DNA of 57,196 bases from contig QYZZ01000065.1 of NCBI GenBank assembly GCA_003838145.1, forward strand, positions 1 to 57,196. Reading direction: 5' to 3'. The notes under the pieces were generated by a model. It made no database searches. It was given only the letters and a program-made list of their open reading frames with translations, and had not been told where the DNA came from. This document shows positions 1 through 57,196 of this stretch, in pieces. Position numbers and translations under genes: made by a program. Every line of letters starts with the position of its first letter. Position 1 is the first letter of the stretch. This DNA is from Tindallia sp. MSAO_Bac2 (GTDB lineage: Bacteria > Bacillota > Clostridia > Peptostreptococcales > Tindalliaceae).

Positions 1-168
1 CCATGCTCTTTTTGAGGGCTGACGTTAGATGTTTTTGGGTTGCTTCCTTTTCTTTCCTTTTTCGAGGTGTTACGGGCCTATGGACCCATGGTTTTTGGGT
101 TTGATTTCCGAGAGGCTACAACTATTGTAGTTAACTTTAACCGAAATCTCTTTCATTACTATTTCATA
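1..168. other. Gene-free left edge with a direct repeat; nature unknown
   Basis: No reading frame of note lies here. An 11-base direct repeat (GTTTTTGGGTT) occurs at 31-41 and 91-101, exactly 60 bases apart, each followed by a TTCC tract. Read on the minus strand, 74-87 can form a tight hairpin (GGGTC, loop CATA, GGCCC), and 116-130 is a 6-bp inverted repeat (CTACAA/TTGTAG). On the minus strand the region would be the 3' flank of mgtE or the leader of the next gene. I compared it by eye with M-box, TPP, SAM, FMN, glycine, ykkC and RNase P cores and found no convincing match. Confidence 0.35.
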
Positions 169-1536
169 TCAGTAAATACCCAGAATCAAGCCAGCAATGT
201 TAAAATACACAACTAATGCCATTGCATCAACGATGGTAGTAATCAGAGGACCTGCCATTATTGCCGGGTCCATTTTCATTTTTTTCGCAATGATTGGAAG
301 CATTCCACCAAACAGTTTTGCCATAACCACCGTCAAGGCCAACGTCAGCGATACTGTTATCGAGATTGATAATGATGCACTTGAAATAATCATCATTCTG
401 AAAAAATTCACCGTAGCAAGCATAATCCCAACGATAATGCTGATGCGAAATTCTTTCCACAAGACTTTCAGATAGTCATCCAGGGATATTTCTCCAAGAG
501 CTATTCCGCGAATGATCAGCGTTGATGTTTGATTTCCAGCATTACCAGCGGTGTCCATTAACATGGGAATAGCAGCTGCTAAAATAACCACCGCACTAAG
601 TATATCTTCAAATCTCCCGATAATATTCTCTGTAAATGTGGCAGAGATCATTAGTACAAGTAACCATACTATACGCCTCCTTGCCAGCAGGAAAATACCA
701 GAATTCATGTATTCTTCTTCGCTCGGCAGGAGAGCGGCCATTTTTTCAAAGTCTTCGGTATTTTCCTGCTCAATGACATCAACGATATCATCGATGGTTA
801 TAATACCAACCAGCCTATCTTCCTGGTCCACCACTGGCAAAGACATTAAATCATACTTTTTAAAAAGGTCTGCCACTTCTTCCTGATCATCAAAGGTAGT
901 GGTGCTAATTACGTCTGTATCCATTAATTCTTCAATATAAAGCTGATCTTCTGCCAGAATTAGTTTTCTGAGGGATATAATTCCTTCCAGCTTTCTCGTT
1001 TCGTTCAGTACATAACATGTATAGATAGTTTCCTTATCAAATCCATTATTCCTTATATGTTGGAGGGCTTCTGCAACTGTCATTTCTTTTTTCAAATCCA
1101 CATATTCAATGGTCATAAGGCTTCCGGCAGAGAATTCTGGATAGTTCAGAAACTGGTTTATCAACTTTCTTTCGTCGTCATGAACTTTTCTTAGTATTCG
1201 TTTCACAACGTTTGCCGGCATTTCCTCCAGAAAATCGATTTTGTCATCAAAGTTAAGCTCTTCTACTATATTTCGAAGATGATTTTCATGCAGTGTGTCG
1301 ACAATATTTCTCTTCTGGTTAGGTGAAAGGTAGGAAAAAACGTCTGCTGCCAAATCTTTTGGAAGGAGTCTGAAGATTATCATGCTGTTATTGGGGTGCT
1401 TGTCTTCCATTTCTTCCATCAGTTCCGCCAAATCTACAGCTTTTGTCTCCATTAGCAGTTCTCTGAGTTTGATATATTTTTTTTCCTCCAGCAGAATCAG
1501 CACATTATCAAATAGCACTTGCATTTCTTCGTTCAC
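169..1536 (-). CDS. mgtE: Magnesium transporter MgtE
   Basis: Integral-membrane Mg2+ channel/transporter of the MgtE family, 455 aa, the usual length. The N-terminal superhelical domain spans about residues 20-130, a CBS pair follows at about 135-258, and roughly five membrane segments fill 285-455. The conserved MDTAGNAGNQTST stretch (about 327-339) and the pore motif with GPL and D437 are present. In the family, the cytosolic domains close the pore when Mg2+ is plentiful. The start is GTG at 1536 behind GGGGGTGATGAT. It lies 29 bp downstream of rodA, so the two are probably cotranscribed. No M-box leader is seen directly before it. Confidence 0.95.
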   Translation of the reverse strand: MNEEMQVLFDNVLILLEEKKYIKLRELLMETKAVDLAELMEEMEDKHPNNSMIIFRLLPKDLAADVFSYLSPNQKRNIVDTLHENHLRNIVEELNFDDKIDFLEEMPANVVKRILRKVHDDERKLINQFLNYPEFSAGSLMTIEYVDLKKEMTVAEALQHIRNNGFDKETIYTCYVLNETRKLEGIISLRKLILAEDQLYIEELMDTDVISTTTFDDQEEVADLFKKYDLMSLPVVDQEDRLVGIITIDDIVDVIEQENTEDFEKMAALLPSEEEYMNSGIFLLARRRIVWLLVLMISATFTENIIGRFEDILSAVVILAAAIPMLMDTAGNAGNQTSTLIIRGIALGEISLDDYLKVLWKEFRISIIVGIMLATVNFFRMMIISSASLSISITVSLTLALTVVMAKLFGGMLPIIAKKMKMDPAIMAGPLITTIVDAMALVVYFNIAGLILGIY

Positions 1537-1565
1537 ATCATCACCCCCGTCAGTTGAGACTTACG

Positions 1566-2675
1566 TTAAAAATTAATGACGTCTCTTCTCATATAAACAT
1601 TGAGCACCAAACCAATAGCCATAAAGTTTGTCAACATAAAAGTACCACCATGACTAATAAAAGGAAGGGGTTTTCCTGTTACAGGCATTAGGCCAATGGC
1701 CATGCCTACATTAATAAAAATATGAAAAGCAAGCATAAATACAACACCCACCACAAGAAACATGCCAAAGTCATCTTTTGCATTCATGGCAATATAAACA
1801 CATTTTACGAGCATGGCTATAAATAAAAACAATAAAATGGATGCACCTATAAAACCAAGTTCTTCTGCAATCACCGAAAAAACAAAGTCAGTATGCCTTT
1901 CTGGTAAAAAACCGTACTGACTTTGAGTTCCGCTATAAAGACCTTGTCCTCTTAGCATACCAGCACCGACGGCTCGTTTTGACTGAATAATCTGGTACCC
2001 GGCACCCATGGGATCCATTTCCGGATTCAAAAAAATCAGTACCCGTGTACGCTGATAGTCTTCCAGTAAGTTCCAAAATACAGGCATTGTTAAAAGACCC
2101 ACAACAGCTCCAATAAAAATATATTTATAACGAAGACCGGCCATAAACAAAACACCAAAAATAATAGACGCGAGTACGAGGGTTGTTCCTAAATCCGGTT
2201 GCATCATAATCAACGATAACGGCAGTAGCATGAAACCAATGATTTTGAAAAGTGTTATTGGTTGATTAATAAAGTCTCTTTGATCATCAACAATTTTGGC
2301 CAAGCAAATAATCAGCCCTATTTTTACAAAGTCAGCAGGCTGAAAGCCAATGCCGCCAATTCTTATCCAGCGACTGGCCCCCCAGTCTTCCTGACCAACG
2401 CCAACCATTAAAACCATTAACAATAATGCATTGCTCACCAGATATATTGGTAAAGCCAGTCTTTTCAGTGTTTTATAGTTGACAAACATCATACCAGCCA
2501 TAGCAATTAAACCTATAGTAATGGATGTAATCTGACTCCTTATAAAATGTGCCGGTCCAAGTCTATGATTAAGTGTCGAGCTTGAAATAATTACCACTCC
2601 ATAGATGCAGATCATCAGAACAATGATTATTAAACTAAAGTCAATTTTTTTTATTAACTTAAAATCATTTCGCAA
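1566..2675 (-). CDS. rodA: SEDS-family peptidoglycan polymerase RodA
   Basis: FtsW/RodA/SpoVE (SEDS) membrane protein, about 10 transmembrane segments, expected to polymerise glycan strands from lipid II in the lateral wall together with a class B PBP. Family motifs are visible: GFQPADFVKIG near the middle, RHTDFVFSVIAEELGF (with the acidic residues of the large loop) and a C-terminal GKPLPFISHGG motif. The open frame reaches 2702, but a Shine-Dalgarno sequence AGAGGTG sits 5-6 bases before a TTG at 2675, so I take TTG as the start (369 aa). RodA is chosen over FtsW or SpoVE from its length and lack of division-gene neighbours. mgtE follows closely. Confidence 0.9.
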   Translation of the reverse strand: MRNDFKLIKKIDFSLIIIVLMICIYGVVIISSSTLNHRLGPAHFIRSQITSITIGLIAMAGMMFVNYKTLKRLALPIYLVSNALLLMVLMVGVGQEDWGASRWIRIGGIGFQPADFVKIGLIICLAKIVDDQRDFINQPITLFKIIGFMLLPLSLIMMQPDLGTTLVLASIIFGVLFMAGLRYKYIFIGAVVGLLTMPVFWNLLEDYQRTRVLIFLNPEMDPMGAGYQIIQSKRAVGAGMLRGQGLYSGTQSQYGFLPERHTDFVFSVIAEELGFIGASILLFLFIAMLVKCVYIAMNAKDDFGMFLVVGVVFMLAFHIFINVGMAIGLMPVTGKPLPFISHGGTFMLTNFMAIGLVLNVYMRRDVINF

Positions 2676-2785
2676 ATATTTCACCTCTATTATTAATATC
2701 AATGCTTGATAGCATCAATGGTTTCTTCAAACAGTTTATACCAGTTTCTTTCTGTTTGCAACAGCAATGAATGAGGGTTCAAACG

Positions 2786-2811
2786 CAAAAAGCGACGAAT
2801 TTTTCGCCGCT
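2786..2811 (-). terminator. Intrinsic terminator after the activase operon
   Basis: Minus-strand hairpin with a 9-bp stem (AGCGGCGAA / TTCGTCGCT, one G-U pair), 3-base loop and a run of five T. It lies 46 bases after the activase stop and before rodA, separating the two transcription units. Confidence 0.8.
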
Positions 2812-2856
2812 TCATGTATTTTACGTTATGAATTCTTTATGATGCCGAGTTCTCAT

Positions 2857-3834
2857 TTAGAGATCCAGCTGCTGAACGGAATTAGTCCATTTTCCGCATC
2901 GGTCACCCCAGCGTGCCACTACCTCATCATTTACTTTTACTTCTATTACCTCACAGTGATTCGGACAATCTTCACATTCAAAAGTTCTGGGAGTGAATTC
3001 CAGGTCCGCAGCAGAAAGCCCCCTGAATTTAGATTTCCTGCCAGTTACAAAAATCTCGTCTCTGGCCAGAATTGCCGCTCCCACAGCACCCATGATGTTA
3101 AAATGTTCCGGTATCAAAACTTCATGGTTTATTTCCTTTTCAAAAGCAGCTTTTATACCTTCATTAGCCGCTACACCACCTTGAAACACATAAGGTGGTT
3201 CAAGTTTTTTACCTCTGCCTAAATTATTAATGTAGTTTCGTACTAACGCTTCACACAAACCTTTTATAATTTCAGCTTTTGAAAAACCAAATTGCTGCTT
3301 GGCAATCATATCAGATTCTGCAAAGACTGTGCATCTTCCCGCAATCCTGACGTCACGATCTGCAGAAAGTGCCTTTCCTCCAAACTGATCAATGGGAATG
3401 CCGAGTCTTTCGGCCTGATGATCCAAAAAAGAGCCAGTTCCTGCTGCACAAACTGTATTCATTGCAAAATCAACTACCATTTGATCTTCTACTACAATAA
3501 TTTTAGAATCCTGACCGCCTATTTCAAATATTGTTCGGACATCAGGCACAAACTGTATGGTTGCAGTTGCATGAGCCGTAATTTCATTCTTTATTACATC
3601 GGCCCCAATCATCACACCAACCAGTTGTCGACCACTCCCCGTCGTTCCAACACCATGTATTCTTGTGTCGTCAGGAAATTCAGATTTCAACTGCTTTAAT
3701 CCTTTTTTTACGGTTTCAAGTGGTTGTCCATTGGTTCTGATATATTGGCTGGAAACTACATTAATATCTTTATCAATAACAACAATATTTGTGCTTACAG
3801 AACCCACATCCACACCCATAAATAATTCCTGCAA
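2857..3834 (-). CDS. HgdC-type CoA-dehydratase activase (ATPase)
   Basis: BadF/BadG/BcrA/HgdC family ATPase. In characterised members a homodimer holds one [4Fe-4S] cluster and, on ATP hydrolysis, injects a low-potential electron into a partner iron-sulfur protein. Seen here: the phosphate-binding MGVDVGSVSTN motif, GTTGSGRQ, FEIGGQDSK, and the two cluster-ligand cysteines in NTVCAAGTGSF and AGRCTVF (C132 and C171 of the longest frame). The C-terminal tail adds CEDCPNHC and RCGKW, absent from the short HgdC type. An ATG at 3843 directly abuts AGGAGG; a TTG at 3834, 8 bases from it, is better spaced. It is the third gene of the cluster. The partner protein and substrate are not known. Confidence 0.85.
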   Translation of the reverse strand: MQELFMGVDVGSVSTNIVVIDKDINVVSSQYIRTNGQPLETVKKGLKQLKSEFPDDTRIHGVGTTGSGRQLVGVMIGADVIKNEITAHATATIQFVPDVRTIFEIGGQDSKIIVVEDQMVVDFAMNTVCAAGTGSFLDHQAERLGIPIDQFGGKALSADRDVRIAGRCTVFAESDMIAKQQFGFSKAEIIKGLCEALVRNYINNLGRGKKLEPPYVFQGGVAANEGIKAAFEKEINHEVLIPEHFNIMGAVGAAILARDEIFVTGRKSKFRGLSAADLEFTPRTFECEDCPNHCEVIEVKVNDEVVARWGDRCGKWTNSVQQLDL

Positions 3835-3872
3835 ATGATTCATCCTCCTGTATCGAAAATGTTTTTTGTTGC

Positions 3873-5015
3873 TTAACCAGATGTACAGTAACTCTCAGGC
3901 TTTTTTCCAACCATTTTTTCTTCCTTATTTAGTCTTTGCTTTCGCTTTCCCCGCACCAGATCTAAAAACGCCTCGACTCTTGTCTGATTATTGGCAATGC
4001 CGGTTTGTTCATCCAGGGATATTGTTAGAACCGGTATATTGTAATCTTCACTTATTTTAGGAACAATGCTCTGCGAAACCAGTTCCGGCAAACAACCAAA
4101 GGGCATTAAGTGAACAACCCCATCAAAATCACGTTGTCCATAATCTACTATTTGTCCTACACTTTGTTTAGCATGACCACCAATTAAAATCGGAATGTAT
4201 GGTTCTCCTTTTTTCAGTACTGCCTTTTCATGAGTCCAGTTAATCCATTTTGGCAGCATATTATAAGTAACCCACTGTGATAGATACTGTGATCTTTCAA
4301 CCTCCGCTCCTAAGCTATTAAGGAGTTGTTCCATTTTCATGTTGATTGAATCTTCCATTACAACATATATTTCTCCAACAATACCAATTTTTATGCAGTC
4401 TTCTTTGTCAACATGTTTTACAGGAATGGACTGAAGCTTTTCTTTTCCTTTCTTAAAGGCTGATTTCATAGTATGGCTGGTATATGCCTGATCAAAGTCT
4501 TTTTGTATAGCTTCCCAAATTCTGGTTGTTTCTCCCCGATTCTTTTCATATGCCCTGATACGCTGAACTTCTTTTTCCAAGTGATCCAGCTTTCCAATCA
4601 TATCATAAATGAGCAAAAGCGATTTTAATACTTTATGCCAAGGCGTCCCATCTCTTAATCTCTCAATATTTCGATAAAATGTTTGCGGATCCCTAAACAT
4701 AGAATCAAATACGATAAAGTCAATATCATGTCCTTCAGATTCGAGTATTCTTTGATGTACTCTCTCATAGAACCCGGCTCTGCAGGGTCCATTACCACCG
4801 GAAGTAACGATAACTTCTGCTCCTTTTTGAATTGCTTCAAAATAACTTCCCATAATTACCTTTAGTGGAAAGCAAGCAAATTCCGGGCTGTATTTAACGC
4901 CAATATCAATCGTTTTTCTGGTGGGTTTAGGCGGCAAAATGACATCATGACCCAGCATTTCGAGTAACTTTTTGTACACAACAGTGGTTCCCATATATGG
5001 AAATGTCACTTTCAT
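3873..5015 (-). CDS. HgdB-like / CoA-activase-related iron-sulfur protein (COG3581-like)
   Basis: 380-aa relative of the 2-hydroxyacyl-CoA dehydratase component (HgdB) fold, of the subgroup found beside HgdC-type activases. Conserved cysteine contexts visible are EFACFPLKV, GGNGPCRAG and MPFGCLPEL, which by family analogy would ligate an iron-sulfur cluster. No catalytic assignment is possible from sequence. The ATG overlaps the stop of the upstream gene by the four bases ATGA, indicating translational coupling, and an AGGGGG site precedes it. The activase gene follows 38 bp downstream. It probably receives electrons from the activase, but it lacks the two-subunit HgdA/HgdB plus CoA-transferase context of an amino-acid fermentation pathway. 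Confidence 0.75.
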   Translation of the reverse strand: MKVTFPYMGTTVVYKKLLEMLGHDVILPPKPTRKTIDIGVKYSPEFACFPLKVIMGSYFEAIQKGAEVIVTSGGNGPCRAGFYERVHQRILESEGHDIDFIVFDSMFRDPQTFYRNIERLRDGTPWHKVLKSLLLIYDMIGKLDHLEKEVQRIRAYEKNRGETTRIWEAIQKDFDQAYTSHTMKSAFKKGKEKLQSIPVKHVDKEDCIKIGIVGEIYVVMEDSINMKMEQLLNSLGAEVERSQYLSQWVTYNMLPKWINWTHEKAVLKKGEPYIPILIGGHAKQSVGQIVDYGQRDFDGVVHLMPFGCLPELVSQSIVPKISEDYNIPVLTISLDEQTGIANNQTRVEAFLDLVRGKRKQRLNKEEKMVGKKPESYCTSG

Positions 5016-6037
5016 GCCAGCGCCCCCTTTTTCAATTTTCTTTTTCTTCTTTTTAACATATCAACGAAGGCTTCGGCTCTGGTCTGCAGGTGATTTTCTC
5101 CTGAATGCTCGTCTATACGCACGGTCATAAATGGTTTTTCGAACTTTGTCGAATCTAGCTCAAGGAGTTTTCCCAACATCGAATCCGGCCCACAACCAAA
5201 TGCTGTTACATGAATAATTCCATCAACATCAGGATCGTGATAAAAGTGATTTCCGGCTGCAAAAAGTTTATCGCTAAAAGTCCAGAACAATGTTTTAGGC
5301 ATGTTTGCCAATTGTTTCTTTAACGTTTCGTCATCTATCATTTCAAAGGTTTTGATACGAACGCCCATTTCTTTTAAACGGTTAACAATGTCCAGGCTGA
5401 TTACAGAGTCGTAAATGTTATAAACATAGCCTAGAACGCCAATGGTTACCTCTGCATATTCATACTTATCATCCAGTGATCTCTTATAATCTCCTATGGT
5501 TTGGCAACCTTCACTCATCGCCTTTTGGGTCGCTTCAGGGATATCATATCCATTAAGGCTGTATTCTCTGAATAGTTTCCATACAGTTTCAGCTTTTTTT
5601 AATGCTTTTCGGTTATCGCTTCTTGTAATTCCAAACTTATCTTCAAATATCTGGTATTGTTTTAATGAAGTTGCCAGATCGTCTGTCGTGCTTTCAACAT
5701 AAGGAGAAAGCATAACCGGTTCCATTTCAGGGAACGTATGACGAATAATATCCGGTAAACCCATAAATTTCGGACAAAAAAATTGCCCTTTCTGTATTGA
5801 AACAAATCGTGGCACAAAGATGTAGTCTACTCCCCTGTCAATCAGTTCCAATACATGACCAAGATAAACCTTTATAGGTACACATATTTCAGGAACAGAG
5901 TATTTGATGCCTTTATCCATGATCCATTTGTTGGTCGGACTGCTGACCACCGTTTCTATACCCAATGAATCAAAGTATGTTTTCCAGAAAGGATAATAAT
6001 AATGATATAATAAAGCTCTTGGAATACCTATTTTCAT
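5012..6037 (-). CDS. HgdB-like / DUF2229-type activase-associated protein (COG3580-like)
   Basis: 341-aa protein related to the preceding one (both end in an FGC motif plus a TVRIDE or TISLDE segment and an AFxDxxRxRKR tail), of the family annotated as acyl-CoA dehydratase activase-related. Cysteine motifs: PEICVPIKV, QFFCPKFMG and AFGCGPDS. These are candidate iron-sulfur ligands. The longest frame starts with a TTG at 6043, but GGAGG lies 7 bases before an ATG at 6037, which I choose. It is the first gene of the three-gene operon and has a strong sigma-A-type promoter just upstream. Function unknown beyond the redox inference. Confidence 0.75.
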   Translation of the reverse strand: MKIGIPRALLYHYYYPFWKTYFDSLGIETVVSSPTNKWIMDKGIKYSVPEICVPIKVYLGHVLELIDRGVDYIFVPRFVSIQKGQFFCPKFMGLPDIIRHTFPEMEPVMLSPYVESTTDDLATSLKQYQIFEDKFGITRSDNRKALKKAETVWKLFREYSLNGYDIPEATQKAMSEGCQTIGDYKRSLDDKYEYAEVTIGVLGYVYNIYDSVISLDIVNRLKEMGVRIKTFEMIDDETLKKQLANMPKTLFWTFSDKLFAAGNHFYHDPDVDGIIHVTAFGCGPDSMLGKLLELDSTKFEKPFMTVRIDEHSGENHLQTRAEAFVDMLKRRKRKLKKGALA

Positions 6038-6110
6038 TTCCAATCCTCCACTTCGTAATAAGACCGGTTAACTAATTCAATATACAACTACCGGAATACT
6101 CATCCATTTC

Positions 6111-6139
6111 ATTATACTCCTATAATGTAAAACATCCAA
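6111..6139 (-). promoter_or_regulatory. Sigma-A-type promoter of the activase operon
   Basis: On the minus strand TTGGAT (6134-6139), a 17-base spacer and a perfect TATAAT (6111-6116) lie about 74 bases before the first gene of the activase cluster. Confidence 0.75.
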
Positions 6140-6192
6140 GTACTATATTATAATACCCAGGTTCGCTGATTTTACCCGTTATAGATTTATTC

Positions 6193-7026
6193 TCATTGTT
6201 GTTTTTCCAAATAAGCAAGGGTTTTTTCCAGTAGTATAATAACGTCCTGCCAGGAAAAAGATTCTGTAAACTGGCTGGATTTCTTTTTAATCAACTGGCG
6301 AATCATCCGGACATCTTTCTTTATGTCTTTCATCATTTGCTGTTCCTGCCGTAGTTTTTCTTTTAACAGCTTCTTTTTTATCCAACGGCGTCTGCATCCT
6401 TTAAGACCCATCAGATATTGAGTTGCCTGAAAGGCTGCCAATCCAGTTGTTATTCCTGCGAAGTTTTCAACAGATTTATTTTTACCCTTCTTATTTCTGA
6501 CTATATGGACATAAAGCCCTGCTGTTGCAATCCCAACCGCTAATCCAAATGAATACCTAATTATTCTATTGGAAACCGGTTCCATTTCTGTTCCCGGTAA
6601 ATATAAATCTTCCTTTTCGTAAGTCTCTATTACCAGTTTAAGATGATGGGGCTCAATCTTTAATCGACTCATCACGCTATCAAAGTATTTTTTTTCATCT
6701 TCATCTTCATAAAAATCCGCACGCATGATCCGATAAAGGTCCTCAAGCAAAGAAAATCGAAGTATATTTCTCTCCTGATCGTCCTGCACTTTCATGATAA
6801 CCTGAGTCAGATCATCAACTGGCTGGTCCGGATCCATCATATATTCAAAGATTACCTGACGATCTTTATCTTTCATTTCCATTTTTTTTAGGGCTCTATA
6901 AAACTCTTCCATAGCAGCAGCTTCAGGCCTATGTTGCGCCAGGATCATTAGCCCCAGAAGTTTTCCATAAGTTAACCTGACTTCAATTGGCATTTTCCAG
7001 GGCTCACGAACTATTATTTTTTTCAT
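6193..7026 (-). CDS. TerB-like domain membrane protein, function unknown
   Basis: 277 aa. The N-terminal half (about 1-150) is helical and acidic, and the stretch around LLEDLYRIMRADFYEDEDEK resembles the acidic helix-turn motif of TerB-like domains. Two membrane segments follow (about 155-175 and 190-207), then a very basic, probably coiled-coil tail (about 208-265, many K/R). The layout suggests an anchored protein with soluble ends. The start ATG at 7026 has GAGGTG 7 bases before it. It stands alone between cheW and the activase promoter. I do not recognise a specific family and assign no role. Confidence 0.6.
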   Translation of the reverse strand: MKKIIVREPWKMPIEVRLTYGKLLGLMILAQHRPEAAAMEEFYRALKKMEMKDKDRQVIFEYMMDPDQPVDDLTQVIMKVQDDQERNILRFSLLEDLYRIMRADFYEDEDEKKYFDSVMSRLKIEPHHLKLVIETYEKEDLYLPGTEMEPVSNRIIRYSFGLAVGIATAGLYVHIVRNKKGKNKSVENFAGITTGLAAFQATQYLMGLKGCRRRWIKKKLLKEKLRQEQQMMKDIKKDVRMIRQLIKKKSSQFTESFSWQDVIILLEKTLAYLEKQQ

Positions 7027-7122
7027 ATTTATTCACCTCGATGAGATTTTCCTGTTTTCTTTCATTTTATATCATGAAAGCATAAAAGTACACTCTGATT
7101 AATTACGCTGACAGCCAAGTGT

Positions 7123-7156
7123 AAAAAAGCAACGGTCCCTTACTCTGAACCGTTGC
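7123..7156 (-). terminator. Intrinsic terminator after cheW
   Basis: Minus-strand stem GCAACGGT / ACCGTTGC with a 12-base loop, followed by TTTTTT. It ends the transcript that includes cheW. Confidence 0.85.
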
Positions 7157-7216
7157 CTATCTTTTGTTGCCTACATTCATTATTCTTACGTGTCTTTTGC
7201 TGCAAATAACCTATGT

Positions 7217-7669
7217 TTAATCTTCCATCTTATCTATTTCTTTTTTTTCCTTTTCTGTTAGTATTTTTTCCAGGTCAAGCAAAATGATGATTTTTTCCGA
7301 CACTTTTCCTATACCGATAATATAATCTCTGTCAATTCCTGTTATTAGTTCCGGTGCATTTTCAATTTGACTTTCATCCATTGTTAGTACCTGAGAAGCG
7401 TCGTCTACAACAAACCCAACCTGTTTGGATCCCAGGTTGATAATAATAACACGGTGATCAGCTCCAGCTTTTTCCTGCGGCAAATTAAAGCGTTTTTTGA
7501 TGCTGACTATTGGTACTATATTACCCCTTAAATTAATAATACCTTCGATGAAAGAGGGTGTGTTCGGGACACTTGTAACGGTTTTATGCTCGGTTATTTC
7601 CTGAACATGACTTATTTCCACACCGTATTCCTCTTCATTTAATTTAAAAATTACATACTGTTTTTCCAT
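7217..7669 (-). CDS. cheW: Chemotaxis coupling protein CheW
   Basis: 150 aa, a single CheW domain over nearly the whole length (YVIFKLNEEEYGVEI... INLRGNIVPIV... VGFVVDDASQVL). CheW links methyl-accepting receptors to the CheA kinase on the inner membrane face. No other chemotaxis gene is in the window, so it is a stand-alone copy. The start ATG is preceded by GGGAGG. It lies 42 bp after rtcB on the same strand and is followed by a clear terminator; cotranscription with rtcB is possible but no functional link is evident. Confidence 0.92.
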   Translation of the reverse strand: MEKQYVIFKLNEEEYGVEISHVQEITEHKTVTSVPNTPSFIEGIINLRGNIVPIVSIKKRFNLPQEKAGADHRVIIINLGSKQVGFVVDDASQVLTMDESQIENAPELITGIDRDYIIGIGKVSEKIIILLDLEKILTEKEKKEIDKMED

Positions 7670-7711
7670 AATCGTCCTCCCTTTCGCTGGTGTATAATTA
7701 TTTATTAAGTT

Positions 7712-8926
7712 TTAACCTTTGATGACCGCTCTGCCTTCAAGAACTTGTACCGGTTTTAGAAGATCTTTTTGTTGCTCCAGTACGAAATCAATATCTTTAT
7801 ATGCACCAGGAGCTTCTTCACCTACATCACTTAATTTGCTTTTGCCTAAAATGATATGTTTTTCATCAAGCTCTCCCGTTACATATTTCTGATCAAATTG
7901 TTTTTTAGCTTGCTTTCTGCTCATAGCTCTTCCGGCTCCATGTGAGCATGAAAAAAACGAGTCTTGATTCCCCTTACCTTTAACTATATAAGATTTTCGA
8001 CCCATAGCTCCCGGCACAATACCCAACTCATCTTTATTTGCTCTAATAGCACCTTTTCTGTGAATCCACAGCTTCTCATTCTCATTTTTTTCACAGTTAA
8101 CATCATTATGGTGTACATCAAGAATTGAATTTTCTATTCTGATACCAGCTTGCTTTTCAAAAATGCTAAATATTGTATGCATCATCATCTGGCGACTTTC
8201 CTGAGCAAAAGCTCTGGCCAAATTCATCCACTTCAGGTATGATTGTCCTTCATCACATTCGATGGGAATAAAATCCAGTTCATGTTTTTTGGGCACATCG
8301 CTGTTCCATTTATTTTTGTTGTTGCCGGCAATTCGGTTGAAGTAACCTGCAATTTTATATCCGATATTTCTCGAACCGGAATGCACCATTAAACAAAGTT
8401 TGCCTTTTTCATTTTGCTGAAATTCAATAAAGTGATTTCCCCCGCCTAAAGTTCCTATCTGATAAAGCGCAGCATCCAGTTCTTTCCATATCTGTTCATG
8501 TCTTTTTTCTTCAGGGTTCTTTCTTTTAAATTCTTTTATGCATTGCACATCGCGGCGACTTTTATGATGGTTAAACCCCTGGGGTATTTCCCTCATAATT
8601 TTGCTTACCAAGTCAGTCAGGAGACTTTTTGAAATATCTTGCATGTCAACACTTGATTCGCAGAAAGCAACACCACATCCGATGTCAACTCCCACTGCAT
8701 TTGGCACTACGACATCCCTTGTAGCCATTACTCCACCAATTGGCATACCAAAGCCTTGGTGAGTGTCTGCCATTAAGGCAATCTGCTTAACGGCATAAGG
8801 GTACCGAGAAAGGTTTTTAGCTTGCTGCAAGCAGCCTTCTTCCAGCCACTCAATTCCTGGCAGCCATACTTTGATGGGAAGCGTTTCCCGGCTATTCGGT
8901 AACTTTTCCGGTTGAATGGTGAACAC
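7712..8926 (-). CDS. rtcB: RNA-splicing ligase RtcB family protein
   Basis: 404 aa, the length of the E. coli protein. RtcB joins 2',3'-cyclic phosphate or 3'-phosphate RNA ends to 5'-OH ends using GTP and Mn2+. Metal and guanylate motifs are intact: VGVDIGCGV (C84), GGGNHFIE, MVHSGSRNIG, DVHHND and SHGAGRAMSR, whose histidine is the guanylylated residue in the family. The start is GTG at 8926 with GGTGAT upstream. There is no archease or RtcA neighbour; it sits between a small membrane protein and cheW. Likely RNA repair, perhaps after toxin cleavage (inference). Confidence 0.93.
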   Translation of the reverse strand: MFTIQPEKLPNSRETLPIKVWLPGIEWLEEGCLQQAKNLSRYPYAVKQIALMADTHQGFGMPIGGVMATRDVVVPNAVGVDIGCGVAFCESSVDMQDISKSLLTDLVSKIMREIPQGFNHHKSRRDVQCIKEFKRKNPEEKRHEQIWKELDAALYQIGTLGGGNHFIEFQQNEKGKLCLMVHSGSRNIGYKIAGYFNRIAGNNKNKWNSDVPKKHELDFIPIECDEGQSYLKWMNLARAFAQESRQMMMHTIFSIFEKQAGIRIENSILDVHHNDVNCEKNENEKLWIHRKGAIRANKDELGIVPGAMGRKSYIVKGKGNQDSFFSCSHGAGRAMSRKQAKKQFDQKYVTGELDEKHIILGKSKLSDVGEEAPGAYKDIDFVLEQQKDLLKPVQVLEGRAVIKG

Positions 8927-8972
8927 TTATATCACCAGCCTTTCTTTACCCGATCGAAAAAATGCTCTTTTT

Positions 8973-9347
8973 TCAATACACTCTGCTAATGTAATATATA
9001 ATTCCCAGTAACGAAAGCATAAAAATTATAATCAAATTAATTCTATAGTAATCATCTTTTCTTTTATGACGTGTTTTGTTGATTAGCAAACCAATTCCAG
9101 ATAAAATTAGCATCGCTACCATCAAATACAAAGCATAGCGAAAAACTTCGTAGTCCCATCCGGCGTCAACCTGAATATCAAAGTAGCGATCAAAAAAAGT
9201 CTCAAATTGGGGCTTTGCCTGGTCAATCAGTATTAGCAAGGGAATCATTAAAAGCCAGGAGATGATTCCTATACATTGAATCGTTTTAAGCCACAAATCC
9301 TGACCTTTTCGTCTGTTCCTGCGATCATGAACATATTTCCGAGCCAT
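8973..9347 (-). CDS. Small three-helix membrane protein, unknown
   Basis: 124 aa. A basic N-terminus (RKYVHDRRNRRKG) is followed by three predicted membrane segments at about 24-42, 68-88 and 103-121, with an acidic, aromatic loop between the first two (FETFFDRYFDIQVDAGWDYE). By the positive-inside rule the N-terminus and the KTRHKRKDD loop are cytosolic. The ATG has GGAGAGG about 10 bases upstream. It lies 46 bp before rtcB and 77 bp after the AOR-domain gene on the same strand. No family recognised. Confidence 0.55.
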   Translation of the reverse strand: MARKYVHDRRNRRKGQDLWLKTIQCIGIISWLLMIPLLILIDQAKPQFETFFDRYFDIQVDAGWDYEVFRYALYLMVAMLILSGIGLLINKTRHKRKDDYYRINLIIIFMLSLLGIIYYISRVY

Positions 9348-9424
9348 TTAACAGCTTCCTCTCCGTATTTTATGGCAGCAAACTTTTTTTAGCAAGGAAA
9401 AAAACAAGCACTCTATTTTTCAAC

Positions 9425-10081
9425 TTATTTTGTTTTGCTCAGAACAATTGCTTTCAGATTTTTTGATCCCATAACTGCACCGGTGCCACTTCTGCCGTTT
9501 GCTCTATTAGTCATCGTTATTATACAGGAATACTTAATCATATTTTCACCCGCTGGTCCAATCTGTGCCATTTCCAGCTCGTTTTCCTGTAATTGTTCTT
9601 TAATAATTCTTTCTGATTCTCCCGTAACCTTTCCCCAAATAGCATGAGCGTCCCTAATTTCATAGTGGCTGGAATTCATATAAAAATAAACCGGTTTTTT
9701 TGCTTTACCTCTAAAAATCATTGCATATAGTCCATACTTTTTTAAGACATACGGGAAAAAGCTTTCAACTTTGCTATCTCCAACGGAAGCATTGAGGGGA
9801 CTTTTAGTTGTAATAACCAACTGTTCTTCCGGCTTTTTTGCTGCATTACGGTTGTTGTAGGTAAAAATCAGCAGGTTCGAGGATGACAATGGATCGGCTC
9901 CTGAATCCATTTCCTGCAATAAAAGATACATTCCGAAAGCAGAACCATCCGGATACAGGTTGATAATTTCTTTTGACAATATGCGTTCTTCAACAGTTTC
10001 ATCACTCAAATTGATGTCAAGTATTTTTATTTCCTGATATCCTTCCATTCCTTCAAACCTCCCAGTTATTAAAGCCTTCAA
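9425..10081 (-). CDS. Stand-alone aldehyde:ferredoxin oxidoreductase N-terminal domain
   Basis: 218 aa matching only the N-terminal domain of tungsten aldehyde:ferredoxin oxidoreductases, which are usually about 600 aa. Recognisable are TTKSPLNASVGDSK, GLYAMIFRGKAKKPVYF and the cofactor-loop motif NGRSGTGAVMGSKNLKAI near the C-terminus, where full-length enzymes continue into the domains holding the [4Fe-4S] cysteines. Here a TAA stop follows directly, and no remnant of the other domains is found downstream. It may be a genuine single-domain protein or the trimmed remnant of an AOR gene; the frame is clean, favouring the former. The start is TTG at 10081, with AGGAG 6 bases before it. Confidence 0.75.
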   Translation of the reverse strand: MKALITGRFEGMEGYQEIKILDINLSDETVEERILSKEIINLYPDGSAFGMYLLLQEMDSGADPLSSSNLLIFTYNNRNAAKKPEEQLVITTKSPLNASVGDSKVESFFPYVLKKYGLYAMIFRGKAKKPVYFYMNSSHYEIRDAHAIWGKVTGESERIIKEQLQENELEMAQIGPAGENMIKYSCIITMTNRANGRSGTGAVMGSKNLKAIVLSKTK

Positions 10082-10197
10082 TAAGTACTCCTATTTCCGT
10101 CAGTATTAAGATCCTTATCATTGAATTTCTTCAATGTTATTTTGGCTTTCATTATATCTGATTATGATAAGAGAATCACTGTTTTTCATTTTATTTT

Positions 10198-10225
10198 TTT
10201 ACAATATCGGGTACAATGATATAAA
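10198..10225 (+). promoter_or_regulatory. Probable promoter of the MerT-like selenoprotein gene
   Basis: TTTACA (10198-10203), a 16-base spacer and TATAAA (10220-10225) lie 42 bases before the ATG. A second possible -10, TACAAT at 10212-10217, sits in the word TCGGGTACAAT that also occurs before the phosphofructokinase gene. Confidence 0.45.
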
Positions 10226-10267
10226 TACGCTAACAATAGCATCATTTGTCAGAAAGGTATGATACCA

Positions 10268-10579
10268 ATGAAAGAATTAAAGACTAAGTTAATGAGTGTT
10301 GGAGCAGTAGGCGGTGCTGCGCTGTCAGCCTTTTGCTGAGTAATGCCCATACTATTTGTGTCGCTCGGGTTAGGCGGCCTCGGTTTATCTTATGCTTCAG
10401 TACTGGCACCCTACCAAAATATTTTTCAATTCTTTGCCGTAGGGATGATCATATGGGCTCATTATCGCATGGATCATCATTCATTGAAAAAAAGTACTCA
10501 AATTTTTATATGGGGTGCCACAATCATTATTATTAGTGTCACTTTGCTGCCTTTCGCTTTAAGGTTGTTCCTTATTTAA
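10268..10579 (+). CDS. MerT-like membrane selenoprotein (UGA = Sec24 predicted)
   Basis: The plus-strand frame from ATG 10268 to TAA 10577-10579 encodes 103 residues if the single in-frame TGA at 10337-10339 is read as selenocysteine. The sequence around it is LSAFC-U-VMPILFVSLGLGG, which matches the first membrane helix of MerT mercuric transporters, where a vicinal Cys-Cys followed by xxP accepts Hg(II) near residues 24-25. Three membrane helices are predicted (about 9-40, 47-66, 78-101). MerT's second cysteine pair in the cytosolic loop is absent; the loop has HH instead. AAAGG precedes the ATG. A SECIS-like hairpin starts 20 nt after the TGA. Translation from the internal ATG at 10343 would delete the whole metal site, and that ATG has no good ribosome site. 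Role inferred: soft-metal or metalloid transport, or thiol/selenol redox. The Sec machinery (selA, selB, selC) is not in the window. Confidence 0.78.
10360..10378 (+). promoter_or_regulatory. Bacterial SECIS-like hairpin
   Basis: Stem GTCGCT (10360-10365) pairs with GGCGGC (10373-10378), 6 bp with two G-U pairs; the 7-base loop CGGGTTA has G at its second position. It begins 20 nt after the UGA codon, with the loop G 28 nt after it, within the spacing and loop pattern known for bacterial selenocysteine insertion elements. A competing fold (TAATGCCC with GGGTTA) exists. Confidence 0.6.
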
Positions 10580-11448
10580 ACCTTTCTTAATTCTGACATA
10601 TTAATGGCAGCAAGTGTACAATGCAGTGCATCATTGTTATTAGTGCAGACCACCAGGTCTGCGCTTTCTTTTAAAGATTGGGTAGCATTCTCCACAGCTA
10701 TTGCCGTTCCAGCATATTTCAGCATACTTAGGTCGTTATCATGATCTCCGATAGCAACAATTTTTTCCCGATTAATTCCAAGATCTCCAGCCAGCTTTTT
10801 CAATGCGTTTCCTTTTGTTGCATTACGGTCTAGTATCTCCATATTATCATTGCCTGATCGCGTAACATAAATATCAGGCACTTTTTTTAACTGCCGTCTT
10901 TTACATTCAAGCTGTTTCATATTGGAAGAGATAACAATTAAGTTTGTGAGTTGATACCCTTCTTCAACAAATTTACGGAAGTCAACTACCTGATATGCAG
11001 ATGAAAACCAGGATTCTATAACAGCGCGCCTTAACGATACAAATCTGTTTTTTTTACTTTTTCTTTCAAAGCGATACAGGTTTCCAAGTCGGCTCCATCT
11101 GCTTTTGATATAGGTATGCTCTTCAGCCGAGCCATGAAAATACAAAACTGGTTTCTCCGAAAGTATGTTGAGTACTTGATTAAGAGAATTCCTGCTGATG
11201 TAGTGAGTATACAGAATATCTTTTTGGGGGTTTCTTATGACCGCGCCATTATTAGTGATCAGCCAGCATGGCAACTTAATCTGATTCAGATATGGTTCAA
11301 CGGTATGAAAGGGTCTGCCTGTACATAAAACAACTTCCATACCATTTTCATAAGCTTTTTTCAAAGCCATAATATTTTTATTTGATAAGCTTTTGCGATC
11401 ATCCAGCAGTGTTCCATCCATATCCGTTGCTAATAATTTATATTTCAA
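10576..11448 (-). CDS. Cof-type HAD-superfamily phosphatase
   Basis: 290 aa, HAD IIB (Cof) sugar-phosphate or nucleotide phosphatase type. Motif I is TDMDGTLLDD with the nucleophilic aspartate, motif II is in CTGRPF, and motif IV is GDHDNDLSML; a K preceding (NATKGNALKKL) supplies motif III. The cap domain lies between about 90 and 200. The start is TTG at 11448 behind AAGGAG. Its stop overlaps the stop of the convergent MerT-like gene (10576-10579). The substrate cannot be told from sequence. Confidence 0.9.
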   Translation of the reverse strand: MKYKLLATDMDGTLLDDRKSLSNKNIMALKKAYENGMEVVLCTGRPFHTVEPYLNQIKLPCWLITNNGAVIRNPQKDILYTHYISRNSLNQVLNILSEKPVLYFHGSAEEHTYIKSRWSRLGNLYRFERKSKKNRFVSLRRAVIESWFSSAYQVVDFRKFVEEGYQLTNLIVISSNMKQLECKRRQLKKVPDIYVTRSGNDNMEILDRNATKGNALKKLAGDLGINREKIVAIGDHDNDLSMLKYAGTAIAVENATQSLKESADLVVCTNNNDALHCTLAAINMSELRKV

Positions 11449-11562
11449 TTAAAAAGCTCTCCTTTTGACTTCTTCTACTGTTTAATTAGTTGCTTTATGT
11501 GTATAAATAAACTGAAACAAAATAGTTCACTTGATTAATAAAATACCATAGGGGGTAGTTAA

Positions 11563-12057
11563 ATGCTTTCAGAAAAACTGTTAAATGAAATGAATGATCA
11601 AATTAAACATGAAATGTATTCTGCGAATTATTATCTTGCAATGGCCGCATACTTTAACGATATGGACCTTCCAGGATTTGCCAGTTTTTTCCGTATTCAA
11701 GCTCAGGAAGAACAAATGCATGCCATGAAATTTTTTGACTTTATTGATGAAGTAAACGGTAGAGTTCAAATTAAGGCACTGGATGAACCGCAAAATGACT
11801 TTGAGTCTGTAGAATCTGTTATCGAAGCTGCTCTTGAGCACGAAAAGTTTGTCACCAGCAGAATTCATCTTTTAATGGAAATAGCCGTTGAAGAAAAAAA
11901 TTACCCGGCTGTTTCATTCCTTAATTGGTTTGTTGATGAACAGGTTGAAGAGGAAGCCACCATGCAGGATTTGCTGACAAAAATACAGCGAGTCGGATCC
12001 AAAGGTCACGTGCTTTACTTGCTGGATAAAGAAGTCGGATCACGACAACCAGAGTAG
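11563..12057 (+). CDS. ftnA: Non-heme bacterial ferritin
   Basis: 164 aa, four-helix ferritin. Ferroxidase ligands are visible: E17 (KHEMYSA), E50 and H53 (QEEQMHA), E94 (EHEKF) and the DEQVEEE segment near residue 127. Twenty-four subunits would form an iron-storing shell in the cytoplasm. TAGGGGG precedes the ATG by 7 bases. The gene is monocistronic, ending in an intrinsic terminator. No unambiguous Fur or PerR box was found by eye in the upstream 110 bases. Confidence 0.95.
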   Translation: MLSEKLLNEMNDQIKHEMYSANYYLAMAAYFNDMDLPGFASFFRIQAQEEQMHAMKFFDFIDEVNGRVQIKALDEPQNDFESVESVIEAALEHEKFVTSRIHLLMEIAVEEKNYPAVSFLNWFVDEQVEEEATMQDLLTKIQRVGSKGHVLYLLDKEVGSRQPE

Positions 12058-12090
12058 GGCTTTTATGTAATCTTCAAGTAACAAAGATGA

Positions 12091-12120
12091 GACATCGCAA
12101 CTTCATTCTGCGGTGTCTTT
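12091..12120 (+). terminator. Intrinsic terminator after ferritin
   Basis: Stem GACATCGCA / TGCGGTGTC (9 bp, one G-U pair), 9-base loop, then TTTATTTATT. The last codons of the convergent GIY-YIG gene lie inside the hairpin. Confidence 0.8.
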
Positions 12121-12354
12121 ATTTATTAGTTTAGCTTTTTGAGCTCTGTTTAGTTTCTTAATGGCGCATTCTCTTTTCAGTGCCTCTTTTTTTCCCTCTG
12201 CTTTCTCACAGTAAACCAAACGTACCGGAAGTCTGGCTCTTGTGTAGCGGGATGCTTTCCCATTGGCATGTGTTTTAATGCGTTTTTCCAATGAGCTTGT
12301 CCATCCAGTATAGTAAGAGCCGTCACTACATTCAACTATATATACCCAAGTCAT
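12103..12354 (-). CDS. GIY-YIG domain protein (YazA/YhbQ, UPF0213 type)
   Basis: 83 aa, essentially one GIY-YIG nuclease-like domain: WVYIVECSDGSYYTGWT supplies the two motif strands, followed by R27 and the NGKASRYTRARLPVRLVYCE segment typical of YazA/YhbQ. The role in DNA or RNA metabolism is undefined. The open frame extends to 12420, but GGGAG lies 6 bases before the ATG at 12354, matching the family's N-terminus. It converges on the ferritin gene, and its stop lies inside the ferritin terminator. Confidence 0.88.
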   Translation of the reverse strand: MTWVYIVECSDGSYYTGWTSSLEKRIKTHANGKASRYTRARLPVRLVYCEKAEGKKEALKRECAIKKLNRAQKAKLINKDTAE

Positions 12355-12461
12355 AAAATTTCTCCCATCACCATTACTATTAACTATTTCTAAACAGTAT
12401 ATCAGAGTCGGTTTAACCAATCAATCCGGCTAATTATATTAACTTAAAACATCAAAATCCA

Positions 12462-12491
12462 TTGACTGATTCAGAAAATTTGAATTATAAT
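12462..12491 (+). promoter_or_regulatory. Promoter of the aspartokinase gene
   Basis: TTGACT (12462-12467), an 18-base spacer and TATAAT (12486-12491), 33 bases before the ATG at 12525. The leader is too short for a lysine riboswitch. Confidence 0.65.
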
Positions 12492-12524
12492 GCTTATATT
12501 ACTTAAGCAGGGAGTGGCTAAATA

Positions 12525-13841
12525 ATGAAATTAAAAGTTTCAAAGTTTGGTGGCAGCTCACTTTGTGATGCCACCCAGTTTCAAAAAGTCAAGCAAATTA
12601 TTGAAAGAGACCCTCAACGTAAGTTTATCGTTCCATCAGCTCCGGGAAAAAGACACCGTGAAGATATTAAGATAACTGACTTACTTTATCTTTGCCACGC
12701 TCAGGTTTCGCATCATGTGCCCTTTACAGAAATATTTAAAGTAATCTCCGAACGGTTTTTGCAGATAGCGCGGGAACTGTCAATTAGTATTGACCTTAGT
12801 ACAACTCTCCAGGAAATACAGGATAATATTGGCGCAGGTGCCTCGCTGGATTATGTAGCAAGCAGGGGAGAGTACCTGAATGGTATTTTATTGTCTAATT
12901 ACCTTAATTGCGAGTTTTTGGATGCTTCTGATGTTATTAAGTTTCATGAAGATGGTACTGTTGATTTAGCCAAAACACAGAGTATGCTGGAAACATATCT
13001 TCAGGATGAAAAAAGATATGTAGTTCCAGGTTTTTACGGAAGCCTGCCGGAAGGTTCTATAAAGATTTTCCCAAGAGGTGGTTCAGATATCACCGGTGCT
13101 ATTGTTGCAAAGTCTGTCAATGCAACAATTTATGAAAACTGGACTGATGTGTCTGGTTTTCTGATAACTGATCCGGCTATTGTTCCAGGCTGCAGGCCAA
13201 TTAAAACCATTACCTATCGCGAACTGAGAGAGTTATCTTATATGGGCGCAAAAGTTTTGCACGAAGAAACGATCTTCCCTGTTTTAGAGGCAGGCATTCC
13301 TATCAATATAAAGAACACGAATGAACCAGAAAACCCAGGTACAATGATTACCAGTTATCGCGATCCAATTAATCCTCCCGGATCAATAACCGGTATTGCG
13401 GGAAGAAAAGATTTTACAGTACTGGCAATTGAAAAAAATCTGATGAAAAATGATATTAGTTTCGTAAGAAAACTTTTATCAATTTTAGAAAACCATCAGG
13501 TGCGATTTGAACACACCCCCTCGGGAATTGATAGCCTTTCATTAGTTATTAAAAGCAGCGAGTTAACAGGAAAACTGGACAAACTTATCGAGGACATTCA
13601 TGTACACTGCAAGCCAGATTTAGTAGAAATTCACCCCAATATGGCTCTTATAGCAACCGTTGGTCATGGAATGGCTTATACACCTGGTATTTCTTCCAAG
13701 TTATTTACTGCGCTATACGAATCAGGCGTAAATGTGCGGATGATTGATCAGGGTTCCAGTGAAATCAATATCATCGTTGGAGTTGAGAATAAAGATTTTG
13801 AAAAAGCCGTTGCTTCAATTTACAATGCTTTTATTGTATAA
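12525..13841 (+). CDS. lysC: Aspartate kinase
   Basis: 438 aa monofunctional aspartokinase, phosphorylating L-aspartate as the first step to lysine, threonine and methionine. The kinase domain carries KFGGSS at the N-terminus, the substrate loop GASLDYVASRGEYLNG, GGSDITGA, and ENWTDVSGF. Two ACT domains (about 300-438) would bind the feedback amino acid; SSEINIIVGVE is the ACT signature. AGGGAG precedes the ATG. It has its own promoter and no pathway neighbours. Which end product inhibits it cannot be read from sequence. Confidence 0.93.
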   Translation: MKLKVSKFGGSSLCDATQFQKVKQIIERDPQRKFIVPSAPGKRHREDIKITDLLYLCHAQVSHHVPFTEIFKVISERFLQIARELSISIDLSTTLQEIQDNIGAGASLDYVASRGEYLNGILLSNYLNCEFLDASDVIKFHEDGTVDLAKTQSMLETYLQDEKRYVVPGFYGSLPEGSIKIFPRGGSDITGAIVAKSVNATIYENWTDVSGFLITDPAIVPGCRPIKTITYRELRELSYMGAKVLHEETIFPVLEAGIPINIKNTNEPENPGTMITSYRDPINPPGSITGIAGRKDFTVLAIEKNLMKNDISFVRKLLSILENHQVRFEHTPSGIDSLSLVIKSSELTGKLDKLIEDIHVHCKPDLVEIHPNMALIATVGHGMAYTPGISSKLFTALYESGVNVRMIDQGSSEINIIVGVENKDFEKAVASIYNAFIV

Positions 13842-13960
13842 CCGAAAAAACTCTTCGTGTATTATAGGTGTTCATCAATAAAAAGATTGCAATTTCAGTT
13901 TTGAAAAGTATTCAAACAGGGTATCAAAACTACAAATATCTATTTGCGACTTATAAAAAT

Positions 13961-13973
13961 CGGGCAATGCCCG
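13961..13973 (+). promoter_or_regulatory. Short GC palindrome before the nitroreductase gene
   Basis: CGGGCAATGCCCG, 6-bp arms around one base, sits 20 bases before the ATG in an otherwise AT-rich leader and just after a TATAAA-like box. It is followed by A, not T, on the plus strand, so it is not a terminator for this strand. It is a candidate operator or mRNA hairpin. Confidence 0.4.
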
Positions 13974-13992
13974 AAAAAAACGGAGGGATTAT

Positions 13993-14583
13993 ATGAGTAT
14001 TAATTCGGAAAGAACAGCTTTTATGAAAGATATTCGAAGCATACGGTCGTATAAGAGCGATCCTATCGACAAAGAAATATTGATGGATATTGTTGACGCT
14101 GCAAGAATGGCCCCAACGGCCAGAAACATTCAGCCTTGGGAATTTGTGGTCGTAACGGACAAAAGTATTTTACAGGAATTGTCAGAAATTCACGTAAACG
14201 GCGACTTTCTGAAAGATGCACCAGCTTGTGTTGTAGTTTTATGCAATACAAATACGGAATATTTTGTTGAAGACGGCTCAGCTGCCACACAGAATATTAT
14301 CTTATCTGCACGATTGTACGGACTGAAAAGTTGCTGGATTGGAGGTTGCAAAGGCCCATTTTATGAAAATGAGGATATTCCAATGTGTGAAGGTGAGCCA
14401 TGCCAAATCTTACCTCTTTATGACGATCTTTGCTCCAAGCTTAAAGACATCATCAACGCACCAAGAGAACTCGAGCTAATATCCATTGTCTCTCTGGGTT
14501 ACAGTGACGAATCTTTCGAAGCTGATAAACGGCCGTTGGAAGAGGTATTACACTGGGATTCTTTTAAAGAGAAAAACAAATAA
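13993..14583 (+). CDS. Nitroreductase family flavoprotein with a cysteine-rich insertion
   Basis: 196 aa FMN-dependent nitroreductase-fold oxidoreductase: RSIRSYKSDPID at the N-terminus, the FMN-contact segment ARMAPTARNIQPWEF, the DGSAATQNIILSARLYGLKSCWIGG helix and a C-terminal SLGY. Unlike standard members, residues about 119-155 form an insertion with C119, C132, C137 and C147 (C114 is close by), which could bind metal or form disulfides. CGGAGGG precedes the ATG. Monocistronic, with a palindrome upstream and a terminator downstream. Substrate unknown. Confidence 0.88.
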   Translation: MSINSERTAFMKDIRSIRSYKSDPIDKEILMDIVDAARMAPTARNIQPWEFVVVTDKSILQELSEIHVNGDFLKDAPACVVVLCNTNTEYFVEDGSAATQNIILSARLYGLKSCWIGGCKGPFYENEDIPMCEGEPCQILPLYDDLCSKLKDIINAPRELELISIVSLGYSDESFEADKRPLEEVLHWDSFKEKNK

Positions 14584-14607
14584 CAAAAAATTGTGTCGAC
14601 ACTTTTT

Positions 14608-14635
14608 AGAACCCGCAAATCTGCGGGTTCTTTTG
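14608..14635 (+). terminator. Intrinsic terminator after the nitroreductase gene
   Basis: Perfect 10-bp stem AGAACCCGCA / TGCGGGTTCT, 4-base loop, then TTTTG. It lies between convergent genes, and its T tract favours plus-strand use. Confidence 0.85.
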
Positions 14636-15394
14636 TTAATAATCGGTTTGAGCTTCAAACTTTAATATGTTCTCTAAATCCCTGGTGAAAGCATCCTGTT
14701 GCTCCAGCATAAGAAAATGGCTGCTATTCTGATAGTGATAAAGTCTCTCTTCTTTTATACTTTTTATGCCAGCCTTTTCACGCATACTTTTGATATCTGC
14801 CCTGTCTTTTCCTGCTACACCTGAATAAAAACAGTGAATTGGCACATGAAGCGAATTAAGCTTCTGAGTATAATCATTTTCCAGCATCTCTTTCATATAG
14901 CTAAAATATGCTTTTTCATCTGTTAATAGAGCTTCTTTAACAATTGAATCTCTTAAGTCCTGATTTTTTATTAATTGTTTATAGTGTGCCTGTAACACTG
15001 CAGTCCTGTTTCTTTCCAGCTGTTCCAGGTCCAATTGACGGATCAGTTTAAATGACTTTCTTTTTGGGAACATATCGATTAGCACCAGCCTAACCACTTT
15101 ATCGCGTTTGTGAAATGCCAGTTCCGTCGCTATCATTCCACCCAGTCCGTGTCCAATCAGAACAGCATTTTTAACATCAATTTCCTCAAGTTTTTCATTC
15201 AGCACCTCAGCCGTTTTTTCAATTGTAATGTTTTCCGGTACATCTTCACAGTTTCCATGTCCATAAAAATCAGTTAGTATTACCTGGTAATCCTTACTTA
15301 ATAAGTCTGTTTGATGACGCCATACTTCAGATGATGAACCAATCTGATGTAGAAACACTACTGGCCGACCTGATCCCTGAACATATAGTTTCAT
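14636..15394 (-). CDS. Alpha/beta hydrolase fold protein lacking the nucleophile serine
   Basis: 252 aa alpha/beta hydrolase. The oxyanion segment FLHQIGSSSEVW, the DFYGHG strand and the C-terminal histidine in NSSHFLMLEQ (H226) are as expected, with a likely acid near D204-D206. The nucleophile elbow, normally GxSxG, reads GHGLGG, so Gly83 replaces serine; the DNA codon is GGA. The protein may therefore be non-hydrolytic or use other chemistry. The frame starts at 15412 with a TTG, but GAGAGGAGG is 7 bases before the ATG at 15394, taken as the start. It stands alone on the minus strand. Confidence 0.82.
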   Translation of the reverse strand: MKLYVQGSGRPVVFLHQIGSSSEVWRHQTDLLSKDYQVILTDFYGHGNCEDVPENITIEKTAEVLNEKLEEIDVKNAVLIGHGLGGMIATELAFHKRDKVVRLVLIDMFPKRKSFKLIRQLDLEQLERNRTAVLQAHYKQLIKNQDLRDSIVKEALLTDEKAYFSYMKEMLENDYTQKLNSLHVPIHCFYSGVAGKDRADIKSMREKAGIKSIKEERLYHYQNSSHFLMLEQQDAFTRDLENILKFEAQTDY

Positions 15395-15456
15395 GACACA
15401 GCCTCCTCTCAATTGCTTTTTCTTATAGATAGATTACGGGTTATAACTCTATGGAT

Positions 15457-16815
15457 CTAACTCGTGAGTAATGTTACAACTTCTACGTGGTTAGTTGACG
15501 GAAATAGATCTACGCATTGAACCCATTCTATACTATACCCATTTTCAACGGACTGCTTTAAGTTTTTAACCAAGGTTTTTGGATTGCAGGAAACATAGAG
15601 AATCCTTTCCGATTCTAAATATAATAAATCACTCATTGCTTTAGGATGAACTCCGGGCCTCGGCGGATCTATCACCAGCAAATCCGGCTTGCCATGCAGT
15701 TCATGTAATTTTTCTTTAACATCACCTGCTATAAATCCGCAGTTCTTAATATTGTTTTCAACAGCACTCTCTTTCGCTTGTTCAATAGCCTCTTCCACAA
15801 TATCTATTCCTGTTACCGACTCTGCCATCTGTGCTAATATCTGGGCGATTGTTCCCAATCCGCAATATAAATCGAGAATTTGGCCATCAGTCTTTTGAAC
15901 AGTTTTTTTTATAACGTCATAAAGAACGTTGGCCCCTGCACTGTTTGTTTGAAAAAACGAAAACGGCGTAATGCGGAAAATCAACCCGTGTAATATCTCA
16001 ACTATATTTTTCTCGCCATATAAGAGTATGGTTTCATCACTTTTAACCGCATCTGCAACCGAGTCGTTTTTTGTCCAAAAAATAGATTTGATTATTCCTC
16101 CAAAATTCTTTCTAACAATTTCACTGGACCACTCACGGATGACAGTCTCTTCCACTTCAGATGTTGTTATTAGATGGACCATTACCTCTCCGGAATAATA
16201 ACCTTTTCGTAAAACCAAATGTCTTAAAACCCCTTCACGACTGATTTTATGATAGGGCTTAAGTTGCTTATCCCGAAAGAATTCTGCTGTCAGGTTTCTA
16301 AGTTTCCTAAAGTCCGAGTCGATTAGACGGCACTCATATGTATCAATTATGTCAAATCGATGACCTCGCCGATGCATCCCAAGAGTTAATGGACCTTCCT
16401 TATATTCGTTGCCAAAAGTAAATTCCATTTTATTTCGATACTCGCTTTGTAAAGGACTCATAATTGGATTTAACCATTTTTTTACCAATAGTCCTTCTGA
16501 TCTAAACAGATTGTATACCTGTTGGTTTTTTAGCTCTACCTGGTATTGGTATTCAACGCCTTGCATCGAGCATCCTCCGCATTCTACGGCATGAATGCAT
16601 GCATCTTGTGTTTCTTTTTCAGAACATTCCAGCACTTTGATTGTTTTTGCTTCAAGCAGGCCAGGCCTTCTCTTTTTAACTCTTGCTAACAGTTTTTGGC
16701 CCGGGATACCACGATCCGTAATTACTCTGTGCGATTCTATATACCCTACTGCTTTACCACCATAAATGCTGTTATTTATTACCAGTTCTATTTCCTGCCC
16801 TTTCTTAATATCCAT
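15457..16815 (-). CDS. RNA m5U methyltransferase, TrmA/RlmCD (RumA) family
   Basis: 452 aa S-adenosylmethionine-dependent uracil-C5 methyltransferase of 23S rRNA type. A TRAM domain (about 4-60) is followed by the iron-sulfur cysteines in DACIHAVECGGC with a further one in TYECRLID, then the methyltransferase core LDLYCGLGTIAQILA, GIDIVEEA, VIDPPRPG and the catalytic cysteine in YVSCNP. An iron-sulfur cluster stabilises the family's RNA-binding region. GGGAG is 8 bases before the ATG at 16815, so I prefer it over the 16839 frame start. Whether it modifies U747, U1939 or both cannot be decided here. Confidence 0.9.
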   Translation of the reverse strand: MDIKKGQEIELVINNSIYGGKAVGYIESHRVITDRGIPGQKLLARVKKRRPGLLEAKTIKVLECSEKETQDACIHAVECGGCSMQGVEYQYQVELKNQQVYNLFRSEGLLVKKWLNPIMSPLQSEYRNKMEFTFGNEYKEGPLTLGMHRRGHRFDIIDTYECRLIDSDFRKLRNLTAEFFRDKQLKPYHKISREGVLRHLVLRKGYYSGEVMVHLITTSEVEETVIREWSSEIVRKNFGGIIKSIFWTKNDSVADAVKSDETILLYGEKNIVEILHGLIFRITPFSFFQTNSAGANVLYDVIKKTVQKTDGQILDLYCGLGTIAQILAQMAESVTGIDIVEEAIEQAKESAVENNIKNCGFIAGDVKEKLHELHGKPDLLVIDPPRPGVHPKAMSDLLYLESERILYVSCNPKTLVKNLKQSVENGYSIEWVQCVDLFPSTNHVEVVTLLTS

Positions 16816-16881
16816 TTTCATCACTCCCAAATAGGCCAAAACAGCCCGGAGACATTCATCCGGACTGCTTTTACTGTTTTT

Positions 16882-17646
16882 CTATTTAACGGCTTTCATA
16901 ATATAAGCAGGGGCTGCAAAGGATTCTTCCTTTTCAAGCTCTTTCATCAGTTTTTCAGTTATTTCTACAAATCCTTTAGTCAGATTTTCGTTATCAATAT
17001 CATTGTACCCTTTTAAAAGCGTTTGTTTCCGTTTATCCAGAAAACGCGTGGCAAGACTTGAATCTATAAATTCTTTGAATTCCTGATAACGAATGTCTTT
17101 ATAACCATTTATTTTAAGAGCTTCTTCAAGATCAATCGGATGGATTTCGTTGAAATGAGCCATCGCCTTCAACACACTGATACTTTTTATCACTCTGAGT
17201 CGTTGAGACCAATAAGGATAATCACGATGTTCCACAGCCCAAAGAGGAATTTCCTCCATGATAATAAGTTGACCCGCCGGTTTTAAAACACGATAAAACT
17301 CCTTCAATGCCTGAATTGCCCGCAGTGGGAACTGGTTAACAGAAGATAATGTATAGTTGCAGATAACCACGTCTATACTGTTGTCTTCAACAAAGTCCAG
17401 TTTGCTCAAATCGCCTTTTCGCAGATTAAGTTCTGTGAAGTCCTCAGACAGCTTTTCCTTAATCTCATCAAAGTGACTATCATCTATGTCTACTGAAATT
17501 AATTTTGTTTTCCAATTAAATTCTCTTACTTTTTCCGCTATGCGGCCAGTAGTGTTTCCCCAGCTGGTCCCCCCTTCCAAAACCGTCTTTCCATCCAGAT
17601 TAAGACCTTCCCACAGGTATTGGTCAGCTGTATATATTTGATACAT
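16882..17646 (-). CDS. Class I SAM-dependent methyltransferase, substrate unknown
   Basis: 254 aa. The Rossmann core shows GKTVLEGGTSWGNTTGRIAEK (motif I, with EGGTSWG instead of the common DxGxGxG), ISVDIDDSHF (acidic residue binding the ribose), VVICNYTLSSV (motif IV) and FYRVLKPAGQLIIMEE. The N-terminal leader WEGLNLDG is short. GGAGTG precedes the ATG. It follows the unknown 199-aa gene by 17 bp and is probably cotranscribed with it. Confidence 0.8.
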   Translation of the reverse strand: MYQIYTADQYLWEGLNLDGKTVLEGGTSWGNTTGRIAEKVREFNWKTKLISVDIDDSHFDEIKEKLSEDFTELNLRKGDLSKLDFVEDNSIDVVICNYTLSSVNQFPLRAIQALKEFYRVLKPAGQLIIMEEIPLWAVEHRDYPYWSQRLRVIKSISVLKAMAHFNEIHPIDLEEALKINGYKDIRYQEFKEFIDSSLATRFLDKRKQTLLKGYNDIDNENLTKGFVEITEKLMKELEKEESFAAPAYIMKAVK

Positions 17647-17663
17647 AAAACCACTCCTCTGCT

Positions 17664-18263
17664 TCAGTATTTTTCATTGACATAGTTTTCTATTACAGAT
17701 CTTCTGGTTTGATCACTAAATACACCTTCCTGCTGAAGTCTTTCACGAAGCCAACGACTTTTGGAATGAAAAACGAAAGATGGATGCTCAACGAATATGA
17801 CTTCAAAAAGAACTTTTTTGAGCTGGCTTGAACTAACTTTAATATAGTATGCTTCCAGATCATAAAAATCTTTTATTTTCGCTGCTTTCCATGTCATTCG
17901 GTCTTTTAAGTGATAATGTTTATCTCTTTTTTCCTGATATTGTACCGATAATTCAGGGTGTTTGGCAGAATTTCTTAGGATCTCACTTTTCATATGAAAA
18001 AATTTTGCCATAATATTATAATATTGATAGTTAAATACAGCTTTCTCAAAACTGTCAACATTTTTAAATGGTTTTATTTCCTGTTTAATTAAATAAGCAT
18101 GGCTTTCTTCAATGTATTCTCTTTTGCTTAAGTCACCTTTTTTATATTGGAATATCAAACTTTCCCGTTGTTCGAAAAATTTATCAAAGAGGTTCTCTCC
18201 CTGTATATATTGCATACCGAACATCCTTTGCCACTCATAATAAAACCCCGGCAATGTATCCAT
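17664..18263 (-). CDS. Conserved-looking hypothetical protein, all-helical
   Basis: 199 aa, rich in aromatic and charged residues, with no membrane segment or known motif. Recognisable blocks are FEQRESLIFQYKKGDLSKRE, FEKAVFNYQYYNIMAK and a C-terminal FHSKSRWLRERLQQEGVFSD; similar proteins appear, from memory, in other Clostridia as an uncharacterised DUF. The frame starts with GTG 18266; I use the overlapping ATG at 18263, which overlaps the stop of a 33-codon frame upstream (TGATG). It is followed 17 bp on by the methyltransferase. Confidence 0.65.
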   Translation of the reverse strand: MDTLPGFYYEWQRMFGMQYIQGENLFDKFFEQRESLIFQYKKGDLSKREYIEESHAYLIKQEIKPFKNVDSFEKAVFNYQYYNIMAKFFHMKSEILRNSAKHPELSVQYQEKRDKHYHLKDRMTWKAAKIKDFYDLEAYYIKVSSSQLKKVLFEVIFVEHPSFVFHSKSRWLRERLQQEGVFSDQTRRSVIENYVNEKY

Positions 18264-18364
18264 CACCGAAACAGCTCGTAAACGAAATTTTTTCGCATCT
18301 GATCTATCGATGTTTTATCCATCCCCAGGGCCTCTGTACTCAAGTCCTGAAAGCTATTGTTCAA
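18263..18364 (-). CDS. Possible 33-codon ORF between pssA and the hypothetical gene
   Basis: An uninterrupted frame runs from TTG 18364 (overlapping the pssA TGA) to a TGA that overlaps the next ATG. It contains MDKTSIDQMRKNFVYELFR. No good ribosome site precedes the TTG. It may be a coupling leader, chance, or the out-of-frame N-terminus of the following gene. Confidence 0.25.
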   Translation of the reverse strand: MNNSFQDLSTEALGMDKTSIDQMRKNFVYELFR

Positions 18365-18876
18365 CGTTTTTTTAATTTTATTCTTTTACTAACCATTGCA
18401 TAGGATAAAAGTATCATAATGAACCCTAGTACGTATATATTTGTCGCATAGTTAACAGAATAGATTGCCATTAACGCTACAATTCCTCCACAAAGGGTGA
18501 TTGGAATCCCCATATAAACGCCGTCAAATTCCATGATATTAAAAAATGCCAGACGGTATGCACCGCTAACTGCAAAAATTACCATAATGAAAAACCCTAT
18601 AACTCCTATGTCTGCCAGATGGAAACTCCACATCAAAATTGCAGGCGCAACCCCAAAAGAAATCAAGTCACATAGTGAGTCCAGTTCTTTGCCCAACTCA
18701 CTCTCAACATCCAGTTTTCTGGCCAGACTGCCATCAAAACGATCCATCAACGCAGCCAAAATGATTAACAACGCCGACAGCAGGTACTTTTCTCCAATGA
18801 TACAGACAATCGCCAGAAGTCCTAATGTCAGATTTAAAAAAGTAACCATATTGGGTATATTTGATTTAACCTTCAT
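18361..18876 (-). CDS. pssA: CDP-diacylglycerol-serine O-phosphatidyltransferase
   Basis: 171 aa CDP-alcohol phosphatidyltransferase with about six membrane helices. The catalytic signature D-x2-D-G-x2-A-R-x8-G-x3-D-x3-D is complete: MDRFDGSLARKL followed by GKELDSLCD. The length and the ALPAILM-like C-terminal half (FGVAPAILMW) fit PssA, which makes phosphatidylserine for phosphatidylethanolamine synthesis. GAGGTG precedes the ATG at 18876 by 6 bases; the earlier GTG lies inside that site. No decarboxylase gene (psd) is in the window. Confidence 0.9.
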   Translation of the reverse strand: MKVKSNIPNMVTFLNLTLGLLAIVCIIGEKYLLSALLIILAALMDRFDGSLARKLDVESELGKELDSLCDLISFGVAPAILMWSFHLADIGVIGFFIMVIFAVSGAYRLAFFNIMEFDGVYMGIPITLCGGIVALMAIYSVNYATNIYVLGFIMILLSYAMVSKRIKLKKR

Positions 18877-19006
18877 GTCAATCACCTCATTTCAGCCATT
18901 AGCCAGTAACGAACTGGTACAAACCTCATTACTATTTTACCCTATTTCCAGTTAAATTAATAGTCTTGAGCCTAAAATTCTGCTATATTGCAGTTCTTTA
19001 ATTCAA

Positions 19007-19035
19007 TTGCACCTTTACGATTGCTATGTTAGAAT
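19007..19035 (+). promoter_or_regulatory. Promoter of the aldolase gene
   Basis: TTGCAC (19007-19012), 17-base spacer, TAGAAT (19030-19035), 40 bases before the chosen ATG. Confidence 0.6.
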
Positions 19036-19075
19036 GACATTATCATTATTAAAAATTCCGTCAGGGAGTGATAAC

Positions 19076-20005
19076 ATGCCACTTGTAACCAGTAAAGAAA
19101 TGTTTAAAAGAGCTTATGCCAACAATTATGCTATTGGTGCGTTTAATGTTAATAATATGGAGATCATTCAGGGAATAGTTGACGCTGCCAAAGAAGAAAG
19201 ATCGCCTCTTATACTTCAGGTTTCAGCTGGCGCCCGGAAGTACGCAAATCCTGTGTACTTAAAAAAGCTTGTGGAAGCAGCGATAGAAGATTCAAACCTG
19301 CCTATTGTTTTGCATCTGGATCATGGCGAGAGTTTTGAAGTCTGCAAACAGTGCGTAGATGATGGATTCACATCTGTTATGATTGATGCATCTCATTATC
19401 CACTTAAAGAGAATATTGCAATTACCAGAAAAGTAGTAGAGTATGCACATGCTCACGGAGTTGTAGTAGAAGCCGAATTAGGACGTTTGGCAGGCATTGA
19501 AGATGCAGTGAATGTCAGTGAAAAAGATGCTGCTTTTACAAACCCTGATGAAGCACAGGAATTTGTCGAGAAGACAGGAGTTGACTCATTGGCTGTAGCC
19601 ATAGGTACAAGCCATGGTGCTTATAAATTTAAAGGGAAACCTGAACTTGATTTTGAACGCTTGCAGACCATAAATGCTAAGCTTGATGGTACACCTTTGG
19701 TACTGCATGGCGCTTCAACTGTGCTGCCGGAATTTGTAGATCTTTGCAACCGTAACGGCGGCACTATTCCTGATGCACAGGGAGTCCCAGAGGAAATGAT
19801 CCGAAAAGCAGCAGAGCATGGTGTTTGCAAAGTTAATATTGACACAGATCTTCGTTTAGCCATGACAGCAGCAATCCGCCAGGAGCTTAATAAAAACCCG
19901 GATAACTTTGACCCGCGAAAGTATCTGGGACCCGGGCGTGAGGCTATCAAGAATATGGTAAAGCATAAAATAACCAAGGTGCTTGGATCCAGTAATCTCA
20001 TTTAG
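19076..20005 (+). CDS. fba: Class II fructose-1,6-bisphosphate aldolase
   Basis: 309 aa zinc aldolase, cleaving fructose-1,6-bisphosphate to DHAP and glyceraldehyde-3-phosphate. Seen: AIGAFNVNN, the metal and catalytic segment LHLDHGES, MIDASHYP, VEAELGRLAG, AVAIGTSHGAYK and VLHGAS, plus KVNIDTDLR for substrate phosphate. The open frame begins at 19007, but AGGGAG precedes ATG 19076, and the promoter lies within the extension. It is monocistronic; an AT-rich 7-bp hairpin (20001-20017) spans the stop and meets the convergent phosphoesterase gene. Confidence 0.95.
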   Translation: MPLVTSKEMFKRAYANNYAIGAFNVNNMEIIQGIVDAAKEERSPLILQVSAGARKYANPVYLKKLVEAAIEDSNLPIVLHLDHGESFEVCKQCVDDGFTSVMIDASHYPLKENIAITRKVVEYAHAHGVVVEAELGRLAGIEDAVNVSEKDAAFTNPDEAQEFVEKTGVDSLAVAIGTSHGAYKFKGKPELDFERLQTINAKLDGTPLVLHGASTVLPEFVDLCNRNGGTIPDAQGVPEEMIRKAAEHGVCKVNIDTDLRLAMTAAIRQELNKNPDNFDPRKYLGPGREAIKNMVKHKITKVLGSSNLI

Positions 20006-20012
20006 ATCAGAT

Positions 20013-20699
20013 CTAAATAATAAGTGCCGGCTTAAAGTTTAAATAATCCGATGATATAAGTTTGTATTCTGCTCCTCCAAACCACCCGACATAAGCTCCA
20101 CTCCAGGAATCTTCACCATGCAGGTGCCCATATACAACTTTTTTCACGTTGTACTGTTCAATCAGGCGGGTAAAATGGGAAGGTTCCTTTTTTTCATTCA
20201 TTGGGGGGTAGTGTATCATTACAATAATCTGATCATAACCAGCCTTAGCCGCAGACTTAAGTGACGCTTCCAGCCTCATTTTTTCCCTTGTTAAAATCTT
20301 CTCATCATGGGCTTCGAAATCACCAGATCCAGGCAATATCCAGCCCCTCGCTCCGCAAATAGCGTAATTTTTATATGGAAAAAACTGATTCTGAATAAAG
20401 TGCAATGAATCAAATGCCTGATTCATTTTGGTAATACTTTTCCACCAATAATCATGATTGCCTCTAATTAAATATTTTTTCCCGGGCAAATTTTCTATCC
20501 ACAAAAGGTCTTCCCAAGCCTCTTCCATAGTCATCGCCCAGGAAATATCTCCTGGTATTAAAACAGCATCTTCAGGCAGTACGATTTTTTCCCAGTTATT
20601 TTTTATTTTATTCTGGTGATCCACCCATTCTTTTCCAAATATAGACATCGGTTTTTCTACCGAATGACTTAAATGCAAATCACCAATTCCATATATCAT
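20013..20699 (-). CDS. Calcineurin-like metallophosphoesterase (COG1768 type)
   Basis: 228 aa phosphohydrolase. Dimetal ligands are in GIGDLHLS, PGDISWAM, RGNHDYWW, MIHYPP and YGHLHG. The WW after GNHDY and the SWAM sequence are typical of the COG1768 group, whose substrate is unknown. AGGAGG precedes the ATG. It lies 15 bp after the small alarmone synthetase on the same strand, so the two are likely one transcript. Confidence 0.88.
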   Translation of the reverse strand: MIYGIGDLHLSHSVEKPMSIFGKEWVDHQNKIKNNWEKIVLPEDAVLIPGDISWAMTMEEAWEDLLWIENLPGKKYLIRGNHDYWWKSITKMNQAFDSLHFIQNQFFPYKNYAICGARGWILPGSGDFEAHDEKILTREKMRLEASLKSAAKAGYDQIIVMIHYPPMNEKKEPSHFTRLIEQYNVKKVVYGHLHGEDSWSGAYVGWFGGAEYKLISSDYLNFKPALII

Positions 20700-20714
20700 G
20701 TTTAGCCTCCTGCA

Positions 20715-21536
20715 TCATTCTGATTTCTTCTGCTCCTCATTCAAATCATGTTGATCCACCACTGAACGAAGTTTGTAAGCCATTTTTTTCAACTCTATCA
20801 TTTCACCCTGCTCCCAAAGAGATTCGAATTCAGTATAGTATTTTTCCGCCTGGCTATGCAGCCCTCTAACACGAAGCTTTTGTATCATACTTAATACATT
20901 TGATACAATATTTGATTTTATTTCAAACATTTTTTGCGCTTCACGAATTTCATATCTGATTTCAGACATTTCCTGATCTAAAATCATCGCTGCATCAGCT
21001 GCTTTTTTTAGCCTGTTCTTTACATGTTCAGGTATTCTTTGTTTATATTTATAATTCAGAGAATGTTCTATTGTTGCCCAGAAGTTCATAGCCAGTGTTC
21101 TTATCTGTATTTCTGCTAGAATTTTTTTATGACCAAAGGCGGTCTGTATAGGATAACGAATGACAACATGATAGCTCCTGTAGCCACTTTCTTTCTGATT
21201 TGTAATATAATCTTTAACCGCTACAATTTCCATATCTTTGCCTTCACGTTCATAAATATAGTCCATTACAGTATAAATATCTTCAACAAACTGGCACATA
21301 ATGCGAATGCCAGCTATATCTTCTATACCATTTTCTATTTCATCCAGCTCGAGATCCAGCAATTTAGCCTTTTCCAGTATGCTGGAAACTTTCTTAACTC
21401 TACCCACCACAAATTCTATTGGAGAATATGCACCGACAATCAGCAACTCTGTACGAATGCTTCTAAATTTAACTTTCAGCTCTTCCACCGCATTTTCATA
21501 AGGAATTAAAAACTTATTCCATTCAACGTTTTCCAT
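20715..21536 (-). CDS. Small alarmone (p)ppGpp synthetase, RelA/SpoT domain
   Basis: 273 aa with a single RelA_SpoT synthetase domain (about 25-180) and no HD hydrolase, TGS or ACT domains: a RelP/RelQ-type small alarmone synthetase that would make ppGpp or pppGpp from GTP/GDP and ATP. Motifs: GIRIMCQFVEDIY, SGYRSYHVVIRYP and AEIQIRT with NFWATIEH. A helical tail of about 80 residues extends beyond the usual 210 aa. CAGGGAG precedes the ATG at 21536 (frame opens at 21554). Confidence 0.88.
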   Translation of the reverse strand: MENVEWNKFLIPYENAVEELKVKFRSIRTELLIVGAYSPIEFVVGRVKKVSSILEKAKLLDLELDEIENGIEDIAGIRIMCQFVEDIYTVMDYIYEREGKDMEIVAVKDYITNQKESGYRSYHVVIRYPIQTAFGHKKILAEIQIRTLAMNFWATIEHSLNYKYKQRIPEHVKNRLKKAADAAMILDQEMSEIRYEIREAQKMFEIKSNIVSNVLSMIQKLRVRGLHSQAEKYYTEFESLWEQGEMIELKKMAYKLRSVVDQHDLNEEQKKSE

Positions 21537-21620
21537 GCGTATCACTCCCTGCACAAAGAATTCAACCGAGCCGATTTTTATTATACATTAGATGCTCCAA
21601 AAATACCAGAATACAACAAA

Positions 21621-21654
21621 CCGGCGTTCTCCGCTTAATTGCGAAGAACGCCGG
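21621..21654 (-). terminator. Terminator after gap
   Basis: Long hairpin with arms CCGGCGTTCT / AGAACGCCGG, continued inside by CGC/GCG after one mismatch. On the minus strand it is followed by TTTGTTGT. It lies 41 bases after the gap stop. Confidence 0.75.
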
Positions 21655-21694
21655 CAAAACAAAAATTCCATTGTTCCTTATAGCTATCATGGAT

Positions 21695-22711
21695 TTATAA
21701 TCCTTTTTTTGCAACATAGGCAAGAAAATCAATCAATCGCTCAGAGTAACCCCATTCATTGTCATACCAAGATACAATCTTAACCAGTTTAGGTCCATTC
21801 ATCATTGTCGATAAGCCATCTACTATACTTGAACGTTTGTCTTTTTTATAATCTATGGAAACCAAAGGTTCGTCCGAATAACCCAGTATCCCCCTCATTG
21901 GTCCTTCCGCAGCTTCTTTCATTTTTTGGTTGACTTCTTCCTGCGTTGTTTCCTTTGACAGCTCCGCAACAAAGTCTACTACCGAGACCACCGGTGTAGG
22001 AACACGCATAGCAAAACCGTTCAGTCTTCCTTCTAATTCAGGGATTACTTTAGTTACTGCTTTTGCAGCGCCAGTAGTTGTCGGAATAATTGACACATTG
22101 GCCGCTCTGGATCGTCTGGGATCCTTATGTGGCAAATCCAATAAATTCTGGTCATTCGTATACGCATGAACTGTAGTCATTAATCCATGCTCAATTCCAA
22201 AGGAGTCGTTAAGTACTTTCACCACTGGTGCCAGACAGTTGGTTGTGCAGGAAGCATTAGATAAAATATCATGTTTTGATGGATCATAAGTTTTTTCATT
22301 AACTCCCATAACCACCTGTTTAACATCGCCACCTTTGGGGGGAGCAGATAAAACTACTTTTTTAGCACCACCCACAAGATGTTTGCGCATATCCTCTTCT
22401 GATGTAAACTTTCCAGAACTCTCCAATACAATTTCTACGCCCATTTCACCCCATGGTATTTCTGCCGGGTCGCGATATGCGGTAAACTTAATCACTTTAT
22501 TACCGATTGTCAGTGTATCATCACTTGCTTTTACTTCCTGCGGCAGCGTACCATATAAACTGTCGTATTTAAATACATGAGCATGCTTTACCGGACCACT
22601 GGTACTATTTATAGCTACAATTTCAAGGTTCCGGTCATTTTCAAGCCATGCTTTTATTGCTGCTTTTCCAATACGTCCAAATCCATTAATTCCAATTTTT
22701 GTTTTTTGCAT
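21695..22711 (-). CDS. gapA: Glyceraldehyde-3-phosphate dehydrogenase
   Basis: 338 aa, oxidising glyceraldehyde-3-phosphate to 1,3-bisphosphoglycerate with NAD. N-terminal KIGINGFGRIGK binds NAD; SNASCTTNCLAPV holds the catalytic cysteine; the substrate loops are TVHAYTND and NEWGYSERL. AAGGAGG precedes the ATG at 22711; the frame to 22753 is an extension that runs through a leader hairpin. It is not clustered with pgk or tpi, and has a terminator of its own. Confidence 0.96.
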   Translation of the reverse strand: MQKTKIGINGFGRIGKAAIKAWLENDRNLEIVAINSTSGPVKHAHVFKYDSLYGTLPQEVKASDDTLTIGNKVIKFTAYRDPAEIPWGEMGVEIVLESSGKFTSEEDMRKHLVGGAKKVVLSAPPKGGDVKQVVMGVNEKTYDPSKHDILSNASCTTNCLAPVVKVLNDSFGIEHGLMTTVHAYTNDQNLLDLPHKDPRRSRAANVSIIPTTTGAAKAVTKVIPELEGRLNGFAMRVPTPVVSVVDFVAELSKETTQEEVNQKMKEAAEGPMRGILGYSDEPLVSIDYKKDKRSSIVDGLSTMMNGPKLVKIVSWYDNEWGYSERLIDFLAYVAKKGL

Positions 22712-22739
22712 AATGAGCCTCCTTTTTAATAATGTATTC

Positions 22740-22776
22740 GGGACGCCATCCAACCCTCTTAATCTGTATGCGTCCC
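22740..22776 (-). other. Hairpin in the gap mRNA leader
   Basis: GGGACGC (22740-22746) and GCGTCCC (22770-22776) form a 7-bp GC-rich stem with a 23-base loop, 29 bases before the gap start codon and upstream of its ribosome site. No T run follows, so it is not a terminator. It may protect the message or be a protein-binding site; it does not match the CggR operator. Confidence 0.45.
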
Positions 22777-22834
22777 GTTCGTCAGAAATAGTATTTAAAT
22801 GTTATCGTTTTCCATGTTTTAATCCTTTACTTCC

Positions 22835-23257
22835 TTAAGGCAGTTTGTCAATTTTATACCGATGAAGGAATTCCGGTATTTCATCTTCTTCCCAGCTTAT
22901 ACCAATAACAAATGTGATATTGAATTTTTTCTCCAATTTATCTAAACGGTCAAAAAAACGACCCATATCTTCAAGGTCCGACTTACTCACTTGCATTAAC
23001 CCATCAATAAAAATATGGTCAATATCATAGTTAGAGGCTACAACACCGCATAAAAAGCCAAAAAATTCATTTTCGTTTTCGATGTTATACTCGCTCAAAT
23101 GCATAAATCGAGCCCTGTAATCAACCTGAAACATGCGGCTTTGATCCACATCAATAAATACAACATGTCCTTTTGTTTTTTTTACTGCTTCGTTGGACAT
23201 ACCAACCATGGCCTTTGTTTTTCCACTGCCTTTTTTGCCAACAATTAATTTTATCAT
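22835..23257 (-). CDS. P-loop ATP-binding protein, unknown function
   Basis: 140 aa. A Walker A motif GKKGSGKT at the N-terminus and a Walker B-like IDHIFIDGL around residue 90 define a small P-loop NTPase domain. No partner domain is present. Similar proteins in Clostridia are sometimes labelled PilT or twitching motility, which the sequence does not support. GGAGG lies 7 bases before ATG 23257; the frame start at 23272 overlaps it. It stands 80 bp after the YtqA-type gene and could share its transcript. Confidence 0.65.
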   Translation of the reverse strand: MIKLIVGKKGSGKTKAMVGMSNEAVKKTKGHVVFIDVDQSRMFQVDYRARFMHLSEYNIENENEFFGFLCGVVASNYDIDHIFIDGLMQVSKSDLEDMGRFFDRLDKLEKKFNITFVIGISWEEDEIPEFLHRYKIDKLP

Positions 23258-23363
23258 TTGGTATCCCTCCATTGACGATTAGTGTTAAGTCAACTTCTTA
23301 ATTATACTATTCGTCATGATACCCAAAATTCCTTTTATAATTTGCAATATAAATAAAATATTT

Positions 23364-24350
23364 TTAAAATTTCGCCTGTTTGCCCTGAAAAGTATTTTCT
23401 TGATTCATTGTTTCAATGATCTCATCTCTTATTTTCCACCAGCTTGTATTCCAGTTAACAAACAGACTGTTTTCTTTTGGAGCCCGGCCAATGATTCGTT
23501 GTACTGCGATCTTCGGATTAAGATGTTCCAAAAATAGTATAACGCGTCTTATATATGCCTCTTTAGATATCATATTGATTTTTCCAGCTTCATATTCATT
23601 GCCCATTTTTGTATTTGACATAATATACAGTGCATGAATTTTTACCTGGTCTATCTTGAGCGCAGATAAAATTTCTGCCGTTTCTACCATGTCCAGATTT
23701 TCATCATTTGGCAAATTGGCAATCACATGCGTACATATTTCCAGTTTTCTTTGCTTGATTCTATTGACAGCATCCACAAAAGCAGCTAACCCGTGGCCAC
23801 GATTGATTTGATACAATGTGTGATAGTTAGCAGTCTGGAGCCCCAGTTCCATATTAATATTTTTAGAATATACACGTCTATATTCCACCAGATAATCCAG
23901 TTGTTCATTGGAGATACAGTCCGGCCTTGTAGAAATTGCCACTTCAACAACCCGATCGTCAATTACTGCCTCCATGTATTTTTTGAATTTTTCCAGAGAC
24001 ATGTAAGTGTTGGTGTAGTTTTGGAAGTAGGCAACAAATTTTTTGGCTTTGTATCGATTTCCTATATAAGCAATGTTTTTTTCGAGTTGTTCTTTAACTG
24101 AGATTTCAGATGCAAGGTTTTCGAAGCCAGCACCTTCTTCCGCACAAAAATCGCATCCGTTTTTACCCAAAGTACCATCACGGTTAGGGCAGGTTACGGG
24201 TAAGTTGATTGGAATTTTATACACTTTTTCTCCATACTTTTCCTTTTGATGAACCGAATATGGATAGTATGGGTACATTGTCTTCAATGAAGCACCCACT
24301 TTCAAAGCGGTTTTCATACTGACACTGGTATTGTACCTCTTACCTGGCAA
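23364..24350 (-). CDS. Radical SAM protein, YtqA-like (TIGR01212 type)
   Basis: About 328 aa. The cluster motif is TCPNRDGTLGKNGCDFC, the widely spaced C-x9-C-x2-C of the YtqA/TIGR01212 group rather than the classic CxxxCxxC. KFVAYFQNYTNTY, STRPDCIS, ELGLQT and IHALYIM fit the family's barrel. Target unknown. The start is uncertain: the frame begins with TTG 24350, and GTG or ATG codons up to residue 25 (MYPYYPYSV) are possible; the family core begins near YGEKVYKIP. It follows the UspA-like gene by 5 bp. Confidence 0.85.
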   Translation of the reverse strand: MPGKRYNTSVSMKTALKVGASLKTMYPYYPYSVHQKEKYGEKVYKIPINLPVTCPNRDGTLGKNGCDFCAEEGAGFENLASEISVKEQLEKNIAYIGNRYKAKKFVAYFQNYTNTYMSLEKFKKYMEAVIDDRVVEVAISTRPDCISNEQLDYLVEYRRVYSKNINMELGLQTANYHTLYQINRGHGLAAFVDAVNRIKQRKLEICTHVIANLPNDENLDMVETAEILSALKIDQVKIHALYIMSNTKMGNEYEAGKINMISKEAYIRRVILFLEHLNPKIAVQRIIGRAPKENSLFVNWNTSWWKIRDEIIETMNQENTFQGKQAKF

Positions 24351-24355
24351 AACAG

Positions 24356-24742
24356 TTAAACAGGTACAATTTTAATGGCAATATTCCTTCCCAGCCGTTT
24401 TTGCAAATCGCTAACAATTGTATTTTCTTTTGACGGTCTCAAGGATTCTCCCAACACTACAGTAGATACATTATTTTTGCGGGCAAATTCTTCCAGTGTG
24501 TCAATCGTATCCTTAGAGCGAATTACTGTCATTTCCGCAGACATCGCTTTTGATATTTCATATAAGTAGTCCAGCGCCTCCGGCTGGTGATAGTTCCCCA
24601 GCACCTGAAGTGAGTTGGGAGTTACGTGTATAACCAGTAATTTACCGCCCATTTCATCTCTAATTTCAGCACCCTTACGAATGAGTCTTTCACAGGTTTT
24701 TTGTTGAGTAACGCAAACCATTGTATTTTGCTTATCAGCCAT
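24356..24742 (-). CDS. Universal-stress-protein-like domain protein
   Basis: 128 aa alpha/beta nucleotide-binding fold resembling the UspA domain, closest in feel to the one in KdpD (MVCVTQQKTCERLIRKGAEI at the start, TVVLGESLRPSK in the ATP-site position). The usual G-2x-G-9x-G-S/T signature is incomplete, so ATP binding is uncertain. AGAGGTG precedes the ATG. It is immediately followed by the radical SAM gene. Role unknown. Confidence 0.7.
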   Translation of the reverse strand: MADKQNTMVCVTQQKTCERLIRKGAEIRDEMGGKLLVIHVTPNSLQVLGNYHQPEALDYLYEISKAMSAEMTVIRSKDTIDTLEEFARKNNVSTVVLGESLRPSKENTIVSDLQKRLGRNIAIKIVPV

Positions 24743-24831
24743 TCATTTCACCTCTTCGGCCACTATTATGCTGCTAAACTAACTCTCTTCACAGTAATTA
24801 ATTATAACACAGGTATATAGCTTGTTCATAA

Positions 24832-26454
24832 TCATAATGGAGCTTTGTTATCTTTACGAGTCGAAATGCTGTGTAATGCCACACCTTTGTTTCGATCCTC
24901 AACTTTTTCAACCGTCCATTCATTTTGAAATAAAATAACCGGCGAACCAAAATCATCTACACCCAGTATGGAGTCCATGGTTAAACTGAAACGATCTGCA
25001 TCGAACTGATCGGCCTCTATCCAGCGTACATGTCTATAGGGAAGCTGTGTCATTTTGATATCAACATTGTATTCGTTTGTCAACCTGTATTGCAAAACTT
25101 CGAATTGCAAAGCTCCAACAACTCCTACAAATATTTCTTCAATACCAGTATTTAGCGGTTTAAAAATCTGGATTGCTCCTTCTTCCGACAGCTGCTGAAT
25201 TCCCTTAATAAATTGTTTGCGTTTCATTGTGTCGACCGGTGCTACTCTGGCAAAGTGTTCCGGAGCAAATACAGGGATACCATCATATTCGATGCTTAAA
25301 TCTTTTTCTGTCAATGTATCTCCAATTTGAAATATTCCCGGGTCATGCACACCGATAATGTCACCTGCCCAGGCTTCTTCAACAACAGACCTGTCTTGGG
25401 CAAAAAACTGTTGAGGCTGAGCTAATTTGACTTTCTTATGATTACGGCTTAAATACGCCACCATGCCTTTTGTGAATTTTCCTGAACATATACGCATAAA
25501 GGCAATTCTGTCCCGGTGCGCCGGGTTCATATTCGCCTGTATTTTAAAGATAAATGAAGTAAATTCATCTTTTTCCGGATTGATATCTTCATCATTGCTG
25601 CTTCTGGATGCCGGTGGAAGTGTTAGTTCAAGAAAGGATTCTAGAAAGGGTTGTACTCCAAAATTTGTCATCGCACTTCCAAAGAAGACAGGAGTTAGTT
25701 CGCCTTTTAATATCCGTTTGTGATCAAATTGATTTCCAGCTTCATCCAATAGTTCAATTTCATCCATTAGTTGGTGATGAAGATGTTCCCCGAGTAGATC
25801 CTGGAAAATATGATCATCTATGTTTCCTGTTAAAGCAGATGTCTTTGCCTGACCGTGATGGCCACCCTCAAAAATCTCCATTTGTGATTTAACTCTGTTA
25901 TAAACACCTTTAAAATTACCGTCCGTCCCTACAGGCCAATTCATTGGGTAAGCTTCAATATCAAGAATTTTTTCTATTTCTTCCATCAGTTCAAAGGGGT
26001 CTTTTCCGGCGCGATCCATTTTATTAATAAAGGTAAATATAGGAATATTTCTCATTTTACAAACTTGGAATAGTTTTTTTGTCTGTGCCTCAACGCCTTT
26101 TGCACAATCAATAACCATCACAGCATTGTCTGCTGCCATAAGCGTTCGATAGGTATCTTCACTGAAGTCTTGATGACCTGGCGTATCAAGGATATTTACA
26201 ACATGGTCTTCATACTCAAATTGAAGCACACTGGATGTTACGGAAATACCTCTCTGTTTCTCTATTTCCATCCAGTCTGAAACTGCATGTTTTTGCGCCC
26301 TCCTCGATTTTACAGAACCAGCCAGTCTGATGGCACCTCCATACAGCAAAAGCTTTTCCGTTAGTGTGGTTTTCCCGGCATCAGGGTGAGATATAATAGC
26401 AAATGTCCTTCTCCTGCCAATCTCATAACTTCTTTTTTTATCTTCAGGTTTCAT
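24832..26454 (-). CDS. prfC: Peptide chain release factor 3
   Basis: 540 aa translational GTPase that removes RF1/RF2 from the ribosome after peptide release. G motifs: AIISHPDAGKTTL (G1), RGISVTSSV (G2), DTPGHQDF (G3) and NKMDR (G4). The QKHAVSDWMEIEKQRG sequence distinguishes RF3 from EF-G. AAGGAG precedes the ATG at 26454, 30 bases inside the open frame. It is a single-gene unit. Confidence 0.95.
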   Translation of the reverse strand: MKPEDKKRSYEIGRRRTFAIISHPDAGKTTLTEKLLLYGGAIRLAGSVKSRRAQKHAVSDWMEIEKQRGISVTSSVLQFEYEDHVVNILDTPGHQDFSEDTYRTLMAADNAVMVIDCAKGVEAQTKKLFQVCKMRNIPIFTFINKMDRAGKDPFELMEEIEKILDIEAYPMNWPVGTDGNFKGVYNRVKSQMEIFEGGHHGQAKTSALTGNIDDHIFQDLLGEHLHHQLMDEIELLDEAGNQFDHKRILKGELTPVFFGSAMTNFGVQPFLESFLELTLPPASRSSNDEDINPEKDEFTSFIFKIQANMNPAHRDRIAFMRICSGKFTKGMVAYLSRNHKKVKLAQPQQFFAQDRSVVEEAWAGDIIGVHDPGIFQIGDTLTEKDLSIEYDGIPVFAPEHFARVAPVDTMKRKQFIKGIQQLSEEGAIQIFKPLNTGIEEIFVGVVGALQFEVLQYRLTNEYNVDIKMTQLPYRHVRWIEADQFDADRFSLTMDSILGVDDFGSPVILFQNEWTVEKVEDRNKGVALHSISTRKDNKAPL

Positions 26455-26581
26455 AGGCAACTCCTTTTCTTCTACATTAAGCAAAATCCTTAACCTTATA
26501 AATTTTAACTATAAATACCAGTAAAGTCAATCATTTCACGAAAATCATTTCACGAACATCTATTTTGAAGCCCAGAAAAAA

Positions 26582-26612
26582 ACTGATGGAAAATGTATAA
26601 GCTTCCATCAGT
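26582..26612 (-). terminator. Bidirectional terminator after the S-component gene
   Basis: Perfect 10-bp arms ACTGATGGAA / TTCCATCAGT with an 11-base loop. On the minus strand seven T follow, on the plus strand five. It ends the gene at 26631. Confidence 0.85.
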
Positions 26613-26630
26613 TTTTCTTGAATTTATTAG

Positions 26631-27161
26631 TTATACCATTTTCCCTTGCTGAAAAAAACGGGTTTTGTTTATTGCTACAGCCACAGGAATATATAATACT
26701 ATTCCACCAAAACCTTGCACCATATCCCAGGGAACACCTGTCAACCCGACAGCAAAACTGCCCTTTATAATACTACCTGCCGCTAGATATCCGCTGACCA
26801 TCCATATTGCACCAATAACCAAACCCAGAATAGTAACTGGCGAAAGCGGTTTATGTTCAGATTTTTCCCCAAAACTTCCCACTATATAACCCATAATACT
26901 TTTCACCATTAGTGTAGGCAAAATCCAGACAGTGTATCCTAACAAAAGATCAGCCATAGCACTTCCAATGCCAGCAGAAAGGGCTCCTTTTTTTCTGCCG
27001 AAAAAAACTGCCGCAAAGAAAATAACTGCATCCCCAAGGTGAATAAACCCTTCGGTCGCCGGAACCGGTATCGTAATCATCATTGTTGCAACGGCAACTA
27101 AAGCTGCCAGTAAGCCTACTATTGTTAAATCTTTTGTAGATGTGAGTGAATGCTCCTTCAT
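26631..27161 (-). CDS. ECF-type transporter substrate-binding (S) component
   Basis: 176 aa with five to six membrane helices. The N-terminal helix AALVAVATMMITIPVPATEGFIHLGDA and GRKKGALSAGIGSAMADLL are typical of energy-coupling-factor S proteins of the COG4720 / HmpT-like group, which pair with a shared EcfAAT module for vitamin uptake. No ECF ATPase or T gene is in the window, so it would use a module elsewhere. GGAGG precedes the ATG. It has its own promoter; no riboswitch is seen in its roughly 45-base leader, so the vitamin is not indicated. Confidence 0.85.
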   Translation of the reverse strand: MKEHSLTSTKDLTIVGLLAALVAVATMMITIPVPATEGFIHLGDAVIFFAAVFFGRKKGALSAGIGSAMADLLLGYTVWILPTLMVKSIMGYIVGSFGEKSEHKPLSPVTILGLVIGAIWMVSGYLAAGSIIKGSFAVGLTGVPWDMVQGFGGIVLYIPVAVAINKTRFFQQGKMV

Positions 27162-27209
27162 CCATTACCGCCTCCGAATATTGTATTTACATTGTATCGA
27201 TCCGATTTA

Positions 27210-27238
27210 ATTTTAGCATAAATTTTTCCGACTGTAAA
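27210..27238 (-). promoter_or_regulatory. Promoter of the S-component gene
   Basis: On the minus strand TTTACA (27233-27238), a 17-base spacer and TAAAAT (27210-27215), about 49 bases before the ATG. Confidence 0.65.
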
Positions 27239-27267
27239 GTTGATTACCGGATCTTTGGATTTGTTTT

Positions 27268-28206
27268 TTAAGAAGTAACTGTTTTCTTTAGAAGGGAAGG
27301 CTGTGGTCTCGAAAAGTAGTTTGTGCCCCAAACACCTACAATAATCAATATTCCGCCAATAATATGATACCAATAAAAAGGATCATTTAAAATAATTACA
27401 CCAGCCGAAATAGATACAACCGTAATTAAATTACTGAACACCGACGCCTTAGTGGCCTCCACCTTTGATAGCATATAATTCATCATAAAGAAACCTATTA
27501 CCGATGATAAAAAGCCTAAATAAAGTATGCTGATGATTGCCTGAGGTTGAAACAGCGGCTGAAAAAACATGGTGATATTTCCATAAATCAAATGTTGAAA
27601 AATCGATATACTGCTAAAAACAATTAGGCCTACTGTCATCATCACGTAGGTTATTTCAATTGAAGAAAAGTGGAGTGATGATTTGCGAGCCAGAATATTA
27701 TAGGTAGAAGCAGCAAATACAGCACCCAACAAAATCACCATCCCCTGAAAATTATCACCCACATCTACGCTTCCTGCCATGGCCATGATAAAAAAGACTC
27801 CAAAAACAGAACAAATAACAAAAAACAACTGGATTCTGGTGGGTCTTTCTTTTAATACAAGTACAGCAAGAATTACCGACGCCACCGGTATCAGCGCAAT
27901 CATCATACCAGCTTCTGAAGCTGTTGTTTTATTTAAGCCGATCATCTCACAAATAAAGTAGATCACTGGTTGAAACAGCGAAAGTGACAAGAGCGTTTTC
28001 ATGCGTTTATTTTTTAGTTCGACTCGGATAAGTTTAAAGTACCTAAGAACATTCAATAGAAAAACAGCAGCCGCAAATCGAAAAGTCAGTAAATGAAAAG
28101 GATCCAATACTTCAAGACCCTCCTTCGAGAATATAAATGACAGACCGAACAACACCGAAAAACACACTCCGGCTAAATATGGCAAAACCGATTGTTTATT
28201 ACTCAC
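27268..28206 (-). CDS. EamA-family (DMT) transporter
   Basis: 312 aa with ten membrane helices in two EamA repeats (about 8-140 and 155-300). The first helix contains GLSFIFSKEGL, and the second repeat ends in YWYHIIGGILIIVGVWGT, as in metabolite or drug exporters of this superfamily. The start is GTG at 28206 behind GGAGAGG. Divergent from the phosphofructokinase gene. Substrate unknown. Confidence 0.88.
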   Translation of the reverse strand: MSNKQSVLPYLAGVCFSVLFGLSFIFSKEGLEVLDPFHLLTFRFAAAVFLLNVLRYFKLIRVELKNKRMKTLLSLSLFQPVIYFICEMIGLNKTTASEAGMMIALIPVASVILAVLVLKERPTRIQLFFVICSVFGVFFIMAMAGSVDVGDNFQGMVILLGAVFAASTYNILARKSSLHFSSIEITYVMMTVGLIVFSSISIFQHLIYGNITMFFQPLFQPQAIISILYLGFLSSVIGFFMMNYMLSKVEATKASVFSNLITVVSISAGVIILNDPFYWYHIIGGILIIVGVWGTNYFSRPQPSLLKKTVTS

Positions 28207-28404
28207 ATAATCCTCTCCTTCATTGCAGAAAAATAGCTATTGGCATTATTATAACTGGACTCTGATTACATATGAATAGATTCTAACACATAGCTGCATC
28301 CTTCTACAATACTGATAACTCTGGAAAACGAGATTTATTCGTGTGTTTTTCAGCTTCTCGGGTACAATAGTAAGGATATAACAAATTCATTGGGAGGTGT
28401 TTGC

Positions 28405-29613
28405 ATGAAGCTCGCCGGAAAAGTTCTGGTAGCCCAGGGTGGTGGTCCTACTGCTGTTATCAATCAATCCTTGGTGGGGGCTGTTCTGGAGTCACGAAAG
28501 TTCCCTCAGATTACGCAGGTCTATGGTGCCATTAATGGAGTCAATGGCATTATCAATGAAAATTTTATTGATTTAACTCAGGAAACAACTCATAATTTAG
28601 AGCAAATAGCTGTGACTCCTTCATCTGCTTTAGGTTCAACACGTGATAAACCTGACGAGAAGTATTGTCTGGAAATATTCCGTGTAATGCAAGCTCATGA
28701 AATACGTTATTTTTTTTATATAGGTGGTAATGACTCTGCCGATACTGTTCGGATTGTAAATTCCTATGCAGAAAAATCAGATTATGAATTTCGCGCTATC
28801 CACATCCCCAAAACCATTGATAATGATCTGCTTGTCAACGATCACACTCCCGGTTATGGTTCTGCCGCCAAATTTGTAGCGCAGGCTTTCACAGGTGTTG
28901 ATCTCGATAATCGAGCACTTCCAGGGGTGTATATTGGGGTAGTTATGGGACGTCATGCTGGTTTTTTAACGGCCGCTTCCTCATTAGCAAAAAAAAACCA
29001 TGACGATGGTCCGCATTTAATTTATTTACCGGAACGTACTTTTTCTCTTGATTCTTTCTTATCGGATGTCAGAAATACCCTCGATCGATATAGCCGTTGT
29101 GTTGTCGCTGTATCTGAGGGCATTTCCGACTCCGAAGGAACTCCTATTGCTACAAAAGTAATGAAAACCATTGAAAAAGATGCTCATGGAAATGTAAGTC
29201 TCTCCGGCGGCGGACTCGGTGACTTACTGGCAAAATATGTCAAGGAAAAACTTTTAGTGGATCGGGTCAGGTCCGACACCTTTGGTTACCTACAGAGATC
29301 CTTTCCATTGGCTGTCTCGTCTATTGATCAGAGTGAAGCCCGCGAAGTGGGTGAAAAAGCGGCTCAATTTGCTATCTGGTATGACGCAGACGGATCGGTT
29401 ACAATCCACCGAACCGGCGATTACTCTGTGGATTATCAACTGACACCATTAGAAAAAGTGGCTCGGCATACCAAACACATGCCGGACCACTTTATCAGTG
29501 ATAAAGGTAATCATATTACAGATGCTTTTAAAAACTATGCTCGTCCTTTAGTGGGGTCATTACCATATGCAGCACGATTAAGAGCTCCTACAGTACAAAA
29601 AAAACTGACCTAA
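28405..29613 (+). CDS. pfp: Phosphofructokinase, probably pyrophosphate-dependent
   Basis: 402 aa group A phosphofructokinase. N-terminal AQGGGPTAVINQSL replaces the ATP-type GGDAPGMN. The phosphoryl-donor residues are of PPi type: GGNDSADT places Asp where ATP enzymes have Gly104, and PKTIDNDL has Lys where ATP enzymes have Gly124. MGRHAGFLTAAS and the EGISDSEG segment complete the active site. GGAGGTG is 6 bases before the ATG at 28405. An extended -10-like TACAAT lies at 28363-28368. It ends 5 bp from the convergent ndk, with no terminator between them. PPi use is inferred from these residues only. Confidence 0.88.
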   Translation: MKLAGKVLVAQGGGPTAVINQSLVGAVLESRKFPQITQVYGAINGVNGIINENFIDLTQETTHNLEQIAVTPSSALGSTRDKPDEKYCLEIFRVMQAHEIRYFFYIGGNDSADTVRIVNSYAEKSDYEFRAIHIPKTIDNDLLVNDHTPGYGSAAKFVAQAFTGVDLDNRALPGVYIGVVMGRHAGFLTAASSLAKKNHDDGPHLIYLPERTFSLDSFLSDVRNTLDRYSRCVVAVSEGISDSEGTPIATKVMKTIEKDAHGNVSLSGGGLGDLLAKYVKEKLLVDRVRSDTFGYLQRSFPLAVSSIDQSEAREVGEKAAQFAIWYDADGSVTIHRTGDYSVDYQLTPLEKVARHTKHMPDHFISDKGNHITDAFKNYARPLVGSLPYAARLRAPTVQKKLT

Positions 29614-29618
29614 GTGAA

Positions 29619-30032
29619 TTACGCATCAGCTTCTTCTGGAAACCATATCGGTATTTCCCTCTTTGCACTACTCTGACTGTCTGCACCGTGAACCACATTA
29701 TGCTCTATTTCCAGCCCATAATCGCCACGGATGCTTCCGGGTAATGCCTGGATAGGGTCCGTGGCACCATTCAGTAATCGCACAACAGACACCGCATCCT
29801 CTCCTTCTAAAATCATCGCCACCAATGGACCGCTCAGCATAGTTTCCAGCAAGCTTCCATAAAAGGATTTGCCTTTATGCTCTTCATAATGCATTGCCAG
29901 TTGGTCACCCGTTGCCTTAATCATTCTCAGAGCTACCAAGTTAAGACCTTTATCTTCATATCTCTTGATAATCCGACCAACCAGCCCGCGGCTTACAGCT
30001 TTAGGCTTAATCAGCACCAAGGTTTTTTCCAT
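29619..30032 (-). CDS. ndk: Nucleoside diphosphate kinase
   Basis: 137 aa. The N-terminal TLVLIKPKAVSRGLVGRII and the catalytic histidine in HNVVHGADS (usual NxxHGSDS, here Ala for Ser) are clear, as is the GSIRGDYG loop. It transfers phosphate between NTPs and NDPs. AGGGGG precedes the ATG at 30032; the longer frame runs back into ribH and is not used. It lies 49 bp after ribH with no terminator, so it appears to be the last gene of the riboflavin operon. Confidence 0.93.
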   Translation of the reverse strand: MEKTLVLIKPKAVSRGLVGRIIKRYEDKGLNLVALRMIKATGDQLAMHYEEHKGKSFYGSLLETMLSGPLVAMILEGEDAVSVVRLLNGATDPIQALPGSIRGDYGLEIEHNVVHGADSQSSAKREIPIWFPEEADA

Positions 30033-30081
30033 GTTATATACCCCCTGTTTATAGGCGGAAGGGCCAATAAGGCTCTTCTGT

Positions 30082-30543
30082 CTATATTTGCTTGAGCAGG
30101 CTCGCCATTTCAATTGCCGACATTGCTGCATCCCATCCCTTATTACCAGCTTTAGTACCTGCTCGTTCAATGGCTTGCTCAATAGTGTCCGTAGTCAGTA
30201 CTCCAAAAATAACTGGAATCCCAGCATCCAACGACACTTTAGCTACACCTTTTGTAGTCTCACTGGATACATAATCAAAGTGTGGAGTGGAACCTCGGAT
30301 CACAGCACCTAAAGTGATCACCGCATCATACTCACCTTTCTGCGCCATTTTTTGAGCAGCAAGGGGTATCTCAAAGGCACCAGGCACCCAGCAGACGTGG
30401 ATTTGATCCTCTTGTGCTCCATGTCTTACCAGAGCATCAATAGCACCCGACAATAGCTTACTCCCAATAAACTCGTTAAATCTTCCCACTACAATGCCAA
30501 ATTTCAATCCTTCTGCCAAAAGTTTTCCTTCAAAATGTTTCAT
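30082..30543 (-). CDS. ribH: 6,7-dimethyl-8-ribityllumazine synthase
   Basis: 153 aa, condensing 5-amino-6-ribitylamino-uracil with 3,4-dihydroxy-2-butanone-4-phosphate; family members form 60-mer capsids. [36 protein letters not shown] and [14 protein letters not shown] are diagnostic. AGGAGAG precedes the ATG at 30543. Fourth gene of the rib operon, 30 bp after ribBA. Confidence 0.96.
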
Positions 30544-30573
30544 ACCCGCACTCTCCTTTATAGTCATTATTTA

Positions 30574-31782
30574 TTATTGATGAAACAAGTCATCCAGCAT
30601 ATGACCCATTTTTTCATGTTTCGTTTTCAAATACTGTTCGTTTTCTTTACTGTATGGTATTTCAACCGGAATTCTTTCAACTATCTCCAAGTCGTATCCT
30701 TGCAACCCTACCAGCTTTCTTGGGTTATTGGTCATTAGACGAATTTTTTTCGCACCTAAATCTTTAAGAATCTGGGCACCAATGCCGTAATCCCTCATAT
30801 CTTCCGGGAAGCCCAGCATCAGATTTGCCTCTACAGTATCTTTGCCCTGGTCCTGGAGGGTATATGCTTTAATTTTATTTACAAGGCCTATACCTCTTCC
30901 TTCCTGTCTCATATAGAGCAATATACCATTGCCTTCATTCGTTATTTGCTCCAGGGCATAGCCCAATTGCTTTCCGCAATCGCACCTTTTTGACCCAAAA
31001 GCGTCCCCAGTCAAACATTCAGAGTGAACGCGGACCAAAATAGGTTTTTCAGGGTTTATTTCTCCCGCCACAAGGGCCACATGATGTTCTTTATTCAGCT
31101 TATTTTCGTAGGCAATGATTTTAAAATCCCCAAACTGGGTGGGCATTTCAGCTTCCGCAGCTCGATCAATCAATTTTTCAAAACGTCGTCTATACTTTAC
31201 TAAATCAGCAATGGTAATGATCGCTAATTGATGTTCTTTTGCAAATTCCATTAACTCAGGCACTCTGGACATTGTCCCGTCATCATTCATAATTTCGCAT
31301 ATAACAGCAACCGGCTTTTTCCCGGCCATCTCCGCCAGGTCGACGGCCGCTTCAGTGTGTCCCATTCTGCTCAGAACTCCACCAGGTTTTGCAATCAGAG
31401 GAAAGATATGACCTGGTTGAATAAAATCATCCGGAGTTGCTTTTTCATTCACCAGCGCCTGGATTGTTTGTGCTCTTTCAAAAGCAGATATACCCGTAGT
31501 TACACCACGGACATCTACAGATACTGTAAAAGCCGTTTCCCTGCTGTCAGTGTTTTTCGCTGTCATAGGGTTCAGTTCAAGATGGTGCGCTTTATCCTCT
31601 TTTAACGGGCAACAAATTAACCCTCTTCCAAACTTTGCCATAAAGTTGACGGCTTCCGGGGTTGCATGTTCCGCTGCCATCAGTAAATCTCCCTCGTTTT
31701 CCCGGTCTTCATCGTCAACAACAATGATCATCTTACCTTTATTTATTTCTTCAAGTGCCTTTTCAATCGAATCAAATTTCAT
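30574..31782 (-). CDS. ribBA: Bifunctional DHBP synthase / GTP cyclohydrolase II
   Basis: 402 aa fusion. Residues 1-200 are RibB ([27 protein letters not shown]), making dihydroxybutanone phosphate from ribulose-5-phosphate. Residues about 205-402 are RibA, opening GTP: the zinc cysteines are in [17 protein letters not shown] and the GTP site in [16 protein letters not shown] precedes the ATG. Third gene of the operon, 14 bp after ribE. Confidence 0.96.
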
Positions 31783-31796
31783 GCAATATCACCTTT

Positions 31797-32438
31797 CTAA
31801 AATCCGTATTTTTGTAACTTTTCCATAGTAATTTCTGAAACTGCTGATTTTTGAGGTTTCAGTAATTTTTCGATGTACTTCCCCAATACATCACATTCCA
31901 AGTTCACTGTTGCTCCTGTTTCTTTGTCAGCAAGAATAGTCATTTCTGCTGTGTGAGGTATCAATGATACCGAGAAGGTATCATCTTCAGTTTTCGCTAC
32001 TGTCAGACTGGTGCCATCAATAGCAATGGAACCTTTGTGAACGATATACCTCATTATATCGGAACTGGTTCCAATAGTAAGCCAAATGGCATTTCCCTCC
32101 CTGTATTTTCTTGCAATGTTCCCTATACCATCAATATGACCGGTTACAATATGACCGCCAAACCTGCCATTCACCGGAAGTGCCCTCTCCAGGTTAACCA
32201 TTTTTCCAGGCTTCGCTTCTGATAAGCTAGTGCTTCTCAAGGTTTCCGGCATAACGTCGGCTTCCATTTCTTCAGAAGTAAAACGGGTCACTGTCAAACA
32301 AATTCCATTGACTGCAATGCTATCACCTGTTTGAACATCACTCAGCACACGTTTGCATTCAATTTTCAGGCTCATACTCCTATCTCGACTTATTATTTCC
32401 TTAACCTTGCCAATTTCTTCAACTATCCCCGTAAACAT
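31797..32438 (-). CDS. ribE: Riboflavin synthase alpha subunit
   Basis: 213 aa with two lumazine-binding repeats, each opening in a MFTGIVEEIG or HIVTGHIDGIG-like motif; SIAVNGICLTV and SIAIDGTSLTV mark the paired sites. It dismutates two lumazines to riboflavin. The ATG at 32438 shares TGATG with the ribD stop, indicating coupling, behind AGAGGTG; the preceding TTG in the frame is not needed. Confidence 0.96.
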   Translation of the reverse strand: MFTGIVEEIGKVKEIISRDRSMSLKIECKRVLSDVQTGDSIAVNGICLTVTRFTSEEMEADVMPETLRSTSLSEAKPGKMVNLERALPVNGRFGGHIVTGHIDGIGNIARKYREGNAIWLTIGTSSDIMRYIVHKGSIAIDGTSLTVAKTEDDTFSVSLIPHTAEMTILADKETGATVNLECDVLGKYIEKLLKPQKSAVSEITMEKLQKYGF

Positions 32439-33538
32439 CAATTCACCTCTTTCAAATAGCCAGTCATAAGCCAGTCGTCTCCGAGTTTTTCACTTTCCAT
32501 ATCCATAACCGATAAAGCCTCCTTCATATGACTGATCCCTTTTCCTCCAACTGGCCCCGGGGCGTTGGATCCGCCTATTATTTTGGGCGCAATATACCAA
32601 AGCAGCTTATTAATTAGAAATTCTTGCATAAAGGTTGCCATTACATCACCACCACCTTCAACCATTAAGCTGTCCACTTCATTTTGACCCAGAAAATCAA
32701 TCAATGCATTAATATCAACCTTCATGTTTTTTTCAGGCATCCGCAGGACTTCTACCCCTGAAATCTCCAGAGAAACTCGTTTTTCTTCTGGCATTTGATT
32801 TGTTGTCGCTACAATTGTTTTAACTTTATCTGCCGTTAGAACAACTGATGAATTCAATGGAATACGCCCTCTACTATCAAGAATAATCCTAAGAGGCTGT
32901 CTGATATTATCAAGATCTAAACGGACCGTCAGCAGTGGATCATCTTTGAGTACGGTGTTTACTCCCACCAGAATTGAAGACACTCGCTGACGAATCCAGT
33001 GAGCATGTTCTCTGGCTTGCTCACCAGTGATCCATTGTGAGTGGCCAGTAGTTGCAGCAATTTTCCCATCTAAACTCATAGCTGCTTTTGCTATTATATA
33101 AGGCTTTTTGTGGACAATATAATGCATAAAAATTTCATTTTGTTTCTTTGCTTCTTCTTCCAGCATACCGCTTATTACTTCTATACCCGCATTCCGAAGC
33201 TTTTGCGCTCCTCTTCCAGCTACTTTTTCATTTGGATCCTCAACAGCTATAAATACTCTTTTTATTCCTGCTGCAATAATGGCATCGACGCAAGGCGGCG
33301 TTTTTCCATAGTGACTGCATGGTTCTAATGTCACATACATATCACTGCCTTTTGCTTCTCTTCCAGCAGATTCCAAGGCTTTAACCTCCGCATGTGGTCC
33401 ACCGAATTTTTCATGGTAACCCTTAGCTATCATTTGTCCATTTTTAACAATCACTGCGCCTACCAGCGGATTAGGATTTGTGTTTCCCCATCCTTTTTCC
33501 GCAATATTTAACGCTTCTTTCATCCAGTTTTTATGCAA
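32438..33538 (-). CDS. ribD: Bifunctional riboflavin deaminase / reductase
   Basis: 366 aa. The N-terminal zinc deaminase has HAEVKAL and PCSHYGKTPPC (His and two Cys ligands); the C-terminal reductase (about 145-366) has AKAAMSLDGKIAA, GVNTVLKDDPLLTVR and VEGGGDVMATF. It converts the GTP cyclohydrolase product in two steps. The start is TTG at 33538 with GGAGGAG upstream; the next ATG would cut into the conserved N-terminus. First gene of the operon behind the FMN riboswitch. Confidence 0.95.
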   Translation of the reverse strand: MHKNWMKEALNIAEKGWGNTNPNPLVGAVIVKNGQMIAKGYHEKFGGPHAEVKALESAGREAKGSDMYVTLEPCSHYGKTPPCVDAIIAAGIKRVFIAVEDPNEKVAGRGAQKLRNAGIEVISGMLEEEAKKQNEIFMHYIVHKKPYIIAKAAMSLDGKIAATTGHSQWITGEQAREHAHWIRQRVSSILVGVNTVLKDDPLLTVRLDLDNIRQPLRIILDSRGRIPLNSSVVLTADKVKTIVATTNQMPEEKRVSLEISGVEVLRMPEKNMKVDINALIDFLGQNEVDSLMVEGGGDVMATFMQEFLINKLLWYIAPKIIGGSNAPGPVGGKGISHMKEALSVMDMESEKLGDDWLMTGYLKEVN

Positions 33539-33580
33539 GTCAGCCAGCTCCTCCAGTTATACCCCTGTAGTTTTGGAAAA

Positions 33581-33616
33581 TAAAAAAGTTCCTGAACAAA
33601 AATAAGTTCAGGAACT
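33581..33616 (-). terminator. Riboswitch-controlled terminator before ribD
   Basis: Minus-strand 11-bp arms AGTTCCTGAAC / GTTCAGGAACT followed by TTTTTTATTTT, between the FMN aptamer and ribD. By its position it is the expression platform: FMN binding should favour it and stop transcription. Confidence 0.88.
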
Positions 33617-33656
33617 CCTGCGCAAAAGTCAGTGCCTTGTATACTGACACATTCTC

Positions 33657-33766
33657 CACTTCTTTCATCCAGACTGTAACTGTCGGCTCCGGAATTACAC
33701 CAGATCAACCATAATTGGCTCGCGGGCTTTACCGCCGGTAAGGAATTTCACCTGTCCCTGAAGTTA
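33657..33766 (-). promoter_or_regulatory. FMN riboswitch (RFN element)
   Basis: The conserved RFN core is present on the minus strand: AGGGACAGGTGAAATTCC at the 5' side, ACCGGCGGTAAAGCCCGCGA, GATCTGGTGTAATTCC, GGAGCCGACAGTTACAGTC and the closing GGATGAAAGAAG. It senses flavin mononucleotide and controls the rib operon downstream. Confidence 0.96.
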
Positions 33767-33782
33767 TTTATTTATCTATTTT

Positions 33783-33810
33783 ATTTTACCAAATCTATGT
33801 CGATTGTCAA
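33783..33810 (-). promoter_or_regulatory. Promoter of the riboflavin operon
   Basis: Minus-strand TTGACA (33805-33810), 16-base spacer, TAAAAT (33783-33788), ending 17 bases before the riboswitch aptamer. Confidence 0.8.
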
Positions 33811-33873
33811 TGAATAATTATATGGTCATGTGTACAAAATCAAAGGTTTCATTGCCAAGTGGCGTTAATAATA

Positions 33874-34614
33874 TTAGTCTTTCATCAACAAAAGGCTTTT
33901 AGGGGAAAAAAATTCAAAATGATATCGTATATAACCTTCCATTAATTGCTGTAGTTGTTTATTTGTTCTTGCAGGCACTTCTATTCTTGCTGCTGATTTA
34001 ATATTATTTTGCAAGTAAAATCGTGCCAGTTTGATTAGATTGGCAGATACCATCACAGAATCTTCAATGTTTCGGTGACATTCCTTACACACAATACCGC
34101 CCTGAGAGCTACTGAAAAAATGTCTGTCTGTCTTTTCATCCGCCCCACAATTTGCACAGACAAGGAAATTAGGCGAATATCCGGCGTGGGTCATTAACTT
34201 CAGTTCAAAAGCTCTTAAGAGGGAAGGCAAGTTAGTCTCTTCACGACACATTAGAGTCAGTGTGTTTCCAAGAAGAGAAAAAACAGATTCATTCCCCTGA
34301 CCTTCTGTAGCTTCTGCCAAAACCAGCTCCACTACATAAGAAGCAGATGTCAGTCTGTTATAATCCTCTCTCAGCGAATAAAAGCTGTGCTGTACTTCCA
34401 CCTGATTAACGGTATACATACTTTTTCCTTTATACAGCAGATACTCTGCATGCACAAAGGGCTGAACTCCGGAAAGCATTTTACTTTTGGGTTTCCTCGA
34501 TCCCTTTGCAACGGCACTAATTTTCCCATATTGCTTACTGTATAAAACCAACAAACTGTCTGACTCACGGTATTTTTGACTCTTTAATACAAAAGCCTGA
34601 GTGTTTACCAGCAT
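33874..34614 (-). CDS. recO: DNA repair protein RecO
   Basis: 246 aa recombination mediator acting with RecF/RecR in loading RecA at gaps. An OB-fold N-terminus (AFVLKSQKYRESDSLLVLYS) is followed by a helical part and a zinc site (CANCGADEK and CKECH, about residues 152-180). GGTGTG precedes the ATG. It follows era by 41 bp, the usual order in Firmicutes. The rib promoter lies just downstream; no terminator was found between. Confidence 0.94.
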   Translation of the reverse strand: MLVNTQAFVLKSQKYRESDSLLVLYSKQYGKISAVAKGSRKPKSKMLSGVQPFVHAEYLLYKGKSMYTVNQVEVQHSFYSLREDYNRLTSASYVVELVLAEATEGQGNESVFSLLGNTLTLMCREETNLPSLLRAFELKLMTHAGYSPNFLVCANCGADEKTDRHFFSSSQGGIVCKECHRNIEDSVMVSANLIKLARFYLQNNIKSAARIEVPARTNKQLQQLMEGYIRYHFEFFSPKSLLLMKD

Positions 34615-34655
34615 ATGCTTTCACACCTTTATTCTTTATCCGATGTTCATTGGCG

Positions 34656-35552
34656 TTAAGAGTCCTGCTTATATCCAAGGTCTTTTAAGATAGTATCCTG
34701 GTCACGCCATCCTTCTTTTATTTTAACCCATAGTTCCAGATGAACCTGGTGGCCCAATAAAGATTCAATATCTTTACGTGCGGCTTTGCCTATTCCTTTT
34801 AGTTTTCTGCCGTTTTTTCCAATGATGATGCCTTTATGGGATTTTTTTTCACAGAAAATTGCTGCCTGTATCTCTGTAAGTTCTTTATCGCCTCGATAAG
34901 ACATTTTTTCCGTTACAACAGCAACGCCGTGAGGTATTTCTTGCTCCAAATACTGTAAGACTTTTTCCCTGATTAGTTCTGCTACCATAACTCTTTCCGG
35001 TTGATCCGTGTATGCTTCTTCCGGAAAGTAATGGGGTCCTTCCGGCAAAAAAGATTCGATCGTTTCAAGCAGCATCTTCATATTTTCGCCTACCGTGGCA
35101 GACACCGGCAGTATACGGCTGAATAAACCTGTTGAATCGTACAGATTAAAGCAAGATTCCAGCTGATCCGGTCCGGATAAGTCCATTTTGTTAATCAGCA
35201 ATACCACGGGGGTTGTGACCTTTTGAAGTTGTTCCATAATGTAACGGTCGCCAGGTCCAATTTTAAATTCAGGCTCTACCAAATACAAAATAACATCTAC
35301 ATCCTGTAATGTATTTAGCGCACTTTGAACCATAAAGTCACCAAGCTTAGAAGAGGGTTTATGAAGGCCTGGTGTATCCACAAAAATAATTTGGCTGTTT
35401 TGGGTGGTCAGAATCCCTCTAACAGTATTTCGAGTCGTTTGTGGTTTTGAAGACATGATGGCTACTTTTTCGCCCACTAATCGGTTCATCAAGGTTGATT
35501 TACCAACATTAGGACGTCCAATCACCGCAACAAACCCTGATTTAAAAGCCAT
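34656..35552 (-). CDS. era: Ribosome-assembly GTPase Era
   Basis: 298 aa. GTPase domain with GRPNVGKST, DTPGLH and NKMD; the C-terminal KH domain (about 205-290) has KGIIIGKNGRKLKGIG for binding the 3' end of 16S rRNA. GAGGAGG precedes ATG 35552, inside the last codons of cdd (11-base overlap). The longer frame to 35588 is not used. Confidence 0.96.
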   Translation of the reverse strand: MAFKSGFVAVIGRPNVGKSTLMNRLVGEKVAIMSSKPQTTRNTVRGILTTQNSQIIFVDTPGLHKPSSKLGDFMVQSALNTLQDVDVILYLVEPEFKIGPGDRYIMEQLQKVTTPVVLLINKMDLSGPDQLESCFNLYDSTGLFSRILPVSATVGENMKMLLETIESFLPEGPHYFPEEAYTDQPERVMVAELIREKVLQYLEQEIPHGVAVVTEKMSYRGDKELTEIQAAIFCEKKSHKGIIIGKNGRKLKGIGKAARKDIESLLGHQVHLELWVKIKEGWRDQDTILKDLGYKQDS

Positions 35553-35967
35553 TTTGATCCTCCTCAGGAGAGTTTTTTCCCAAATCATCTGGGGTAAAGG
35601 AGTGAGGAATTAGTTCTTCAATGGTAAACACCTTATAATCATCGGGGGTTTTAGCCACTATCACTTTTAATTCTCTCCCAAATTCCACAAGTACTTGGCG
35701 ACAAATTCCACAGGGAAAAGTATATTTATTCGGATCACCAGTCACAGCGATGGCTTTAAATTTAGTTTCACCTTCTGATACCGCTTTAAAAACGGCTGTT
35801 CTTTCTGCACAGTTAGTTGCTCCTAAAGAGGCACATTCAACATTGCAACCTGTGTATACTTCTCCGGATACTCCAAGTAATGCTGCTCCAACCATAAACT
35901 CAGAATAAGGCACATATGCATTTTGCCTTACTTTTAGAGCCATTTGTATTAGTTGTTCTTCAGTCAT
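35542..35967 (-). CDS. cdd: Cytidine deaminase
   Basis: 141 aa zinc enzyme deaminating (deoxy)cytidine in pyrimidine salvage. CNVECASLGATNCAERTA has the catalytic Glu and a Cys ligand, and PCGICRQVL the other two cysteines; VPYSEFMVGAAL binds the ribose. GGAAGG precedes ATG 35967. It overlaps era at its 3' end, a common arrangement in Firmicutes. Confidence 0.95.
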   Translation of the reverse strand: MTEEQLIQMALKVRQNAYVPYSEFMVGAALLGVSGEVYTGCNVECASLGATNCAERTAVFKAVSEGETKFKAIAVTGDPNKYTFPCGICRQVLVEFGRELKVIVAKTPDDYKVFTIEELIPHSFTPDDLGKNSPEEDQNGF

Positions 35968-36003
35968 AATAAACTTCCTTCCCAATAATCACGTTTTAAC
36001 ATT

Positions 36004-37119
36004 TTAATGAAATGATATTTCTTTTCCTTTCGGTAAAATTCCTATATATGTTTTGCCCGGATTCATAGTGACTGGTTTACCTGATTTTTTTTCTGCATAT
36101 ACCGTGGGTGATGCGTAATCAGCTTTATGCCACTCGACAGCAATCGCACGTCCTGCGGATATAAAGTAACCGTCACCACTTCCGATAATTGCCACTTCTC
36201 TTCTTCCCGCATCATCACCGGGTATCACATTAATACTTGTAAACTGTATAATCAGATTGGTAAATTCAAGAGGTTTACCAGCTTCTTCATCCATATGCAA
36301 TTCTCCTGAGTGATATTTAGTATATATTTTCGTTTCGAAATCATAATCGAAAGAAGATGTGTAGGAAGCTGAATAGGGTATGGTAATATAATCCGCCCTT
36401 TGGCCCCAGGGAACAGTTTCTTTCGTTGAAAAATTCAGTCCTGATGTAAAGCTTTCCTCCAGTTCTGTTCTTAATCCTCTTCTCTCCCATCCATCTTCCA
36501 GGTGTGCTCTGTTTGTGTATACACTGTGTTCCAACATTCTTGGAATTGACCTGCGCTCCGGATCCCGCCAACACACTATCCCGTCCAGCCATGACAGGCC
36601 ATCCATGTTTGGAGCATTCATTTGACGGATGTAACTATATGCCTGCGGACTTCCTCCGTAGTGCATATAGACCGCATCATGATTAGCTGCCATATCCAGG
36701 TAATAATGTCTGGCACTACGTACAGGACCAATTTTCTCAGAATCATATATATGAAAAACAGCCATTAGCCTAGTTATGTTTCCTTCAGCGAGAGTTTCAT
36801 ATATGATATCTGCCTGGGTAATGCCACTTTGCGGATATGCCGCTGTGCTATTGTTAATTTGTAAAGCAACTGGTCTTTTATTCCCTTTTTCTTCAGGAAT
36901 CCATTGACCGTTAAAGGGACTTTGGACTTTACCTTCCGGTATTGGATTTTCCTCTGCCTCTATCGTTCCTACAGATTCCTCCTCGACAACCACCGACTCA
37001 TCTGCAGAATTCTCTTCTTTTTTTTTGTCCTCCGAGCTGCAACCAGCAATTATCGTCAACAGGAATATGGTAACAAAGCAGCAAACACTTAGTTTTTTGA
37101 ATAGTTCTTTACGGTTCAT
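36004..37119 (-). CDS. DUF3048 (YerB-like) lipoprotein
   Basis: 371 aa. A lipoprotein signal peptide ends in LLTIIAGC (lipobox, Cys27), so the protein is predicted to be anchored outside the membrane. An acidic, low-complexity linker (about 30-60) precedes the two DUF3048 parts: ALQINNSTAAYPQSGITQADI and ETLAEGNITRLMAVFHIYDSE, then VEWHKADYASPTVY near the end. Function unknown. GGAGGAG precedes the ATG. It sits between dgkA and cdd, where Firmicutes usually have these two adjacent. Confidence 0.85.
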   Translation of the reverse strand: MNRKELFKKLSVCCFVTIFLLTIIAGCSSEDKKKEENSADESVVVEEESVGTIEAEENPIPEGKVQSPFNGQWIPEEKGNKRPVALQINNSTAAYPQSGITQADIIYETLAEGNITRLMAVFHIYDSEKIGPVRSARHYYLDMAANHDAVYMHYGGSPQAYSYIRQMNAPNMDGLSWLDGIVCWRDPERRSIPRMLEHSVYTNRAHLEDGWERRGLRTELEESFTSGLNFSTKETVPWGQRADYITIPYSASYTSSFDYDFETKIYTKYHSGELHMDEEAGKPLEFTNLIIQFTSINVIPGDDAGRREVAIIGSGDGYFISAGRAIAVEWHKADYASPTVYAEKKSGKPVTMNPGKTYIGILPKGKEISFH

Positions 37120-37154
37120 GATAGCTCCTCCTTCAGTTAACCTTGATGCATATA

Positions 37155-37853
37155 TTATAACAAAAGCTGAAATAACAGTGTCGTTAGAATAACACCCAGC
37201 AGAGCTCCAGCCAGAACTTCCAAGAAATTATGAATTTTTCCCTCGATCCGACTTTGAGATACCAGCAAAGCCAAAAAAAATGAGAGAACACTTGCCAGTA
37301 TATTTACAGTGATTAGGCTGATAGCCGTCGCTGCAGAAAAAGCCAGCGTAGCGTGACCACTTGGCATTCCACCAGAAAGCGGAGTTCCTCTCCCTACGTA
37401 TACCTTAATCCCTATCGTAATGGCCATCACAATGATAAGGACTATAAAGGTTATATGTATGTCAGATTCACGCACCACCAGCAGAACTTGTTGCGAGGCA
37501 GTATTAAGGTGGGAAGCAAAAAGAAGGTAGCCAATTACCACCGCATTTACCGACGTAATTAAGACAGCCCCTGCAGCTACATTTTTTGCAATTTTCGCAA
37601 AAATATTGTACTGGTCTGTCATTAGGTCGATAGCGGCTTCTATGGCCGTATTGATCATTTCCGCAGCAATAACCATCGTGATAGTGACAAATAAAATCAT
37701 CATTTCCCATCGGTTCAACCTAAAAAACAGACTCATTAGAAGCACCAATACAGAAAGGATAACATGTATTCTCATATTTCTCTGTGTTCTCAACGTGTAG
37801 ATGATTCCCTGAAATGCATAGTTAAAACTGTTAATCAGTTTTTGTGCTTTCAT
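37155..37853 (-). CDS. dgkA: DgkA-type lipid kinase fused to a PAP2 phosphatase domain
   Basis: 232 aa fusion. Residues 1-115 are the trimeric DgkA fold with EMINTAIEAAIDL, in Gram-positives an undecaprenol kinase. Residues about 125-232 carry phosphatidic-acid-phosphatase-2 motifs: KVYVGRGTPL, PSGHATLAFS and SQSRIEGKIHNFLEVLAG (Asp of the usual third motif replaced by Glu). One polypeptide may thus hold kinase and phosphatase for the same polyprenyl lipid. GGAGG precedes the ATG. It follows ybeY by 18 bp. Confidence 0.88.
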   Translation of the reverse strand: MKAQKLINSFNYAFQGIIYTLRTQRNMRIHVILSVLVLLMSLFFRLNRWEMMILFVTITMVIAAEMINTAIEAAIDLMTDQYNIFAKIAKNVAAGAVLITSVNAVVIGYLLFASHLNTASQQVLLVVRESDIHITFIVLIIVMAITIGIKVYVGRGTPLSGGMPSGHATLAFSAATAISLITVNILASVLSFFLALLVSQSRIEGKIHNFLEVLAGALLGVILTTLLFQLLL

Positions 37854-37871
37854 GTTTAAACCTCCGGCCAG

Positions 37872-38327
37872 TTATTCAGCAAGGTTCATTAGGGTCATCA
37901 CCTGCTCTTCTTTCAGGCGCATTATCTCCTTGCTCTCATCATCTAAATGGTTGTATCCCATTAAATGAAAAACACTGTGTACCACCAGATAGATCATTTC
38001 ACGCTTAACTCCATGGCCAAATTCCCGGGCCTGCTTAAGCATTTTTTCCGTTGAAATAACGATGTCTCCCAACAGTTTTTCTTCTACCGCAGGATCATCA
38101 AAAGACATTGGAAAAGACAGAACATCCGTCGGCTCATTTTTCCCACGATATTGCCTGTTCAGTTGCTGAATTTCATCATTATTTACAAAAGAGATACTCA
38201 CCTGGTAGGTTTCAGGATATTTTTCCAGCTGATAACAAGATGCAACAGCTTTTTCAATCAGCTCAATTTCCTGCTTTGTGAAATCAAATATATCTTGCCT
38301 GTTATCAATATCAATTACAATATTCAT
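37872..38327 (-). CDS. ybeY: Endoribonuclease YbeY
   Basis: 151 aa zinc protein for 16S rRNA 3'-end maturation and ribosome quality control. The metal motif HSVFHLMGYNH is intact (Asn for the common Asp before the third His), with LNRQYRGKNEPTDVLSFP in the core. GGCAGGA precedes the ATG, which lies immediately after the pgpH stop. Confidence 0.95.
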   Translation of the reverse strand: MNIVIDIDNRQDIFDFTKQEIELIEKAVASCYQLEKYPETYQVSISFVNNDEIQQLNRQYRGKNEPTDVLSFPMSFDDPAVEEKLLGDIVISTEKMLKQAREFGHGVKREMIYLVVHSVFHLMGYNHLDDESKEIMRLKEEQVMTLMNLAE

Positions 38328-38328
38328 G

Positions 38329-40470
38329 CTATTTCCTGCCTTTCAATTCTTTCAGATCAACTTCAGGATACTTGATTCTCTCATGCATGATTCCGGCCAG
38401 CATTTGTGCAAAGACCTGTCTGATTTCTTTCAATTCAGTCAGCGTTAACTGGCTATCTTCCAATTGTCCGTCGTCGAGTTTGGTTTGTATTATCTTTTTC
38501 ACAATCTGTTCAATTTTGTCCCGGTTTGGACTTTCAAGACTTCTGACAGCTGCTTCTGCTGAGTCAGCCAGCATCAGGACCGCTGTTTCACGTGTTTGCG
38601 GTACAGGTCCCTGATACCTATACATCATCTCATCTATCATTTTAGGGTCGCCATATTCCTGCTTTGCTTTATGATAAAAATAGGCAGCAAGCGTTGTTCC
38701 ATGATGTTCTTTAATAAATGCAATTATTTCCTGAGGCAGCTTGTTTTTTTCGGCGATTTCCACCCCGTCTTTGGTATGTCCCGTTATAATTAAAGCACTT
38801 AATGATGGTGCCAGCTTATCATGTGGATTTTCTGTCATAAATTGATTTTCTTTAAAAAAGTATGGTCGCTTGACTTTTCCAATATCATGATAAAAAGCCC
38901 CGACCCTTACCAGTAGTCCATCTCCACCAATGGCGTTCACGGCAGCTTCAGCCAGATTTCCCACCACAATACTGTGGTGATAGGTACCAGGTGCTTCCAT
39001 CAGTAATTTTTTCAGCAAAGGGTGTGATGGATTCGAAAGTTCAATTAGCTTTACTGATGTTAAAATCGAAAAGCTGTATTCCCAAAACGGCAATGTTCCA
39101 ATTGCTAAAACAGCACAAAGAACACCGTTGAACATTCCCATTCCGGCATCCTGAAGTACATGCAAAGTCTGATGGTTGCCAATCAGGCCAAAGCTGATAA
39201 TGATAACAACATTCGACACTCCCACTACCAGACCGGAAAAAAATATTTTCCCCCGTTGCTTGGTGTTAATCATGCTTAAAACACCAGCAGTTCCACCTAT
39301 CAATCCCATAACCAGTAGCAACAGGTCGTTTCCTGCCATTATGGCGACCAATATGCTAAGAATGGCATTAGTAATTAATGCTAATCTTCCTTCCAGCAGT
39401 AAGGCCAATAACATTGCACCTGTAGCAAGTGGTATTAAATAGATAGATAAGATGCTTATAGGTTTGGCAGAAATCAAAACCAATAGCATGATAAGAATCA
39501 ATAAAAACAATCTTTTCGTTTTATAGAAATAATCCGGATGAAAAAGCCAAATATATCCGGTCAACACAGCCATAGCCAGAAGTATGACTGCAGATATCCC
39601 GGCATACAACCTAAGGTCCGGTGTAAACTCACTTTCAATCAGTCCTAATTCTTTCATAATCGAAAAAGTCTCAGCTGTAATTCTTTCACCCTGCTCTGCT
39701 AAGGTGTCCCCCCTGCGAATCACTACAGGATCCACCGCTTCTCTAGCTTCTTCCCGTAGCTGATCTGTTGCTTCCACATCCATAAACTGGTTTGGTCTAA
39801 TCGTTGCATTAATAACAGCAATTGCCGACTCTTTAAGCTCTTCATCTAGTTCTGTCAGAGAATGAAAAAACTCTCTAATCTCACTCTTTTCTTCCTGTAG
39901 TTCCGCAACCTTGATTCCATCATTCATACGTTGTGCAACAATTTCAGATAAGTAGTTTTCTATGTTTTTAAGTCGTTCTTCTGAAGCTTGTAGCAGCACC
40001 TCTAAGTGAACTCCCGTTATTCCAAGGTTATTGTCTTCCATTTCGGTCATTTGCTCATCTATCGAAGCTTCTTCATTGTCTTTCACGTCATAGAGCTTAT
40101 CAAAAAATTCATCTATATCGTTTTTCACTTCATTAAAAACAGCTGAATCCGTTCGGTAAACAGAAGATATTTCATTTACAGCTTCTTCTCTTAATCTTTC
40201 CGTTGTATAATCGTCTACAATCATGCGAGGCGAAACAATATCTTCCGGTGCAAACTGTCCTGCGCGCAAATCGTATTTGGCTGGCTGGAGGCTGACCAGC
40301 ATTAAATAGAAAGTTACAACAAAAAACAACAATCCAAGTGCAATGTATTGCCAGGTCAACTTTCGTGAAAGCAACGTTTTTTCTTCATGCGCTGAAAGTT
40401 TCTTTTTTTCTGATATTCTCTTTTTCTGCATACGGATTCTTCGTTGGTTTAACCGATCAAGAATTCCCAT
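38329..40470 (-). CDS. pgpH: Membrane HD-domain cyclic-di-AMP phosphodiesterase, PgpH type
   Basis: 713 aa. One N-terminal membrane helix (about 35-55), a long extracytoplasmic 7TMR-HDED domain (about 60-280), seven membrane helices (about 285-475) and a cytosolic HD domain with HHSIVVGNLAEAA, YHDIGKVKRPYFF and a TGHTKDGVE segment. PgpH enzymes hydrolyse c-di-AMP to pApA. GGAGG precedes ATG 40470. Order phoH-pgpH-ybeY is conserved in Firmicutes. Confidence 0.93.
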   Translation of the reverse strand: MGILDRLNQRRIRMQKKRISEKKKLSAHEEKTLLSRKLTWQYIALGLLFFVVTFYLMLVSLQPAKYDLRAGQFAPEDIVSPRMIVDDYTTERLREEAVNEISSVYRTDSAVFNEVKNDIDEFFDKLYDVKDNEEASIDEQMTEMEDNNLGITGVHLEVLLQASEERLKNIENYLSEIVAQRMNDGIKVAELQEEKSEIREFFHSLTELDEELKESAIAVINATIRPNQFMDVEATDQLREEAREAVDPVVIRRGDTLAEQGERITAETFSIMKELGLIESEFTPDLRLYAGISAVILLAMAVLTGYIWLFHPDYFYKTKRLFLLILIMLLVLISAKPISILSIYLIPLATGAMLLALLLEGRLALITNAILSILVAIMAGNDLLLLVMGLIGGTAGVLSMINTKQRGKIFFSGLVVGVSNVVIIISFGLIGNHQTLHVLQDAGMGMFNGVLCAVLAIGTLPFWEYSFSILTSVKLIELSNPSHPLLKKLLMEAPGTYHHSIVVGNLAEAAVNAIGGDGLLVRVGAFYHDIGKVKRPYFFKENQFMTENPHDKLAPSLSALIITGHTKDGVEIAEKNKLPQEIIAFIKEHHGTTLAAYFYHKAKQEYGDPKMIDEMMYRYQGPVPQTRETAVLMLADSAEAAVRSLESPNRDKIEQIVKKIIQTKLDDGQLEDSQLTLTELKEIRQVFAQMLAGIMHERIKYPEVDLKELKGRK

Positions 40471-40501
40471 AGGAACCTCCACTCAGACAATAAATTAATG
40501 A

Positions 40502-41458
40502 CTACTTAATTTTTTCATATGCGTTAATAATTTTTTGAACCAGAGAGTGCCTTACAACATCTTCCTGAGTAAGGTAAACTCTTCCAATTTCAGGAATGTC
40601 TTTAAGTACTTCCAGAGCATGTACCAAACCCGACGATTTGCCGCGAGGCAGATCAATCTGGGTTATATCTCCAGTAACGACAGCTTTTGACCCTACACCC
40701 ATTCTTGTAAGGAACATTTTCATTTGCTCTTCCGTAGTATTCTGTGCTTCATCCAGGATAACAAAAGAATAATCCAGAGTTCTTCCCCGCATATAAGCAA
40801 GAGGTGCTACCTCAATCAGGCCCCTTTCCATATATTTTTGAAATTTTTCAAAACCGAGGATATCAAAAAGGGAATCATAAAGAGGTCGTAGATATGGATC
40901 TACTTTTTCTTTTAAATCTCCAGGCAGAAAACCAAGACTTTCACCTGCTTCAATGGCTGGCCTTGTCAGAACAATTTTATTAACTTCTTTTTGACCAAAA
41001 GCCTTAACAGCCATTGCAACTGCTAAATATGTCTTGCCGGTTCCTGCAGGACCAATTCCAAAGGTTAAATCTTTTTCTTCCATAACAGCCACATAGTGAG
41101 ACTGCCCGGCCGTTTTCGGTTTAATTGTTTTTCCTTTTGCTGTCATATATATTGGTTCACTCACAAATTTCTGGACAGTTCCGGCTTTACCCCGGAGCAA
41201 TTGCTGAATAAAGTATTCGACTTTCTGTGGACCAATTTCGCCATTTTTATTCTTTTCTTCCATCATAAGCTTTAGTAAGTCCTCCGTCAGCTCAACCTTT
41301 GCAGCTTCCCCTGAAAGCACTATCTCATCGTCTCTGTTAACCAAATCCACACCCAGGTCTTTTTTTATCATTTGTGCATGCTGGTCACCGGATCCAAATA
41401 GCTCTCGGATCAGGATTGCATCATTTACTTGTATGGATTTCCAGGTTAATTGTGTCAA
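40502..41458 (-). CDS. phoH: PhoH-like ATPase
   Basis: 318 aa. The P-loop is GPAGTGKTYLA, Walker B is VILDEAQN, and TRPAIEAGESLGFLPG is the family signature. PhoH proteins are predicted RNA-related ATPases of uncertain role. The start is TTG at 41458, 7 bases after GGAGG. A good TATAAT lies about 45 bases upstream with a poor -35. It opens the phoH-pgpH-ybeY-dgkA transcript. Confidence 0.93.
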   Translation of the reverse strand: MTQLTWKSIQVNDAILIRELFGSGDQHAQMIKKDLGVDLVNRDDEIVLSGEAAKVELTEDLLKLMMEEKNKNGEIGPQKVEYFIQQLLRGKAGTVQKFVSEPIYMTAKGKTIKPKTAGQSHYVAVMEEKDLTFGIGPAGTGKTYLAVAMAVKAFGQKEVNKIVLTRPAIEAGESLGFLPGDLKEKVDPYLRPLYDSLFDILGFEKFQKYMERGLIEVAPLAYMRGRTLDYSFVILDEAQNTTEEQMKMFLTRMGVGSKAVVTGDITQIDLPRGKSSGLVHALEVLKDIPEIGRVYLTQEDVVRHSLVQKIINAYEKIK

Positions 41459-41577
41459 GTAAAAACCTCCATTTCAATCTTTAAGGAATAATCACATTCT
41501 TAGCTCATTATACCTTATAATTGTGTCTCACTCCACAGTTTTCTATTTCCGCTTATAAGTGACATGTTTTAAAGAGG

Positions 41578-41607
41578 AAAGGAGCGCAACTTGCCATGCG
41601 CTCCTTT
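41578..41607 (-). terminator. Terminator of the nfeD-floA operon
   Basis: 11-bp arms AAAGGAGCGCA / TGCGCTCCTTT with an 8-base loop; on the minus strand TTTCCTCTTT follows. It lies 15 bases after the stop of the last gene. It may work in both directions. Confidence 0.75.
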
Positions 41608-41621
41608 TACATTTCCGAACA

Positions 41622-42149
41622 TTAGTGCCGTCCTTTTGGCTTACCAAGAATCTCTGAGAAAATAACTCCATTAAATACAGTTTTTGAATTTATTTCAAGA
41701 CTCCTGGGCTTAGCTTCATCTTTGATTTCATCCGTATATATCGGACTATTTTGCTTTGTTTCTTCTGTAGGTTCCCGTACTTCTTTTCGTCTGCCAGCCT
41801 TTTTTCTGTCAACTGATTTATTATGTGCTTTCATATCCGATGGTTGTGTTGACTTTAGGCTTTTCTCAGTATTTTCTACATCTTGCTTTTTCTGTTCGGC
41901 TTTATCCATTCCATATTCAAGCTCTAGCTCACTTTGCATTTCCCTGAATATGTCTTGCAAGGATTTTTTACCTTTATTCCTTGAAGGTTCTTTGGTCATT
42001 GTTTGAGCTGTGGTGTTTTTAGGCTCCTGTTGTTGGGTCCTTGCTGTTTTCTGTTGTTTTTTCCGCTGTTGCTGCGCCTGTTTTCGCTTATTAGACAGTG
42101 ATGTCAGCGCAATCAAAACAACAAAAATGAGGATGCTTTCTATTTGCAT
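41622..42149 (-). CDS. Membrane-anchored charged protein downstream of floA
   Basis: 175 aa. One N-terminal membrane helix (about 2-18) is followed by a long, low-complexity hydrophilic region rich in K, Q and E (about 20-145) and an ordered-looking tail with VFNGVIFSEILGKPK. The tail resembles a short conserved end in other clostridial proteins. AGGAAG precedes the ATG, 12 bp after floA, so it belongs to the nfeD-floA operon and may act in the same membrane domain. No known family. Confidence 0.6.
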   Translation of the reverse strand: MQIESILIFVVLIALTSLSNKRKQAQQQRKKQQKTARTQQQEPKNTTAQTMTKEPSRNKGKKSLQDIFREMQSELELEYGMDKAEQKKQDVENTEKSLKSTQPSDMKAHNKSVDRKKAGRRKEVREPTEETKQNSPIYTDEIKDEAKPRSLEINSKTVFNGVIFSEILGKPKGRH

Positions 42150-42161
42150 ACCATCACTTCC

Positions 42162-43157
42162 TTATTTATCCGATTGTTCACTGGGGCCCTGATTAATCTT
42201 CGAAATAGCATTTCTCATTTCTGTATCAGACATAACATTTTTCATATTGTAGTAGTCCATTACACCCAGATTACCATCTTTCAATGCCTGAGATAATGCT
42301 TTTGGCACTTCTGCCTCTGCTTCAACAACTTTAGCACGCATTTCTTCTACAGCAGCTTTCATTTCCTGTTCTTTCGCTACAGCCATCGCTCTTCTCTCTT
42401 CTGCTTTAGCCTGTGCAATTCGCTTATCAGCATCTGCCTGGTCAGTTTGTAATTGAGCTCCAATGTTTCGTCCAATATCAATATCAGCGATATCAATAGA
42501 CAGTATTTCAAAGGCCGTTCCAGCATCAAGACCTTTTGTCAAAACGGTTCTGGATATCAAATCAGGGTTTTCCAAAACAGCTTTATGTGTTTCAGCAGAT
42601 CCAACTGTAGTAACAATTCCTTCTCCTACACGGGCGATTATTGTTTCTTCACCGGCACCACCCACAAGTCGTTCTATATTTGCCCTAACTGTAACTCTTG
42701 CTTTTACCATTACTTCTATTCCATTTTTTGCCACAGCAGCTATTTTGGGTGTTTCAATAACTTTTGGATTTACACTGACCTGAACCGCCTGCAACACATC
42801 TCTACCTGCCAGGTCAATGGCGGCAGCACGTTCAAAAACAAGGTTTATTTCAGCTCTTTGTGCTGCAATAAGAGCATCTACAACCCTATTCACATCACCT
42901 CCAGCCAAAAAATGTGCCTCGAGTTTGTCCGAATTTAAATCCAATCCTGCTTTTGTTGCTTTAATAAGTGGATTAACAATATTTGATGGTTTTACTCTTC
43001 TGAAACGCATTCCCACCAGTGTGAATATACCAATCCGGACTCCAGAAAACATTGCAGTTATCCAAAGGCCAATTGGGAAAAAGCTCAGAAACACACTCAA
43101 CATTACCAAAACAACTGCTAAAATTACAATTAAACCAATGAGACTTTCAATAGGCAT
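42162..43157 (-). CDS. floA: Flotillin-like protein FloA
   Basis: 331 aa, an SPFH-type scaffold of bacterial functional membrane microdomains. A hairpin-like hydrophobic N-terminus (about 5-45) is followed by the FloA-specific core ([22 protein letters not shown] is near residue 70) and an alanine/glutamate-rich coiled coil (about 235-295). GGAGG precedes ATG 43157; the TTG two codons earlier is less suited. It follows nfeD by 12 bp. Confidence 0.95.
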
Positions 43158-43169
43158 AAACAATTCCTC

Positions 43170-44477
43170 CTAATCAATTTTTCTGACCACAATCCTGCGT
43201 CCCTCCATGCTTATCACTTTCACGCGGGTTCCCTGTTCAAGGTAAACCCCCTCAGATACTGCATCAATCCGTTCTCCATCAATTTCCACTGTGCCGGATG
43301 GACGCAAATAACTTGTCACAACTCCTTCTTTACCTTTCAGTTCCTCCTTTCGCTCCGTACTGATATAACCTGAATCCGACGTCATCTTTGTTCCAAGAGT
43401 CAGCCGATCAAAGTAACTGCTTTTAGGTGCATACTTCAAAATAATGATCAGCGCAATAATGGACATTACCAGGGCAACAATCAATGATACCACAGCAATT
43501 CCTGTAGTACTTGATGCCATTACAACGCTGGCTATAATGAGTGCCAGACCACCAAGCCCTGCAATGCCAAATCCGGGAGCCATAGCCTCTATAGCTAATA
43601 GCGCAATAGCAGCCAAAAACACAAGAATAACAGCTAACCCTGTATTTCCCGCTAAAATACCACCACCAAAATACAAAGAAAAAGCAATTAAGCTAATAGT
43701 TCCTCCAACACCAAATCCAGCTGTCATAATCTCAATAATCAGCCCGACCATACCCAGTGATAATAGAATAGGAGCAACCATAGAGCTGGTTAGTACTTGA
43801 GCAATACGAACAGCCCGGCTGATTTCCATTTCGATGGTGTTAGCATCACTTAATTCCATAACAGCCAACACTTCACTGACTCCTCGGGCTGTATAATCTG
43901 ATAAACCCAGTTCTAATGCTTCAGCTGCTGTTAAGTTCAACAGCTCTCCTTCATCGACAACATTTTCAATAACAATCCGCTGATCTGCCATTGCTGCAAT
44001 CAGTTCCGGATCGCGTCCTTTTTCCTGTGCTACAGAGCGAAGCTCACCAGTCCAGGCGGATAATGCTTTTTCTGTATCTGGTATGGTTTCTGCTGAACCG
44101 ATATTACTACCAGGAGCCATGGTTACATAGTCTGCAGATATAGTAAGAAGCACACCGGCAGAAATAGCTCTTGGAGACACAAAGGAGGCAGTGGTTACAG
44201 GAACTTCCATAATCATTTCGCTGATATTCTCCGCACTGTCTACTCGTCCACCATAGGTGTCTATCAGAAAAATAATCCCCTTCAGGTCCGGATCATCCAT
44301 CGCCGTCGAAATTGAAACAGCCGCAAACTGTTCCATAGCAGGACCAACTTCCCCTTCAAGGGGAACAATGTATACATTTCCATTACTCTGAGCTCCGGAA
44401 ACTAAGGTTAGTAACAGGAAAATCATTAGTGCTGCCAGAATGATTCTATTACAACGTCTAATACTATTTTTGTGCAC
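43170..44477 (-). CDS. nfeD: NfeD-family membrane serine protease
   Basis: 435 aa. Signal peptide or anchor (about 8-30), a ClpP-like protease domain with LIDTYGGRVDSAENI, PRAISAGVLLTISADYV (nucleophile Ser) and MAPGSNIGSAE, then membrane helices (about 230-355) and a C-terminal NfeD OB domain (GKEGVVTSYLRPSGTVEIDG). Long NfeD proteins are commonly encoded with flotillin or stomatin genes, as here with floA. GTG 44477 has AAGGGG 6 bases before it; the frame opens at 44501. Confidence 0.92.
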   Translation of the reverse strand: MHKNSIRRCNRIILAALMIFLLLTLVSGAQSNGNVYIVPLEGEVGPAMEQFAAVSISTAMDDPDLKGIIFLIDTYGGRVDSAENISEMIMEVPVTTASFVSPRAISAGVLLTISADYVTMAPGSNIGSAETIPDTEKALSAWTGELRSVAQEKGRDPELIAAMADQRIVIENVVDEGELLNLTAAEALELGLSDYTARGVSEVLAVMELSDANTIEMEISRAVRIAQVLTSSMVAPILLSLGMVGLIIEIMTAGFGVGGTISLIAFSLYFGGGILAGNTGLAVILVFLAAIALLAIEAMAPGFGIAGLGGLALIIASVVMASSTTGIAVVSLIVALVMSIIALIIILKYAPKSSYFDRLTLGTKMTSDSGYISTERKEELKGKEGVVTSYLRPSGTVEIDGERIDAVSEGVYLEQGTRVKVISMEGRRIVVRKID

Positions 44478-44576
44478 TATGAACCCCTTCTTTCTTTGCA
44501 TTAAAGTATTGCCTCAAAAATAACTCCATTATTATTATATCTTTCTTAGGAGAATTTAACCAGAATTTATGTATTT

Positions 44577-44601
44577 AAAAACCCGGCAGAGCCGGGTTTT
44601 T
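44577..44601 (-). terminator. Terminator after yqeY
   Basis: Perfect 11-bp arms AAAAACCCGGC / GCCGGGTTTTT with a 3-base loop, four bases past the yqeY stop. It works on either strand by sequence; its place fits minus-strand use. Confidence 0.9.
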
Positions 44602-44605
44602 ATTA

Positions 44606-45049
44606 TTATTGGAGCTTTTGGCGCACCAGCTGACTGACAATTTTACCGTCTGCTTTACCTTTAGTATCCGCCATGACTTTGTTCATCACAGCTCCCATAT
44701 CTTTCATGGATTCAGCACCGGTTTCATCAATCGCATTTTGAATAGACTGCAGTATTTCTTCTTCTGTCAGCGGCTCCGGAAGATAAGATTCCAAAATTGA
44801 TATTTCTTCTTTTGTCTGTTCCACTAAGTCTTCTCTTCCAGCACTCTTAAAGGATTCGAGTGCATCATTTCGCTGCTTGACCTGCTTCATAATAATCTGC
44901 AGCACATCTTCGTCAGATAGTTCTTTGCGTTCATCAACCTCGATTTGCTTTACGGAGGAACGAATCATAGTTATTACATTTTTCCGTGTAAGCTCTTTAT
45001 TTTTCATAGCTGTTTTTAGATCTTCAGCCAAATGATCTTTAAGAGACAT
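44606..45049 (-). CDS. yqeY: GatB/YqeY domain protein
   Basis: 147 aa single YqeY domain, related to the tRNA-binding tail of GatB: TAMKNKELTRKNVITMIRS, LPEPLTEEEI and KGKADGKIVSQLVRQ. Its exact function is unsettled; linkage to rpsU is widespread in Firmicutes and seen here. CAGGTGA precedes ATG 45049. Confidence 0.92.
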   Translation of the reverse strand: MSLKDHLAEDLKTAMKNKELTRKNVITMIRSSVKQIEVDERKELSDEDVLQIIMKQVKQRNDALESFKSAGREDLVEQTKEEISILESYLPEPLTEEEILQSIQNAIDETGAESMKDMGAVMNKVMADTKGKADGKIVSQLVRQKLQ

Positions 45050-45085
45050 AATCTTCACCTGACTCTTCCGTTTCGATTATTCTTA

Positions 45086-45268
45086 TCAATACTTCTTAGC
45101 ATTCTTTCTTCTTGCCGCTTCAGACTTCTTCTTACGACGAACACTGGGTTTTTCATAGTGCTCTTTTTTCCGCGCATCTGATAAAACCCCGGATTTCGCG
45201 CACTGACGTTTAAAGCGACGAAGAGCGTTGTCCAATGATTCATTATCTTTCACTTTAATCTCTGACAT
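45086..45268 (-). CDS. rpsU: 30S ribosomal protein bS21
   Basis: 60 aa, very basic: [19 protein letters not shown] at the start and [17 protein letters not shown] at the end, typical S21. It aids mRNA pairing with the anti-Shine-Dalgarno region. GGAGGGAG is 7 bases before ATG 45268. A long frame to 45430 crosses the promoter and leader hairpins and is not coding. Transcribed with yqeY. Confidence 0.96.
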
Positions 45269-45290
45269 TGACTTCTCCCTCCCTCCGCTT

Positions 45291-45329
45291 GCACAAGCAT
45301 GTGCGTAATTCATGACAGAATGTCTGTCA
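45291..45329 (-). promoter_or_regulatory. Paired hairpins in the rpsU leader
   Basis: Two small inverted repeats lie between the rpsU promoter and its ribosome site: TGACAGA-ATG-TCTGTCA (45313-45329) and GCACA-AGCA-TGTGC (45291-45304), 8 bases apart. The second ends just before the Shine-Dalgarno sequence. This could be an autoregulatory ribosomal-protein leader; I know of no named motif matching it. Confidence 0.4.
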
Positions 45330-45360
45330 GCCTTGCATTCGAGTTGATTGAACACGTTCC

Positions 45361-45389
45361 AATTATAACCTATATGTGTTTTTAATGCA
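45361..45389 (-). promoter_or_regulatory. Promoter of rpsU-yqeY
   Basis: Minus-strand TTGCAT (45384-45389), 17-base spacer and TATAAT (45361-45366), in the gap after the HIT gene. The leader is about 85 bases. Confidence 0.8.
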
Positions 45390-45398
45390 ACAAAGATT

Positions 45399-45746
45399 TT
45401 ATCCGGGCGGCCATTGCATAGAGCGACCACCTAATAAGTGAAAATGCAAGTGCCCTACGGTCTGACCACCGTTTTGGCCACAATTACTTACGACTCTGTA
45501 TCCTTCTTCTTTTAACCCTTGCTGTGTCACCAATTCCTGAATACAGAGAAAAATTTCCGGTATCATACTCTCATAGTCTTTCTCTTCAAGTTCATTTAAT
45601 GACTCTACATGTTCTTTGGGAATTACAAGTATGTGAGTTGGTGCAACCGGTGCCACATCACGAAATGCTATTATTTTTTCGTTTTCAAACACTATTTCCG
45701 ATGACAGTTCTTTTCTTGCTATTTTGCAAAATATACACTGATCCAA
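45399..45746 (-). CDS. HIT-family (HinT-like) nucleotide hydrolase
   Basis: 115 aa purine nucleoside phosphoramidase type. [10 protein letters not shown] has the N-terminal zinc-type cysteines, and [10 protein letters not shown] is the histidine triad. GGAGG abuts a GTG at 45755 but lies 8 bases before TTG 45746, which gives the usual MDxCIFCKI start, so I take TTG. It lies between mtaB and rpsU. Confidence 0.92.
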
Positions 45747-45799
45747 CAGGAACACCTCCGATATTTATATTTTTTCCTCCATAAAAATATAATTCAACA

Positions 45800-47140
45800 T
45801 CAATCACAAATTTCCTGCTTTTCTTTGTCATAAATTATATTTCCGAATAAATAATCATCCTGCTGATGACTAATATAAACTAACCTCATTTTTTTCAGAC
45901 AGTCTTTATCTGAAACTACTTTGACTTTCAGGTATTCAGCTGTATGACCGATCATAAGGCTGGGATCTTCGGAGCTTGTCTGTTCAAAAATTACTTTAAC
46001 CGTTTTTCCAACAAAACGTTTCATATACTCGCTTTTATTTTTTTCGACAATTTCATGAAGTATTTCGCTTCTTTCTCTCTTTATGTTTTCTGATATCTGA
46101 TTTGGATCTTCTGCAGCCTTTGTTCCTTTCCTGGGAGAATACTTAAATATGTGAACTTCACTGAATCCATTCTCATCCAAAAAGCGGCAGGTTTCTTTAA
46201 ATTCCTTTTCTGTTTCTCCCGGAAAACCAGTAATAATGTCGGTGGTAATGGCAGAATCCGGGTCGTGTTTTCTTATTTCCTTCAAGATATCTTTATATTT
46301 ATTTGTATCATATTGTCGATTCATTTTTTTTAAAATGCGATCCGAACCACTTTGCAAAGAAAGATGAAAATGATGACACAGTTTATTGCAACTCATCAGT
46401 TTTGCAACAGTTTCCGAATTAAACCATGCAGGATCAAGAGATCCAAGTCGAATTCTTTTAAGGGAATTTATACCATCAATCTTTTTCAGCAAGCCAAGCA
46501 GGGCCTCCGGTTCCATTTTATCTTTACCGAAAGAGGTCAGATGAATTCCTGTCAAAACAACTTCCTGATATCCTTTATTAACCAGATTCTTTACCTCGTC
46601 AATAATTTCATCTGTTCTTCTGCTCCTCACCGGACCACGTGCATACGGAATAATACAGTAGCTGCAGTACTGATTACAACCGTCCTGGATTTTAACATAT
46701 GCACGAGTCATATCCGATTGTTTCTCAATGCTTATAGGCTCATAAAAATGCTCTTTATCATAGCAGTTAACATCAACGGTTTTTTCTGCACTTTTCATAG
46801 CGGATTCTACCGCATCCACGATCCTATGTCGATTCCGAGTTCCAAGAATCACATCTACGCCGTCAATGCTTTCCACTTCTTCAGGTTCAAGTTGAGAATA
46901 GCAACCAACCACCGCAATAATGGCATTTGGATTTTTTTTGAGCGCTCTTCTGATCAACTGCCGAGATTTTTTATCTCCTGTATGGGTAACCGTGCAGGTA
47001 TTAATAACAAAAACATCTGTCTCATCTGTCTCATCAACAGCTCTGTACCCTTCTTTTTCAAACATCTCCAGCATAGCCTGTGTTTCGTACTGGTTAACTT
47101 TACAACCCAAAGTACTGATAGCAACTTTTTTATGGCTCAT
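45800..47140 (-). CDS. mtaB: tRNA t6A37 methylthiotransferase MtaB
   Basis: 446 aa radical SAM enzyme adding a methylthio group to t6A37 of ANN-decoding tRNAs. N-terminal cluster cysteines lie in STLGCKVNQYE, INTCTVT and VGCYSQ; the radical SAM motif is CNQYCSYC; a TRAM domain ends the protein (about 375-440). The STLGCKVNQ start is typical of MtaB rather than MiaB or RimO. GGAAAG precedes the ATG. In the 167-base gap upstream, after rsmE, I see no terminator. Confidence 0.95.
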   Translation of the reverse strand: MSHKKVAISTLGCKVNQYETQAMLEMFEKEGYRAVDETDETDVFVINTCTVTHTGDKKSRQLIRRALKKNPNAIIAVVGCYSQLEPEEVESIDGVDVILGTRNRHRIVDAVESAMKSAEKTVDVNCYDKEHFYEPISIEKQSDMTRAYVKIQDGCNQYCSYCIIPYARGPVRSRRTDEIIDEVKNLVNKGYQEVVLTGIHLTSFGKDKMEPEALLGLLKKIDGINSLKRIRLGSLDPAWFNSETVAKLMSCNKLCHHFHLSLQSGSDRILKKMNRQYDTNKYKDILKEIRKHDPDSAITTDIITGFPGETEKEFKETCRFLDENGFSEVHIFKYSPRKGTKAAEDPNQISENIKRERSEILHEIVEKNKSEYMKRFVGKTVKVIFEQTSSEDPSLMIGHTAEYLKVKVVSDKDCLKKMRLVYISHQQDDYLFGNIIYDKEKQEICD

Positions 47141-47307
47141 ATTTTTCTTTCCTTCCTAAGTTTATATTCCTCTCCATTTTAGTCTTCTACAGCGTTACCT
47201 TCAAAACCCATTATTATCGATATTTTTTCACTTGTTTTGTAAAACTTGATTGTTTAAACAACATACTTAATTCAAGCCATATGAATGATAATGTTTCCTC
47301 TCATTTC

Positions 47308-48063
47308 TTATATCTCCATTTCATAGAGCAGAATCGAAAGAAGTACTATTCCCGCTGTTTCCGTCCTCAGGATTCTCGGTCCCAGCCCTACTATATTCAC
47401 ACCCGCATCTAAAGCTAACTTGATCTCATGATCATCAAACCCACCTTCAGGTCCAATCCATATTCCAAAATTTGAGTACTTTTCAATGCTTATCTCGGAT
47501 AACAGTTTTTTGACCGAAGTGTCAGATTCCAACTCATAGGCTAAGAAATGAAGAGATCCGTCGTTTTGATCTATATGTTCAGAAACCGCTTTTGCGTAAC
47601 TAACCGGCGGATAAACAGTCGGCAAGGCAAACCGTTTGCATTGTTTTGCTGCTTCCTCAGCTATTTTTTGCCATCGCTGCCTCTTTTTGTCAGTGTCCTT
47701 TTCTTTCAATTGTACCACCGTATATTCCGTAATAACCGGTATAATGTTGTCGATTCCCAATTCCACAGATTTTTGTATGATAAAATCCATCTTGCTTCCT
47801 TTTGCTATTCCCTGGTATAAGGTTCTTGTAGCGTTAAGTTTTTCCTGTGACGACATTTCTTCAATAATACGTACTACAACAAGGTCATTTTCCAAACTGG
47901 TTATCTGAGTTAAATAACCTTTACCCGAGCCATCTGCCACTGATATTTTTTCTTTTTCCTTGAGCCGCAAGGATTTTTGGATATGCTTAACATCTTCTCC
48001 CAAAATATGAATTGTATTGTTTTCTAAATTAATATTTTGGGGATCTGCAAAAAAGTGATGCAT
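47308..48063 (-). CDS. rsmE: 16S rRNA m3U1498 methyltransferase RsmE
   Basis: 251 aa SPOUT methyltransferase. N-terminal PUA-like part (MHHFFAD..., HIQKSLRLKEKEKI) and the knot with WIGPEGGFDDHE and LGPRILRTETAGI. GGAGTTG precedes the ATG. A TATAAT lies just upstream at 48089-48094, behind the prmA terminator, so it may also have its own promoter. Confidence 0.95.
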   Translation of the reverse strand: MHHFFADPQNINLENNTIHILGEDVKHIQKSLRLKEKEKISVADGSGKGYLTQITSLENDLVVVRIIEEMSSQEKLNATRTLYQGIAKGSKMDFIIQKSVELGIDNIIPVITEYTVVQLKEKDTDKKRQRWQKIAEEAAKQCKRFALPTVYPPVSYAKAVSEHIDQNDGSLHFLAYELESDTSVKKLLSEISIEKYSNFGIWIGPEGGFDDHEIKLALDAGVNIVGLGPRILRTETAGIVLLSILLYEMEI

Positions 48064-48104
48064 CCCAGATCAACTCCATTCCTTTTTTATTATACCATTA
48101 AAAA

Positions 48105-48125
48105 AAGGCCTTTGATCAAGGCCTT
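48105..48125 (-). terminator. Terminator at the end of prmA
   Basis: Two copies of the palindromic AAGGCCTT (48105-48112 and 48118-48125) pair as an 8-bp stem, followed on the minus strand by TTTTT. The hairpin includes the last codons and stop of prmA. Confidence 0.7.
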
Positions 48126-49063
48126 TTCGGTGCTTTTGCAGTAATGGATATCCACTCACCCTTGCTGCGTACTTCAATGATCTCCAAGCCTGCTTTTTCA
48201 ATTGCACTTTCGACTTCTCTTTGTTTATCCCTGATAATACCAGAGGAAATCCATATGCCGTCAGGCTTGAGATACTTAAGAATCCCAGGGCACATTTTTA
48301 TAATAATTTCCGCAATAATATTTGATACAATCAAATCTCCCGGCTGCACCAATACATCCATTAAATTGCCTTCGTAAACTTCCACCTGTTCTTCAACTTT
48401 ATTTAGGGCTACATTTTCCCTGGATATCTTAACTGCTAAAGTGTCCAAATCGACTCCAATAACTTTTTTAGCTCCCAGTAAAGCAGCAGCAACAGAAAGT
48501 ATTCCACTGCCGCATCCGATATCATAAACAAGTTGATCCTTTTCCACATATTTTTCTAATTCTTCTATGCAAAGAGAAGTTGTTTCATGAGTTCCTGTCC
48601 CAAAGGCCATTCCCGGATCAATTTCCAGTACAAGCTCTTTGTCTGCAGCAGTATAAGCTTCCCAACTGGGTTTTATAACAATTAAATTTCCAGGCTTAAG
48701 AGGCTTAAAATGTTTCTTCCATTCATTGCTCCAATCCATTTCATCGACTGCCGATACCGTGACCTTGCCAAGTCCTATATCAAGCCCATATTGGGGCAGG
48801 TAATCAACAGATTTTCGAATCAGATCCACCTGGTCCATTACATTCGTTGTTTCCGGCAGGTAACCTTTAACCACCGCTCCTTCCAGATACGTATCAGCTA
48901 AGGTTTCATCAATTAGTTCCCAGGAGTTCTCTTCCTTTTGGAGCATTTCCAGATCCCGGATATCTTCGATGGCAACACCGGTAACTCCGGCATCATACAA
49001 TATATTTGATACCGCCTCTACTGCACCGGATGTTGTCTGAATCGATATTTCTATCCATTTCAT
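48116..49063 (-). CDS. prmA: Ribosomal protein L11 methyltransferase PrmA
   Basis: 315 aa. An N-terminal substrate-recognition part (WIEISIQTTSGAVEAVSNIL) precedes the SAM core: DPGMAFGTGTHETT, VYDIGCGSGILSVAAALLGA, GVDLDTLA and VSNIIAEII. GGGAGG precedes ATG 49063, which lies before the dnaJ stop, so the genes overlap by the ribosome-site region. Last gene of the heat-shock transcript. Confidence 0.95.
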   Translation of the reverse strand: MKWIEISIQTTSGAVEAVSNILYDAGVTGVAIEDIRDLEMLQKEENSWELIDETLADTYLEGAVVKGYLPETTNVMDQVDLIRKSVDYLPQYGLDIGLGKVTVSAVDEMDWSNEWKKHFKPLKPGNLIVIKPSWEAYTAADKELVLEIDPGMAFGTGTHETTSLCIEELEKYVEKDQLVYDIGCGSGILSVAAALLGAKKVIGVDLDTLAVKISRENVALNKVEEQVEVYEGNLMDVLVQPGDLIVSNIIAEIIIKMCPGILKYLKPDGIWISSGIIRDKQREVESAIEKAGLEIIEVRSKGEWISITAKAPKRP

Positions 49064-49094
49064 TTTACTGCCTCCCGTCACCTGACCATCCATA

Positions 49095-50231
49095 TTACTT
49101 AAATGCATCCTTTACTTTTTCAAAGAATGATTTTCTCTGTTCATGAGAGCTTTCACTGCCTTCTGCGGCAAATTCTTTTAGTAATTCTTTCTGCTTGTCG
49201 GTTAGATTTTTTGGTATTTCTACGATAACTTTGACATACTGATCCCCTTTTCCAAGTCCACGAGGACTCGGGACTCCTTTGCCTTTCATCCGGAAAACAG
49301 TTCCGCTTTGGGTGCCTTCAGGGATCTTATGCTTTACCTTCCCTTCAAGAGTAGGTACATCAATGGTATCACCCAGCGTGGCCTGAACAAAAGTGATTGG
49401 AATGTCGCACATAATATGTTGGCCTTCCCTGACAAAAATAGAATGTGGTTTGACAGTAAACACTACATACAAATCTCCCGGAGGGCCGCCTTTTTCGCCA
49501 GGTGATCCCTCTCCAGCCAGTGAAATCATGGAGCCGTTATCTACTCCGGCAGGTATATTCACTTTCAGTTTTTTCTCTTTTTTAACTTTTCCGCTGCCAC
49601 CACAGGTTTTGCAGGGATTTTCTACTACCTTACCTTCTCCATGGCAATGATCACAGGGACGAACGTTTAATATTTGTCCTAAGGGCGTTCGTTGAGCAAA
49701 GCGAACCTCACCTGTTCCGTTACAGTGTGAACAGGCTTTTGTATCACTTCCTGGTTCAGCTCCACTCCCGTGACACGAGTCACATGTCTCCATTTTGTTT
49801 ACTTTAATGGTTTTTTCAGCACCAAAAACAGCTTCCTCAAAGGTAATCGTCATTTCATATTTCAGGTCAGCACCTTTTCGGGGACCTCTTCTTCTGGAGG
49901 AGGAAAAACCGCCACCTCCACCAAACATATCAAATATATCACCAAAAATGTCTTCAAAACCACCACCAAAGCCACCGGCTCCACCAAAACCTCCGGCACC
50001 CTGGCCGCTGACGCCATCATATCCAAACTGATCATAGCGTTTGCGTTTATCAGAATCGCTAAGTATTTCATAAGCTTCATTAGCTTCCTTGAATTTTTCT
50101 GCGGCCGTTTGATCATCCGGGTTTCTGTCAGGATGGTACTTCATGGCCATCTTTCGATATGCTTTTTTTACCTCTTCCTGACTTGCATTGCGATCAAGAC
50201 CCAGTATTTCATATACATCTCTTTTCGCCAC
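49095..50231 (-). CDS. dnaJ: Chaperone DnaJ
   Basis: 378 aa Hsp40. J domain 1-70 with the HPD motif (YHPDRNP), a Gly/Phe region (about 75-110), four zinc-finger repeats CxxCxGxG ([32 protein letters not shown]) and the C-terminal substrate domains. It delivers clients to DnaK and stimulates its ATPase. The start is GTG at 50231 behind GGTGGTG. Confidence 0.97.
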
Positions 50232-50273
50232 TGTTTCACCACCCTAACCGTACCATTCGTTTATTAAGTACAT

Positions 50274-50316
50274 GCTTCGGCCGCATGCCGAAACCCGGCA
50301 TGCGGCACTTGGAAGC
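50274..50316 (-). other. Strong hairpin between dnaK and dnaJ
   Basis: Perfect 11-bp arms GCCGCATGCCG / CGGCATGCGGC (50280-50306) with a 5-base loop, and an outer 5-bp helix GCTTC/GAAGC. No T run follows, so it is not a classic terminator. It lies in the 89-base dnaK-dnaJ gap and may lower dnaJ expression or stabilise the dnaK message end. Confidence 0.6.
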
Positions 50317-50320
50317 AGGA

Positions 50321-52168
50321 TTATTTGTTTTCCTCTTCGTCCACTTCTTCAAATTCTGCGTCCACTACGTTTTCATCGTCCATTCCAGCTCCCTGCTGTT
50401 CAGCTCCAGGTCCTTGGGCACCTTCCTGCTGTGCAACATTTTCATACATTTTTTCTGAAATTTCGTGGAAAACCTTATTGACGTCTTCAACACCTTGCTT
50501 CATTTTATCAAGATCATCTTCTTCTATCGCTTTTTTCAGTTTATCCACTTCTGCCTGCACTTTGTCTTTTTGGTCTGCTTCTATTTTGTCTTCTACTTCT
50601 TTTAACGTTTTCTCTGTTTGATATACTAAAGAATCCGCCTGGTTTTTCACTTCTATTTTTTCTTTTTTCTGCTTATCTTCTTCAGCAAACTTCTCTGCTT
50701 CTTTTACTTTTTCTTCAATCTCTTCAGGACTCAGGTTAGTAGACGCAGTTATTGTTATCTTTTGCTCTTTACCTGTTCCCAGATCTTTCGCGGTGACATT
50801 CACAATACCGTTGGCATCAATATCAAAGGTAACTTCAATTTGTGGTACACCCCGTGGTGCTGGCGGAATACCACTAAGTTCAAATCTACCAAGAGTTATG
50901 TTGTCTGAAGCCATCGGTCTTTCTCCCTGAAGAACGTGTATATCAACAGACGGCTGGTTGTCAGCTGCAGTGGAGAAGGTCTGACTCTTTTTTGTGGGAA
51001 TGGTCGTATTTCTTTCTATCAGCTGAGTGAAGACGCCACCCAGTGTTTCGATTCCAAGAGAAAGTGGTGTAACGTCCAACAGAAGAACATCTTTTACTTC
51101 ACCTGTCAATACCCCACCCTGAATCGCTGCTCCCAGAGCTACAACTTCGTCCGGATTAACTCCTTTGTGCGGGTCTTTTCCAGTTATTCTTTTTACTGCA
51201 TCCTGTACAGCAGGAATTCTGGTTGATCCTCCTACCAGTATCACCCGATCCAGTTCATTTGCTTGTAAACCCGCATCCGAAAGTGCTTTTTTCATTGGAT
51301 CGACGGTTTTTTCAACCAGATGTGATGTCAGTTCATCAAACTTTGCTCTGGTTACATCTAAATTTAGATGCTTTGGACCTTCATTTGTAGCTGTAATAAA
51401 AGGCAGGTTAATATTCGTGGTCATTGTGCTGGACAGCTCTTTCTTAGCTTTTTCTGCCGCTTCTTTAAGCCTCTGAAGTGCCATTTTGTCTTTTGTCAGG
51501 TCAATTCCTTCCTGTTTTTTAAACTCGCTGGCAATATGCTCTATTAATACCTGATCGAAGTCATCTCCACCAAGGTTGTTGTTACCATTAGTAGCCAGAA
51601 CTTCAAAGACTCCATCTCCCAGCTCCAGAATTGATACGTCAAAAGTTCCTCCACCCAGGTCATAAACAAGAATTTTTTGCTGCTCTTCCACTTTATCCAA
51701 ACCGTAAGCCAGGGATGCGGCAGTCGGTTCGTTAATAATTCTCAGCACATTCATTCCTGCTATTTTACCTGCATCTTTTGTTGCTTGCCTCTGACTGTCA
51801 GTAAAGTATGCCGGTACCGTTACAACAACATCGTTAATTGTTTCGCCAAGATATGCTTCAGCATCCGCTTTTAATTTTTGCAATATCATTGCAGAAATAT
51901 CCTGAGGTGTATATTCTTTTCCATCAATTTTTTCTTTATGCTCAGTTCCCATGTGCCGTTTAATAGACTGTATTGTTTTTTCAGAATTTGTTACAGCCTG
52001 TCGTTTCGCCGGTTCTCCAACGATCCTTTCTCCTTCTTTTCCAAATGCAACAACAGACGGCGTTGTACGATTTCCTTCGGAATTAGGAATAATAACGGGT
52101 TCTCCACCTTCAAGAACCGCAACGCAAGAATTTGTTGTACCCAAGTCAATACCTATTACTTTAGCCAT
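50321..52168 (-). CDS. dnaK: Chaperone DnaK (Hsp70)
   Basis: 615 aa. ATPase domain with [27 protein letters not shown] and [13 protein letters not shown]; linker [13 protein letters not shown]; substrate domain and helical lid; a Gly/Gln-rich tail ending in acidic residues. It folds and refolds proteins with DnaJ and GrpE. AAGGAGG precedes the ATG. Part of the CIRCE-controlled operon. Confidence 0.98.
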
Positions 52169-52214
52169 TTTCTATTCCTCCTTGATGTTTCAATAATACA
52201 TGAATTTACTTTGC

Positions 52215-52790
52215 TTATTTATATACTTTAACCATCGCAGGTCTCAAAACCCGTTCTTCGATGGTATATCCCCTCTGAAGTACCTGTGCTACTGTTTCTT
52301 TAAGTTCATCCTGCTCACAAGGTTCCGTCATAACTGCATGGTGTTTATTCATATCGAATTCGCAACCTTCTGCCGCAATAGGCTCAACTCCATGCTTCTT
52401 CAAAACTTCCAGCGTTTGATTGTAAACCATCTCAACGCCCTTGTAAAGACTTTCTTCCTGATCTTCAACAGCATCCAATGCTCTCTCCAGGTTGTCAATT
52501 ACCGGCAAAAGATCCTTCGCCAGGTTTTCGCATCCATATACGTATAAATCTCTCTTCTCTTTTTCCACGCGTCTTTTATAGTTGGTAAATTCAGCCTGAA
52601 GACGCAAGAGTCTCTCATTAAGTTCTTCCTTCTCTTTCAACTCTTCCTCAAGTGATTCCTCCTGAATCTTTGGTTCTTCTTCCACCTGTTGGTCAGTCAC
52701 TGTCTCTTCTTCAGTTTCTTTAGTTTCTTTTGTTTCTTTTGTTTCCATCTGTTTTTCTTCCTCTGATGATTGTTTCTTCTTTTTACTCAA
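52215..52790 (-). CDS. grpE: Nucleotide exchange factor GrpE
   Basis: 191 aa. A disordered acidic N-terminus (runs of KETKE and E) and a long helix lead into the GrpE core: LLRLQAEFTNYKRRVEKEK, LLPVIDNLERAL and a C-terminal VLQRGYTIEERVLRPAMVKV. It exchanges ADP on DnaK. The start is TTG at 52790 with AGGTG 7 bases before it; the frame to 52853 lacks a site. Confidence 0.95.
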   Translation of the reverse strand: MSKKKKQSSEEEKQMETKETKETKETEEETVTDQQVEEEPKIQEESLEEELKEKEELNERLLRLQAEFTNYKRRVEKEKRDLYVYGCENLAKDLLPVIDNLERALDAVEDQEESLYKGVEMVYNQTLEVLKKHGVEPIAAEGCEFDMNKHHAVMTEPCEQDELKETVAQVLQRGYTIEERVLRPAMVKVYK

Positions 52791-52870
52791 TTTCTGACAC
52801 CTGCCTTTTATCGTTAATATACATAAGGATAGTGCAAAGACGAATCTCCGCACCTAGTTTATATAAATTC

Positions 52871-53896
52871 TTATTTATCTTTTAGTATATCATTCATCAT
52901 TTTACTAACCTGACCCAGTACGGAAATAACCCGGTCGTAGTCCATTCTAGTAGGTCCAATAACGCTTAGCTGACCTATTGTTTGCTGATCAAGACTATAG
53001 GTGGTTGTAACAATACTGCATTCTTTTGCTTCCTGGATCTGATTTTCACTTCCTATTGAGATGTTAAATTTGTCTGAATCCTGTCTTGCAATCAGTTCGC
53101 TGATGGTTTTTCGTTCCTCCATCAGATTCAGAAAGGATCTGGCCTTTGTCAAATCATTGAATTCAGGAAAGTTGAAAATATTAGTTGTTCCACTCAGATA
53201 GAGAGTAACATCGCTTACCTGTTCGAGAGTCTTAAACATTTCCGGCAGCAAAGCGTACACCGTACTATGGAATTGGGCCAATTCTCTTTTCAGGTCCTCC
53301 GCCATTCTGGTCTCTATTTCTTCCAGCGTAGAACCTACAAATTCTTTGTTAAGGAAGTTAGAAATCTTTTCCAAGTCTTCCTGTTTCATGGTTGCTGGAA
53401 TCTTGAACAGCGGGTTTTGTATTAGTCCTGTATTAGTAATGAAAATTGCCAGCATAGTCTCTTCACTTAACCGTGCAAGTTGAATCTGCTTTAATCGGCT
53501 TTTCTTTACCTGGGGCGCTAACACGATAGATGTGTATTGTGTAAACTCAGACAAAACTCTGGATGTATATTCCAACAGCTGTTCCAGTTCTCCATACTTT
53601 TTAAGTATGTCACTTTTCATTTTGATCCTGTTCTTATGAGCCGTGCGCCTTATTTCCATCAGTTTGTCAACATACAAACGATAGCCTTTGTCAGAGGGAA
53701 TTCTTCCTGCTGATGTATGAGGCTGCTGGATGTATCCCATTTCCTCTAAATCCGACATTTCATTTCGGATTGTTGCCGGACTGACGCCCAGTTCGTATTT
53801 TCTTGAAAGGCTTCTGGATCCGACAGGCTCTGCGGATTCAATATAGTCCCTTATAATCGCTTCAAGTATTTTTAGCTTTCGATCAGTTAAGGCCAT
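52871..53896 (-). CDS. hrcA: Heat-inducible repressor HrcA
   Basis: 341 aa. An N-terminal winged helix (about 1-75: EPVGSRSLSRKYELGVSPATIRNEMSDLE, in two blocks) binds the CIRCE operator; the rest is the GAF-like dimerisation domain. It represses its own operon and loses activity on heat. AAGGTG precedes the ATG. CIRCE lies 16 bases upstream of the start, so autoregulation is direct. Confidence 0.97.
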   Translation of the reverse strand: MALTDRKLKILEAIIRDYIESAEPVGSRSLSRKYELGVSPATIRNEMSDLEEMGYIQQPHTSAGRIPSDKGYRLYVDKLMEIRRTAHKNRIKMKSDILKKYGELEQLLEYTSRVLSEFTQYTSIVLAPQVKKSRLKQIQLARLSEETMLAIFITNTGLIQNPLFKIPATMKQEDLEKISNFLNKEFVGSTLEEIETRMAEDLKRELAQFHSTVYALLPEMFKTLEQVSDVTLYLSGTTNIFNFPEFNDLTKARSFLNLMEERKTISELIARQDSDKFNISIGSENQIQEAKECSIVTTTYSLDQQTIGQLSVIGPTRMDYDRVISVLGQVSKMMNDILKDK

Positions 53897-53912
53897 TTTA
53901 TCACCTTCATTG

Positions 53913-53939
53913 TTAGCACTCTCTATTAGTGAGTGCTAA
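53913..53939 (-). promoter_or_regulatory. CIRCE operator
   Basis: Perfect inverted repeat TTAGCACTC-N9-GAGTGCTAA, identical to the HrcA-binding consensus, between the promoter and hrcA. Confidence 0.98.
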
Positions 53940-53950
53940 TTCTTGATACA

Positions 53951-53979
53951 AAAATACCACCTTGGAGTTCTTTTGTCAA
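53951..53979 (-). promoter_or_regulatory. Promoter of hrcA-grpE-dnaK-dnaJ
   Basis: Minus-strand TTGACA (53974-53979), 17-base spacer, TATTTT (53951-53956), 11 bases before CIRCE. Confidence 0.8.
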
Positions 53980-54022
53980 CCCTTACTCCTAATTTAAACT
54001 TTCAATTTGTTTGTTAGTTGAT

Positions 54023-55165
54023 TTATACAAAGTATGCAAATACCTGATTCGCAAGATCCAGCCCTTTATCTGTCAATTTGATTCTGTCGTCATCTATCCA
54101 TAAAAGTTTCTGTTCAACTAATTCATTTATCTCGTTTTTAAAATAATCAAGACATGACACCCCGTGTTTCGCTCTGAAACGTTCTACAGATATACCCATT
54201 ATTAATCTTAGACCAAGGAACATAGTTTCTTTCTTGTATTCGTCCGGACTGACAGTCTGTCGGTGGATTACCGGCAAAATTCGATTATGAATCCTATTTT
54301 TATACTCTGTCAGCTCAGCAGTGTTTTCGTACCTCCTGCCATTCAAATATCCGTGTGCAGCTACTCCCAACCCAAGATACTCAGCATTATTCCAGTAAGT
54401 GAGATTATGCCTGCATTCTTCACCAGGCCGGGAATAATTTGATATTTCATAATGCGAATAACCTCTCTTCGGTAGCTGCTCAATGGCTGTTCTAAACATT
54501 TTCCATTCGAGGTCTTCATCCATTGGCATTATAATCCCCTGCTGAACCCACTGATAAAGGCTTGTGCCTTTTTCAAAGGTTAAACCATAACAGGATAAAT
54601 GCGACAGATTCATTTCAGCGACACAACAAATAGTTTCCAGCCAGTCATCCATTTCCTGACCCGGAATTCCAAAAATAATATCGGCGTTGATATTGCTAAA
54701 ACCTTCATTTTTCGCACTCTCAATCTGTCTGTAAAAATCCTCTGCATTATGATTGCGGCCCAACACGTTTAGCAACGGATCCTGCAAAGCTTGCAGGCCA
54801 AAGCTAATGCGATTGATGCTACTTTCTCTGTAATGAAATAATTTGTCGGCATCCAACTGTCCCGGATTAGCTTCAAGAGATATTTCGACATCTGCAGTGA
54901 AATCAAAAGCCTGTTTCATCGTATTCAAGAGTTCTTTAATATCTTCACCAGGTATTAAAGATGGTGTGCCTCCACCAAAAAAAACAGTTTCGACACTTCT
55001 GTCCTGAATAATTTCTTTATACATAAATATTTCCTGCTGGAGCAGTTTTATATAATAAGTAATGTCATTTTTGTTCCCAACACAAGAGATAAAGTCGCAA
55101 TAATGGCATTTCGATGCACAGTATGGAATATGAATATAAATGCTAATGCCAGAAGATTTGCCCAT
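54023..55165 (-). CDS. hemW: HemW-like radical SAM protein
   Basis: 380 aa, HemN-like family. YIHIPYCASKCHYCDF has CxxxCxxC and the trailing aromatic; FFGGGTPSL, SLEANPGQL and ISFGLQAL follow. Members lacking HemN's extra cysteine and N-terminal extension act as heme chaperones (HemW) rather than coproporphyrinogen dehydrogenase; this one fits HemW by length and by its place between lepA and hrcA. AGGAGG precedes the ATG. Confidence 0.93.
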   Translation of the reverse strand: MGKSSGISIYIHIPYCASKCHYCDFISCVGNKNDITYYIKLLQQEIFMYKEIIQDRSVETVFFGGGTPSLIPGEDIKELLNTMKQAFDFTADVEISLEANPGQLDADKLFHYRESSINRISFGLQALQDPLLNVLGRNHNAEDFYRQIESAKNEGFSNINADIIFGIPGQEMDDWLETICCVAEMNLSHLSCYGLTFEKGTSLYQWVQQGIIMPMDEDLEWKMFRTAIEQLPKRGYSHYEISNYSRPGEECRHNLTYWNNAEYLGLGVAAHGYLNGRRYENTAELTEYKNRIHNRILPVIHRQTVSPDEYKKETMFLGLRLIMGISVERFRAKHGVSCLDYFKNEINELVEQKLLWIDDDRIKLTDKGLDLANQVFAYFV

Positions 55166-55183
55166 AATTACCTCCTGTAACTC

Positions 55184-56992
55184 TTATGAATTTAGCTTCA
55201 AAACTGACATAAAAGCTTTTTGTGGCACTTCGACACTTCCTACCTGACGCATTCTCTTTTTACCCTCTTTTTGTTTTTCCAGAAGCTTTCGTTTTCGACT
55301 TACATCTCCACCATAGCATTTTGCCAATACATCTTTTCTTAAAGCTTTGATCGTTTCTCTTGCAATTATTTTCTGTCCAATGGCAGCTTGTAGAGGAATG
55401 GCAAACTGGTGTCTGGGTATTTCATCTTTTAATTTTTCGCACATTTGCTTACCGCGTTCATAAGCCTTACTCTCATGAACGATAAAGGAAAGGGCATCCA
55501 CCTGTTCTCCATTAATCAGTATATCCAGTTTAACCAGTTTTGATTCATTGTAACCCTTCATTTCATAATCCAGCGAACCATATCCACGAGTTTTGGATTT
55601 TAGTGCATCAAAAAAATCGAATATAACTTCATTAAGCGGAAGCTCATACTGAAGTGTCACCCGGTTTTCATCAAGGTAATCCATGCTGATCATTGCACCT
55701 CGCCGATCCTGACACAATTCCATCACCGGTCCCACATAGTCATTCAAGACCATTATTCCCGCTTTAACAATCGGTTCTTCAATTTTTGAAATTTCCTGAG
55801 GTTTTGGCATATTTGCCGGGTTTTGAATGGATACCATTTCACCATCCGTCTTATATACCTGATAAATAACACTTGGAGCTGTGGTTACTAAGTCCAGGTC
55901 AAATTCTCTTTCCAGTCTTTCCTGAATAATCTCCATGTGAAGCAGCCCAAGGAACCCGCATCGAAAACCAAATCCCAAAGCTGCAGAAGTCTCATTTTCA
56001 AAAACGAGGGCTGCATCGTTAACCTGGAGTTTTTCCAATGCATCCTTTACATCTTCAAATTTTTCTCCTTCTGCAGGATAAACTCCACAGTAAACCATCG
56101 GTACTACTTTGCGATAACCAGGAAAAGCTTCTTTGGTTGGCCTTGATGCGTCAGTAATTGTATCTCCTACACGACAGTTGCGAACGTCTTTAATGCTAGC
56201 TGCCACATAACCAACATCACCAGCCTTTAAAGACTCCTGTTCAATCGGACCCGGGGAAAATAGACCTACTTCCGTGACTTCAAACTCTTTTTTCCCGGCC
56301 ATCATTTTGATCCGCATCCCTTTTTTAAGTTCACCATCAACCATACGGATATATCCTATAACTCCACGATAATTATCGTAGACAGAGTCAAAAATCAACG
56401 CCTTGGCAGGGGCTGTTTCATCACCTTCCGGAGCAGGGATTCGGTTAACAATCGCCTCCAACACATCAGTAATATTTATCCCTTCTTTAGCAGAGATAAG
56501 GGGGATTCCTTCTGTATCCAATCCAATTACATCTTCTATTTCCTTTTTAACTTCCTCCACCCGGGCACTGGGTAAATCAATTTTATTGATAACGGGAATA
56601 ATTTCAAGATCCTGTTCAAGAGCCAGATATACATTAGCAAGGGTTTGAGCTTCAATGCCCTGAGCTGCATCAACAATAAGAACAGCTCCTTCACAGGCAG
56701 CCAGACTTCTGGATACTTCGTAGGTAAAATCAACATGTCCTGGCGTATCAATCAGATTAAGCCTGTACTCTTCCCCATCATTTGCTTTGTAGTTCAAACG
56801 GATCGTCTGAAGTTTTATAGTGATTCCCCGCTCACGTTCCAGGTCCATATTGTCCAACAACTGATTTTTCATATCACGTTGACTGACTAAGCCTGTATGT
56901 TCAATCAGGCGATCAGCCAGTGTTGATTTTCCATGGTCAATATGCGCAATAATACTAAAATTTCTGGTCCTGTTTTGACGGTTTGCGGACAA
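55184..56992 (-). CDS. lepA: Elongation factor 4 (LepA)
   Basis: 602 aa translational GTPase. [19 protein letters not shown] (G1), RGITIK (G2), DTPGHVDF (G3), NKIDLP (G4), then EF-G-like domains and the LepA C-terminal domain ([21 protein letters not shown], in parts). The start is TTG at 56992, 7 bases after GGAGG; the frame extends to 57031 without a site. It leads the lepA-hemW pair. Confidence 0.96.
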
Positions 56993-57034
56993 GGGAATTC
57001 CTCCTTCTACTATATAAATCAGATTAACCAAGTA

Positions 57035-57064
57035 ATTATATCATATATTGATAATTACTTACAA
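57035..57064 (-). promoter_or_regulatory. Probable promoter of lepA
   Basis: Minus-strand TTGTAA (57059-57064), 18-base spacer and TATAAT (57035-57040), 42 bases before the TTG start. Confidence 0.55.
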
Positions 57065-57196
57065 TGCAGTTCACTTGAGTCAAGTCCAAAATAGTGTGTA
57101 ATTTCCTCGGTAACAATGTTTAATCTTTTAATTCGAGTGGCTCACTTTTTCAGCAGCACAACCATGAGCGATTTATGCCGCGAAAGCCTCTTGACA
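57065..57196. other. Right edge without a recognised gene
   Basis: No reading frame is identified. On the minus strand an open frame from the edge ends with LSRHKSLMVVLLKK and a TGA near 57142; it could be the end of a gene outside the window, but it is too short to name. No terminator is clear. Confidence 0.25.

Follow-up and report, generated by a model that had tools for sequence, protein, structure and literature searches.

The window, by which we mean the whole stretch of 57,196 nucleotides analysed here, comes from a draft genome of 2.48 Mb that is 97.5% complete. At positions 10268 to 10579 of its forward strand it carries a merT-like gene, predicted to encode a selenoprotein of 103 residues with selenocysteine (Sec) at residue 24. 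When translated with TGA read as Sec (U), the 103 codons begin MKELKTKLM, run through AFCUVMPILF and end with LRLFLI before a TAA stop; the only internal TGA is that of residue 24. The product matches the PF02411 (MerT) model, and the frame is kept in relatives. A ribosome-binding site, AAAGG, lies at 10253 to 10257 (forward strand), 10 nt 5' of the ATG, and GAAAGG is present at the equivalent site in three other genomes of the genus (L012, L013 and L014). Translation and sequence thus confirmed what an earlier note had read from the letters: a single frame with a ribosome site before ATG 10268, one TGA and a TAA stop. The in-frame UGA (10337 to 10339, forward strand), conserved as UGA or replaced by Cys in homologues, adjoins Cys23, so that it does fall, as had been proposed, on the second residue of a MerT-type vicinal pair of the first transmembrane segment (TM1), here Cys23-Sec24. 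The earlier note had also predicted that standard gene callers would begin at an internal ATG and report a 78-aa protein; the mechanical list of open reading frames gives exactly that, from ATG 10343. Ordinary gene calling would shorten such genes in the same way. Note that a terminator-like hairpin, which is a consensus match only (1 found, 0.3 expected), is present 3' of the gene at 10642 to 10665 (forward strand).

The gene is flanked by two genes on the reverse strand. The divergent neighbour (9425 to 10081) encodes a protein of 218 aa that consists of just the N-terminal domain of an aldehyde ferredoxin oxidoreductase (AFOR; PF02730, E 1.2e-52), and the convergent neighbour (10576 to 11448) encodes a Cof-type HAD hydrolase (PF08282, E 1.1e-60) whose stop overlaps the end of the selenoprotein gene. 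The order in the window is AFOR N-terminal domain, selenoprotein, Cof-type HAD hydrolase, ferritin, aspartokinase (identified by reading) and nitroreductase, and much of it recurs in six examined genomes of the family (L107 to L112), in which proteins related to the AFOR-domain and HAD neighbours occupy the same places. The AFOR-domain gene appears to be a syntenic neighbour, which does not imply that it acts jointly with the selenoprotein. A related protein of 207-215 aa is present in three other genomes of the genus, and one of 630-661 aa in three other genomes of the family; the lone AFOR gene is perhaps a shortened tungsten-enzyme gene that has been kept. No mer genes (MerP, MerR or MerA) were seen beside the window gene. 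A plasmid origin of the gene was not supported either, since the search of 72,556 plasmid records returned one weak match (30% identity, E 6e-4). Elsewhere in the window (33653 to 33769, reverse strand), an FMN riboswitch of ordinary kind lies upstream of apparent riboflavin genes.

The homologues for which the earlier note had advised a search, those that carry Cys or TGA at this site, do exist. Among 98 genomes, the source genome included, 26 contained a match (E <= 1e-3), giving 28 matches in total. Exactly one in-frame TGA, always in this column, was present in 26 of these 28 homologues, and the remaining two carry Cys-Cys at the pair (L025 and L029). Identity among these matches falls to 28%. 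The UGA is therefore very stable in the family, which makes the Sec more than a stray replacement. A phylum-wide sample of 398 genomes yielded 35 matches in 28 genomes (E <= 1e-6): 32 with one TGA, one with one TAA and two without a stop. The column was read in the window's own copy and in 27 others of these 32 (four copies were left out), and the TGA occupied it in all 27. In addition, named genomes were scanned with a DNA pattern. Of the 37 stretches recovered, 33 were family members once their translations had been read, and the other four (L073, L078, L092 and L102) were dropped as chance matches. Note that the pattern demanded TGA, and is uninformative on how often Cys replaces it. The members came from records titled Tindallia, Anoxynatronum, Natronincola, Alkaliphilus, Desulfobulbaceae, other Desulfobacterota, Nitrospirae and Chloroflexi. 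UGA copies thus occur beyond the nearest relatives, both in other members of the phylum and in records of Desulfobulbaceae, Nitrospirota and Chloroflexota. One record titled Anaerolineales (L071) may be mis-binned, because, in the stretch read, its protein shows no difference from that of the Desulfobulbaceae record L070. A single-protein scan of genome contigs found no relative, probably because a TGA codon is invisible to patterns that contain Cys, and the remainder of the protein diverges.

Two relatives carry other in-frame stops. The Cys-Cys homologue L029 (G083:C36) has a TAG elsewhere in its frame, and its genome also has a TGA copy; the relative at G308:C49:35089-35373 has an in-frame TAA, and that genome also has TGA copies. 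Both are either decayed copies or sequence errors. For the window gene itself a base error at the UGA seems unlikely, because the same UGA is found in independent genomes.

The source genome has the machinery that reading the UGA as Sec would need. The presence of selA, selB, selC and selD, which the earlier note had wished to see checked, was established for selA and selC with curated models (SelA, E 1.9e-152; tRNA-Sec, 74.1 bits with a gathering score of 47) and for selB and selD by reading open reading frames. The selB, selA and selD genes lie side by side in L039, adjoining the tRNA-Sec gene. Moreover, the genome encodes GrdA in a gene with one in-frame TGA. In the phylum-wide sample, a SelA match was present in each of the 26 genomes that hold a TGA copy, compared to 272 of the 398 genomes overall (hypergeometric 3.4e-5, with kinship ignored).

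Just 3' of the UGA we found a SECIS-like hairpin at 10360 to 10378 (forward strand), in which 10360-10365 pairs with 10373-10378 around the loop 10366-10372. It has six pairs, two of them U-G, and a 7-nt loop, CGGGUUA, with G at loop position 2; the gap between the UGA and the loop is 26 nt. The bacterial SECIS model, as given in the available part of a published review (PMC13188914), has a loop of 3-9 nt, a stem of 4-16 bp, a G among the first two loop bases, a distance of 16-37 nt from the UGA and a minimum free energy at or below -7.5. In stem, loop, loop G and distance the window hairpin lies within this model. Its energy is -6.1 kcal/mol for the core and -7.4 kcal/mol when the structure is enforced, just short of the model's value. 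When left to fold freely, the window sequence forms a different structure of -8.1 kcal/mol (z +1.39), and 186 of 200 shuffled sequences folded at least as well.

Across the family, a simple bacterial-SECIS score averaged 13.3 over 60 distinct sequences running from the UGA to +60, compared to 7.9 when the same proteins were codon-resampled (the largest of 200 being 9.0); this set is without seven TGA loci that the motif filter missed (L051, L058, L060, L061, L063, L068 and L069). Covariation was analysed in 32 sequences that, in our judgement, have a common stem register, out of 47 distinct sequences from outside Desulfobacterota and Nitrospirota. In these 32, 85.5% of the pair cells can pair, compared to 37-54% once the partner is shifted by one to three columns, and 17 cells are changed on both sides, compared to 4.2 in shuffles, none of which (0 of 500) scored as high. 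Neither the pairs with a double change (3 compared to 1.6, with 50 of 500 shuffles as high) nor the further pair types (9 compared to 8.9, with 340 of 500 shuffles as high) stand out. These are two of the five covariation measures computed; the kinship of the sequences stays in all these tests. Without guidance, RNAalifold arrived at this stem core too, and covariation made up a small part of the value (-0.45 of -7.63). Two of the covarying pairs link third codon positions, one with G-C in 18 sequences and A-U in 7, the other with G-C in 11 and A-U in 8; this covariation, judging by these columns, is more than constraint on the protein alone explains. Desulfobulbaceae-type sequences have a hairpin whose loop is mostly about 5 nt closer to the UGA. 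As expected of a bacterial SECIS, the putative hairpin covaries at synonymous positions; the window's own copy folds weakly.

These results bear on whether the UGA could be a true stop, so that the locus would either encode two products, a leader of 23 aa and then a 78-aa protein of its own starting at ATG 10343, or be a pseudogene in decay. This would agree with the plain list of open reading frames, which yields just the 78-aa frame, and with a window hairpin that folds no better than shuffled sequences. It is difficult to reconcile with a UGA kept over so large a divergence, with its replacement by Cys in two homologues, and with a genome that has the Sec genes and a second UGA-containing selenoprotein gene. 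Reinitiation at ATG 10343 was rejected because this ATG is not kept: M is present at the position in just two of 28 aligned sequences, the window and L012. The pseudogene was rejected because there is selection on both sides of the UGA. In all 11 close pairs compared, which share sequences among them, the synonymous proportion exceeded the non-synonymous one both 5' (20-23 codons) and 3' (70 codons) of the UGA; for the window and L012 the values were 0.95 and 0.08 before the UGA, and 0.57 and 0.12 after it. Reading of the UGA as Trp was rejected as well, there being no Trp in the column among the 28 sequences. We consider a true stop very improbable. The window gene almost certainly encodes a real selenoprotein, into which Sec would be inserted at the UGA by the cell's SelA, SelB, SelC and SelD with the help of the hairpin just 3' of it.

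As regards its family, the resemblance to MerT that the earlier note had seen was upheld by profile matches. The window protein alone matches PF02411 with E 7.6e-5 (23.2 bits) and NF033560 (NCBIfam merT_RC607) with E 3e-10 (40.3 bits), in both cases under the cut-off (32.9 and 130 bits, respectively). Each of these models matches all 33 sequences of alignment A3, the window included (E <= 1e-3). Columns 23 and 24 are invariant in these 33 sequences when the UGA is written as C, and the vicinal TM1 pair is present as Cys-Sec. In the available part of PMC5715351, the TM1 pair of Tn21 MerT (Cys24/Cys25) carries Hg(II), and a second pair (Cys76/Cys82) hands it towards MerA. The window protein shares with the NF033560-type and Tn21/Tn501 MerT proteins a length of about 100 aa, the TM1 vicinal pair at a nearly equal residue number and a Pro three residues on. 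It differs from Tn21 and RC607 MerT in having Sec for the second Cys, no pair of the Cys76/Cys82 type and no mer operon. The second pair is absent, with no Cys besides the TM1 pair in 27 of the 28 homologues, the window included; in a wider set, 59 of 64 proteins have a sole Cys and the other five carry one or two extra. In alignment A1 (27 sequences) His65 is almost invariant; Desulfobacterota-type members lack it. AlphaFold, given the window protein and 32 relatives, placed helices at residues 3-32, 36-45, 47-70 and 75-102, with low confidence (pLDDT 65.8, pTM 0.36). Taken together, these matches make it highly probable that the protein is a homologue of MerT, presumably a small inner-membrane protein that probably has three helices.

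Two subtypes were apparent among 64 distinct proteins: 54 share the vicinal CU pair of the window protein, and the other 10 have CxxU. All ten CxxU genes have a rhodanese-domain gene directly downstream, its match beginning 256-333 nt past the UGA, compared to none of the 54 CU genes within 1400 nt. Eight CU loci have less than 1400 nt of downstream sequence, and five of these less than 700 (L072, L084, L087, L090 and L100). Three loci were examined after this set had been made: L038 and L060 (CU, no rhodanese within 1400 nt) and L069 (CxxU, with rhodanese, and nearly identical to L138). Their addition brings the counts to 11 of 11 and 0 of 56. The CxxU loci with rhodanese are L134, L135, L138, L141, L142, L143, L145, L146, L056 and L064, together with L069; of the ten rhodanese genes, eight were scanned, each with PF00581 confirmed. 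By reading, the rhodanese protein appears to carry a lipoprotein-like signal. At the CU locus L136 a related rhodanese gene lies about 4 kb away. Note that the CxxU members are kin; the subtype tree needs four changes, the CxxU type may have a single origin, and one genome (G148) carries both types. This strict CxxU-rhodanese link is a concrete lead to a selenium-dependent sulfur or redox pathway of the cell envelope.

Other neighbours were seen at some loci. Near CxxU genes these are CcmH (L134, L135, L141 and L143), a CcmH-like TPR protein (L141), Lgt (L134, L135 and L145) and a thioredoxin-thioredoxin reductase fusion (L134 and L135); for each kind, a single protein was scanned. Lgt is also present near two CU genes (L096 and L132). 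Near CU genes they are ArsR (L132 and L133), MerR (L137), a CopZ-type protein (L133), an HMA P-type ATPase (L132), and a MerA-like gene that combines HMA with a pyridine-nucleotide reductase (L096).

The suggestion that this is a selenoprotein of a new type was not borne out. In the part available to us, a 2022 review (PMC9312934) tabulates a 'Putative mercuric transport protein' of pfam02411 (MerT), ABB16073.1, as a prokaryotic selenoprotein family and credits it to Zhang and Gladyshev 2007. As far as its accessible text goes, a 2026 review (PMC13188914) also lists Sec-MerT, gives its motif as C/SxxU, and says of most transporter selenoproteins that they have been linked to resistance to metals or metalloids. 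NCBIfam has a model for a MerT/CopZ fusion-like heavy metal transport selenoprotein (NF045683, MerT_CopZ_Se). Among the entries seen in the GOS survey are a Sec 'Mercuric transport protein MerP' and a 'putative mercuric transport protein', and the excerpt available of a 2006 survey gives 11 selenoproteins for Alkaliphilus metalliredigenes, with no MerT among them. The window gene is thus a well-supported addition to an already recorded Sec-MerT family. It resembles the tabulated ABB16073.1 in being a MerT-family protein with a predicted Sec; the CU pair sets it apart from the C/SxxU motif of the table as far as that is available, although ABB16073.1 may itself be CU. It also resembles NF045683, whose N-terminal part is MerT-like and carries Sec, and 30 of the 33 sequences of A3 match this model. 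However, the model has 235 positions and the window protein consists of just a membrane part of 103 aa, with a match (E 1.3e-4, 21.6 bits) far below the cut-off of 375 bits. The SAO selenoproteins SaoL, SaoC, SaoB, SaoP, SaoT and SaoX (Haft and Gwadz 2023, as listed in the available part of PMC13188914) are likewise selenoproteins, proposed there for organometal chemistry, but SaoT is listed as thioredoxin-like rather than MerT-like, and the six matches that the window protein has in NCBIfam (E <= 1) include no SAO family. Among the matches listed by our search of the open-access literature, no paper dealt with the Sec-MerT of the window's clade, and none with selenoproteins of Tindallia. Possibly less known are the CU-only pair, the absence of a mer operon and of a MerA over the cut-off, and the CxxU-rhodanese link.

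What the protein does is a matter of how the Cys23-Sec24 pair, its only thiol/selenol site, is used. We propose a mode of action like that of the TM1 cysteines in MerT, in which the pair would bind a soft, thiophilic metal ion within the membrane (candidates being Hg(II), Cu(I), Ag(I) and similar species) and pass it across. The Sec may give tighter or faster binding of soft metals in a cell that uses selenium. That the protein is a soft-metal carrier, of whichever substrate and direction of transport, is the reading we lean towards, and it would agree with the ArsR, MerR, CopZ-type, HMA P-type ATPase and MerA-like genes beside some distant CU relatives. The absence of a second MerT pair, of mer neighbours and of a MerA over the cut-off speaks against it, as does the CxxU subgroup, whose rhodanese partner suggests redox work. 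Overall, a MerT-family selenoprotein that carries soft metals is probably the best explanation. If a lone Cys-Sec pair does move a soft metal, this would be a small case, easy to test, in which selenium serves metal transport and not catalysis.

A narrower version, in which the protein takes up Hg(II) to feed a mercuric reductase, would draw on the resemblance to MerT and on the Chloroflexi relative L096, located about 2.8 kb from the HMA and pyridine-nucleotide reductase gene. At the window locus, however, no MerP, MerR or MerA was seen, and nothing in the genome passes the curated cut-off for MerA, the best match reaching 392.6 bits compared to 454. The two best matches to the MerA model look like lipoamide dehydrogenases, each adjoining an E2 acyltransferase gene. 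The genome has four HMA matches (two in a frame of 835 residues, one in a frame of 75 and one in a frame of 724), and these frames appear, by reading, to encode P-type ATPases and a copper chaperone. Because there is no MerA over the cut-off, classical reduction of Hg(II) is unlikely in this organism; a mercury-resistance operon at the locus was rejected on this ground and for want of mer neighbours, and a role in feeding a mercuric reductase is improbable. More serious is the alternative that the same selenoprotein is no metal carrier, and that its Cys-Sec pair serves as a transmembrane thiol/selenol redox device or a sulfur/selenium relay, working by selenenylsulfide, persulfide or thiol exchange. 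The rhodanese gene of all ten distinct CxxU relatives, the CcmH, CcmH-type TPR, Lgt and thioredoxin-fusion genes in some of their neighbourhoods, the lack of a mer partner at the window locus and that of a second Cys pair for metal hand-off would all fit such a relay. But the window protein is of the CU type, for which no such rhodanese was found within 1400 nt downstream, Lgt is shared with CU genes, and several CU relatives have metal-type neighbours. We therefore regard the relay as possible for the window protein, and less probable than the soft-metal carrier.

A bolder reading joins both functions. Sec-MerT proteins would then be no parts of mercury resistance but would form two house-keeping classes: a stand-alone CU carrier, to which the window gene would belong, for an endogenous soft metal or for reduced sulfur or selenium species, and a CxxU protein that, with the rhodanese-domain lipoprotein, would make up a selenium-dependent transmembrane relay of sulfane sulfur or thiol electrons. 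Taken jointly, these claims are speculative, and we give them somewhat less weight than the relay alone. Finally, in six Desulfobacterota and Nitrospirota loci (L075, L076, L097, L098, L099 and L101) the Sec-MerT gene is followed by a related gene, whose product contains DUF5714 in L097, the one scanned.
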